From Rhizobiaceae bacterium (GTDB taxonomy: Bacteria; Pseudomonadota; Alphaproteobacteria; Rhizobiales; Rhizobiaceae), in assembly GCA_014238155.1 (NCBI GenBank), contig JABABQ010000020.1:1-42172 (forward strand): a stretch of 42,172 bases of DNA, in the 5' to 3' direction. Position 1 is the first letter of the stretch; each line of letters opens with the position of its first letter. Shown here piece by piece: positions 1 through 42,172 of the stretch. Position numbers and translations under genes: made by a program. Under the pieces are notes generated by a model that saw nothing but the letters and a program-made list of their open reading frames with translations, was not told the origin of the DNA and ran no database searches.

Positions 1-131
1 AGAAGCGCTATTGGGGCAGGCATTTTTGGGGGAGAGGTTATTTTTCGACAACCAATGGCGCGATCACAGAAGATCTCGTCCTTCAGTACCTGGAACAGCA
101 CTCAGACAAATCTACCGGCGCCAGCCGGTAG
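1..131 (+). mobile_element. IS200/IS605-family transposase TnpA, 3' end only
   Basis: The first 42 codons, in frame from base 3 to the TAG at 129-131, read as the C-terminus of a Y1 (HUH) transposase. The segment KRYWGRHFWGRGYF followed by ITEDLVLQYLEQH matches the conserved end of IS200-type TnpA as I know it. The 5' part, with the HUH motif and catalytic tyrosine, lies outside the window, so I cannot tell whether the element is intact. A perfect hairpin (8-bp arms CTACCGGC and GCCGGTAG, 4-nt loop, 112-131) overlaps the last codons and the stop. IS200/IS605 ends carry such subterminal hairpins, so this is probably the right-end structure recognised by TnpA. A REP-associated transposase (RAYT) is the main alternative. 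Confidence 0.75.
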
Positions 132-261
132 TGGTTTAAATCGTATCCTTGTCCGCGCTTCGGTCACAATAAGTTCACCATTGGCTGAACCGAGTTGATT
201 TCCTGGTAAGGTCTGGCTGCCATAAGCTGAGGGCAAATTCAGACTTTGGAGATCTTGGATC

Positions 262-846
262 ATGAAAAAACTAATCGCAGCCGGCGCATTTTTGACTGGT
301 CTTTGTGTAACTTCTGCTGCCTTCGCCGCAGATTGCAGCACAGACGTCAAAAAGGATGACCTGACCGATGAACAGGTTCAGACCCTGTACGACTGTATCA
401 AAACGGAATTGCGCGAAGGTTATGCGTCCAAGGGCGGCGAATTGACGGCGGAATATTCCAGCTGGAAAGCAGCCTCTACATTGCCAGCAGCACCAGGTGT
501 ACACAGCAAGAGATTCCTGTTCACTTTTGTCAACGACACCGGTTTCGATGAATATGTGAAATTTTCCGATGAACGCGGGCCGATGCCCGTCGGTTCGATC
601 ATCGCCAAGGAAAGCTTCAACGTATCCAAAAAGGGTAAGGTCAAGAAAGGTCCCCTATTCTTCATGACCAAAGCCGCCGCAGGTGGAGAATCTGATAAAT
701 ACGGCAATTGGGTTTATGCAGCCTTCTCAACCAAAGGCAAAGTCATGAAAATCAAGCAGAGCTTCTGCCATGATTGCCACAAGGCCTTTGAAGACCAGGA
801 TGCGCTTGGTTATCCTGTGGAGGATTATCGGGTATCCGGTAATTAG
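262..846 (+). CDS. Cytochrome P460-like periplasmic c-type heme protein
   Basis: This 194-residue protein has an N-terminal signal peptide (about residues 1-22, cleavage near AFA-AD). A single c-type heme motif, CHDCH, lies at residues 169-173, close to the C-terminus. A CxxCH placed late after a beta-rich domain, with an aromatic GNWVYAAF segment just upstream, is the layout of the cytochrome P460 family. Characterised members oxidise hydroxylamine or detoxify nitric oxide, using a heme cross-linked to lysine. I cannot assign the cross-link lysine from sequence alone, so catalysis is unproven and electron transfer is possible. The start has a GGAG 9-10 nt upstream. The gene stands alone: a TnpA end lies upstream and a strong terminator downstream. 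Two more P460-like genes occur at 26881 and 28927. Confidence 0.75.
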   Translation: MKKLIAAGAFLTGLCVTSAAFAADCSTDVKKDDLTDEQVQTLYDCIKTELREGYASKGGELTAEYSSWKAASTLPAAPGVHSKRFLFTFVNDTGFDEYVKFSDERGPMPVGSIIAKESFNVSKKGKVKKGPLFFMTKAAAGGESDKYGNWVYAAFSTKGKVMKIKQSFCHDCHKAFEDQDALGYPVEDYRVSGN

Positions 847-871
847 AGTTTCTGACGTTTATTCGATTGAG

Positions 872-901
872 CCCGGCATTCTTACCAATGCCGGGTTTTT
901 T
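872..901 (+). terminator. Rho-independent terminator after the P460 gene
   Basis: Perfect 9-bp arms CCCGGCATT (872-880) and AATGCCGGG (887-895) enclose a 6-nt loop and are followed by six T (896-901). It lies 26 bp after the stop codon, which makes the first P460 gene a monocistronic unit. Confidence 0.93.
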
Positions 902-997
902 GTTGCCGACACGCCAAGCGACTAATGTCTCGTCCTCTTGATCTGGTGAGTTGACCGTCCCATCTGGTGTTCACAATGCAACGCTGAGATTAGCAAC

Positions 998-1900
998 ATG
1001 ACATTTCGTCCAGTTCTTTCAGAAAGCCAGGCTGTACCGACACTCGAAGGGGCGGGTGTGCATCTGCATCGAGTGTTTGGCTACAGCGAGGAAAATCTCT
1101 GCGATCCGTTTTTGATGATGGACGATTTTCGCAATGACGATCCGGCGAAATACAAGGATGGATTTCCATGGCATCCGCATCGTGGAATTGAGACCATCAC
1201 CTATGTTCTTGAAGGTCAGGTGGAACATGGCGATTCTTTGGGCAATCGAGGCGTTCTGGAAGCCGGCTCCGTACAGTGGATGACGGCTGGATCCGGCATA
1301 ATGCATCAGGAGATGCCCACCGGAAATGATCGCGGCCAAATGCATGGATTTCAACTGTGGGCCAATCTGCCATCATCTTTGAAAATGACTGCGCCGCGCT
1401 ATCAGGATGTGCAGGGGTCAGACATCCCAACTGTCGTGGATGATGACGGAACGGCGATCAGAGTGATCACTGGCAATTTCTGGGGTAAAACCGGACCCGT
1501 TGATGGTGTGGCAGCAGACCCGCTTTATCTGGATGTCTCGGTGCCGCCAAATGCCGAAAAGACACTTCAGGTTGATACCTACTCAAGTGCATTTGCTTAC
1601 ATATTTGCTGGATCCGGTACGTTTCGCGATGCGTCCGAACCGATCGGGGTTCAAGTGGAAAAGGAATTCCTAGGCGAAGAACTCAATATACGTGATCTGT
1701 CTGGCAACAGAACGCTGGTACGCTTTGACACAGGAGATGAAATTCGGGTGCGCGCTGGTCCGCAAGGCATGCGATTTCTGTTGGTGTCTGGAAAACCTAT
1801 TCGCGAACCGGTGGCCTGGCATGGTCCGATCGTCATGAACACCCGTCAGGAATTGATGGAGGCGGTACGCGATCTCCAGCAAGGTACATTTATCAAATAG
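998..1900 (+). CDS. Pirin family protein
   Basis: This 300-residue bicupin is of the usual pirin length. The N-terminal cupin holds the four metal ligands expected from human pirin: H59 and H61 in WHPHRGIET, and H103 and E105 in MHQEMP. The C-terminal cupin (about residues 170-290) is more diverged, as usual. Pirins bind Fe(II). Some bacterial members are quercetin 2,3-dioxygenases and others act as redox-sensitive regulators or binding partners, so the substrate is not predictable. The ATG at 998 has only a weak purine-rich stretch upstream (CTGAGATTAG). The next gene is an aldehyde dehydrogenase after a 148-bp gap, and a shared role is only an inference. Confidence 0.88.
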   Translation: MTFRPVLSESQAVPTLEGAGVHLHRVFGYSEENLCDPFLMMDDFRNDDPAKYKDGFPWHPHRGIETITYVLEGQVEHGDSLGNRGVLEAGSVQWMTAGSGIMHQEMPTGNDRGQMHGFQLWANLPSSLKMTAPRYQDVQGSDIPTVVDDDGTAIRVITGNFWGKTGPVDGVAADPLYLDVSVPPNAEKTLQVDTYSSAFAYIFAGSGTFRDASEPIGVQVEKEFLGEELNIRDLSGNRTLVRFDTGDEIRVRAGPQGMRFLLVSGKPIREPVAWHGPIVMNTRQELMEAVRDLQQGTFIK

Positions 1901-2048
1901 GTTGAGTTGTGGAGGTGACCACCTCTCGAAGCCGGCGGTAGGCCCGGCAAATCGACGAAGCCATACACGGGTCCAAAAATAGGCCCAAAACAGGGTAGCG
2001 GAACAGCCTGACTGCTTCTATGGTCGCGCCCAATCCCCGCTCCAGAAC

Positions 2049-3506
2049 ATGGACAAGCTTATGAACAATTCCAGGCAATTCTACATCAACGGTGCATGGG
2101 TTGACCCAGTCGCCGCTACCGATTTTGACGTCATCAACCCTTCTACCGAAGAGGCCTATGCTCAGATCTCACTTGGCGGAGAGGCCGACACGAATGCTGC
2201 GATTGCGGCGGCCAGCGAAGCTTTCAAGACATGGTCACTGACTTCCAAGCAAGAGCGCATCGCGCTGATGGAAAATATCCTTGAGGTCTACAAACAACGG
2301 TCTGATGAGATGGGGGAAACAATCTCCCGCGAAATGGGGGCACCCATTGACATGTCGAAGATGGCGCAATCCGGCACCGGTACTGCCCATATCAAAGCCT
2401 TTATCAATACGCTCAAGTCGTTTCAGTTTGAGCGGGAGTTGCGTGACAACACTCCCAATGACCGCATCATTTACGAACCCATTGGAGTTTGCGGTCTGAT
2501 CACTCCGTGGAACTGGCCGATGAACCAGATTGCGCTGAAAGTCATGCCGGCACTGGCCACCGGATGCACCATGGTGTTGAAACCCTCGGAGCAATCGCCG
2601 CTATCTGGCATGCTGTTTGCCGATATTTTACATCAGGCAGGCGTGCCTGCAGGCGTGTTTAATCTGGTAAACGGAGATGGACCCGGTGTCGGCACTACGC
2701 TTTCTGGTCACAAGGATGTTGACATGATCTCCTTCACCGGTTCGACTCGTGCCGGTACTGCCATCACCAAGAACGCTGCCGATACGTTGAAGCGTGTGTC
2801 GCTGGAACTGGGTGGCAAGGGCGCCAATATCGTATTTGCCGACGCTCCGGAAAACGCCGTTCAGCAGGGCGCTGCACGATGTTTCAACAATACAGGTCAA
2901 TCCTGCAATGCACCGACCCGTATGCTGGTTGAGCGCTCTCGCTATGACGAAGCCGTTGAACAGGCCAAGCAACAGGCGGACAATACCGCTGTCGATCTGG
3001 CTTCAAAAGAAGGTCGTCACATCGGCCCGTTGGTCAATGAACTGCAGTTTGACAAGGTCCAGGGGATGATTGAAGTGGGCATCAAGGAAGGCGCGAAACT
3101 AGTAGCAGGCGGCACTGGGCGACCGGAAGGTTTGAACCGCGGTTATTTCGTCCGGCCAACCGTATTTTCCGATTGTAACAACGATATGCGCATTATGCGT
3201 GAGGAAATATTTGGCCCGGTCCTGTCGATGATGCCATTTGACAGCGAAGAGGAAGCCATCGCCATCGCCAATGATACCGATTATGGGCTGACGAATTATG
3301 TGCAAACATCAGATGGCAAAAAGGCCAACCGTGTGGCGCGCAATTTGCGTTCCGGCATGGTCGATATGAACGGAGTTGCGCGTTCTTCCGGTTCTCCGTT
3401 TGGTGGATTCAAACAATCCGGCAATGGTCGCGAAGGTGGCGAATGGGGTATGGACGAATTTCTCGAGGTCAAGGCGGTTGGCGGCTGGTTCTCCGACGCT
3501 CCCTAA
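2049..3506 (+). CDS. NAD(P)-dependent aldehyde dehydrogenase
   Basis: This is a 485-residue aldehyde dehydrogenase superfamily protein that oxidises an aldehyde to its acid. Visible catalytic features are N155 in TPWNW (oxyanion hole), the cofactor-loop sequence FTGSTRAG (229-236), the general base E253 in LELGGK, and the nucleophile C286 in NTGQSC. Near the end, PFGGFKQSGNGREGG is the classic C-terminal signature. The substrate cannot be assigned; the closest feel is the broad-specificity group around DhaS/AldA-like enzymes. Two in-frame ATGs (2049 and 2061) compete, neither with a good ribosome-binding site, and I kept the longer form with low certainty. An AT-rich stretch and a weak hairpin follow the stop. 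Confidence 0.93.
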   Translation: MDKLMNNSRQFYINGAWVDPVAATDFDVINPSTEEAYAQISLGGEADTNAAIAAASEAFKTWSLTSKQERIALMENILEVYKQRSDEMGETISREMGAPIDMSKMAQSGTGTAHIKAFINTLKSFQFERELRDNTPNDRIIYEPIGVCGLITPWNWPMNQIALKVMPALATGCTMVLKPSEQSPLSGMLFADILHQAGVPAGVFNLVNGDGPGVGTTLSGHKDVDMISFTGSTRAGTAITKNAADTLKRVSLELGGKGANIVFADAPENAVQQGAARCFNNTGQSCNAPTRMLVERSRYDEAVEQAKQQADNTAVDLASKEGRHIGPLVNELQFDKVQGMIEVGIKEGAKLVAGGTGRPEGLNRGYFVRPTVFSDCNNDMRIMREEIFGPVLSMMPFDSEEEAIAIANDTDYGLTNYVQTSDGKKANRVARNLRSGMVDMNGVARSSGSPFGGFKQSGNGREGGEWGMDEFLEVKAVGGWFSDAP

Positions 3507-3531
3507 TTCAATATTATAAAAATTAAAAATT

Positions 3532-3559
3532 GCGCCGACATCTTCACGGGTGTCGGTGC
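3532..3559. terminator. Hairpin between the aldehyde dehydrogenase and flavin reductase genes
   Basis: A 9-bp stem with one G-T pair (GCGCCGACA at 3532-3540 with TGTCGGTGC at 3551-3559) has a 10-nt loop. The + strand side lacks a T tract, while the A-rich stretch before it would give a T tract on the - strand, where no gene ends. A terminator role for the upstream gene is therefore only possible. Confidence 0.35.
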
Positions 3560-3627
3560 GATATTATTGTGACCTGCTTCCAATTGTCCCTGACAAGCTC
3601 TAAGGAGATTTCAAAGAGGAGTTCTCC

Positions 3628-4560
3628 ATGAGCCAGCCGACGATTGATAGCCGTGCCCTGCGTGATGCCCTGTCGAGCTTTGCAACAGGTGTGACTATTG
3701 TCACGACAGCGGACAATACTGGCGAGCCGGTAGGAATGACCGCTTCCAGTTTCAACTCGGTGTCGATGGATCCTCCGCTGATACTATGGAGCGTAACCAA
3801 AACGGCACTGTCAGCGCCGGTTTTTCACAAGGCCCAACACTTTTCGGTTCATGTTCTGGCTGCAAATCAGATGTCATTGTCCAATCGGTTTGCTCGCAGC
3901 GGAGAAGAAAAATTCAACGGTATTGACTACCAGCTCGATGGTAACGGCGTGCCGCAATTGGCTGGAGTGTTGACCCGCTTCGACTGCGATACCTGGTCGG
4001 TCTACGAAGGCGGTGATCACTGGATTATTGTTGGTGAAGTCAGGAACATGGAATCGCAGAAGGGCGAGGGCCTGGTATTCAGCGGAGGCTCCTATGCAAC
4101 AGCGGCCTCAATCCAGCCACCAAGTCCGGACAGCCATAATGATGACGGACCGATTGAAGAACTGCTGATCTACAACTTGGCCCGCGCCTACGTTCAAGTG
4201 AGTCGCCGATTCCACGCATCGGTTGAAGACTCTGGGCTGACCATTCCAGAATGGAGAACATTGGCTTCTCTTCACGGTGGCAAGTCACGGACCGTTCCCG
4301 AACTAGTGGCGAGAACATTTGTCAGCCCCAAGAAGATGAACCACCTGCTGACCCAGATGAAACAGTCCGGTTGGCTGACTGTGGAAGACAAGGATGGTGC
4401 GCAAATAGTCACCGGATCACCAAAAGGCCAAGCGCAAGTCGAACATCTTTTTGAGCTTTGCGCCCAGCAGGAAGCCGAGGCTTTGGGAGAGTCGGGTAAA
4501 ACAGGTCAGGACAGATTGATAGGCCTGCTGCGAAAAGTCATCGAAAACACCAATGAATAA
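3628..4560 (+). CDS. Flavin reductase fused to a MarR-like domain
   Basis: This is a 310-residue two-domain protein. Residues about 1-160 form a flavin reductase (FMN-binding split barrel) domain, with the FATGVTIVTT and GMTASSFNSVSMDPPLILWSV signatures. After an acidic linker (about 161-175), residues 178-305 form a MarR-type winged-helix domain (LTIPEWRTLASL, TVPELVARTFVSPKKMNHLL). The same arrangement is known in the reductase component C1 of 4-hydroxyphenylacetate 3-hydroxylase of Acinetobacter baumannii, where the MarR-like part is an autoinhibitory, effector-binding domain. This protein would thus supply reduced flavin to an oxygenase and be controlled by the aromatic substrate. No monooxygenase partner is seen in this window. 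The gene is well isolated. An AAAGAGG lies 8-13 nt before the ATG. Confidence 0.85.
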   Translation: MSQPTIDSRALRDALSSFATGVTIVTTADNTGEPVGMTASSFNSVSMDPPLILWSVTKTALSAPVFHKAQHFSVHVLAANQMSLSNRFARSGEEKFNGIDYQLDGNGVPQLAGVLTRFDCDTWSVYEGGDHWIIVGEVRNMESQKGEGLVFSGGSYATAASIQPPSPDSHNDDGPIEELLIYNLARAYVQVSRRFHASVEDSGLTIPEWRTLASLHGGKSRTVPELVARTFVSPKKMNHLLTQMKQSGWLTVEDKDGAQIVTGSPKGQAQVEHLFELCAQQEAEALGESGKTGQDRLIGLLRKVIENTNE

Positions 4561-4597
4561 CGGATTGTCGGATCGTCAGCATCGGTGGTCAGCATAT

Positions 4598-4615
4598 CTA
4601 TACAGCATAGTATAG
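4598..4615. promoter_or_regulatory. Palindrome upstream of puuD, possible operator
   Basis: A perfect inverted repeat, CTATAC (4598-4603) and GTATAG (4610-4615) with a 6-bp spacer, lies about 80 bp before puuD in an AT-rich stretch. Position and symmetry fit an operator of a dimeric regulator. The regulator is unknown. Confidence 0.4.
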
Positions 4616-4694
4616 AGGATTGCGGACCTTGTTTTATCTCGGCGATCAATGCCAAAGTGGAATCGAATAAGGCTAACCTGGGCGGGAAGTTTTC

Positions 4695-5927
4695 ATGGAC
4701 TATGATTTTGCCGTAATGTGGAGCGGAGCGAGTTTTGCCGTCCGCTGGCTCCATATAATCACCGGTATCGCCTGGATAGGTTCATCTTTCTATTTCATCG
4801 CGTTGGACCTGGGGCTGCATAAGGCGGATAACCTTCCAGAAGGCGCTCATGGCGAGGAGTGGCAGGTGCACGGGGGCGGATTTTACCATATTCGCAAATA
4901 TCTGGTTGCCCCCAAGGACATGCCTGATCACCTGGTTTGGTTCAAATGGGAATCCTACGTCACCTGGATGTCGGGATTTGCCATGCTGGCAATCGTTTAT
5001 TACGCCGGTGCCGATCTCTATCTGGTTGACCGGACAGTCGCCGATATCAGCACCACAACAGCGATTCTGATATCCTTGGCTTCTCTGGGTTTTGGCTGGG
5101 TGATTTATGACCAGCTGTGCAAGACGAAATTTGGCGACGACAATACGCGGTTGATGCTATTTCTGTTCTTCCTGTTGGTTTTGATGGCCTATGGCTACAC
5201 TCAGGTGTTCAGCGGCCGGGCCGCGTTCCTCCATCTTGGCGCATTCACAGCGACAATTATGTCGGGAAATGTATTCTTCATCATCATGCCAAATCAGCGC
5301 ATTGTGGTTGCTGACTTGCAGGCGGGGCGCACACCGGATGCCAAGTATGGAAAGATCGCCAAGCAGCGCTCGACTCACAATAACTATCTGACGCTACCAG
5401 TCATTTTCATGATGCTCTCGAATCACTATCCGTTGGCATTTGCAACACAGTACAATTGGATCATCGCATCGCTGGTGTTTTTGATGGGGGTGACGATCCG
5501 CCATTATTTCAACTCGATGCACTCCCGAAGCGGCAATCCAACATGGACCTGGATTGCGACAGCAATTTTGTTCGTCATAGCCATGTGGCTTTCAACCATC
5601 CCAAGAACCGACCCGGGCGGTGAAGCCGCAGGCTTCTCACCCCGACAGAAGGTTTTTGCCAGTACCATTGGCTTCGAGGCCGTTGCACAGACAGTCCAGG
5701 GCCGTTGTTCGATGTGCCACGCTGCTGAACCAGTTTGGGAGGGATTGATCGTGGCACCCAATGGCGTATTGCTGGAAAATGAGGCTCAGATTGCTGCTCA
5801 CGCCTATCAGATTTATGTACAATCAGGCGTGAGTCACGCCATGCCTCCCGGTAATTTGACCAACATTTCAATCACCGAAAGACAACAAATTGTCGATTGG
5901 TACAAAGCCGCGACTTCCGGCTCCTAG
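4695..5927 (+). CDS. puuD: Urate hydroxylase PuuD (membrane protein with C-terminal cytochrome c)
   Basis: This 410-residue protein begins with a polytopic membrane domain (about residues 1-300, roughly eight segments, opening with VRWLHIITGIAWIGSSFYFIALDL) and ends with a cytochrome c-like domain. The heme motif CSMCH lies near residues 337-341 and a downstream SHAMPPGNLT supplies the probable axial Met. This is the PuuD architecture of Agrobacterium. That enzyme is a membrane urate oxidase which passes electrons to the respiratory chain rather than to oxygen, making 5-hydroxyisourate. GGGAAG stands 5-10 nt before the ATG. The usual partners (HIU hydrolase, OHCU decarboxylase, allantoinase, xanthine dehydrogenase) are not adjacent. 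The gene is instead followed closely by a malic enzyme on the same strand. Confidence 0.9.
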   Translation: MDYDFAVMWSGASFAVRWLHIITGIAWIGSSFYFIALDLGLHKADNLPEGAHGEEWQVHGGGFYHIRKYLVAPKDMPDHLVWFKWESYVTWMSGFAMLAIVYYAGADLYLVDRTVADISTTTAILISLASLGFGWVIYDQLCKTKFGDDNTRLMLFLFFLLVLMAYGYTQVFSGRAAFLHLGAFTATIMSGNVFFIIMPNQRIVVADLQAGRTPDAKYGKIAKQRSTHNNYLTLPVIFMMLSNHYPLAFATQYNWIIASLVFLMGVTIRHYFNSMHSRSGNPTWTWIATAILFVIAMWLSTIPRTDPGGEAAGFSPRQKVFASTIGFEAVAQTVQGRCSMCHAAEPVWEGLIVAPNGVLLENEAQIAAHAYQIYVQSGVSHAMPPGNLTNISITERQQIVDWYKAATSGS

Positions 5928-5943
5928 CGTCGACAGGACCTTC

Positions 5944-8223
5944 ATGACAAAAAAACAGGACACGACCCAACGTCACCCTGCGCTGAATTACCACGAATTT
6001 CCAACACCGGGAAAACTGGAAGTGCGGCCAACCAAGCCGCTCGCCAATCCTCGTGACTTGTCGCTCGCTTATTCGCCCGGAGTGGCGGAGGCGTGTCTTG
6101 CCATCAAGGAAAATCCGCTCGATGCATCCAAATATACGGCACGGGGTAATCTGGTAGCCGTTGTCAGTAACGGCTCTGCAGCATTGGGACTGGGAAATAT
6201 CGGCCCATTGGCCTGCAAACCGATTATGGAAGGCAAGGCGGTCTTGTTCAAACAGTTCGCTCATATCGACTGTTTCGATATCGAGATGAATCAAAGTGAC
6301 CCTGAAAAGCTCGCCGAGCACGTTATCGCGCTGGAGCCAACATTTGGGGCAATCAATCTTGAAGACATTAAGGCGCCGGATTGTTTCATCGTCGAAAAAA
6401 TCTGCCGCGAGCGCATGAACATTCCGGTGTTCCACGATGACCAGCACGGAACAGCGATTGTTGTCGGAGCTGCGACGAAAAATGCGCTGTACCTGACCGA
6501 CAGGAAATTTGAAGACATAAAAATTGTTTCAACAGGAGGTGGCGCTGCCGGAATCGCCTGCCTGAACATGCTGGTCTCGCTGGGCGTAAAACGCGATAAT
6601 ATCTGGTTGTGCGACATTGACGGCTTAATTTATGAGGGTCGTGATGCGCCAATGACCCCGCAACAGGCGACATTTGCGCAAAAAACTGACCTGCGTACAC
6701 TTGATGAAGTGATTGACGGAGCTGACCTGTTCCTTGGCCTCAGCGGTCGGGGGGTGTTGAAAAAGGAGTTGGTCAAGCGCATGGCGACAAAGCCGATTGT
6801 ATTTGCGTTGGCCAATCCGGACCCTGAAATCATGCCTGAAGATGTGATGGAAGTTTCGCCTGACGCCATCGTTGCTACCGGTCGATCTGATTATCCCAAT
6901 CAGGTTAACAATGTTCTGTGTTTCCCATTCATCTTCAGAGGGGCTCTGGATATTGGAGCGACAGACATCAATGATGCCATGAAGATCGCATGTGTTGAAG
7001 GAATTGCCGAACTTGCGCGCAAAACTTCTTCGGCCGAAGCGGCAGTTGTTTATGGCGACGAAGACTTGCAGTTCGGGCCTGATTATCTGATTCCCAAACC
7101 CTTCGACCCGCGTTTGCTGGCGGTGGTTGCAGGAGCCGTTGCAAAGGCCGGTATGGAAAGCGGAGTTGCAGATCGGCCGCTGCCGGATTTCCAGGCCTAT
7201 GTCGATAAACTGAATGCGTCGGTCTATCGTTCGTCCATGGTAATGCGTCCGGTGTTTGAACAGTCCGGTTCGCAAAGCCGAAAAATCGTATTTGCCGAGG
7301 GTGAGGACGAAAGAGTGCTCCGCGCCGCCGTTGCGGTATTGGAAGAGACCGTCGATAAACCAATTCTGATTGGGCGGCCCGACGTTATCTATCAGCGCAG
7401 CAAACGCTACGGTTTGCCACAATTGATCGTCGATCAATTTGACATCGTCGATCCCAACAATGACCGTCGCTATCGAGAATATTGGGAAACCTACCACACG
7501 GTTATGAATCGCCGGGGTATTTCTCCTGACCTGGCGCAGGCGATTGTGCGCACCAATTCAACGGTCATTGCCTCTATCATGGTGCATCGCGGCGAAGCTG
7601 ATTCACTGATCTGCGGCACATTCGGAAATTATTTATGGCATCTGAAATATGTCGAACAGATGCTCAAAACCGAGAAATTACAGTCTGTAGGAGCGCTTTC
7701 TCTGCTGATATTGGATCAGGGACCGCTGTTTGTTGCCGACACCCATGTGAATCCTGAACCGACCTCTGTTCAGATTGCCGAAACTATCGTGGCAACGGCC
7801 CGTCATATCCGTCGATTTGGTTTAGAACCCAAAATTGCCGTCTGTTCAAATTCACAATTTGGAACGTTGAACACGGAATCGGCGCGCCGGATGCGGGGCG
7901 CGCTGGAAATTCTCGACGCCCAAAAGCCCGACTTTGTCTATGAGGGCGAAATGCCGTTTGATGCTGCTGTGGATCCGGTATTCCGCAAGCGTTTGCTGCC
8001 GGTTTCTCGCTTGGAAGGCCGGGCCAATGCCTTTGTCTTTTCCAATGCAGAAACAGCGGGTGGCGTAAAAAACTCGCTTAAGTCCATCGCTGGAGGAATT
8101 GAGGTTGGCCCAATTCTCATGGGTATGGGAAATCGCGCCCACATCGTCACACCTTCGATCACCGTTCGGGGTCTGATCAATGTATCTGCATTGGCGGGCA
8201 CACCGGTTCACAGCTATGCGTGA
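5944..8223 (+). CDS. maeB: NADP-dependent malic enzyme with phosphotransacetylase-like C-terminal domain
   Basis: This 759-residue protein oxidatively decarboxylates malate to pyruvate with reduction of NAD(P). The malic enzyme core (about 20-420) shows [38 protein letters not shown] (written across the junction) and the metal-binding FHDDQHGTA. The NAD(P)-binding segment contains [12 protein letters not shown]. Residues about 440-755 form a phosphate acetyl/butyryltransferase-like domain. It is a regulatory module in the large MaeB/TME/DME enzymes of rhizobia and enterics and is not known to be an active transferase. The long open frame runs back into puuD, but the ATG at 5944 is the sensible start: it lies 16 bp after the puuD stop, has AGGA upstream and begins MTKKQD. 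Its TGA overlaps the next ATG. Confidence 0.95.
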
Positions 8224-8785
8224 ACATCCAGAAAAACCGATATTCGGACCAGAGACACCGAAGCTAGATCCGCCAAATCCGCCAGAGATCAAAATCTGGC
8301 GTTCAGTAGCAAAAGCAATATCCTGGCGGGTAGTTGGTACCATCGATACGCTGATCCTGTCCTATGTGCTGATCACCTATCTCGGCCCAATCTTTGGTAT
8401 GGAGCAACATGGTAGCGAAGCGCTGGAAACTGCAAGCTATATCGCCCTCACCGAAGTTGCCACCAAAATGGTATTCTTTTTTTTGCATGAACGGTTTTGG
8501 GCTGTTTTGCGATGGGGAACGACAATCGAGGATGGCGCACGGGTTCAAAGCCTTTTGCGTACCACGGTTAAAACCACGACCTGGCGCATTATTGCGTCGT
8601 TGGACACAATGCTGCTGGCCTTCTTCTTCACCGGCAATATCGCAACTGCGATATCAATCGGAGGACTGGAGGTGGTGACCAAACTGGTGCTTTATTTCAT
8701 TCATGAGCGGGTCTGGTCAAAATTACCGTTTGGCATCGACCATTCCGGCGATGATCCAGATCAGAACCTTCAACCCACCGGTTGA
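8216..8785 (+). CDS. DUF2061 membrane protein with two tandem domains
   Basis: This is a 189-residue protein. It contains two copies of a DUF2061 unit of about 60 residues. The first (about 32-105) has KAISWRVVGTIDTLILSYVLITYL and ALTEVATKMVFFFLHERFW. The second (about 118-180) has KTTTWRIIASLDTMLLAFFFTG and EVVTKLVLYFIHERVW. Each copy should supply two membrane segments and ends with the characteristic FxHER W. The function of DUF2061 is unknown. The ATG at 8216 overlaps the malic enzyme stop by 8 bp, so translation is probably coupled. The longer frame from 8180 lies inside the malic enzyme gene and is not needed. Confidence 0.85.
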   Translation: MREHPEKPIFGPETPKLDPPNPPEIKIWRSVAKAISWRVVGTIDTLILSYVLITYLGPIFGMEQHGSEALETASYIALTEVATKMVFFFLHERFWAVLRWGTTIEDGARVQSLLRTTVKTTTWRIIASLDTMLLAFFFTGNIATAISIGGLEVVTKLVLYFIHERVWSKLPFGIDHSGDDPDQNLQPTG

Positions 8786-8792
8786 AACATCA

Positions 8793-9249
8793 TTATTTCT
8801 TCAGGCCGGTTCCGACAATGTCCTCTGAAATTCGAGCCACATCCTGGTTATCGCCATCTGGATGACACGTTCTGCCAGCCTGAAGCAATTGCATCGCCGT
8901 TGAGGCTGTAAACAGAGGCACCCCCAGGTCCATCGCCATATCCAGGGAAATGGTCAGGTCCTTGTGCATCGTATTGATGTGGCTTCCGGTATCTTCAAAG
9001 TTTCGGTTCATTACGGTTGATATGGCTGCATTGGTTATGCCGCAACCTGCTGCGGATGTGGAAAGCACATTATGCAAGACCTGGCCCGGCACACCTGCTT
9101 TGGCGGCAAGGGCTGTGGCCGGCGAAGTCGGCCATGCGGACCGGTTTCAAGTCATATCCTCTGACCGAAAAACCCGCCTTGATCAGGTTTTTTGCCAGCC
9201 CGGATCCCATGTCTCCAATGCCCACGACACCAACTGTTTTCATTTTCAT
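8793..9249 (-). pseudogene. Remnant of a 3-hydroxyisobutyrate dehydrogenase-family gene
   Basis: Read on the minus strand, a good GGGAGAA ribosome-binding site precedes ATG 9249 and a normal Rossmann N-terminus, MKMKTVGVVGIGDMGSGLA, continuing for about 38 residues. The frame then leaves homology near 9130 and stops at 9070. A second frame resumes with the C-terminal helical domain (LAAKAGVPGQVLHNVLSTSAAG ... MHKDLTISLDMAMDLGVP, quoted in parts), including the conserved Lys of the KDL motif, and ends at 8793. A normal protein is about 290-300 residues and the middle of about 140, with the rest of the NAD-binding and catalytic region, is missing. This is therefore an internal deletion plus frameshift. 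The parent was probably an NAD(P)-dependent beta-hydroxyacid dehydrogenase such as an L-threonate or 3-hydroxyisobutyrate enzyme. Confidence 0.85.
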
Positions 9250-9349
9250 TTCTCCCAGAAAACCCAACCTGCAACCTGACTCCGGGAGTGATGGGAGGTA
9301 AGCAGGAATCGTTTCAAACAACCGACAATGCACGGGGCTCTCAATTCTC

Positions 9350-9378
9350 TTGCAAATATATCGCAACCGCCATATATA
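9350..9378 (+). promoter_or_regulatory. Sigma70-type promoter of the rimP-truB operon
   Basis: TTGCAA (9350-9355) and TATATA (9373-9378) are separated by exactly 17 bp. Transcription would begin near 9385, giving a leader of about 70 nt before rimP. No other + strand gene lies between here and 8785. Confidence 0.65.
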
Positions 9379-9402
9379 AGAAAAAAATCTCAGGCATTTG
9401 TC

Positions 9403-9434
9403 AGAGTGGGTCCCCCGGGAACCCGCTCTTTTTT
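9403..9434 (+). terminator. Intrinsic terminator hairpin inside the rimP leader (candidate attenuator)
   Basis: AGAGTGGGTCCC (9403-9414) pairs with GGAACCCGCTCT (9418-9429) across a 3-nt loop, with one mismatch and one G-T pair. The stem is followed by T through 9434. It lies between the promoter at 9350 and the rimP ATG at 9457, only 22 bp before the gene. It should therefore control read-through into the operon rather than end an upstream gene. Terminator hairpins in rimP leaders have been described in other bacteria. The antiterminating signal is not visible. Confidence 0.75.
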
Positions 9435-9456
9435 ATGCCAGCTCGTGGGAGCTCCC

Positions 9457-10071
9457 ATGGTTGATGCAACCAAAACAGAAGACCACTCAGCCGCCGCCCG
9501 GCTTGTTGTGGAGGAAGGACTCGACGCTGTCGTGGCATCTGTTGTCGCACCGGTGATCGAGGACATGGGTTTCCGTCTCGTGCGGGCGCGCATGATTGAT
9601 CACAACGGTCTGACAATGCAGATCATGGCCGAACGGCCCGACGGTACCATGTCGGTGGATGATTGTGAGAAAGTGTCAAAGGCCCTTTCGCCGGTTCTGG
9701 ATGTCGAGGATCCGGTTGCTCAGGCCTATAGTCTGGAACTGTCGTCGCCGGGCATTGACCGTCCGCTGGTTCGTCGCAGTGATTTTGAAACCTGGGCGGG
9801 ACACATCGCTAAGGTTGAAACAGCCTTTCTGCTGGATGGTCGCAAACGTTTTCGCGGGCATATTGTCAAACCTGAAGGCGATGGCGTTCTTCTGCGACGC
9901 GACAATGCCGCCAAGGGTGAAGAGAAGGAAGTCGTGATACCGTATGAAGCCATTTCGGCTGCAAATCTGGTACTCACAGACGAACTGATTCGCGAGGCTT
10001 TGGTGCGTGATAAGGCGCTGCGCAAAGCCAACGAGATTGACGCCGACCAAGATACGGCGGGAGAAAATTAA
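9457..10071 (+). CDS. rimP: Ribosome maturation factor RimP
   Basis: This is a 204-residue RimP, needed for maturation of the 30S subunit. The N-terminal domain shows [11 protein letters not shown] and the pattern around [19 protein letters not shown]. The signature [18 protein letters not shown] follows, then the C-terminal SH3-like domain (about 110-180). ATG 9457 was chosen because GGGAG lies 7-11 nt upstream and the protein then starts at the conserved region. The open frame extends back to 9328 but runs through the promoter and terminator hairpin. It is the first gene of the operon, 57 bp before nusA. Confidence 0.95.
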
Positions 10072-10128
10072 GACTGACTGTATGTCACATCTTATTTTGT
10101 TGTGACCAACACGATACGGAGAAAACCA

Positions 10129-11784
10129 ATGGCTGTAAGTGCCAATAGACTTGAATTAATGCAAATCGCCGACGCCGTGGCGCGCGAAAAGTCGATCGAC
10201 AAGAAGATTGTCATCGATGCAATGGCTGATTCAATCGAAAAGGCGGCCAAGTCCCGCTATGGGCTGGAAACCAATATTCGCGCCGATATCAATGAAAAAA
10301 CTGGTGAAATCAAACTGCAACGCCTGTTGGAAGTTGTTGAAGTTGTTGAGGACTATGATACCCAGATCGACCTGCCTGGTGCCAAGAAGAAAAATGAAGC
10401 TGCCCAGATTGGCGACCATATAGGTGAATTGCTGCCGCCGATGGATTTTGGCCGAATTGCGGCCCAGTCCGCCAAACAAGTGATCGTGCAAAAAGTGCGC
10501 GATGCAGAGCGCGACCGCCAGTTTGAAGAGTTTAAGGACCGGGTTGGTGAAATCATCAACGGCACCGTCAAACGCGTTGAATATGGCAATGTGATTGTTG
10601 ATCTCGGGCGCGGTGAAGCAATTATTCGCAGGGACGAACTAATCCCGCGTGAAACCTATAAATACGGCGATCGAGTCCGTGGTTACATTTACGATGTCCG
10701 CCGCGAACAGCGCGGGCCACAGATTTTCATGTCGCGTACTCATCCTCAGTTCATGGCAAAGCTGTTTCAGATGGAAGTTCCGGAAATCTACGACGGCGTA
10801 ATTGAAATTCGTTCAGTTGCTCGTGATCCGGGGTCTCGCGCAAAAATTGCGGTGATCTCCAATGACAGTTCCATCGATCCGGTTGGTGCTTGCGTCGGTA
10901 TGCGTGGTTCACGCGTGCAGGCTGTGGTTGGTGAACTGCAGGGCGAAAAGATTGATATTATTCCATGGAATCAAGAAGCTGCTGGCTTTATTGTAAACGC
11001 CTTGCAGCCAGCTGAGGTTGCCAAAGTTGTTCTGGACGAAGAGAAAGAACGAATCGAAGTCGTGGTTCCTGATGAACAATTGTCATTGGCGATTGGCCGC
11101 CGCGGCCAAAATGTGCGGCTTGCGTCGCAATTGACCGGCTGGGATATCGACATCCTGACAGAAGAAGAAGAATCCGGCCGCCGTCAGGCCGAGTTCAATG
11201 CGAACACGCAAAAATTTGTTGGGGCTCTCAACGTTGATGAGATGGTTGCACAACTTCTGGCATCGGAAGGATTTTCTGACGTTGAAGAAGTTGCCTATGT
11301 CGATTCTGACGAGATCGCAATGATCGAAGGGTTTGATGACGAGACGGCAGGCGAATTGCAGGCCCGCGCTCGTGAGTTTCTGGAGAAGCAGGAGCAAGAA
11401 CTGGATGCTGAGCGCAAGGAATTGGGCGTCGCCGACGATATTCGTCAAGTGCCTGGCATGACGACGCGGATGATGGTCGCGATGGGCAAATCTGAAGATC
11501 AGATTAAATCGCTTGAAGATTTTGCTGGCTGCATCGCTGATGACCTGATCGGTTGGAACGAGCGTAAGGATGGTGAAGTGACACGTCATCCAGGCATACT
11601 TGACGGCTTTGATTTGTCGCGGGTGCAGGCCGATGAAATGATAATGGCGGCACGGATTGCTGCCGGCTGGGTTACCGAAGAGGATCTGGTCAAACCTGAA
11701 CCGGAAGTTGAAGAAGAGTTGTTGGAAGAAGACACAAGAGCTGCGGTAGTCAACGTCATCGAAGACACTAGTGCTCAAGCTTGA
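10129..11784 (+). CDS. nusA: Transcription termination/antitermination factor NusA
   Basis: This is a 551-residue NusA. In order it has an N-terminal RNA polymerase-binding domain (about 1-125), an S1 domain (about 135-200, GTVKRVEYGNVIVDLG), two KH domains (about 230-345, with VGACVGMRGSRVQ and LAIGRRGQNVRLASQLTG), and two C-terminal acidic helix-hairpin repeats (about 365-535). It controls pausing, termination and antitermination. The ATG at 10129 has CGGAGAAAA just upstream and gives the conserved MAVSANRLEL start. The frame from 10102 is longer but unsupported. It lies in the standard position after rimP. Confidence 0.96.
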   Translation: MAVSANRLELMQIADAVAREKSIDKKIVIDAMADSIEKAAKSRYGLETNIRADINEKTGEIKLQRLLEVVEVVEDYDTQIDLPGAKKKNEAAQIGDHIGELLPPMDFGRIAAQSAKQVIVQKVRDAERDRQFEEFKDRVGEIINGTVKRVEYGNVIVDLGRGEAIIRRDELIPRETYKYGDRVRGYIYDVRREQRGPQIFMSRTHPQFMAKLFQMEVPEIYDGVIEIRSVARDPGSRAKIAVISNDSSIDPVGACVGMRGSRVQAVVGELQGEKIDIIPWNQEAAGFIVNALQPAEVAKVVLDEEKERIEVVVPDEQLSLAIGRRGQNVRLASQLTGWDIDILTEEEESGRRQAEFNANTQKFVGALNVDEMVAQLLASEGFSDVEEVAYVDSDEIAMIEGFDDETAGELQARAREFLEKQEQELDAERKELGVADDIRQVPGMTTRMMVAMGKSEDQIKSLEDFAGCIADDLIGWNERKDGEVTRHPGILDGFDLSRVQADEMIMAARIAAGWVTEEDLVKPEPEVEEELLEEDTRAAVVNVIEDTSAQA

Positions 11785-11826
11785 CTTGTGTGATTTGAAA
11801 GGAACGGACTGAAAGGAAGTTGAAGG

Positions 11827-12429
11827 GTGAATGATTTGGCGGACCGCACCTGCATTGTGACGCGTGAAGTTATGGGCTCTTCAGATCTCATTCGTTTCGT
11901 CGCAGGACCAGATGATACAGTGGTGCCGGATTTGAAGCGCAATCTACCAGGACGTGGCGTCTGGGTCAGTGCTCGAAAATCGTGTATTGAACAGGCGGTT
12001 TCGTCGTCTGCTTTTTCTCGCCGACTGAAGTCGACTGTGAAAGTACAGCAAAATCTTCCAGAATTGGTCGAAATATTGCTGCTGGAGGCTGCACTTGGTG
12101 CATTAGGGTTTGCGCGAAAGGCCGGCCAATGTATTACAGGCGCAGGAAAAGTGGAGAATATGGTTCGGTCCGGTGAAGCAATCGCTGTTCTGCACGCAAA
12201 TGACGGATCTGAAGACGGGCTGCGGAAAATGAGTCAGGCAGCCCACGCAACCGAGAGGGGCGGCGGAAGACGAATTCGGATTTGGCGTATATTTTCATGT
12301 ACGCAATTGAACATGGCGCTTGGTGCATCAAATGTGATACACGCAGCGTTAATCGAAGGTGGTGCTGCACGCAATTTTGTAAGCAGAGCCATTCAACTGT
12401 CAAAATACCGTGAAATGGAGCCATCCTGA
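11827..12429 (+). CDS. YlxR/L7Ae-like RNA-binding protein
   Basis: This 200-residue protein has an N-terminal YlxR (DUF448) domain (about 1-80), with RTCIVTREV, LIRFVAGPDDTVVPDLKRNLPGRG (in two parts) and GVWVSARKSC. The C-terminal half (about 88-190) resembles the L7Ae/L30e fold (ALGFARKAGQCITGAGKVENMVRSG). Proteins of this fusion type lie between nusA and infB throughout the alphaproteobacteria. Bacillus YlxR (RnpM) binds and modulates RNase P, but the role of the alphaproteobacterial fusion is not established. The start is GTG 11827, with AAAGGAAG about 10 nt upstream. The nearby ATG is out of frame. Confidence 0.9.
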   Translation: MNDLADRTCIVTREVMGSSDLIRFVAGPDDTVVPDLKRNLPGRGVWVSARKSCIEQAVSSSAFSRRLKSTVKVQQNLPELVEILLLEAALGALGFARKAGQCITGAGKVENMVRSGEAIAVLHANDGSEDGLRKMSQAAHATERGGGRRIRIWRIFSCTQLNMALGASNVIHAALIEGGAARNFVSRAIQLSKYREMEPS

Positions 12430-12528
12430 TGGAGCCCCACGCGAAACAAGATTTGCCAAACTGATGTTGGCACAACAATGATAACGGCCCCGAATAACCA
12501 AAGGGGGTCAAAAAGGTAAAGTACGTAG

Positions 12529-15063
12529 ATGACTGATACGAAATCGGGCGATGATAATAAATTAGGCGGCTCTCCTCGCGGAACACTGTCTCTGAAGCCC
12601 CGGGGCCCCGGAACCGTACGGCAGAATTTTTCTCATGGCCGCAGCAATTCTGTTGTTGTTGAGACAAAAAAGCGTCGCATCGTCAAACCTGGTGATGAAA
12701 AACCCGTCTTTGCGCCAAAAACCGACTCCGTTACCCCACCACCGCCAAAACCGGCCGCCCCGGAGACTGAAAAACCGGCACTTGCACCCGTAGTCAGCGA
12801 ACAAACCAACCTGTCAGCAGGTGAAATGGATGCTCGTGCTCGCGCTTTGCAGGAGGCCAAGCTTCGAGAGGTGGAAGACGCCACCAAGGCTGCAGAAGAG
12901 GCGGAACGTCGCGCCAAGGAAGATGCCGAGACTCGGGCCAAGCGGGAAGCAGTTGAAGCTGAAGCTGAAGAAGAAGCCAAACGCCAGGCTGCTGATGAAG
13001 AAAACCGCAAGGCCGAAGAGGAAGAAGCTGCCCGTATGGCTGCAGCCGATGCTTCTGCTGCTGCAGCCGCAGCCGATCCCGACGCCATCAAAAAGTCCAG
13101 TGGAGCGGCTCCTTTGAGATCTGTCGAGCGGCCCAAGGAAACCCCAAAACCATCTCGCCCGAAAGGTGGAGATGACCGTCGCCGCACCAAACTGACCTTG
13201 AATAATGCATTGAACGCTAATACGGAGCGGTCCCGCTCTTTGGCATCGATGCGCCGTCAGCGGGAAAAACAAAAACGTGGTCAGCAATCCGGCCCGCGTG
13301 AAAAAGTCATGCGCGAAGTAGTCATTCCAGATACAATTACCATCCAGGAACTTGCCAACCGCATGACCGAACGGGCTGTGGATGTGGTCAAGTTTCTGAT
13401 GGAACAAGGACAAATGATGACACCTGGCGATGTCATCGATTCCGATTTGGCGCAGCTGATCACGGAAGAGATGGGCCACACGGTTGTGCGTGTTTCAGAA
13501 TCCGATGTGGAAGCTGTTAATCAGGTGGATGATAAGCCGGAAGACCTGATGCCGCGTCCTCCAGTGGTGACAATTATGGGCCATGTCGATCATGGCAAGA
13601 CCTCGCTATTGGACAAGATCCGCGAAGCACGAGTTGCTGACGGTGAAGCCGGAGGCATCACGCAGCACATTGGCGCTTACCAGATTGAAAGAGATGGTAA
13701 GAAAATCTCGTTCCTTGATACGCCTGGCCACGAAGCCTTCACGGCGATGCGGGCTCGCGGGGTGCAGTCAACAGACATCGCAATCCTGGTTGTCGCCGCT
13801 GACGACAGCGTAATGCCGCAAACCATTGAAAGCATCAAACATGCCAAGGCCGCCGAAGTGCCGATTATTGTGGCAATCAACAAGATGGATACGGTCGGCG
13901 CTGATGCCAACAAAGTGCGCACCGAGTTGCTGCAACATGAAGTTTTTGTTGAAAGCATGGGTGGTGAAGTTCTCGATGTGGAAGTCTCCGCCAAAACCGG
14001 CGATGGCATTGGAAATCTGCTCGACGCGATCAACTTGCAATCTGAGTTGATGGAGTTGAAGTCGAACCCTTACCGTGACGGTGAGGGCGTTGTCATCGAA
14101 GCCCGCCTGGAAAAAGGCCGCGGATCGGTGGCGACAATCATCATTCAGCGGGGTACGCTTCGGGTTGGCGATATCATTGTTGCCGGCAGCGAATGGGGCC
14201 GGGTTCGTGCGATGATTAACGATCACGGCGTTCAGTTGAAGGAAGCCGGGCCTTCCACGCCGATCGAGTTGCTCGGATTGTCCGGTGCACCGTCCGCGGG
14301 TGATAGCATCGTGGTGGTTGAAGATGAATCACGCGCCCGCGAAATTTCTGATTATCGTCAGCGCAAGGCCCGCGAGCTCTCGGTTGCCGCGCAAGCCGGA
14401 CAACGGGGTTCTCTGGAGCAAATGATGAGCAATCTGCAGCTAAAGGGTGCGTCCCTTGCTCCACTTGTTATCAAGGGTGACACCCAGGGTTCTGTAGAGG
14501 CTATTAATGCAGCGTTGAACGGTCTTGGCACTGACGAAGTGCAGGCACGTGTTGTTCATTCCGGAGTTGGCGGCATCACCGAAGCCGATGTTACCCTGGC
14601 GATTGCATCCGAAACGCCAATTATTGCGTTTAACGTGCGTGCCAACAAACAGGCTCAGGAGCTTGCCAAGCGCGAAGGCATTGAAATTCGCTACTATTCA
14701 ATCATTTATAATCTGATCGACGACGTCAAAGGCACGCTTTCGGGCATGTTGGCACCGGAGCGACGCGAAACCTTTATAGGATATGCAGACATTCTGGACC
14801 TGTTTACCCATTCCAAAATCGGCAAGGTGGCCGGTTGTCTGGTCACCGAAGGCCATGTGGAACGTGGTATGGGCGTGCGTTTGTTGCGGGACGATGTTGT
14901 TGTTCACGAAGGTGAACTGGCGACTCTAAAACGCTTCAAGGATGAGGTTGATCGGGTAGACTCCGGGACGGAGTGCGGCATGGCATTCAAAGGCTATCAA
15001 GACATGCGCAAAGGTGACGTCATCGAATGTTTCACAGTCGAGATGATCGAGCGGTCCCTTTAA
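12529..15063 (+). CDS. infB: Translation initiation factor IF-2
   Basis: This 844-residue GTPase places initiator tRNA on the 30S subunit. A long low-complexity, charged N-terminal region (about 1-250, rich in Ala/Glu/Lys/Arg and likely coiled) precedes the IF2_N domain (about 262-320). The G domain then shows G1 GHVDHGKTS (about 350-358), G3 DTPGHEAF and G4 NKMD. EF-Tu-like domain II and the C-terminal tRNA-binding domains follow. The upstream spacing to the YlxR gene is 99 bp. The start is preceded by AAAGGTAAAG. Length and layout are normal for the group. Confidence 0.97.
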
Positions 15064-15179
15064 CACACAGTGTCAACCAAGGAGTTCCCCGGCTTTGGGC
15101 GGGGAGATTTCGCAAGTATATCAAGTTTGACGCATCAGCTGGCAGGTCTCAATCCGGCTGACCCAAATTGGTGGTCCAG

Positions 15180-15593
15180 ATGAACAAATCAAAAACTCCT
15201 TCCCAGCGACAGTTGCGCGTTGGAGAACTTGTCCGTCACGCCCTGACGGATGTTTTGACACGCGAAACATTTAATGACTTCGTGCTGGATGGCCAGCTGG
15301 TTTCGGTGTCCGAAGTACGCATGTCACCGGATCTGAAGATCGCAACTTGTTTCATCTCGCCACTCGGTGGTCGCAAACAAAACGGCAAAGGACATGCAGA
15401 CGGGCAGCAGATTTGCAAGGCGCTTGCCAAACAGGCGAAGTTTATTCGATCTCGGGCAACGCCTCATCTGAACCAGATGAAATACATGCCCAGCTTTCGA
15501 TTCCTGGAAGATAAGAGTTTCGACAACTTTGCACGAATAGATGGTATTTTGCGTAGCGAAGCGGTGCAGCAAGATCTGACAGAAGAAGACTAG
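15180..15593 (+). CDS. rbfA: Ribosome-binding factor A
   Basis: This 137-residue cold-response and 30S maturation factor has the standard [19 protein letters not shown] opening (19 residues). The KH-fold segment follows: [22 protein letters not shown], quoted as two adjoining halves, then [20 protein letters not shown] 15180 was preferred over the TTG at 15168 because it gives the usual [10 protein letters not shown] start. It has a GGTGGTCC before it as a weak binding site. The stop lies 1 bp before the truB start, so translation of the two is probably coupled. Confidence 0.95.
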
Positions 15594-15594
15594 C

Positions 15595-16506
15595 ATGGGA
15601 CGCAATAAGAAAGGCAGGTCTGTTTCAGGCTGGTTGGTTCTGGATAAGCCCTATGAACTTGGGTCAACTCAGGCGGTGGGTAAACTACGCTGGTTGTTTC
15701 AAGCAAAAAAAGCCGGTCATGCCGGCACTCTGGACCCGCTGGCAACCGGCATATTACCGATTGCATTTGGGGAAGCAACCAAGACGGTGCCCTATATCAC
15801 AGACGGAGAAAAAGCCTATAAATTTACTGTAGAGTGGGGTCGCCAAACTAATACTGATGACGCGGAAGGAACGATCGTGAATTCGAGCGATGTGCGTCCG
15901 ACAACCACCGCCATAAAAGCACTGTTGCCGCTATACAGAGGGGAGATTCAGCAAGTACCGCCAGCGTTTTCTGCCATCAAGATTGACGGCAAGCGTGCCT
16001 ATGCCCAAGCCAGAGCTGGTGAGCAGGTTGAACTTCAGCCACGCTCAGTGATGGTGGGGTCTTTCGAATTGGTTGAGTGCCCCGACGAGGATCATGCGAC
16101 TTTCGAAGTGATTTGCGGCAAGGGCACCTATATTCGCGCTTTCGCCCGTGATCTGGGTCTGCAGCTGGGATGTTTTGGCCATGTGAGGGAGTTGCGACGA
16201 ACATTTGTTGAACCGTTTGAAGAATCTGACGCTGTGCAACTGGACGACCTACTGGCATTGGAAGGCGATATTGCTGCGCTGGACGACTTCCTGGTTTCAC
16301 CACTGGCTTCAATGCAGGGTTTCCCGGAAATTCGTTTGGGTGAGGACGAAGTGCGCAGAGTGCGGTTGGGTAACTCCATAATTTTGAGGGGCCGCGATGC
16401 ACCCATTGATGGCGATGATATTTGTGCGGTTCACAAGGGACAACTGATTGCTATCGGGGACGTGTCAAAAGGCCAGTTTCAACCGCGCCGTGTATTGGCA
16501 GCATAG
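15595..16506 (+). CDS. truB: tRNA pseudouridine-55 synthase TruB
   Basis: This 303-residue enzyme isomerises U55 in the T loop of tRNAs. The catalytic Asp is D47 in GHAGTLDPLATG. Other family signatures are YKFTVEWGRQTNTDDAEG, the QVPPAFSAIKIDGKRAY block, and CGKGTYIRAFARDLG in the second half. A C-terminal PUA-like extension (about 240-300) completes it. ATG 15595 lies directly after the rbfA stop. In many alphaproteobacteria rpsO and pnp follow truB. Here the operon ends at truB and a tRNA gene follows 155 bp later. Confidence 0.96.
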   Translation: MGRNKKGRSVSGWLVLDKPYELGSTQAVGKLRWLFQAKKAGHAGTLDPLATGILPIAFGEATKTVPYITDGEKAYKFTVEWGRQTNTDDAEGTIVNSSDVRPTTTAIKALLPLYRGEIQQVPPAFSAIKIDGKRAYAQARAGEQVELQPRSVMVGSFELVECPDEDHATFEVICGKGTYIRAFARDLGLQLGCFGHVRELRRTFVEPFEESDAVQLDDLLALEGDIAALDDFLVSPLASMQGFPEIRLGEDEVRRVRLGNSIILRGRDAPIDGDDICAVHKGQLIAIGDVSKGQFQPRRVLAA

Positions 16507-16661
16507 CTTGTTCCAGACGACGTGGTGCTCCGCGGGTAGTGAACAGCCACGAGTGCGGTGAATTGTTGCGTGTAGTGCTCACTGAGGCAGCAAAAATATG
16601 GATTGCCGCTTGCCGATAGCGAATTCCCTTAGTAAGGAAGGCCAGTGCCGTTTGCGCAACA

Positions 16662-16738
16662 GCACCCGTAGCTCAGCTGGATAGAGTGCTGCCCTCCGAA
16701 GGCAGAGGTCGCGCGTTCGAATCGCGCCGGGTGCGCCA
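16662..16738 (+). tRNA. tRNA-Arg(CCG)
   Basis: This is a 77-base cloverleaf with encoded CCA. The acceptor stem is GCACCCG with CGGGTGC and discriminator G. The D arm is GCTC/GAGT. The anticodon stem is CTGCC/GGCAG with loop CTCCGAA, so the anticodon CCG lies at 16696-16698 and reads CGG. The T arm holds GTTCGAATC. It marks the border between the conserved translation operon and the accessory region. tRNA 3' ends are common integration sites, but I found no second copy of its 3' end and no integrase in the window. Confidence 0.97.
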
Positions 16739-17166
16739 ATAAAATCAGATACTTAGAATAATTCTATAGATAGAAATAAGTCTCTTTGTCTCGTATTTGT
16801 CTCATAAATTCAAAGTAAATCACTGGAGTTCGCCACGCGTGAACGCGCGAAAACCCAAAGTGACATTGGACAATTCCACGCAACTCGATACTCCGGCCAA
16901 ATCCTGCCGTTCGGCGACTATCCGCAATTAACGTCGTGGACCGTCGAAGCGGACCTTCAAAATTGGCAACGACAGAGTCGCTTGGATGACCGGGTTGCGG
17001 ACAAACCACCAATTTCAGTGTGTTTCGTTTGCCAGCCTGCGACACGCTGCTCAACATCACTTCGAACAAAGTGGACGGTGAAAACACGAACCCACATGCG
17101 GGGGGTGGCAACGCGGCCCCAACCAATTTATTGTAGGCCATCGAAAGCTGACCAAGTTGTACTCAA
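16739..17166. other. Gap after tRNA-Arg, no supported gene
   Basis: These 428 bp hold only overlapping open frames without recognisable domains. The longest, on the minus strand at 16764-17141, begins without a ribosome-binding site and has an atypical composition. The first 60 bp are AT-rich. A short stretch at 16996-17018 (TGCGGACAAACCA, then AATTTC) recurs in the gap at 37215. The segment looks like decayed sequence at the edge of the accessory region. Confidence 0.6.
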
Positions 17167-19002
17167 TTGAACCAAAAGCCGAGTAGTGGCGATCAGAGCG
17201 TTTCGCGCGAAGAGTTCGAACGTGCCGTAGCGTCCAAAGCGGCAATCAGCGAAATCCTGGAGGCTATCAATCATTCACGGGACGACGAGCGACCGGTTTT
17301 TCAAGTGATACTTGAGAATGCTCGGCAGCTCTGCCAGGCGACAACCGTCGGCCTAATCCTGGGCAGCCCTCATGATCGGTTCCAAACCTTGGCGGCGTCA
17401 TTAGGCGCCGACCCAGCGGTCGTCGATCTCTACAATGCGGATCCGCCGATAATGGATCCATCTATCTATCTGTCAGCTCAGGCCATTTGCAGGGGCGAGG
17501 TTATTCATGTGGAGGACATGGCAAAAAGCGAGGGTTACCTGTCTGGGTTGCCTCATGCCCGAGCAATGGTGGATCGTCACGGTGCACGCACCATTCTCTT
17601 AGTTCCGCTGGTTGCCAAGAATGGTGTAGTTGGAGTGATCAATCTGCACCGACTAGAAGTCAAACCCTTCGATGATCACGAAATCGAACTAGTTCGAAAC
17701 TTTGCAACTCAGGCGGTCATTGCAATCGAGAATGTTGGTCAGTTCCGCGAAGTGCAGGAACGACTGAAACGGGAGGAGGCATCGCGCGAAATACTGCAGG
17801 TGATCAGCGCGTCGCGAACCGACCCGGCACCGGTGTTCGACGTGATACTGAAACACGCGACGCAACTTTCCGGGGCGCCCCTGGCCAATCTGTGCCTGCT
17901 CAACGAAGAACGCAGCCACTGGCACCTGGTGGCCCATCTTGGCGACGGACTGCGTCACCTCAAGGTGGGGGAAACTGCGACGTCTCTGGATAGCAACCTG
18001 GTCCCCGCCGTTTCCATGCGAACAGCATCGGTTGTGCAGATCGAAAACCTGATAGAGACCGACCTTTACCAGAAAGGTGACCCTGGCCGCGTTGCAATGG
18101 CCGATGCAGAAGGCATGCGGACGGTCGTGGGTGTGCCGCTTCTCAGCGATGATGTGGCCATCGGCTCCATCGCGCTGTTCCGGCGCGAGGTGAAGGCATT
18201 CACCAGCGAAGAGATCCTGTTGGTTGAAACCTTCGCGGCCCAGGCTGTGATCGCCATTGAGAACGTCAAACAGTACCGCGCGCTCACAGAGCGCACCTCA
18301 GAAGTCGAAGCGCTCAACTCTTTGCTTGAGTCCCGCGTTGAGGACCAGGTTGGCGAGATTGAGCGCATGGGACGGCTGAAGCGGTTCCTCCCCTCCGCCG
18401 TCGCCGATGCCGTGGTGACGACGGGCGATGAATCCATGTTGTCCTCCCACCGGGCGCTGATCGCCACCCTGTTCTGCGACATGCGCGGCTTTACCGCCTT
18501 TTGCGAGTCGGCGGAGCCTGAGGAGACCATCGAGGTTCTGCAGACCTATCACCAGGAGATGAGCGAGCTGATCGACCAGTTCGGCGGTGGCGTCGACCAA
18601 CGCGCAGGTGACGGCATTATGGTGATCTTCAACGATCCGATTCCGGTCGACGACCCGGCAGGCGACGCGGTGCGTCTGGCACTTGCGATGCGTCAAAAGA
18701 TGCGCGAGCTGTGCGCCACATGGAAGAAGCTCGGCCACCGGCTCGGTTTCGGCATCGGCATCTCGCTCGGCTACGCGACGGTCGGCATGGTCGGCTCGTC
18801 CGGTCGCTTCGACTACACAGCGTCGGGAACCTCGGTGAATACGGCCGCACGGCTTTGCGACATGGCGCAGAATGATGAGATCCTCATCTCCCCCCGTGCC
18901 TGGGCAGCAGTTGAAGGAATGCTGGAAGCCGAAAGCCGTGGCGAAGCGGCCATGAAGGGCATCAGAGAGCCGGTGGAGGTGTTTGCAGTGATTGCCGAGT
19001 AG
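17167..19002 (+). CDS. GAF-GAF-class III adenylate/guanylate cyclase
   Basis: This 611-residue soluble signalling protein has two GAF sensor domains (about 25-190 and 207-368). A short coiled linker (about 370-405) leads to a class III nucleotide cyclase domain (about 425-605). Metal-binding Asp residues are D438 (FCDMRGFT) and D482 (RAGDGIM). The transition-state pair N558/R562 lies in VNTAARL. The two purine-selecting positions are Q478, where adenylate cyclases normally have Lys, and T555, where Asp is normal. cAMP is likely but cGMP cannot be excluded. The only start compatible with the frame is TTG 17167, because a TGA lies just upstream. There is no clear ribosome-binding site, so the 5' end may be altered. 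G+C rises visibly in the second half of the gene. Confidence 0.85.
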   Translation: MNQKPSSGDQSVSREEFERAVASKAAISEILEAINHSRDDERPVFQVILENARQLCQATTVGLILGSPHDRFQTLAASLGADPAVVDLYNADPPIMDPSIYLSAQAICRGEVIHVEDMAKSEGYLSGLPHARAMVDRHGARTILLVPLVAKNGVVGVINLHRLEVKPFDDHEIELVRNFATQAVIAIENVGQFREVQERLKREEASREILQVISASRTDPAPVFDVILKHATQLSGAPLANLCLLNEERSHWHLVAHLGDGLRHLKVGETATSLDSNLVPAVSMRTASVVQIENLIETDLYQKGDPGRVAMADAEGMRTVVGVPLLSDDVAIGSIALFRREVKAFTSEEILLVETFAAQAVIAIENVKQYRALTERTSEVEALNSLLESRVEDQVGEIERMGRLKRFLPSAVADAVVTTGDESMLSSHRALIATLFCDMRGFTAFCESAEPEETIEVLQTYHQEMSELIDQFGGGVDQRAGDGIMVIFNDPIPVDDPAGDAVRLALAMRQKMRELCATWKKLGHRLGFGIGISLGYATVGMVGSSGRFDYTASGTSVNTAARLCDMAQNDEILISPRAWAAVEGMLEAESRGEAAMKGIREPVEVFAVIAE

Positions 19003-19338
19003 AAAAACGTCTCCCCTGTGGTCTTGCCCTTCTTTCGTGGACACCTAAACTTGGGCGCTGTTTGCGCTGGGAGGTGTTGTTGGTGCGACAATGGAGAGGT
19101 GACGGAATGGCCAGAAGCAATCATTCCACCAAACCCGAAAACTTATGCGCACAGAGCTTTCCTGACCTGCCTCCGTCCTGAGGCACTCGTTAAACTGGGT
19201 AGTAATTTATTGATTTCCGTGAGCGCGACACTCGCATTTATGGCTTCAGTAAGCCTGCTGTTGTGGCGGCAGAGTAAGGTTTCTTTGCCGTGCTACATCG
19301 ACATATTCGCTACGGCCCTGAGCCATTTGCCATTGGTT
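19003..19338. other. Gap between convergent cyclase genes, no supported gene
   Basis: These 336 bp lie between two converging stops. An open + frame from 19018 runs into the antisense of the next gene and shows no domain. A short stretch at 19111-19140 (ATGGCCAGAAGCAATCATTC after GGTGACGGA) faintly resembles the start of an IS3-type OrfA and may be a relic. I see no terminator with a convincing T tract. Confidence 0.5.
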
Positions 19339-20481
19339 TCAATTCAATTGATTAATAAAGTACATGTGCACTGGGGGTTTGTTTTTAACGGGCAGGCTGC
19401 CGCGCTCCTCTGTCTCCGCGCTTCCTAACAACGTTAAGGTAGCTTCTGATACATTGACGCGACCAGCTTCACCGGCGGACTCCATGCGGGAAGCGACATT
19501 GACTGTGTCGCCCCAAATATCAATGCCATGCTCGCCCAAACTGCCGGCTATCGCAGGACCGGAATGCACACCAATGCGGATCTCCCAAGCAGGTTCCGCC
19601 AACGCGATGCGCGCTAGATTCTCTGCAGCAATGTAGTCGCGAATGGCGAGGCCGGCTGCGACAGCATTGCGTGCATGGTCTGCGATGGCCGCCGGAATAC
19701 CCGCAACTGCCATATAAGAGTCGCCGATAGTCTTGATGGGCTTCAGGCCAAAACGCTCGCAGATTTTGTCGAAGGCGCCAAAGTTGCGGGAAAGGACTGC
19801 TAAAAGCTCAGCAGGCTCCAGTTCTTCGGTGTGGCGAGTAAAGCCGACAAAATCCGTAAACAGAACGCTGGCTTGCGAATGGAAACGCCCGCGACCGTCT
19901 GCTTTCTGCTTTGAAGGAGCTACCACATCCTCGATATCGCGTGGTCGCCCACCTTGCAGCACACGAATAGCCTGACTCGCGAGCCGACGGAGGGCGTCGA
20001 TGGCTCGCGTGTCAAGAGTTTTGGATTCTCGTGCCATGACACAAAGGGTTCCAACAATGTATCCACTGGAGCTGACTAACGGAGCTCCCGCATAAAAGCG
20101 GAGGGAGGACGGCGGGTCTACAAATGGGTGATGTCTTGTCCTTTCGTCGGCAAGCATATCTTCAATGACCAATACATCACCGTACGCCAGAACAAACTGA
20201 CACAGGAGATCTTCCGTGAGATCCTTTCCTGGGGCCAAATTTGGCAATCCGCATGATCGCAACATGTGCTGTTCGGGTCGGTCCATTATGTTGATGATTG
20301 CGATTGGAGCATCGGTGACAGCACGAGCAATCCGGATGATGTCGTCCAGATCTGGGTCATTGCGATCAAACTCGGTCAGACCAAGCGTGCTCAGTTCGCG
20401 AAGGCGATCAGTCTCGTTTTTAGGAATCGGTGCTGGCTTGAAGCCGCCACCCGCCGTCCGTTTATCGTGGGTGTCAGTCAT
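19339..20481 (-). CDS. GAF-class III adenylate cyclase
   Basis: This 380-residue protein has an N-terminal GAF domain (about 28-176, LSTLGLTEFDRNDPDLDDI, APIAIINIMD, FYAGAPLVSSSGYIVGTLCV). A class III cyclase domain (about 200-378) follows. All key cyclase residues are present: metal ligands D210 (LFTDFVGFT) and D254 (TIGDSYM), adenine-selecting K250 and D325 (IWGDTVN), and N328/R332. It should therefore make cAMP. ATG 20481 gives MTDTHDKRT. Upstream in-frame starts (to 20577) cannot be excluded and none has a good ribosome-binding site. The gene converges with the GAF-GAF cyclase at 17167, but the two differ in domain number and active-site residues. Confidence 0.9.
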   Translation of the reverse strand: MTDTHDKRTAGGGFKPAPIPKNETDRLRELSTLGLTEFDRNDPDLDDIIRIARAVTDAPIAIINIMDRPEQHMLRSCGLPNLAPGKDLTEDLLCQFVLAYGDVLVIEDMLADERTRHHPFVDPPSSLRFYAGAPLVSSSGYIVGTLCVMARESKTLDTRAIDALRRLASQAIRVLQGGRPRDIEDVVAPSKQKADGRGRFHSQASVLFTDFVGFTRHTEELEPAELLAVLSRNFGAFDKICERFGLKPIKTIGDSYMAVAGIPAAIADHARNAVAAGLAIRDYIAAENLARIALAEPAWEIRIGVHSGPAIAGSLGEHGIDIWGDTVNVASRMESAGEAGRVNVSEATLTLLGSAETEERGSLPVKNKPPVHMYFINQLN

Positions 20482-20789
20482 CCGGAGAGGGTAACACATT
20501 GTTTGACAGAACCAAGCACCAGCAACGCCCGCTTCAACAAACGAAGGCCATCTGCGATGTTGCAGACAGGAAACCACTGGTTCGGCAATCGTTGAACTTG
20601 TTCCAATCCGATACCAAACTCAGTTGTAAACAATTCGAACGATCGCAAGTACAAGTGTCAAGTCTCTCCGCCACGGGTCATCGACCTGAAACAATTTTTC
20701 AGTTCTGGCAACATTTGACTGCGCAGCTTTGCGACGCCCATTCTGCCTGACGATATATGTATAAGTGAACACCTCATAGGAGAGCGCAG
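20482..20789. other. Intergenic region between a cyclase and DUF4282 genes
   Basis: This 308-bp region lies between divergent genes and must hold promoters for both. A purine-rich AGGAGAG at 20778-20784 is the ribosome-binding site of the + strand gene. I see no clear sigma70 hexamer pair, palindrome or additional gene. Confidence 0.5.
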
Positions 20790-21062
20790 ATGAGCACGCT
20801 GACGGATATTTTACGGTTCCGAGTTATGGTGGCCCCATACCTGTTGGAAATATTGTTCTGGGCCGGATTGGCTGGAACGTTCTACGGTGCCTATTGGCTG
20901 CTTGTGCATGATCATTGGGCTTGGTGGATGGCTTTGGTTTTCGGAAGCCTGCTGACCAGAGTGATCTTCGAATTTGGATTGTTGGCGTTTCGCAGCTATG
21001 AGCGCCTCGTTGAAGTGCGCCAATTGTTGCAAACAGGAACTTTCGTAGAGGAAAATAGATGA
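20790..21062 (+). CDS. DUF4282 small membrane protein
   Basis: This 90-residue protein has two predicted membrane helices (about 17-37 and 43-66) and a short charged C-terminus. The opening DILRFRVMVAPYLLEILFW and the later YERLVEVRQLL match the DUF4282 pattern. Function is unknown. An AGGAGAG precedes the ATG by about 5 nt. Its TGA overlaps the ATG of the next gene (ATGA), so the two are co-translated and their products may act together in the membrane. Confidence 0.8.
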   Translation: MSTLTDILRFRVMVAPYLLEILFWAGLAGTFYGAYWLLVHDHWAWWMALVFGSLLTRVIFEFGLLAFRSYERLVEVRQLLQTGTFVEENR

Positions 21063-21421
21063 ATGCATCGAACCTGGCTTTGAGGTTTTTGCTTGAGCTT
21101 GCTGCATTAGCCGGACTTGCCACCTGGGCATGGAGTTTAACAAGTGGTTTGTGGCGTTTTGTTCTGGCCCTCGTTGTTGTTGTCATTGCAATGGTTCTTT
21201 GGGGCGTCTTCGCGGTGCCGAATGATCCAAGCCGATCGGGCAACGCCCCTGTACCCATTCCAGGTCTGCTGCGTCTGGTTCTGGAACTGAGCCTTTTGCT
21301 GGGCGGTGTTTACGCTTGGCATTTTAGTGGCTTCATTATGGTTGCTTACATCGTTGGCGCTCTGGTTGTGGTTCACTACCTTCTGAGCGTCGAAAGGATT
21401 GTGTGGTTAGTGCAGCAATGA
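21059..21421 (+). CDS. YrdB-family (DUF2568) membrane protein
   Basis: This 120-residue protein has four predicted membrane segments: about 6-28, 31-51, 68-88 and 91-113. NLALRFLLELAALAGLATWAW, quoted as NLALRFLLELAALAGL plus ATWAW, and WGVFAVPNDPSRSG are typical of YrdB/DUF2568. Function is unknown. It overlaps the DUF4282 gene by 4 bp (ATGA) and forms a two-gene unit with it. No terminator is evident before the MITE-like repeat that begins 95 bp later. Confidence 0.85.
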   Translation: MNASNLALRFLLELAALAGLATWAWSLTSGLWRFVLALVVVVIAMVLWGVFAVPNDPSRSGNAPVPIPGLLRLVLELSLLLGGVYAWHFSGFIMVAYIVGALVVVHYLLSVERIVWLVQQ

Positions 21422-21515
21422 CTGGTTTTCCCCAATGCTGGCGACAATTCTAATTCGGTTGAGGCAACGAAATATGGCCCCTTCTGAGACATGTCTGCCA
21501 TGTCGCGAACGGGCT

Positions 21516-21674
21516 GAGGCTGTGTGAAAACTCGATTTTCGGCGGAGCCGCTAGCATGAATTTCCAAATCTGAGCAGTTTCATGTGCACGGACGAAACGC
21601 TCGCCTGATCGGCTACCAGAAAAAGGAATGGCGTTCTAACTGGAATTGCCAAAACGGAGTTTTCACACAGCCTC
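21516..21674. mobile_element. MITE-like element with 17-bp perfect terminal inverted repeats
   Basis: GAGGCTGTGTGAAAACT (21516-21532) and its exact reverse complement (21658-21674) bound a 159-bp unit with no coding capacity. The tetranucleotide GGCT lies directly outside both ends (21512-21515 and 21675-21678) and could be a target duplication. The end sequence resembles inverted repeats of DDE-type insertion sequences found in Rhizobiales, so this is probably a non-autonomous or internally deleted derivative. It sits within the 379-bp gap 21422-21800, where I see nothing else. Confidence 0.75.
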
Positions 21675-21800
21675 GGCTCAATCCGGACCTAGAGCTGTTG
21701 GCTGGTAGCACTTGAACCAATGACCGAGATGCGGCGGACTATGCAGACTTTGACGGTTAGCCCGGGAGCTTGGTTTCACCAATGCCCCCAGTCAGGTTTT

Positions 21801-22082
21801 TTAAGAGTTCTGGTCGGCGGTCTCTGGTCCAAAGGTATTCTTGATCTCTGAAACGAGATCTGCTGGGAAACCTCCCTCTTTGGCATGACGGTAGATGTCG
21901 TCAGCGCTGTCAGCTTCATGAACGCAGTAGAGTTTGTCCCCAGCAGCATAGGTATGGTGCCACACATAGGGTACTCCCAAACCGTCAACGACGGCGTTTG
22001 ATTTGGCCGAGATGTCACATAGTTCGCCAGCAGTCAGCTTGTCGGCGCCAGGAATATTCCGTTCAACGATGAATTTAGGCAT
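21801..22082 (-). CDS. DUF4242 small protein
   Basis: This 93-residue protein begins MPKFIVERNIPGA and continues with DISAKSNAVVDGLG, VPYVWHHTYAAGDKLYCVHEA and AEGGFPADLV-like residues, the pattern of DUF4242. One member, Streptomyces SCO4226, binds nickel, and whether this protein does is unknown. AAGGAGAAAACC stands just before ATG 22082. The longer frame from 22106 is unnecessary. The gene diverges from an HxlR-type regulator at 22228, and the operator-like palindromes between them suggest that regulator controls it. Confidence 0.85.
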   Translation of the reverse strand: MPKFIVERNIPGADKLTAGELCDISAKSNAVVDGLGVPYVWHHTYAAGDKLYCVHEADSADDIYRHAKEGGFPADLVSEIKNTFGPETADQNS

Positions 22083-22139
22083 GGTTTTCTCCTTGAGTTT
22101 CAACAAGCGTAGACTGAACTATTTAGCCCATTTCTGGAT

Positions 22140-22179
22140 AGTTCACTTTGTGAAGCATTCCCACTTCACAAAGTGAACT
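22140..22179. promoter_or_regulatory. Nested palindromic operator between the DUF4242 and HxlR genes
   Basis: AGTTCACTTTGTGAAG (22140-22155) and its exact reverse complement (22164-22179) are separated by 8 bp. Each arm contains its own 13-bp palindrome, TTCAC-TTT-GTGAA and TTCAC-AAA-GTGAA. A pair of dimer sites in a divergent promoter next to an HxlR-type gene is the expected form of its autoregulatory operator. Confidence 0.75.
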
Positions 22180-22227
22180 GGTTAGATTTCACCCGATTTG
22201 GTAATCTTGGTTCAAGGAGAAACCGAA

Positions 22228-22974
22228 ATGTACACCAAACCCTATGGACTAATTTGCCCGATAACCCATGCCTGCGAAGTACTGGAACCACGTTGGACCA
22301 TTCCGATACTGACGGAAATGTGGGGTGGGGCGACGCGGTTTAGTGATATTCGACGCGGGATTGGAAACATCTCAACGGCTCTTCTGTCACGGAGATTGAA
22401 AGAACTCGCGGCGCTGGACCTAATCGAAAGGGTGGAAGAACCGACGACTGGTCAAGTCCACTATATCAGGACCCGGAAAGCCGTCGAACTTGAGCCCGTT
22501 CTAGACGCGATGGGCAGGTGGGCTCAACGCAACTTAGTTGCAGAAGCTGCGCTGGAAAACATGACTGTTTCAAATCTGATGTGGCAAATGCGGAACTACA
22601 TCTTTCCCGAACACCTTCCAGACCGTCAGCTTGTTTTCCAATTTAGGTTTAACGATCCCGACTTGGAATACAGCAAATATTGGGCCCTGATCCGGCCTGG
22701 TTTTCCGATTGAAATCTGCGCAACGCCTCCATCCAGTGAGGTCGACCTTTTCATCGAGACAAACTGTATGTCTCTTTCTTCCATAATTCTCAGTCGATCG
22801 ACTATTGATCGCGAACTTGAAGAAGGCCGACTGTTTCTTAGCGGCGACGCCATATTGTCGCGTACTATGAACCGATGGTTTTATCACTGGACCAAGCAGG
22901 AGCGCTCGGAAATAATTCAGCGCCAGGGGGATTTAGTGGATAAAGCTTCTCCTCCGTTAGAGGCTGCCGAATAA
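22228..22974 (+). CDS. HxlR-family transcriptional regulator with C-terminal extension
   Basis: This is a 248-residue protein. Residues about 8-105 are an HxlR winged helix (CPITHACEVLEPRWTIPIL, TRFSDIRRGIGNISTALLSRRLKEL, quoted in two pieces: TRFSDIRRGIGN and ISTALLSRRLKEL). Typical HxlR proteins end near residue 110-140, whereas this one carries about 110 more residues, a possible SCP2-like ligand-binding domain. Cys10 and Cys16 lie near the N-terminus. Redox-sensing HxlR proteins such as YodB use a Cys in that region. AAGGAGAAACCGAA precedes ATG 22228. The upstream double palindrome suggests control of itself and of the divergent DUF4242 gene. Confidence 0.85.
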   Translation: MYTKPYGLICPITHACEVLEPRWTIPILTEMWGGATRFSDIRRGIGNISTALLSRRLKELAALDLIERVEEPTTGQVHYIRTRKAVELEPVLDAMGRWAQRNLVAEAALENMTVSNLMWQMRNYIFPEHLPDRQLVFQFRFNDPDLEYSKYWALIRPGFPIEICATPPSSEVDLFIETNCMSLSSIILSRSTIDRELEEGRLFLSGDAILSRTMNRWFYHWTKQERSEIIQRQGDLVDKASPPLEAAE

Positions 22975-23335
22975 GCCCTGAGCAGACCTTGGCCTTTCAC
23001 AGATTTTACCATGGCCAATGTCCGGTGAGCGGACATTTTACCATTTTGGGTTTTTAGGATTGTCTGTACTGCGACATGCAATCAACTAACAATATGGCGG
23101 AGAACGGCCGTTGGTGGTTTTGAACAGGTACCATCGATATTCGCCAAAACGGACTTTGAAATTCATCGAGAAGCGAAAATTCCAGGACCTGCACTGGGCC
23201 TTTATATGAACTTAACGGTTTGTCGAATTTTGGATTATCCGTAAGCCAACTTAACGTTCATGACACTCTGTTTCTGACTTTGGTTCCGGTCGAAACTATT
23301 AAATGCTGCCCGCCGACTGGTGATCGAGGCACAGA
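22975..23335. other. Gap after the HxlR gene, with a hairpin
   Basis: These 361 bp contain a perfect stem, AATGTCCG (23017-23024) and CGGACATT (23030-23037) with a 5-nt loop, followed by TTA. It could be a weak terminator serving the HxlR gene. The rest shows no coding potential I trust. The small + frame from 23220 runs antisense into the solute-binding protein gene. Confidence 0.5.
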
Positions 23336-24175
23336 TTATTCAACAAGATCTGCGGGCCCTGAATATTTCAGAAGAATGCGTTCCAGTGTTCCGTCTGAAG
23401 CCATGCGCTCGAGGCTCCTATTGATAAGCCGTTTGACCTCGGTTGGTTGTTGTGGACTTAATGTCAGGTAAAGAGGCTGAGACGGAATAATATTGGAGGC
23501 ATCTTGAAAACGAAGATCCTCCAACTTCAGACCGCTGTCTATGAGGCTGTAAAGCATTCGTGCATGAAAACCGAATACGACGTCGCCACGCTTGTGCCGC
23601 AACATCCGCAATGTGCCTTTTGGAGTAAAAGCCCGAACCGCCTTAATTGACCCGCCGCCCTCTCCCACCAGCGGGTTGGCCAAATGCGGGTCAAGACCGG
23701 GATAGTGGAAATTCTCCACGAGTATTGCCACTCGATTTTCAATGTCAGCAACATCATCAATTTTGAAGTGATCGGTCTTCAATGTGATCGCCACGTGATT
23801 AAATGCCATTATCGGCGTTTGCGAAAACTCAAGCGGAATATCCGGTTCATTGCCGACTAAAAATCCATAGGTAATCCAGTCATTTCCCGTGCGCAGTTCT
23901 TCAACCATTCGTTTCCAGGGCATGATCTTTGGCACGATTTGATAGTCCGAGTTTTCAAATATGAGCTGCATAATTTCGGTAATTATGCCGCCCGCCATCG
24001 GATCGTCGGGCTTGGTGATCATCAATGGTTCGACAGTGCCACCAAGTATCAGATACGAGACTTTTCCTTTGACCTGCGCCAGAACCTGCATTGCAACAAA
24101 TGGTGTTGTTGTGAATACAACAAGTGCAATCAGTCCAAGACCGAATATCCAACCAGATCGAACCCAACCAAACAT
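23336..24175 (-). CDS. Periplasmic solute-binding protein (family 3-like)
   Basis: This 279-residue protein has an N-terminal hydrophobic segment (about 8-34) that is a signal peptide or anchor. It is followed by a bilobal binding-protein fold of the amino-acid (SBP_bac_3) type, with a GGIITEIMQLIF segment near 62-73 and a C-terminal LINRSLERMASDGTLERILLKY, quoted as LINRSLERM and DGTLERILLKY. No permease or ATPase gene is near, so it is unlikely to serve an ABC importer encoded here. It is third in line after a histidine kinase and a response regulator (65 bp after the latter). This recalls systems such as TorT/TorS, where a periplasmic binding protein presents the signal to the kinase. Its ligand is unknown. 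Confidence 0.75.
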   Translation of the reverse strand: MFGWVRSGWIFGLGLIALVVFTTTPFVAMQVLAQVKGKVSYLILGGTVEPLMITKPDDPMAGGIITEIMQLIFENSDYQIVPKIMPWKRMVEELRTGNDWITYGFLVGNEPDIPLEFSQTPIMAFNHVAITLKTDHFKIDDVADIENRVAILVENFHYPGLDPHLANPLVGEGGGSIKAVRAFTPKGTLRMLRHKRGDVVFGFHARMLYSLIDSGLKLEDLRFQDASNIIPSQPLYLTLSPQQPTEVKRLINRSLERMASDGTLERILLKYSGPADLVE

Positions 24176-24240
24176 ATTCTATTCCTTCGCAACTTGTGAA
24201 ACACAGCGGCTTAATAAAGTTCGCCTTTCCAATGCCTTGC

Positions 24241-24954
24241 TTAATTGTTAGATTGGAACAGGTATCCAATTCCCCGTACCGTTCTGATGATTTGAGGGTG
24301 AGAGGGATCTTCCTCAATTTTGTGACGAAGTCGATTGATGCGAACGTCAATGCTTCGGTCGTCCGGCTCCCAACTTCTTTGGGAAGTTTCCTCAACCAAT
24401 TCATCCCGGCTGAGTGCGCTGTTTGGCTTTCCGTGAAACAACTCCAGCAGATCGCATTCTCCTGCAGATAATTGAGCGATTGTTCCATCTGCCCTGCGAA
24501 ATACTTTTTCAATTCGATCGTAACTCGCCTGGCCAAATTTATATAATTCGGTGGATTCATCGCTGCCTAATTCGTTGTCGACCATTTCGACACGCCGAAG
24601 CACGCTTCGTACTCTCGCGAGCAGCTCACGCAAACCAAAGGGCTTCACAACGTAATCGTCGGCGCCGGATTCCAAACCAAGGACGCGGTCAGCAACATCA
24701 CCGAATGCAGTGACGATAATGATACCTATCTGCATGGACTCACGAATTTCGCGGGTAAGAGATATCCCATCTTCTCCAGGCAGTCCAAGATCAAGAAGTA
24801 TCAGATCGATTTTGTTTAATTCCAGATGTTGGCGCATCTCTTTACCGCTTGCTGCGGTTGAAACGGTGAAACCACGAAGGCGTAAATATTCTGAAACTGC
24901 GTCCGTCATCTCAGGTTCATCGTCTACCACAAGTATGTGTTTTTGGTCTGTCAC
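24241..24954 (-). CDS. OmpR-family response regulator
   Basis: This 237-residue protein has a receiver domain (about 5-118) with acidic pocket D11/D12, phosphoacceptor D55 in LILLDLGLPG, the T/S position in IIVTAFGD, and Lys in VVKPFG. It is followed by a winged-helix DNA-binding domain (about 140-235, ending RTVRGIGYLF). It is encoded 99 bp downstream of its presumed histidine kinase on the same strand. OmpR-type proteins bind direct repeats with about 10-11 bp spacing. Repeats of about that spacing are seen upstream of the divergent cytochrome gene, which makes that promoter the likely target. Confidence 0.93.
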   Translation of the reverse strand: MTDQKHILVVDDEPEMTDAVSEYLRLRGFTVSTAASGKEMRQHLELNKIDLILLDLGLPGEDGISLTREIRESMQIGIIIVTAFGDVADRVLGLESGADDYVVKPFGLRELLARVRSVLRRVEMVDNELGSDESTELYKFGQASYDRIEKVFRRADGTIAQLSAGECDLLELFHGKPNSALSRDELVEETSQRSWEPDDRSIDVRINRLRHKIEEDPSHPQIIRTVRGIGYLFQSNN

Positions 24955-25053
24955 CAGGAGGAACCCAACATTTTCAGAGCCTACTTCAAGCTTGGAACCA
25001 ATCGTATTTGTTCGGCGAACGAAGAAAGAACAAACAGATTAGGTGTTAACCGA

Positions 25054-26526
25054 TCACTGGTCAATTATTCCGGTAATTTTATCGGAAATGGCCGGAAGAA
25101 CTATGATAAATTTGGCTCCTCCATTTGGGTTAATTTCAGCTGTCAGATCCCCACCATGGTCCCGAACGACCTCACGGGCGTATGATAGGCCGAGCCCAGT
25201 GCCCTGGCCTTCGCGCTTGGTTGTATAAAATGGCTCGAAAATTTGCTCTATGTTTTCAGCTTGGATGCCCGGCCCGTTGTCTGAAATTGAAATTCTGATG
25301 ACCGAACCTTGCTGCTGGACTTCAGCTTCTGCTGAAATTTGACGCTCGGCTGTGTTTTCCAGCACGGCTTGCTCCGCATTTACAACCAGATTGAGTAGAA
25401 CCTGCGTAATCTGGCTTTTGTCGGCAAACACGAGCGGCAACTTACTTGGAATGATGACTCTGGTTTCGATACCAGCCTGAATAATCTGGTAATCCAGGAT
25501 GTCCAGTACTTCACGTATGATCCCGCCAACATCAACCTGTTCTTTTTGGACATCTCGGCGATGGGCCAATGCAAGGAATCTTTTGACGATCACTCCGCAA
25601 CGGTTTGCCATCGCATGAATTTTTTCTCCCCGCTTTCGAGTGTTGGCATCTGTAGATGTTTCAACCAGAAGCTCACTTTGTACGGCCAATATCGACAATG
25701 GATTATTCAGTTCATGGGACACGCCTGCAAGCAATGTTCCAAGGGTCGCGATTTTCTCACGATGAAGAATGTCTTGATGCTGAGAGTTGATACGTTCGAG
25801 AAGTTCGTTGGTTCTCTTTACAACATTTCCCAATTCGTCGTGCTCATGGCCTTTGGGAGTTGTCAGGCGGTGTATGCCCGCCGGAGCCGCCACGAGTTTT
25901 GATATTGCGTCTGCGTAAGATAACAGTGGCAGGGTCAGTGAACGATGAAACACAATTGCCAGTGTTACACCCAATAAAATAAACTGAAACATCAGGCCAG
26001 TTACGAGCGTTACGGCACCTGCAAAGAATGTTTCGCCAGCAATTTCGGGGCTGGCACGCAATTCGATTTTTCCAACAATTTTCTTGTTCGAGTTTGTTGA
26101 TTGAGCTTCAAGATCGGAGTTATCAAACAGATCCCGTTGAACAAATATTAGATCGTCGAAAAGAAAGTGCGCCAACCTGTCGGTGTATGAAAAATGTACG
26201 GTTCGGTGATGCTCAGCGATTATTTGGCCAAGGTCTGTGGAAATCCGTGCCCACTCCAAATTCTCGAATTGAAACAGTCCGTCCAATGCCGTTTTTGCTT
26301 GAATCTTATCGACATGAAATGCAGCGCGTGATGCAGCGCCCGAGGCCATGTTAATTTGCTGATTGAGAGTGTTCGATAGATTTTCTCGTTCAGCCGAATA
26401 CAACTGGTAAGTTTCAACGAGCGAAATCAAAGATGCAATCACGACTATAACAGCAACAGAATAGCTCGCTTGACGTACCGCTAGTTTGTTTCGCACCAAA
26501 TCCAACATAATTAGTTCCAACCGCAA
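25054..26526 (-). CDS. Sensor histidine kinase
   Basis: This 490-residue membrane kinase has a first membrane helix at about 20-41 and a periplasmic domain at about 42-165. A second helix (about 170-195) and a HAMP-like linker (about 196-250) follow. The dimerisation/phosphoacceptor domain has H271 in AGVSHELNNPLS. The ATPase domain shows NLVVNAEQAV (N box), SDNGPGIQ (G1), FEPFYTTK (F box) and GTGLGLSYAREVV (G2). The small periplasmic sensor has no recognisable fold to me. The start could be ATG 26526 or 26508. It heads a minus-strand operon with the response regulator and solute-binding protein, divergent from the P460 gene at 26881. Confidence 0.93.
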   Translation of the reverse strand: MRLELIMLDLVRNKLAVRQASYSVAVIVVIASLISLVETYQLYSAERENLSNTLNQQINMASGAASRAAFHVDKIQAKTALDGLFQFENLEWARISTDLGQIIAEHHRTVHFSYTDRLAHFLFDDLIFVQRDLFDNSDLEAQSTNSNKKIVGKIELRASPEIAGETFFAGAVTLVTGLMFQFILLGVTLAIVFHRSLTLPLLSYADAISKLVAAPAGIHRLTTPKGHEHDELGNVVKRTNELLERINSQHQDILHREKIATLGTLLAGVSHELNNPLSILAVQSELLVETSTDANTRKRGEKIHAMANRCGVIVKRFLALAHRRDVQKEQVDVGGIIREVLDILDYQIIQAGIETRVIIPSKLPLVFADKSQITQVLLNLVVNAEQAVLENTAERQISAEAEVQQQGSVIRISISDNGPGIQAENIEQIFEPFYTTKREGQGTGLGLSYAREVVRDHGGDLTAEINPNGGAKFIIVLPAISDKITGIIDQ

Positions 26527-26880
26527 ACATTAAAGATCCCAAATGTGATGATCCTGCACCGCAATCAGAGTTGCTGCTCTGCCACCGCGTCGGTTGATGT
26601 CTCAATTGCTACGCATCTCTAACAACAGCTTGGGTGCAAAACATAACACTGGCATTCACGTCGCGGAACTCAGAATTTACAAATGTTACAAATGTAACAA
26701 TCAACAAGACTTCTGAAACATCGTTTACACGATTTTACAATGTCTCGCTTCTTGCACCTGGCGGTTGAGATTACGCTGTTCGTCAAGAAAGTCTTTGGCA
26801 ATCGGCTTGTTTGAGGTCGGGTAAACTCAGTGAAGTTCCGCCAAAGATTCAGCCAAAGATTCAGACTGAGGAGACAAGCA
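26527..26880. promoter_or_regulatory. Divergent regulatory region with OmpR-type direct repeats
   Basis: This 354-bp region separates the kinase operon from the cytochrome cluster. TTACAAATG is repeated exactly in tandem (26677-26685 and 26686-26694), followed by a degenerate third unit TAACAATC. A second pair, TTACA at 26725 and 26735, has exact 10-bp spacing. These are plausible sites for the neighbouring response regulator. A perfect 12-bp tandem repeat, CCAAAGATTCAG (26841-26852 and 26853-26864), lies just before the ribosome-binding site GAGGAGA. I could not fix promoter hexamers. Confidence 0.55.
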
Positions 26881-27513
26881 ATGAATGATAAACCTGTCAC
26901 AAAAACACTTCGGTATACATGTGTATTAGGCTTGATGTTTGCAGCGTCATTAACGGCATTCGCTATCAATGATCCAGCTGCGGCTGCGGATGAATATGTT
27001 CCTGAGTTTACCAGTGATAAGATGTTAAAACTTCCCGGCAACAACCTGTGGCGCGAGTGGACATTTATAGGATCGCTGGTAACTCCCAACGCACTCAATG
27101 ATGGTTCTGCCCCATTTCCTGAACACCACATGATTTATGTTGAGCCCAAAACTTGGGAACACTACAAACAGACGGGCAAGTTCCGAGAAGGTTCAGTTCT
27201 TGCTAAAGAACTGTCCCGGGTTCTCGCCCCAGATGGCGCCAACGAAAATGGTTCGACCGACGAAGTGAGTGGAACCGGCTATTTTAGCGGAGATTTCTCG
27301 GGGTTTGAGATCACCATCAAAAGCAAAGCGTTGTATCCTGATGAGCCTGGTAATTGGGCTTACTATACGTTCGGTCATCAACCACAACCGTACAATTCAA
27401 CCGCTATGAAACAACCTGCCGCGGCGTGCAATGCCTGCCACGAGGGTGTGGCTGCTGAAGATTTTGTCTTTAGCCAGTTTTACAATGTGCTTCAGGCAGC
27501 GAAGCCCAAATGA
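26881..27513 (+). CDS. Cytochrome P460 family protein
   Basis: This 210-residue protein has a signal peptide (about 1-37, ending in an Ala-rich AAAADE) and a single heme c motif, CNACH, at 183-187. Before it lie GNWAYYTFG and KQPAAACNACH. After it comes DFVFSQFYNVL, the C-terminal signature of true P460 cytochromes, which makes it the most typical of the three in this window. Family members from ammonia and methane oxidisers convert hydroxylamine to nitrous oxide or handle nitric oxide. That activity here is inference. ATG 26881 was chosen over GTG 26830 because of GAGGAGA 5-11 nt upstream and the proper signal peptide. It is followed by a 5-aminolevulinate synthase gene on the same strand. 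Confidence 0.88.
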   Translation: MNDKPVTKTLRYTCVLGLMFAASLTAFAINDPAAAADEYVPEFTSDKMLKLPGNNLWREWTFIGSLVTPNALNDGSAPFPEHHMIYVEPKTWEHYKQTGKFREGSVLAKELSRVLAPDGANENGSTDEVSGTGYFSGDFSGFEITIKSKALYPDEPGNWAYYTFGHQPQPYNSTAMKQPAAACNACHEGVAAEDFVFSQFYNVLQAAKPK

Positions 27514-27620
27514 TGTCAATCCGGTGGAGAGAACTCTTTGTAACAGTTGTCCAGTTCTGAGCCACTATCAGATTGACCTGGATGGTTGCTCTTAATCCAA
27601 CAACGGAAGCAGGGTCTAAA

Positions 27621-28835
27621 ATGGATTTTGATGGAATTTTCCGTGGTGAACTAGACGTTCTGCATGAGGGTGGAAATTACAGGGTGTTCGCTGAATTGGA
27701 GCGTCAGGCCGGACAATTTCCCAGAGCTTCCCGCTTTGTCAACGATTTCGACTACGAAGTCACAGTCTGGTGCTCAAACGATTATTTGGGCATGGGGCAA
27801 CATGCCAAAGTATCAGCCGCCATGCACACGGCGCTATCTCGGTGCGGTGCGGGTGCTGGTGGCACTCGAAATATTTCGGGAACAAATCGCTATCATGCGC
27901 TTTTGGAAGATGAATTGGCAGATTTGCACAATAAGGAAGCAGCCTTGTTGTTCACATCGGGTTATGTTTCCAACTCGACCACACTTGCGACGCTTGGTTC
28001 ACGGATCAACAATTGTGTAATTTTTTCAGATGAAATGAACCACGCATCGATGATTGAAGGTATCCGCTATTCAAAGGCGGAAAAATGCATATGGAAGCAC
28101 AATTCACCAGAAGATTTGGATCACAAACTTAGTCAGTATTCTCCTCATGTACCAAAAATTGTCGCGTTTGAAAGCGTCTATTCAATGGACGGCGATATAG
28201 CCCCCATCAAGGCGATTTGCGAAGTTGCTGATAGACATGGAGCGTTGACTTATTTGGACGAAGTCCATGCCGTCGGCATGTACGGACCACGCGGTGGTGG
28301 TATAGCAGAACGTGAAGGGCTGACCGATCAAATCACAGTCATCGAAGGTACACTCGGCAAGGCCTATGGTGTGATGGGGGGGTACATCGCCTCCTCTGGG
28401 CTCTTGTGCGATTTTGTCAGAAGTTTCGCGCCTGGTTTCATATTTACCACTGCGCTGCCGCCAACAATCGCGGCGGGCGCTATCGCCAGCGTCCAACACC
28501 TGAAACACAGTTGCCTTGAGCGTCAGCAACATTTTGAGCGGGTCCAACTCGTGAAACGTGAACTCGACGCCAGGGGAATACCATATGTTCGCAACCCAAG
28601 TCATATCATCCCGGTGCTCGTCGGCGATGCTGCAAAGTGCAAGTGGATAAGCGATTTTTTGCTGGATAATCACGGAATATACCTGCAGCCAATAAACCAT
28701 CCCACAGTCCCGAAAGGCACTGAGCGCCTTCGGATTACGCCCACTCCACTTCATTCGGACATCGAAATAAATCGCCTCGTTTCAGCGTTGGATGACCTTT
28801 GGTCTCAATGCGCCCTCTCGCGCGCAGTTGCCTGA
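27621..28835 (+). CDS. hemA: 5-aminolevulinate synthase
   Basis: This 404-residue PLP enzyme condenses glycine and succinyl-CoA to 5-aminolevulinate, the first step of heme synthesis by the C4 pathway. Active-site positions match Rhodobacter capsulatus HemA with an offset of one: H141 (NHASMIEG), D213 and H216 (YLDEVHAVG), and the PLP lysine K247 (GTLGKAYG). [26 protein letters not shown] and [21 protein letters not shown] are also typical. ATG 27621 was chosen to match family length, although in-frame starts exist at 27573 (TTG) and 27582. It is flanked on both sides by P460-type cytochrome genes. It is probably a second, specialised copy; the housekeeping hemA would lie elsewhere. Confidence 0.93.
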
Positions 28836-28926
28836 TGGCGTCGAACTTTTTCAGTGTCTGCGACAATCAATCGAAGTCTGACTAGTCGCTGCAATTATTC
28901 AACCAAAAGCAAAGTATGGAGACACC

Positions 28927-29544
28927 ATGACATTTGAATTCGAAAACAAAATACGTTGGGCCGCTTATGTCACGGCAGCAACGGTGGCTTTTGTTTATCC
29001 ATTATCGACATCCTTTTCCTCTGATGCCAATCCCGACGAGTTCAAAAAACAATTTGAAGAACTCATTTCTGATGGCTTGGAAAAAGCCACAAAGTCCACG
29101 ACTGATACCGGTGCGGCGATGGGACATGTTCCGACAGAGATTGGCGAACTATTCGCTTATCTGAAAGAAGGCAAATACAAGGATTTTCCCGTGAGCGACA
29201 AGGAAACATATAAATCCAGAGGCCCACATGCAAAGTTTGGAAGGCCGGTTCGTGTTTTCTTCGATGCCGCGATTGCCAAGTCTTTATCCATGGAAGGTAC
29301 CACCCATGCGGCTGGATCATCTGTGGTGAAGGAGATGTTCAAAAAGGATGGCACCACATTGGATGGCTGGGCAGTAATGACAAAAACCCGGGAAAACAGC
29401 GACAAGGGAAAAGGCTGGTTCTGGTCGGAGATAATATTGACCGATGCTGAACCAAAAATTGTGGCTGCAGGAAACGGCGTCCGCCTTTGCAGCGGTTGCC
29501 ACAGTCGGGGCAAGGATTTTGTGCTTTCCAAATTGCCCAAATAG
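28927..29544 (+). CDS. Cytochrome P460-like c-type heme protein
   Basis: This 205-residue protein has a hydrophobic N-terminal segment (about 12-30) that acts as signal peptide or anchor. Its C-terminal heme c motif, CSGCH (188-192), is followed by SRGKDFVLSKLP, resembling the DFVFxxF end of P460 proteins. GWFWSEIIL before the motif corresponds to the aromatic strand of the family. The N-terminal region (about 35-70) is charged and probably helical. The protein is more diverged than the P460 at 26881, so it may be a redox partner or a P460 of another specificity. GGAGACACC precedes the ATG. It lies 91 bp after hemA on the same strand and is probably co-transcribed. Confidence 0.75.
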   Translation: MTFEFENKIRWAAYVTAATVAFVYPLSTSFSSDANPDEFKKQFEELISDGLEKATKSTTDTGAAMGHVPTEIGELFAYLKEGKYKDFPVSDKETYKSRGPHAKFGRPVRVFFDAAIAKSLSMEGTTHAAGSSVVKEMFKKDGTTLDGWAVMTKTRENSDKGKGWFWSEIILTDAEPKIVAAGNGVRLCSGCHSRGKDFVLSKLPK

Positions 29545-30096
29545 CCGCACTTGTGTCGCATGCGAGATGGGTTCCATCAAGATCAAAAGCCAAAATGTCA
29601 GCCCAACGGTTGTTAAAGCGTCGCTACTGCCAACTTGATCGTACGTCCGTTTTGGTGATCCGCAGTGAGATGTAGGTTGATGGGCCGAAGTCCGGTATGT
29701 AACCGCCAAGGTACGAGCGTTCCTCGAATTTCTCGTCAAGGAATTGGGCGGTGAATCGATGCAATTCCATGGGTTGCCAGGCTGAATGTTCTCTATTGAT
29801 TGTTGATGGCTCGCGATCTGGTCTGGCAAACTTCGGTGCGCCGACTGATGTGCGTTGCTTCCGTGCGTCTAGTTTGGGCCATGAACGACGTCCATTGGCT
29901 GAAGCTGGTGTCGTATCCGCGACACACCCAATTACGTCTATAAGTGCCAAGAACGGCCATTCGAAAATTCGGGCAACGTTGGCACCGAGCCCGTAATGAC
30001 CCGGTCTGTCGTGTCGCAAATTGAGTGGTGTCCAAAAGGTTTCAATACCGCAACTGGCTCAAGGAGGATGTGATTTGGGTTTAACGATCACAAGAA
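29545..30096. other. Gap between P460-like and oxidoreductase genes, no supported gene
   Basis: These 552 bp lie between two converging stops. The longest open frame is on the minus strand (29624-30019, 131 codons from an ATG). It has a moderately protein-like C-terminal half (HRFTAQFLDEKFEERSYLGG) but no ribosome-binding site and no family I recognise. It could be a hypothetical gene or decayed sequence. I see no clear terminator for either converging unit. Confidence 0.45.
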
Positions 30097-31476
30097 TCAT
30101 ATTAGCGGTATTAGATCGCCGAGCATCGTCGGAACCAGCTCTGAAACCGTTGGATGAATATGGGTTGCCCGCTGAATCACCTTGTAGGACGCATCGGCGT
30201 ACATGATGTCGGTGAGGGAATGGATCACTTCATCACCGCCGATGCCGAGAAATGCCGCTCCAAGAATTTTTTCACTTTCAGCGTCAATCAGCACTTTCAT
30301 AAACCCCTGGGTTTCGCTGCGCTCACGAGCGCGACCGACACGTGCCATCATCATCTTGCCTATCAAGGCTTTTTTGCCGGATTGGCGAACCTGGGTTTCA
30401 GTCATGCCTATTCTGCCCAGCGGCGGATCGATGAACAAGCCATAGGTCATGATCCGGTCCGAAACCTGTCTGGTGTCATTGTCGAACAGGTTTGCGGCGA
30501 GAATTTCATAGTCATTGTAGGACGTGTGGGTAAAGGCTCCGCGGCCGTTGACGTCACCCAGAGCCCATATGCCAGGAATATTGGTGGAAAGACTATCATC
30601 GACAATAATCTGGCCTCGGGCATCGGTTTCGACACCGGCTGCGTCCAGGCCCAGATCGTCGGTATTGGGCTTGCGACCAACTGCCAGCAATACGTGCGAG
30701 CCAACTATATCTTCTGCACCAGGTTCACAGTTTGCGGTGACAACAACCTGTGTGCCGATTTTCGCAAGTCCTATACAACTGGCGTTGAGACGAAACTCGA
30801 CACCTTCTGCTTCAAGGATCTCCTGCACAGTTGCTGAGACGTCGTCATCCTCACGACTGATCAGCTTAGAGCCCATTTCAACGACAGTGACTCGGCTACC
30901 AAAACGTCGGTACATTTGTGCAAACTCAAGCCCGATATAGCTGCCGCCAATGATGATCAGGTGCTCGGGCAGGAAATCTACATTCATGATGTCAGAACTG
31001 GTCATGTAGTCGATTTCATGGATCCCCGGCATATCGGGTACAACAGGGCGACCACCAACATTGATGATGATCTTGTCAGCTTGCAGAAGGTCGCCGTTAA
31101 CCCGAACAGTGTTTGCACTCTCCAGTCGGGCGTGACCTTCATAAACGGTCAAGTCATCCATATTCCTGAGCCAATTGGTAACTCCGGTATTAGATTGCTC
31201 GACGATCGCGTCCTTGCGCGCCTTGACCTGCTTCATATCGATATTGATTGTGCCGTCGATTGAGACACCAAAATCACCCCCGCGTCGCGCCATATGTGCC
31301 GCCCGGGCGCTGGCGACCAGAGCTTTGGTCGGGATACAGCCGACATTAACGCAGGTTCCACCGAACAGCTTTCGTTCGATAATCGCAGTTTTCAAACCTC
31401 GGCCGGTCATGCGTTGGGACAATGACGGGCCCGCCTGGCCTGTTCCAATGATGATTGCATCGAACTTTGTAGCCAT
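30097..31476 (-). CDS. FAD-dependent pyridine nucleotide-disulfide oxidoreductase
   Basis: This 459-residue flavoprotein is of the class I disulfide reductase family (mercuric reductase/dihydrolipoamide dehydrogenase type). The FAD site IIIGTGQAGPSL is at 8-19 and the redox-active pair C42/C47 lies in GGTCVNVGCIPTK. A second nucleotide site follows (IIIGGSYIGLEFAQ). The C-terminal dimerisation domain contains HIHPTVSELVP with the catalytic His-Glu pair. There is no N-terminal heavy-metal domain and no C-terminal vicinal Cys pair, so mercury reduction is unlikely. The substrate is unknown. ATG 31476 was chosen by family start. It lies 34 bp after an HxlR regulator on the same strand, which probably controls it. 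Confidence 0.9.
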   Translation of the reverse strand: MATKFDAIIIGTGQAGPSLSQRMTGRGLKTAIIERKLFGGTCVNVGCIPTKALVASARAAHMARRGGDFGVSIDGTINIDMKQVKARKDAIVEQSNTGVTNWLRNMDDLTVYEGHARLESANTVRVNGDLLQADKIIINVGGRPVVPDMPGIHEIDYMTSSDIMNVDFLPEHLIIIGGSYIGLEFAQMYRRFGSRVTVVEMGSKLISREDDDVSATVQEILEAEGVEFRLNASCIGLAKIGTQVVVTANCEPGAEDIVGSHVLLAVGRKPNTDDLGLDAAGVETDARGQIIVDDSLSTNIPGIWALGDVNGRGAFTHTSYNDYEILAANLFDNDTRQVSDRIMTYGLFIDPPLGRIGMTETQVRQSGKKALIGKMMMARVGRARERSETQGFMKVLIDAESEKILGAAFLGIGGDEVIHSLTDIMYADASYKVIQRATHIHPTVSELVPTMLGDLIPLI

Positions 31477-31510
31477 AATCTGGGTTCCCGATGTTGGTTT
31501 GTATCTGATG

Positions 31511-31915
31511 CTACGCCGTGCGCAGGCTCGCTTCAAAGCTTTCTCGGTCGTTCTGAATTTTTTGAAGTACATTTTTCATTGCGAACGGACGATTATCATG
31601 CTCACCGCTCCAAATAATGATCTCCAGCATCAATGGCGCCAGATCGTGTCCCTTCTTGGTAAGGGTGTAGATGAAACTACGCCGGTTGTCGGGATCTCGT
31701 GATTTCACGATAATGCCTGCTGCTTCAAGATGCTTGAGGCGGGCAATAAGTATGTTGGTGGCAAACCCCTCATCGGCTTCCATGAACTCACTATATGTTT
31801 TTTTGCCACGCAGCATGATCTCTCGAATGATCAGCAGGCTCCACCGATCTCCGAATGTGTCGAGTCCAAACGCCACGGGGCATCCAGTCTCTCTAAATTT
31901 GTTTTCTGGTTTCAT
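31511..31915 (-). CDS. HxlR-family transcriptional regulator
   Basis: This 134-residue protein has a typical HxlR winged helix: GCPVAFGLDTFGDRWSLLII, YSEFMEADEGFATNILIARL and TKKGHDLAPLML. Cys12 sits at the position used by redox-sensing members such as YodB to detect electrophiles or disulfide stress, so such sensing is a reasonable inference. It is the first gene of a minus-strand unit with the disulfide oxidoreductase. It is divergent from a 36-codon ORF, and two matching 13-bp palindromes between them are its likely operators. Confidence 0.92.
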   Translation of the reverse strand: MKPENKFRETGCPVAFGLDTFGDRWSLLIIREIMLRGKKTYSEFMEADEGFATNILIARLKHLEAAGIIVKSRDPDNRRSFIYTLTKKGHDLAPLMLEIIIWSGEHDNRPFAMKNVLQKIQNDRESFEASLRTA

Positions 31916-31937
31916 TTTGGCATCCTAAAAAAAAGAC

Positions 31938-31988
31938 TTGCATAATGCAATACGTATGTTTAGATATATCACACTTTGCAAAATGCAA
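31938..31988. promoter_or_regulatory. Pair of 13-bp palindromes in the HxlR divergent promoter
   Basis: TTGCA-TAA-TGCAA (31938-31950) and TTGCA-AAA-TGCAA (31976-31988) share identical 5-bp half sites and are centred 38 bp apart in the AT-rich region between the HxlR gene and the small ORF at 32026. They are the likely binding sites of that regulator. Confidence 0.75.
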
Positions 31989-32025
31989 GCTAATTAAAAT
32001 ACTCGCAAAACCAATGGAGATCAAC

Positions 32026-32136
32026 ATGACCAACGAGCCAAAACTCACAGCAGCAAGAAATTTTCGTGTTGGCATTATGGCTCTGGCTACCGCTGCTCTG
32101 TTGGTGAGCGAGGCTCTCTCAGCCGTTCTCAACTAA
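32026..32136 (+). CDS. Small ORF encoding a 36-residue single-span peptide
   Basis: ATG 32026 is preceded by GGAGATCAAC (a GGAG with 6-9 nt spacing) and opens a 36-codon frame. It starts MTNEPKLTAARNFRVG and then has one hydrophobic segment (about residues 17-35). It matches nothing I recognise. Its own promoter region contains the HxlR operator pair, and a strong 12-bp hairpin follows the stop, so it looks like a separate transcription unit. It may also be a leader peptide for the cupin gene. The frame can be opened further upstream (to 31945), but that part crosses the operator. Confidence 0.5.
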   Translation: MTNEPKLTAARNFRVGIMALATAALLVSEALSAVLN

Positions 32137-32171
32137 CACCCAAACGCGTCATCCTCCCAGCGACGCGGAAA

Positions 32172-32202
32172 TCTCCGGCCATCCCATCCCGATGGCCGGA
32201 GA
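32172..32202 (+). terminator. Strong hairpin after the small ORF
   Basis: TCTCCGGCCATC (32172-32183) and GATGGCCGGAGA (32191-32202) form a perfect 12-bp stem with a 7-nt loop. No T tract follows, so it may be a processing or stabilising hairpin or a partial terminator between the small ORF and the cupin gene. Confidence 0.5.
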
Positions 32203-32258
32203 CAAGTCAAACACGCGCCAAATTGGAATTACCCAGGTGCAAATTAAGGTTTATCGTT

Positions 32259-32978
32259 ATGACACACTCAATCAAATCTCTTCGTACTCTGGCCCTGGCT
32301 GCATTTCTCTCCACTGCTACGGCGTTGACCGGCACGGCTAACGCTATTTCATCAGATGGATCGGTTAAACTTCTGACAGCAAATTTTGCCTCCAGAAGCG
32401 TTGTTCAGGTTGAAGCCGGCGACTTCCACTTTAAGCCCGGTCAGGTTGCACCAGTTCACACCCATGCAGCACCCGCCATTGGTTATGTCGCAAAGGGCTC
32501 GATCATTTATCAGATCGAGGGTGAAAAACCGCAAATCTTGAATGCGGGTGACGCATTTTATGAGCCTGTAGGTATCCGAATACTAAGATTCGACAATGCA
32601 TCAGCCACCGAAGAAGCAATCTTCCTCGACTTCAATCTTGAGCGGGCTGGAGATCCCTTCATCGTTTTTGAAAACCCGTTGACCGAAGATATCGACCGAC
32701 GGGCGCTACCGACGGTCAAGCTTGAGGGTCAGACCATCGACCAGGCGGAAGTTTATTCCACAGAACTGAAACCATCGGGCGCAATCCAGCTGGCCAGCAA
32801 TGAATCGACTTTGGGCCTTGTTGCAGAAGGGGTTGTTGAACTGAGGGTTGAAGGCAAACCATTACAGCGAATCGTCGCGGGCAAGACATTTGCGCTGCCC
32901 AAAGCCGGTTCCCAGGCAACGCTCGTCAACGCCTCGTCGGAAGTCAGGGCAAACGTCATCACCTTCCGGTTGCGCTAG
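32259..32978 (+). CDS. Periplasmic cupin-domain protein
   Basis: This 239-residue protein has a clear signal peptide (about 1-30, ending TGTANA). The first cupin barrel (about 45-135) shows KPGQVAPVHTHAAPAIGYV, with the HTH metal-ligand pair, and the second motif GDAFYEP. The second half (about 165-238) looks like a diverged cupin without the His pair. Function is unknown; secreted cupins of this kind are often in operons for aromatic or stress metabolism. ATG 32259 was chosen for the signal peptide. It lies 64 bp before an alpha/beta hydrolase gene and probably forms an operon with it. Confidence 0.82.
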   Translation: MTHSIKSLRTLALAAFLSTATALTGTANAISSDGSVKLLTANFASRSVVQVEAGDFHFKPGQVAPVHTHAAPAIGYVAKGSIIYQIEGEKPQILNAGDAFYEPVGIRILRFDNASATEEAIFLDFNLERAGDPFIVFENPLTEDIDRRALPTVKLEGQTIDQAEVYSTELKPSGAIQLASNESTLGLVAEGVVELRVEGKPLQRIVAGKTFALPKAGSQATLVNASSEVRANVITFRLR

Positions 32979-33042
32979 ATCGCCAGCTCGATTTCTTCTC
33001 ACTCAAGATCACACACTCGATTCAATTCATCGGAGAATTACA

Positions 33043-33756
33043 ATGACACATTACATACTCGTACACGGCGCATGGGAAGGTTCATGGAGCTGGGACTATG
33101 TCCAACCAACCCTGGAAAGACAGGGCCACACCGTCACTGCCGTTGATTTGCATGGCAGGAGCAAAGAAGGCCAAGACGCTACCAATGTCACAATGGACAG
33201 CTATGTTGAAACTGTCGTCAATGCCATCAATGAGCTCGACCACAAAGTCGTTCTGGTTGGCCACAGCATGGCCGGTGCGGTAATTTCGCTCGTTGCGGAA
33301 CGGATCCCTGAGAAGCTTGAAAAACTTGTATACGTTGCCGCATTCCTGCTCCGTAACGGCGACAACGTGCTCGAAGCCATGCAGCGTGATCCAAACGGCG
33401 AGTTTCTGCCTGAACTGATATTCTCAGATGACCAAAGCTCGGCCAAGGCCGTAGAACAAACTTGGCGCAGCAAGGCCTTTCACGACGTGAAGGAAAATCG
33501 CATTGTCGAAGCCTTGCCGCTGCTGCTTGGTGTCGGACAAGCGACAGAACCGTTCATGGCCAAAATGGTTGTCAGCGAAGAAAGGCTCGGCTCGGTGCCG
33601 AAAGACTATATCCGAACCGCAATCGACAAGATGGTCTCGCCCACACTTCAGGACGAGATGCTTCAGAACACGAAGGTCGATCAGGTTCACATTCTTCAGG
33701 CTGGCCACTTCCCGACCCTTTCCGTACCAGAAACTCTGGCGGAGTTGTTGCTCTGA
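33043..33756 (+). CDS. Alpha/beta hydrolase (esterase-like)
   Basis: This 237-residue alpha/beta hydrolase starts MTHYILVHGAWEGSWSWDYV. The oxyanion HGAW loop, nucleophile S75 in VGHSMAGAV and catalytic His in LQAGHFPTLSVPETLAELL (19 residues, near 220-237) are all visible. It most resembles the plant methylesterase/SABP2-type and EstC-like bacterial esterases. The substrate is unknown. CGGAGAAT precedes ATG 33043. The longer open frame from 32848 overlaps the cupin gene and is not used. It is the last gene of this + strand unit. Confidence 0.9.
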   Translation: MTHYILVHGAWEGSWSWDYVQPTLERQGHTVTAVDLHGRSKEGQDATNVTMDSYVETVVNAINELDHKVVLVGHSMAGAVISLVAERIPEKLEKLVYVAAFLLRNGDNVLEAMQRDPNGEFLPELIFSDDQSSAKAVEQTWRSKAFHDVKENRIVEALPLLLGVGQATEPFMAKMVVSEERLGSVPKDYIRTAIDKMVSPTLQDEMLQNTKVDQVHILQAGHFPTLSVPETLAELLL

Positions 33757-34121
33757 TAGATTGCGTTGCCGGGGAGCCGCTTCGTTCCGGAACTGCACCC
33801 CGGTCCGTCTGAACATAGTAATCAAATCGAGCCGCAGCTCGCCAATTTGGCGCTTTATCCGCACACCGGCCATTCAAAAAATTAGATCAACAGAAGCTCT
33901 GGGCCAAAATGATTTCGAGCTGACTGTGGTAACGTTCAACCTGCGACATGGCTGCTTTGGTCGAAATGGGCTCGATGCAGCCGATCCTCATTTCTCCGAA
34001 CCGCAGAAACCAATGTCCGCATTGGCGAAATGGAAGGTGCAGGATAAATTTTTATCTAGATCGCTGGGCGAAGTAGCAACCATCCGAAGCAATAAAGTGT
34101 TATTGAACAAACCCCCGTCTT
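33757..34121. other. Gap between hydrolase and methyltransferase genes, no supported gene
   Basis: These 365 bp lie between convergent genes. A + strand open frame overlaps the hydrolase gene out of frame and is a shadow. AATGTCCGCATTGG near 34012 resembles other short GCGGACATT-like intergenic pieces in this window. I see no terminator with a T tract and no gene. Confidence 0.5.
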
Positions 34122-34895
34122 TTACTTTCGACCAATTAGGTGAGTGGGTTGCAGACCGCCGCACGCAGCGGCGCGGCCATTGGCGATACGAACAGCAAGT
34201 TTCTTCTCGTATGCCTCTTCTCCGAACGCGTTAACGAAGCTTTCCCGCCACTCATCTCCTCGCATCATAGCGACCTCCTGAGCAACGATCCCCGCGTACC
34301 AGTCGGAGCGATTATTTGTCCGAATGCCGGTAAGGCCCGCATTTCGCATCTCAGTTTCAGTTTCGGCAGGCGTCTGCATCCTGAAATCGAGAACCGCGAG
34401 GGAGCGCCATTCCTTGTAGCCGTCCAAGTCCTCAGCATCATCACCTCGCAGCCAGTCGCTTGCGGCAAACTCCCCGCCGGGTCTAAGCACACGTAGGACC
34501 TCTTTGTAGAGCGCGGATTTGTCAGGCACATGGATCAGGGAATCCTTGCTGAAAACGATGTCGAAGCGTTCATCGGGAAAGGGCAGCGGGCCTTCTTCGA
34601 CCAGCTTCATCGAAACACGGTCGTCTAAACCCGCAGCAGACACATTGTTTTGCGCTGTCTCAATAAGATATTTTTCAATATCAATGCCGACAACGTCAGC
34701 CGCGCCCAAATCCTTGGCAATCACCATGGCTGGGCCACCGACACCACATCCAATATCGAGCACGGATTTGCCTGAGACGTCGACCGTGTCCAGTATTTCT
34801 GCCACTTCGGCAGGGCCACCCGATGAAAGAAATCCAGTCCCCCACTGCATCTGTAATCCTGTCACAAAATCGGGGGGATAATGAATGTCGGCCAT
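34122..34895 (-). CDS. Class I SAM-dependent methyltransferase
   Basis: This 257-residue protein has the Rossmann methyltransferase signature: motif I VLDIGCGVGGPAM (about 45-57), the acidic ribose-binding position in VVGIDIE, FDIVFSKDSLIHVPDK (motif II region) and LRPGGEFAASDWLRG (motif III). The opening WGTGFLSSGGPAEV and the overall layout recall phosphoethanolamine or sarcosine/glycine N-methyltransferases. The acceptor cannot be assigned from sequence. It stands alone, with gaps of more than 350 bp on both sides. Confidence 0.88.
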   Translation of the reverse strand: MADIHYPPDFVTGLQMQWGTGFLSSGGPAEVAEILDTVDVSGKSVLDIGCGVGGPAMVIAKDLGAADVVGIDIEKYLIETAQNNVSAAGLDDRVSMKLVEEGPLPFPDERFDIVFSKDSLIHVPDKSALYKEVLRVLRPGGEFAASDWLRGDDAEDLDGYKEWRSLAVLDFRMQTPAETETEMRNAGLTGIRTNNRSDWYAGIVAQEVAMMRGDEWRESFVNAFGEEAYEKKLAVRIANGRAAACGGLQPTHLIGRK

Positions 34896-35306
34896 TTCGT
34901 CCTACCAGTGCGATTACTCATTGCCTGCAGCTTACCTAGCATCGGCGAATTTTCAACGGCACCGGTGTCTGCGCTATGGACAAAAAACCCCTGCCACTGC
35001 CACTGCCTCTGCGCCAAAAATGGTTGTTTTTGTCACAGGTCACTCTTCCACCAAGATCGTTGGAAAGTCTTGTGCCACAAGCCCTTGGCGAAATTCAGTT
35101 TGAAATGGTCACGTTTTTGACCGCCCTTTTCGCCCGTCTGCCGGAGACCGGACATTCGCGCTTCGTGCAGCATCCGTGAGTTTGGGCTTAATCCAGACCT
35201 TGGTTGATCTGTGGATCGCACACGTTCGAACGGCCGACAAGCGGACTATTGAGACAAAGCGACAGGACTTGGCTTGTTGGTTTGCGACAGTGTCGAATAT
35301 GCCTCG
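34896..35306. other. Gap upstream of the methyltransferase gene, no supported gene
   Basis: These 411 bp contain only short overlapping frames. CACTGCCACTGCC at 34993-35005 is a minor direct repeat. The region must contain the methyltransferase promoter on the minus strand, but I could not identify hexamers with confidence. Confidence 0.5.
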
Positions 35307-36059
35307 TTAATTAGCCGATAGAGTGCTGAGAGAAACCGCTGCTTGATTGTATATCACTGGCATCTTACCCCTCCATATCTGCCAAGTATTATCGTCATTT
35401 GTCAGCCTGGTCATGAAGTGAGCTACGTTAATGCGGCTGGTGGTGCCTGCATCGAAAATTGCACTACGTGTTGGTGACTTGTGAATCTCATAGTCCGTCA
35501 CCTCGGTCTCATCAATTAATCCGTCTGGACGAACCGCTGTCCATTCTATCACGGGATCGTTCTGACCAACTTTGATGCGTAAGTAGTCGGCGGCTTTTTC
35601 GTTGTCCACATGTGGTGGCAGCAACAATCGAATAAGGCCAATTACGAGTTTTTGGCCAAATGATATTTTCTCATCAAGGTCGCGGTTGGTGTTCCCGGTT
35701 GTGTTCATGAGCACGAACTTTACTGGCTCACTCGGGCGATTTGCCCGGATGGAGTCGCATAAACGGCGCGTTGCATCTGTTACCAGCCTGCGCGGTCCTC
35801 CAAACATCCCTTTAAAGGTCAGGTTGTGTCCCAAGCATGACACGACCGCCCGGCATCCTTGAACGTGTTTGACCAACTCGGCATCGCTAAGGTCTAGAAT
35901 GCTCGCTTGGATCACAGACAAATTGGCATGGTTCTTGACGGTTTCGGGCAGGCTATCGATTGATCGAACTATGATTTTTACGTCATGTCCGCGTTTCAAT
36001 AATTCTTCCACGAGCAGACGCCCTGTTGCTCCGCTTGCTCCGACGACGAGGGTTGTCAT
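35307..36059 (-). CDS. Atypical SDR / NAD(P)-binding protein
   Basis: This 250-residue protein has the Rossmann motif GASGATGRL (7-15), typical of NmrA-like and other atypical short-chain dehydrogenases. It continues with SCLGHNLTFKGMFGGPRRLV and RPDGLIDE. No standard YxxxK catalytic motif is evident, so it may be a sensor or an unusual reductase. ATG 36059 was chosen because the dinucleotide-binding strand begins there, while the frame extends to 36158 in the divergent promoter. It is divergent from a LysR-type regulator, the usual arrangement for a LysR target. Confidence 0.87.
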   Translation of the reverse strand: MTTLVVGASGATGRLLVEELLKRGHDVKIIVRSIDSLPETVKNHANLSVIQASILDLSDAELVKHVQGCRAVVSCLGHNLTFKGMFGGPRRLVTDATRRLCDSIRANRPSEPVKFVLMNTTGNTNRDLDEKISFGQKLVIGLIRLLLPPHVDNEKAADYLRIKVGQNDPVIEWTAVRPDGLIDETEVTDYEIHKSPTRSAIFDAGTTSRINVAHFMTRLTNDDNTWQIWRGKMPVIYNQAAVSLSTLSAN

Positions 36060-36164
36060 ATTCGTTCCAATCCGATTTTCTCTATTGTGATGTTGCTTGC
36101 GGTTTAGCGCCTTCGACCATTTATGCGAATTGACGAATTCCTGTACTTTGATATGCATATTTGC

Positions 36165-37055
36165 ATGGATTGGCGATCGGTAAAGTTTGACTGGAACAAA
36201 GCGCGGGCTTTCTTGGTCACGGCTGAGGAAGGCTCATTGTCAGCTGCGGCACGGGCTTTAGGCATGGCGCAACCAACTCTCGGTCGACAAGTCGATGGAT
36301 TGGAACAAGAGCTAGGAATAGTCTTATTCGAGCGGGTTGGACGCGGTCTATCACTAACCCCAAGCGGTCTAGAATTACTCGACCACGTCCGCGATATGGG
36401 CGAGGCTGCTGGCAGGGTTTCTTTAACAGCACTCGGTCAGTCGCAAGCGCTAGAGGGGACAATCTGCATCTCAGCCAGCGAAACCTACGCTGTCGTGCTA
36501 CTTCCACCGATCATTGCGAAGCTGCGCCAGCAGGAACCGGGCATTCAAGTTGAGATTGTGGTAGCCAACCATGCAAGCGACTTGCGCCGTCGCGAGGCAG
36601 ATATTGCGATCCGCAATTTTCGTCCAACCGAACCCGATCTGATTGCCAAAAAGATAGGCGATGCAGAGGCGGTCCTTTATGCAAATATCGACTATATCGC
36701 GCGGATAGGAAACCCAACAAAGCCTTCCGATTTGCGTCATGCAGATTTCGTGAACATGGACCACAGCGGCATGATGATCAAAGGGCTCAACTCGCTTGGC
36801 CTGGGCCTTACCGAAGCCAACTTCCCATTGCTTACGGAAAACTATCTGGTCATGTGGGAACTTGTTCGCCAAGGAGCGGCCATCGGCATTCTGGATGCTC
36901 ATATTGGCGATGCAGACCCATCAGTACGTCGCGTACTTCCTGATCTGGAACCGCTCGTCTTCCCTATATGGCTCGTTGCACACCGAGAACTAACAACAAA
37001 CCGCCGCATCCGCATGGTGTTTGATTTCCTGGCTAAGGAATTGCGACGAGATTGA
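36165..37055 (+). CDS. LysR-family transcriptional regulator
   Basis: This 296-residue protein has an N-terminal winged helix (about 8-68) with ARAFLVTAEEGSLSAAARAL and QPTLGRQVDGLEQELG. A LysR substrate-binding domain follows (about 95-290), with the conserved READIAIRNF segment. The start is uncertain: ATG 36165 gives the usual N-terminus, but in-frame ATGs at 36123 and 36153 are possible and none has a convincing ribosome-binding site. It is divergent from the SDR gene, with about 105 bp between starts, where ATGCATATTTGCAT near 36151-36164 could be part of a regulatory site. It probably regulates that gene. Confidence 0.92.
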   Translation: MDWRSVKFDWNKARAFLVTAEEGSLSAAARALGMAQPTLGRQVDGLEQELGIVLFERVGRGLSLTPSGLELLDHVRDMGEAAGRVSLTALGQSQALEGTICISASETYAVVLLPPIIAKLRQQEPGIQVEIVVANHASDLRRREADIAIRNFRPTEPDLIAKKIGDAEAVLYANIDYIARIGNPTKPSDLRHADFVNMDHSGMMIKGLNSLGLGLTEANFPLLTENYLVMWELVRQGAAIGILDAHIGDADPSVRRVLPDLEPLVFPIWLVAHRELTTNRRIRMVFDFLAKELRRD

Positions 37056-37183
37056 TGTGTGTTATCGACATTCTCCTTGTACCCATTTTTTATTGCCAGG
37101 AGTTTCTGCGATTAATTGGCCGACGTGGCAAAGCAGACGTAGGCTTCGTCTTAGAAATCCAGTAGAAAATGGGCTCTCTTCTG

Positions 37184-37227
37184 AAGTAGCCAATTATTGG
37201 GCGAAGGTCAGCACTGCGGACAAACCA
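37184..37227. repeat. Intergenic repeat, copy 1
   Basis: This 44-bp segment, beginning AAGTAGCCAATTATTGGGCG and ending GCGGACAAACCA, matches 41423-41466 at about 36 of 44 positions by hand alignment. Both lie downstream of regulator genes in non-coding sequence. A shorter match occurs at 16996. They look like remnants of one dispersed element. Confidence 0.6.
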
Positions 37228-37295
37228 GAATTTCGATGCAGTGGCGACAAATCCCGAAAAGTCCGCATCCCAGATTCTGTTAGACATGGCGCGGT

Positions 37296-37718
37296 TTAGT
37301 CTTCAGGTATCCAATCAGGCTGTTCCGCGAAGGAGGCGACTTCTTCCCCGAGCCGATCCCAATGAGGTCTGTCACGTTCAAATATGACGACTTCAACATC
37401 CAGCCCGCTGGCTTCGTCCATTGTGCCGAGAGACAGCGTTAAGTGGTCCGGTAAGCGTGTGTTCATACCATAAATTGGGCTGCCGCAGTTCGCACAAAAT
37501 GCCTTGGTAACCTTTGATCCCTTGTCAGACGAGTAACTGTATTCACTAAGTATTCCAGTCACGGTGACCGCTTCGGCTACAAACATGGCTCCAACGGTAT
37601 GGCCAGTCCCACTCAACCGGCGACACTCTTCACAATGGCATTGGGCGACTACGACGGGCGAGCCACTGGCATAATAGGTGATCTCGCCACAAAGACATTT
37701 TCCGGAAAACTTATTCAT
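37296..37718 (-). CDS. GFA-family zinc protein
   Basis: This 140-residue protein is of the glutathione-dependent formaldehyde-activating (GFA/CENP-V) fold. Zinc-binding cysteines are visible at C8/C10 (CLC), C27/C29/C32 (CHCEEC) and C75/C78 (CANC). Some members bind glutathione adducts of formaldehyde, but for most the substrate is unknown, and the original Gfa enzymatic role has been questioned. It stands alone on the minus strand, 62 bp from a WYL regulator gene that reads toward it. A second GFA gene lies at 39046. Confidence 0.92.
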   Translation of the reverse strand: MNKFSGKCLCGEITYYASGSPVVVAQCHCEECRRLSGTGHTVGAMFVAEAVTVTGILSEYSYSSDKGSKVTKAFCANCGSPIYGMNTRLPDHLTLSLGTMDEASGLDVEVVIFERDRPHWDRLGEEVASFAEQPDWIPED

Positions 37719-37780
37719 GATATGAGAACCGTTGCTGCGTTTTCCTTATGACTGAGTGCTTATTTGAAGCGACACTAAAA

Positions 37781-38515
37781 TCATAGCGGAAGATCGTTGT
37801 TCGCGATCGATGGCTCGAACGACTCTACTGGCAACAACCGGAAAGACGTTTCGGTTCGTCTCGCAGTAAGCATCCGGTCACATCGGAATATTCGAGGACC
37901 GCCCCTCAGGTGGTCGAACGCAACGACATACCAAATCGGGTATTTCAGCAGCAGGTAGTGCGGCGCGATTTGACGGTTCGAAGTATTTCCGTCCTCTCTT
38001 TGATATCTAATCTCCAGTTCCGTCTGCGTGATGAAGGCCTGATGCAATGCCTGAACAACGCGCTTTGGAGGAGCGCTTGCGCTTGCTTGCACAAACGTCG
38101 ATGCAGTGACACCGATCATGATGCGGGATTTCAGGCGATCGATCTGTCTGCGCTTTTGTGGCGAAAAAGAAGCCACCAATTGCCTCCGCACAGATGCCAA
38201 GTTCGCTAAGAACATAGGGGAGTTCATTTGCTCTGCAACCGCAATGCTGATCAGAAGGTCGACCGCCTCAGCATACGTCAAATTTATCCTGCCAACGCCC
38301 CAATTCCGATCCAGGCGCACTCCGCCACCCCGCCCTCTATCAGCGTCGATCTGCATGCCCTGATCGCGCATAAGCGATATATCTCGTGCAATAGTCCGTG
38401 TGCTCACTCCGTGCTGAAGCGCCAGGTCTTTAACCGTGCAATGTGCATCCTGCTTCAGCTGAACAGCAAGCATTTCTAAGCGTCTCAATCTGTCTTGTGC
38501 GTTTGCTCGCGTCAT
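37781..38515 (-). CDS. WYL-domain (YafY-type) transcriptional regulator
   Basis: This 244-residue protein has an N-terminal DeoR-like winged helix (about 5-60), with RLRRLEMLAVQLKQD and KDLALQHGVSTRTIARDISL. A WYL domain follows (about 150-235; ELEIRYQREDG, APHYLLLKYPIWYVVAFDH in parts, RIFRCDRM), where WYL itself appears as WYV. Such proteins often sense small ligands or nucleic acids. ATG 38515 was preferred to 38533, which lies inside a palindrome. It is divergent from a VOC protein gene, with a 23-bp palindrome directly beside its start, suggesting autoregulation and control of the neighbour. Confidence 0.9.
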   Translation of the reverse strand: MTRANAQDRLRRLEMLAVQLKQDAHCTVKDLALQHGVSTRTIARDISLMRDQGMQIDADRGRGGGVRLDRNWGVGRINLTYAEAVDLLISIAVAEQMNSPMFLANLASVRRQLVASFSPQKRRQIDRLKSRIMIGVTASTFVQASASAPPKRVVQALHQAFITQTELEIRYQREDGNTSNRQIAPHYLLLKYPIWYVVAFDHLRGGPRIFRCDRMLTARRTETSFRLLPVESFEPSIANNDLPL

Positions 38516-38521
38516 CGAAGA

Positions 38522-38544
38522 AATAAGACACAAAATGTCTTATT
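38522..38544. promoter_or_regulatory. Palindromic operator of the WYL regulator
   Basis: AATAAGACA (38522-38530) and TGTCTTATT (38536-38544) are perfect inverted repeats with a 5-bp spacer. They lie 7 bp upstream of the regulator start and about 100 bp before the divergent VOC gene. Confidence 0.75.
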
Positions 38545-38642
38545 ATTCAATATGAGGATGCAGTGATGGGATGTTTGCTGCAACTGCAGGGTGGTTCTCG
38601 TCTAGTCAAATCTAAACCTTCACCAAACCGGGGGAACAACCC

Positions 38643-38999
38643 ATGAGAATGAATTACTTCGTCGTCGGAACCAATGACATGGAAGCATCAAGAGTATTCT
38701 ACAATGCACTTTTCGCACAATCGGGGCTTCAGTCCCTATCGCCGTCCGACAGAATGACCTATTGGCTCGGAGAGGATTTTGCTTTTGCAACAGCAATACC
38801 TTTTGACAAGCAGCCTGCAACCAATGGCAACGGCACAATGGTTGGCTTCAGCGTTGGAGCCAAGGAAGATGTCAAAAGAATGCATGCATTGGCCATAGAA
38901 CTCGGTGGCACCTGCGAAGGAGAACCTAAGCAGCGCGGTCCAAAGTTCTCGGCCTATGTCAGAGATTTAGATTGCAACAAGATAAATTTCTCCGACTGA
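38643..38999 (+). CDS. VOC-family (glyoxalase/dioxygenase superfamily) protein
   Basis: This 118-residue single VOC module begins MRMNYFVVGTNDMEASRVFY and later has the paired strand GPKFSAYVRDLDCNKINFS. The usual N-terminal His and C-terminal Glu metal ligands are not evident (Asn4/Tyr5 and Asn114 occupy those regions), so it may bind ligand without a metal. Function is unknown. GGGGGAACAACCC precedes the ATG. It is followed within 50 bp by a GFA-type gene and is divergent from the WYL regulator, so the pair is probably under that regulator. Confidence 0.85.
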   Translation: MRMNYFVVGTNDMEASRVFYNALFAQSGLQSLSPSDRMTYWLGEDFAFATAIPFDKQPATNGNGTMVGFSVGAKEDVKRMHALAIELGGTCEGEPKQRGPKFSAYVRDLDCNKINFSD

Positions 39000-39045
39000 T
39001 GATACTTGATTGAGAATGCTCATTACGAACATGGAAGATTACTTG

Positions 39046-39438
39046 ATGATTGAAGGTAGTTGCTGCTGTGGAGCGGTAAAATTTGAACTGTCTGCGGAAC
39101 CGTCAATGATTGGAACTTGTCATTGTTCTAGGTGTCGCAAAGTTGGCGCGAGCACCATCGCGTTTGTTAAGAAAGAAGACTTGAAATGGGTTCAAGGGCG
39201 AGAGAAAGTTCAGCTTTTTGAACCAACGGCGCCCTATATTTATGGTCGCTGCTTCTGCAAAATTTGCGGCAGTTCGCTTGGAGAAATACTGTCGGAAGAA
39301 GACAGCTTTCCAATTGCTGCCAATGCTCTTGATGGAGAACTCAAACTCAAAAACCAGTCCCATGAGTTTGTCGGTGAAAAGCCTTCATGGTACGAAATCT
39401 GCGATGATGCTCCACAAAATAATGGCCACCCAGAGTAA
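39046..39438 (+). CDS. GFA-family zinc protein
   Basis: This 130-residue GFA/CENP-V-fold protein has zinc ligands C6/C8 (SCCCG), C25/C27/C30 (CHCSRC) and C71/C74 (CKIC). ATG 39046 gives the family-typical MIEGSCCCGAVKFEL start and has GGAAGA about 9 nt upstream. In-frame starts at 39010, 39016 and 39031 are less likely. It lies 46 bp after the VOC gene on the same strand. It is only distantly similar to the GFA protein at 37296, so the two probably have different ligands. Confidence 0.9.
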   Translation: MIEGSCCCGAVKFELSAEPSMIGTCHCSRCRKVGASTIAFVKKEDLKWVQGREKVQLFEPTAPYIYGRCFCKICGSSLGEILSEEDSFPIAANALDGELKLKNQSHEFVGEKPSWYEICDDAPQNNGHPE

Positions 39439-39505
39439 CCGGGATTGACGGTGCTTTCTAGCCTTCTTGCCCGACTTTAACCAATAAAAACCGTAGGTTA
39501 ACATA

Positions 39506-40009
39506 ATGACCAGTGCTAATAACAAGCTCATTCACTTGATATGCGGCTCTACAGGTGCAGGTAAAACCACTTATTCGCTAGAACTGGCTGACGAACTAAA
39601 TGGGGTGCATTTTTCAATTGATGAGTGGATGGTATCTTTATTCGGAGAGGATGCACCCAAGAATCTAAGTCCAGAGTGGTTTGTTCCGCTCGTCGCACGT
39701 TGTGAAGTTCAAATGTGGGCAACGGCAGTCCAGCTAGGAAATTTGGGCGTGCCTTCCATACTTGATCTTGGTTTTCAACGATTAGAGCACCGTCAAAAGT
39801 ATAGGTCTCTGATAGAGGCATCCAACTTTTCAGCTAAACTGCATTTTCTGAATGTTGATGCTTCCGAGCGTTGGAAACGGGTTCAGTTCCGCAATGAAGA
39901 TCAACGTGAAACCTTCCAAATGACAATCACACGCGGCATGTTCGACTACATCGAAACGATCTGGGAGCCACCAAGCAACGACGAAATCAGGTTAATGTCA
40001 GACATGTGA
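39506..40009 (+). CDS. P-loop ATP-binding protein (AAA_33-type kinase)
   Basis: This 167-residue protein has Walker A GSTGAGKTT at 14-22, FSIDEWMVSLFGE following, and LDLGFQRLEHRQKYRSL in the middle. Small P-loop kinases of this kind (AAA_33, zeta-toxin/chloramphenicol phosphotransferase-like) phosphorylate diverse small molecules, and the substrate here is unknown. There is no partner antitoxin-like gene, so a toxin role is not supported. It lies 67 bp after the GFA gene on the same strand. No strong ribosome-binding site is visible. Confidence 0.85.
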   Translation: MTSANNKLIHLICGSTGAGKTTYSLELADELNGVHFSIDEWMVSLFGEDAPKNLSPEWFVPLVARCEVQMWATAVQLGNLGVPSILDLGFQRLEHRQKYRSLIEASNFSAKLHFLNVDASERWKRVQFRNEDQRETFQMTITRGMFDYIETIWEPPSNDEIRLMSDM

Positions 40010-40173
40010 ACGCAACCCTTGCTGGTATCAACTATTAGAATGTCAAAAGTATAGGCCATCTTTGCAACTGCGAAGCAGTCATTGGCGCAATATAACCGAA
40101 ATGACGCCCTGTCCGCACACCGGCCAGAGGACAAAATTACCCAAGGTCAGGAGTGGGCCAGAACTTACCAGCG

Positions 40174-40713
40174 TCAATTGCGCATTCCTTTGTACAACCA
40201 AAAGACCAAACCGGATGTGACGGTCAAGACGGCTGCTGTCGTCAAAACGGCTTTGGCAATTGAGGCTAAGCTGACAGCTTGGACAAGGCTGGTTGGCAGA
40301 TCTGGCCAACTGAGGATCATCGAGCAGATACCCACATTCTCCAAATAATCGGCAATGGCCGCTCCCACTGACAAACCGATGCCCACCTTTGTCAGCACGC
40401 GATTGACACCTTGGCGCTCAATCCATTTGAGAATTGATACCAAGGTTAGCGCCATAAGCGCGGGATATATGAGGTCAAGTGGAATTTGCCGGGTTAGATA
40501 ATATTGCCGCCCGTCGATCCCCAAAGCATCAAGCAGAACATGCGCCTGCTCAGATGAGTATCCGCCAGGTCTCATGTCAAAGGGCCGAAGCCCAGATAGA
40601 AATTGGATGTGTTCAAGCGTGATGTTGATCATCACAATGTATATGCCCGCTGCAGCAAGACCAAATATGACGGCCTGTAGCCCATGCTGATTAGATAATT
40701 TCGACTCTGTCAT
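40174..40713 (-). CDS. Four-helix membrane protein of unknown function
   Basis: This 179-residue protein has four predicted membrane segments (about 12-33, 84-103, 107-130 and 147-172). A soluble loop between the first two contains FDMRPGGYSSEQAHVLLDAL. I do not recognise a named family. GAGAGGTCG precedes ATG 40713 by about 6-14 nt, whereas the frame extends to 40755 without support. It is divergent from a Crp-like regulator with an 80-bp gap, so regulation by that protein is likely. Confidence 0.75.
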   Translation of the reverse strand: MTESKLSNQHGLQAVIFGLAAAGIYIVMINITLEHIQFLSGLRPFDMRPGGYSSEQAHVLLDALGIDGRQYYLTRQIPLDLIYPALMALTLVSILKWIERQGVNRVLTKVGIGLSVGAAIADYLENVGICSMILSWPDLPTSLVQAVSLASIAKAVLTTAAVLTVTSGLVFWLYKGMRN

Positions 40714-40793
40714 TTGTTCGACCTCTCGCGTTTGAAAGTGTCGTACGGTAGGCAACCAATGGCGGCATTATCTTTTGATAAGGAAATTGTACT

Positions 40794-41378
40794 TTGGAAC
40801 TTTCTACATTTTTGACCTGCCCTCCAAACTCGTTGGACGAAGACGCTGCCAAGCTATTGGCAAGCGCATGGCAAGTTCAACATGTCACAAAGGAAAGGAA
40901 CATCGTGCTGCAGGGTGTGGCAAATTCCATGGAAACAATCGTTCTTGAGGGACGTCTGACCAGCTCTATCTCGGACCCCGATGGTCGCACCGTTTGCGTG
41001 GGTTTCTATTCGGGCCCCTGCGTAGTTACACCTGCTGTTGCAAGAACCCGCGACGGTAATTCGCTGGTTTCCCTAATTGCGAACACAGATGCACTCATCG
41101 CCCAGATGGAAAGCTCCGCACTGACGGAATTGATGTTGAATTCAGAACCTATTCGCGAGTGGGCGAATGAAATTTTACAGCACGAATTGGCTCGCAAGGC
41201 TGAGAGGGAATGGTGTCTGGCGGCGCTAGGAGGCGCAGATCGCCTTGCGTGGTTTCGAAAGACGCATCCTCACCATGAAGAGCTATTCAGCCATTCCAAC
41301 ATTGCATCATTTCTAGGTGTAACACCGGTAACGCTTAGTCGACTTCGGGGCGCTGAGCGGAATAATGCGCTTAATTGA
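40794..41378 (+). CDS. Crp/Fnr-like transcriptional regulator
   Basis: This 194-residue protein has an N-terminal cupin-like sensor domain (about 15-120) and a C-terminal helix-turn-helix (about 150-190, HSNIASFLGVTPVTLSRLRG). The sensor lacks the usual cyclic nucleotide phosphate-binding cassette (no FGE...RTA pattern; FYSGPCVVTPAVARTRDG occupies the region), so cAMP binding is doubtful. There is no Fnr-type cysteine cluster. The start appears to be TTG 40794, with AAGGA about 9 nt upstream. It is divergent from the four-helix membrane protein gene and followed by non-coding sequence with a repeat. Confidence 0.82.
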   Translation: MELSTFLTCPPNSLDEDAAKLLASAWQVQHVTKERNIVLQGVANSMETIVLEGRLTSSISDPDGRTVCVGFYSGPCVVTPAVARTRDGNSLVSLIANTDALIAQMESSALTELMLNSEPIREWANEILQHELARKAEREWCLAALGGADRLAWFRKTHPHHEELFSHSNIASFLGVTPVTLSRLRGAERNNALN

Positions 41379-41422
41379 ATTTCGAACATTGAACGGTCCG
41401 CTTCGCTTTGGGCTCACCGCGG

Positions 41423-41466
41423 AATTAGCCAGTTGTTGGGCGTAGGTCGGCACTACGGACAAACAC
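41423..41466. repeat. Intergenic repeat, copy 2
   Basis: This 44-bp segment, beginning AATTAGCCAGTTGTTGGGCG and ending ACGGACAAACAC, matches 37184-37227 at about 36 of 44 positions. It lies 45 bp after the Crp-like gene, in sequence with no coding potential. Confidence 0.6.
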
Positions 41467-41530
41467 CATTACATTGATTGTTGAATAGTCAGTCCGCGAC
41501 AGGTTTCTTGTCACGCGGCACTACAAGAAG

Positions 41531-41573
41531 TTAAAACTAAAACTGCCGCGTCGAGAATGTGTCGACGCGGCAA
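41531..41573 (-). terminator. Rho-independent terminator of the truncated hydrolase
   Basis: TGCCGCGTCGA (41545-41555) and TCGACGCGGCA (41563-41573) form a perfect 11-bp stem with a 7-nt loop. On the minus strand the stem is followed by AGTTTTAGTTTTAAC (41545 down to 41531), a T-rich tract. It lies 21 bp past the stop of the minus-strand hydrolase at 41595. Confidence 0.88.
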
Positions 41574-41594
41574 TCATCGGTAATACCAAGACCG

Positions 41595-42055
41595 CTATTG
41601 GGTAGTTCGATCCATAAATTCAATCATCCGACCAGCAATCTTGCCGCCATATTCTTCAAGCGCAAAGTGACCAGTATCAAGCAGGTGGAACTCAAGATTT
41701 TTTAAATCCCGCTTATAGGGATGGGCACCATCGGCAGGAAAGATATGGTCGTTCTTTCCCCACATCAGGAGCGTTGGTATTTGGTGCTTACGAAATAGGG
41801 CCTGCCATTTCGGGTATTCGGCGACATTAGTGCCGTAGCTCAGGAACAGTTTGAGTTGCACATTCTGATTGCCTTTACGGTCAAGCAGGTATTGAACATG
41901 CCAGTAGTTGTCGGGGCTGATCAGCTCTGGCTTCTGAGTACCATGGGTAAACTGCCACTTGGTTGCGTCAAGCGTAAGAAAACCACGCAGCTTGTCACCA
42001 TTTTCTTTCGATGGATTCGCCCAGTAAGCTTTGGACTTGTCACGGTTTGGTTCCG
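41595..42055 (-). pseudogene. Alpha/beta hydrolase cut by an IS3-family element
   Basis: The remaining part encodes the C-terminal half of an alpha/beta hydrolase. It has a cap/C-terminal region with LRGFLTLDATKWQFTHGTQ and SPDNYWHVQYLLDRKGNQNV. The strand TLLMWGKNDHIFPADGAHPY carries the acid residue Asp, and HLLDTGHFALEEYG carries the catalytic His. The nucleophile elbow and oxyanion loop are absent. The frame runs on to 42092, but the last codons (MFSLMDIIQFKD) are read from the end of the inserted element, so this open frame is an artefact of the insertion. The 3' terminator is intact. The rest of the gene may lie beyond the element, outside the window. Confidence 0.85.
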
Positions 42056-42172
42056 TGTCCTTGAATTGGATTATGTCCATCAAGGAGAACAACTATGGCG
42101 CATCGCCACACTGAAGAATTCAAGCGCGAGGCCGTCCGTATCGCGCTGACGAGCGGGCTTTCACGTAAACAA
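42056..42172 (+). mobile_element. IS3-family insertion sequence, left end with start of orfA
   Basis: An ORF starts at ATG 42095, with AAGGAGAA 7-14 nt upstream. It encodes MAHRHTEEFKREAVRIALTS and continues to the window edge, 26 codons in all, matching the N-terminus of IS3-family OrfA (helix-turn-helix transposase subunit). The left terminus is probably TGTCCTTGAATTGG at 42056, because IS3 elements begin with TG and the interrupted hydrolase reading ends there. The remainder (orfB, right inverted repeat, target duplication) is outside the window. Confidence 0.85.

Follow-up and report, generated by a model that had tools for sequence, protein, structure and literature searches.

An accessory 5-aminolevulinate synthase (ALAS, hemA) lies between two cytochrome P460-type genes in the 42,172-nucleotide stretch of DNA analysed here (the window), which comes from a marine bacterium, and, the window not being counted, 13 of the 80 best-matching loci likewise have ALAS close to P460. 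On phylogenetic grounds ALAS has probably been recruited to P460 loci on at least three separate occasions, and the reading of this gene as a dedicated heme supply for P460 is well supported.

Organization of the locus

The six genes described in an earlier note on this DNA were recovered with the same content and coordinates, and profile searches matched every product to its family. They form two divergent arms separated by 372 bp, with intergenic spacings of 65-107 bp within either arm: the minus-strand arm encodes a histidine kinase, an OmpR-type regulator and a binding protein of the SBP_bac_3 family (SBP), and the plus-strand arm a canonical cytochrome P460 (P460_1), ALAS and a second, P460-like cytochrome (P460_2). 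The features are the following.

23336..24175, minus strand: orphan periplasmic binding protein, SBP_bac_3 (PF00497), with Vibrio relatives beside kinases
24241..24954, minus strand: OmpR-family response regulator (PF00072 and PF00486)
25054..26508, minus strand: membrane histidine kinase (HisKA and HATPase_c); likely start ATG 26508, open reading frame from TTG 26526
26509..26880, no strand: divergent intergenic region common to both arms
26677..26698, plus strand: candidate operator, direct repeat TTACAAATG-TTACAAATG-TAAC, chosen post hoc, putative function
26881..27513, plus strand: canonical cytochrome P460 (P460_1; PF16694, Lys/Glu/Phe, CNACH); likely start ATG 26881
27621..28835, plus strand: ALAS, accessory copy (TIGR01821); likely start ATG 27621, open reading frame from TTG 27573
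28927..29544, plus strand: divergent P460-like cytochrome (P460_2; Lys retained, Ala for the carboxylate, CSGCH)

An additional P460 gene is present in the same window at 262-846. Genome-wide, a profile search returned five P460-type matches, four above the cut-off and P460_2 below it.

The two P460 cytochromes

P460_1 scores 78.8 bits against PF16694 (E = 6e-22; cut-off 27), carries the heme c motif CNACH and, when aligned with Nitrosomonas P460s, has Lys, Glu and Phe at the three positions tabulated for active enzymes; its original description as a typical cytochrome P460 is therefore justified. Counted manually on that alignment, these residues are the cross-link Lys110, the distal Glu144 and the capping Phe80 of the 211-residue query (each number is lower by one if counted from ATG 26881). 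Among 81 canonical rows, consisting of the window protein and sequences picked by similarity to it, Phe and Lys are present in all 81, and the carboxylate is Glu in 76 and Asp in 5. The c-heme motif, the cross-link Lys and the distal carboxylate are common to P460_1 and the P460s of N. europaea and Methylococcus capsulatus; the capping Phe is as presumed in the N. europaea protein, whereas that of M. capsulatus has Arg. Unlike in those two systems, ALAS and a second P460 share one gene run here, and the host gave no match to AMO, which is a weak negative because the same search gave none in any control genome either. No Cu-nitrite reductase was above cut-off in the host genome (best 41.6 vs 296 bits). 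The residues support the assignment of P460_1 to the hydroxylamine-oxidising type, and to that extent support the earlier proposal of a P460 system for reactive nitrogen; hydroxylamine or NO would be the substrate, and the two cytochromes would probably serve in the detoxification of such compounds.

P460_2 falls under the PF16694 cut-off (19.8 vs 27 bits); we nevertheless call it P460-like because it carries a CxxCH motif (CSGCH) and because of its relatives. The cross-link Lys is kept (VVKEM, aligned with the Lys of P460b), and the distal carboxylate position is occupied by Ala. The same pair, Lys with Ala at the carboxylate position, occurs in NsP460 of Nitrosomonas sp. (PDB 6amg), from which P460_2 differs in its distant sequence, its score below the Pfam cut-off and its longer N-terminal part. 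There is no P460 among the PDB sequence matches of P460_2. For its predicted structure (pLDDT 68, with P460 rows included in the input alignment) the top seven PDB matches are all P460 or c'-beta proteins, only the best of them reaching E = 6e-4 (TM 0.40/0.55). In two distant genomes (L108 and L110) P460_1 and P460_2 are fused; since the two thus form one diheme protein elsewhere, P460_2 may be a partner heme domain of P460_1.

The accessory ALAS and its linkage to P460

The window ALAS scores 647 bits against TIGR01821 (cut-off 339), and its active-site residues are present, as had been noted from the first inspection. It is a second copy in this genome, in which another ALAS, 68% identical, is found on contig 36. 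At 14 active-site positions the 14 P460-linked copies (those of the 13 loci and the window) retain the expected residue with a single exception, one Thr replaced by Ala. A His/Cys heme-ligand pair for feedback has been described for the ALAS of Caulobacter and R. capsulatus (PMC6154995). Some linked copies (Ruegeria, Epibacterium) have this pair, and in other genomes both copies lack it, so that it is uninformative on linkage; in the window genome Cys is retained but His is replaced by Lys in both copies. Loss of heme feedback was accordingly rejected as a mark of P460-linked ALAS.

ALAS and P460 are on the same strand in 13 of the 14 linked loci, and in 9 of the 14 the gap between them is approximately 60-550 bp. 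When the count is restricted to loci with 7 kb or more of DNA on each side, ALAS is near P460 in 9 of 51. Another ALAS copy exists in 13 of the 14 linked genomes, that of the window included, vs at least two copies in 8 of 30 unlinked P460 genomes (Fisher p = 5e-5). In four loci ccmF, ccmB, ccmC and a CcmH/CycH TPR gene sit between ALAS and P460. One member of the ALAS cluster, in locus L068, was read as BioF-like (33% identical) and left out of the counts.

In the ALAS tree, supported branches force at least four changes between the labels linked and unlinked. The tree for the AU test was built without an outgroup, that of an earlier tree being over-long; a single clade of all linked ALAS is rejected (p-AU = 2e-6), this group, unlike groups A+B, B+C, A+C and C+2, not having been defined after inspection of the tree. 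Together with the second copy in the genome and the occurrence of P460-linked ALAS in other orders, this recruitment on more than one occasion upholds the suggestion that hemA serves as a dedicated source of heme precursor.

The linkage is by no means universal. No ALAS is present within the DNA covered at 67 of the 80 P460 loci, and in the window's own family it accompanies P460 in only one (L028) of nine P460 regions, the window's own second P460 included; ALAS is therefore not obligatory for P460 loci. P460 was also found in 20 plasmid records, and in the one neighbourhood examined, that of Sinorhizobium mexicanum, it is without ALAS. The nearest relative (L028/L038, a single contig) combines P460 and ALAS with two truncated globins and a cupredoxin within 12.6 kb; as 4.5 kb separate ALAS from P460 there and the two genes are on opposite strands, their co-transcription cannot be general.

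The divergent regulatory arm

The SBP matches SBP_bac_3 (PF00497) with E = 5e-8 and 33 bits (cut-off 26); the regulator has Response_reg (PF00072) and Trans_reg_C (PF00486) domains, and in the kinase the profile search found no domains other than HisKA and HATPase-type ones. The best NCBIfam match of the regulator is TorR, under its equivalog cut-off (211 vs 275 bits). TorS is a hybrid kinase that also contains a receiver and an Hpt domain, and TorT belongs to another family than SBP_bac_3. The likeness to TorT-TorS-TorR is thus one of arrangement, a periplasmic binding protein, a kinase and an OmpR-type regulator opposite a target operon, and remains an analogy: the window kinase has neither a receiver nor an Hpt domain, and the binding protein is of the SBP_bac_3 family. 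Seven Vibrio relatives of the SBP were found, and of the three whose neighbourhoods were examined two (L151 and L156, at 29%) are divergent beside kinases, which makes the proposed signalling from the orphan SBP to the kinase plausible.

As to the conservation of the neighbourhood anticipated in the earlier note, the recurrence of ALAS with P460 bears it out for one arm only. Kinase, regulator and SBP were rejected as conserved partners of P460, as the set of three was not found with it in the 80 loci; the usual neighbour is a LysR gene (58 of 81 loci). Searches beyond the window gave no SBP among 150 family genomes and a single one among 336 class genomes, the latter without an adjacent kinase. 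Kinase or regulator matches of 25-39% in L044, L060, L062, L067, L086, L101, L102 and L117 were taken as background; L062 and L067 have both, at about 3-5 kb from P460. Two-component control of the P460 module, local to this lineage, is plausible. The tandem repeat in 26509-26880, which we take to be of the kind bound by OmpR-family regulators, has a single exact copy genome-wide as TTACAAATG-TTACAAATG-TAAC.

Interpretation and alternative explanations

Our reading of this locus as a whole, which we hold to be somewhat better than an even proposition, is a self-provisioning P460 module with its own ALAS, the partner P460_2 and control by SBP, kinase and regulator. The SBP operon would occupy the usual position of LysR, divergent over a common promoter region; a small molecule bound by the SBP would signal through the kinase, and the regulator would activate the module at the TTACAAATG repeats. 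P460_1 would be exported, provided with heme c and then cross-linked through Lys, to oxidise hydroxylamine or handle NO in the periplasm, with P460_2 possibly contributing binding, electron transfer or a hetero-oligomer. The extra ALAS would be co-expressed, so that output of ALA and heme rises alongside the cytochromes, into which this ALA would flow.

Several other explanations can be considered. A chance neighbourhood is highly improbable: ALAS was present in 44 of 44 genomes checked, so that some proximity is expected, but 13 of 80 was observed vs approximately 1% by our own estimate (two ALAS copies per 4 Mb, 20 kb viewed), with a binomial tail of 2e-12 at 1% and 7e-9 at 2%. As the binomial ignores relatedness, the ALAS tree, in which the linked copies do not form one clade, is the weightier evidence. 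Accessory hemA might instead settle by heme-protein operons generally, the P460 link being one non-specific case. Two of 178 plasmid records were examined for hemA neighbourhoods: in Rhizobium sp. Pop5 the accessory plasmid hemA likewise adjoins heme-protein assembly genes (ccoG and ccoS for cbb3 oxidase assembly, and ccmE, with an fnr-type gene), although the window ALAS lies between two P460 genes, while the hemA of Agrobacterium pAt2 has no heme-protein neighbours. Despite hemN-like and fnr-type genes by P460 in 5 of the 80 loci, the separate entry of ALAS into P460 loci on more than one occasion makes this general tendency a rather unlikely account; if right, it keeps the meaning of heme supply and lowers its specificity only. 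PLP enzymes are poisoned by hydroxylamine, which captures PLP in the form of an oxime, and the additional ALAS could be a back-up isozyme that keeps heme synthesis running at high hydroxylamine rather than feeding P460. ALAS is indeed described as PLP dependent (PMC11442138 and PMC6154995), and the linked ALAS is an additional copy; we regard this possibility as quite unlikely, since the extra ALAS is itself a PLP enzyme with an unchanged active site and the ccm genes that share its gene run at four loci point to production of cytochrome c.

Two further alternatives concern parts of the self-provisioning module. The SBP-kinase-regulator operon may have no connection with the P460 arm beyond its divergent orientation, as its absence with P460 from the other loci would suggest; the common 372 bp of intergenic DNA with its tandem repeat of the OmpR-family type, and a position where other loci carry a divergent regulator, render this doubtful. 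In vivo P460_1 may bind NO or act in a peroxidase-like manner, with no oxidation of hydroxylamine: the P460 that has the Lys but lacks the carboxylate shows no activity with hydroxylamine, gas binding has been proposed for c'-beta members, one of which has peroxidase-like activity (PMC11928373), and globin genes are found in 8 of the 80 loci. The proton-acceptor position is, however, Glu or Asp in 81 of 81 canonical rows, and we judge such a role to be unlikely.

Broader significance

Open-access literature searches yielded no description of a module of this kind, in line with the initial impression that the composition was new; in the passages of a Nitrobacter paper that mention P460 genes ALAS is not mentioned (PMC12213059). 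There is about an even chance that the locus represents a recurrent undescribed alphaproteobacterial module, consisting of P460, a carboxylate-less partner and its own ALAS (with ccm in four loci), assembled independently several times and with one regulator switching on enzyme, cofactor synthesis and cofactor attachment jointly.

P460 has been studied chiefly in ammonia and methane oxidisers rather than in ordinary marine heterotrophs. The apparently independent pairings with ALAS suggest that P460 proteins can carry their own heme supply, and the repeated capture of ALAS suggests a need for heme on demand when P460 is produced. A linked ALAS may serve as a genomic marker for P460 systems of heavy heme demand, and its inducer offers a testable route to the trigger of P460, with a possible bearing on the release of N2O and NO from non-nitrifying bacteria.

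Organization of the cluster

All six genes described in the earlier note were confirmed; they form two arms that share 372 bp of intergenic DNA, the order of the minus arm being operon-like.

ATG 26508, minus: histidine kinase (HK), first gene of the minus arm
Second in the minus arm, minus: OmpR-family regulator, 99 bp gap after HK
Third in the minus arm, minus: SBP_bac_3 binding protein (SBP), 65 bp gap after the regulator
ATG 26881, plus: P460_1, canonical cytochrome P460, first gene of the plus arm
ATG 27621, plus: 5-aminolevulinate synthase (ALAS), 107 bp gap from P460_1
28927, plus: P460_2, divergent P460-like cytochrome, 91 bp gap from ALAS

Within the inter-arm stretch, TTACAAATGTTACAAATGTAAC (26677-26698) is the only exact match to its pattern in the genome, and is a plausible candidate OmpR-family site, chosen after the fact. 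The GC content is 0.466-0.478 across 22-28 kb, versus 0.495-0.58 in the remaining window (with one further dip, 0.474 at 38-40 kb); this low GC makes a recent arrival of the region possible.

An FAD oxidoreductase (NF004992; 30097-31479, minus) directly follows P460_2, with relatives near P460 in comparison loci L110 (44%), L104 (73%), L032 and L033 (70-73%). A SCO4226-like protein and two HxlR-type regulators (21801-22106, minus; 22231-22974, plus; 31511-31915, minus) flank the cluster. Farther away, 4695-5927 (plus) encodes a membrane protein that has a Urate_ox_N domain and ends in a stretch weakly matching cytochrome c.

The canonical and second P460s

P460_1 scores 78.8 bits against Pfam P460 and resembles the Nitrosomonas P460s (PDB relatives, E ~1e-41). 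At the cross-link, distal carboxylate and capping positions, as tabulated for the family in a 2025 review (PMC11928373), it carries Lys, Glu and Phe. Among 81 canonical rows, picked by similarity and a CxxCH motif and including that of the window, Phe and Lys are invariant, while the carboxylate is Glu in 76 and Asp in 5; because P460_1 has the residues kept across these rows, hydroxylamine chemistry is likely. A P460_1 match was found in 12 of the 297 genomes searched in the window's family, its own included.

P460_2 falls under the Pfam cut-off (19.8 bits). Its modest model (pLDDT 68, with P460 rows in the alignment) gave P460/c'-beta proteins as the top seven hits, one under E 0.001. No relatives were found in 150 other genomes of the family or in the plasmid search. 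Those recovered come from two fusion proteins of 375 residues each, one in a Lysobacterales MAG (L108) and one in a Flavobacteriaceae genome (L110): their C-terminal halves resemble P460_2 (47% and 43%, respectively) and their N-terminal halves P460_1 (42% and 47%), and in each protein both the CxxCH motif and the P460 stretch occur twice. P460_2 and these relatives retain the Lys, with Ala at the carboxylate position. A different second P460, P460b, lies near the first in 47 of 80 loci (the best 80 of 199 relatives), usually directly 3' of it. In 54 aligned rows (P460b, one of them entered twice, P460_2 and its two relatives) Lys occurs in 53 and Phe occupies the carboxylate position in 50.

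In L054 (10699-11688) a class I cytochrome c domain, likely a built-in electron acceptor, is fused to P460b; in Epibacterium ulvae (L091, 10586-10849) the P460b-like gene after P460 is apparently shortened to an 87 aa ORF. The window itself has a further P460-family cytochrome (262-846, plus; 40.6 bits, over the cut-off); the cluster around P460 in Marinicaulis L047 includes a relative at 43%.

Linkage of ALAS to P460

The earlier note had allowed that the ALAS might simply be the housekeeping copy; the genome has another, 68% identical, on contig 36. A contig scan with a six-P460 alignment yielded 199 relatives; the comparison set comprises the 80 best, each with flanks of up to 10 kb. ALAS is present in 13 of these 80 loci, and in 9 when the count is limited to the 51 whose flanks both reach 7 kb or more. 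Counting the window, the linked ALAS is on the P460 strand in 13 of 14 cases, at ~60-550 bp from a P460-type gene in nine and at 5.6-6.4 kb in four; L038 is the sole opposite-strand case (4.5 kb). In the four with long gaps (L047, L064, L075, L093), clustering places ccmF, ccmB, ccmC and a CcmH/CycH TPR gene between ALAS and P460; in L047, the only one run against Pfam, ccmH was recognized as well, together with an ABC-type ATPase at the position of ccmA. Three of these four genomes have a second ccmB match elsewhere, one of them weak, and the fourth has a single ccmB. At least one further ALAS exists in 13 of the 14 genomes with linked ALAS, versus two or more ALAS in 8 of 30 P460 genomes without linkage (30 of 67 checked; Fisher p 5e-5). 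Counting against the association, only L028 has ALAS among the nine own-family P460 regions fetched, the window's own second P460 included.

A maximum-likelihood tree was built from 32 ALAS, 14 of them linked and 18 unlinked. The linked copies fall into clade A (Marinicaulis, Parvularculaceae, Hyphomonadaceae, Caulobacterales; support 100/100), clade B (Ruegeria, Epibacterium; 99/98), which branches from within other Rhodobacterales copies, and clade C (window and L038; 100/99), with OFTM110 and Roseovarius aestuarii as separate rows. A single clade of all linked ALAS is rejected (p-AU 2e-6). Among groupings chosen after the tree was seen, A+B, B+C and C with the two separate rows are also rejected, A+C weakly (p 0.04). 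The simplest reading is repeated recruitment of ALAS to P460 loci, although gain and loss are not separable by the tree alone.

The closest locus, the single contig L028/L038 (P460 76% over 172 residues, ALAS 77%), also carries two truncated globins and a cupredoxin; globin matches occur in 8 of the best 80 loci (L038-L041, L044-L046, L110). These neighbors would fit reactive nitrogen handling, with the copper protein as a possible electron acceptor. In L073, L082, L084, L099 and L112, P460 is near a radical-SAM gene, an FNR/CRP-type gene and a universal-stress-like gene (Pfam for L073 only); the radical-SAM gene is presumably hemN-like, in an arrangement that we take to be that of cbb3 oxidase regions.

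Control of the P460 arm

Of 81 loci, 58 contain a LysR-type gene belonging to a single similarity cluster, some perhaps by chance given the size of the LysR family. In 36 loci this gene is divergently oriented and lies no more than 1 kb upstream of P460; 12 of the 13 loci with linked ALAS carry it. In the window the SBP-HK-regulator operon occupies this place. No match to this SBP came from 150 other family genomes, and one came from 336 other genomes of the class, without HK beside it. SBP relatives occur on seven plasmid records, of which three were read: L151 and L156 (Vibrio, 29%) are divergent beside a kinase, and L152 has no kinase annotated within 5 kb. The Vibrio arrangement makes SBP-kinase coupling credible, with a lineage-specific link to P460. 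Two-component control of the P460 arm, as proposed earlier, is plausible, but local to the window's lineage.

The idea of a dedicated heme supply is supported and can be generalized to other P460 loci, for a P460 whose substrate we infer to be hydroxylamine or NO. Assembly genes for other heme proteins can likewise have an accessory hemA as a neighbor.
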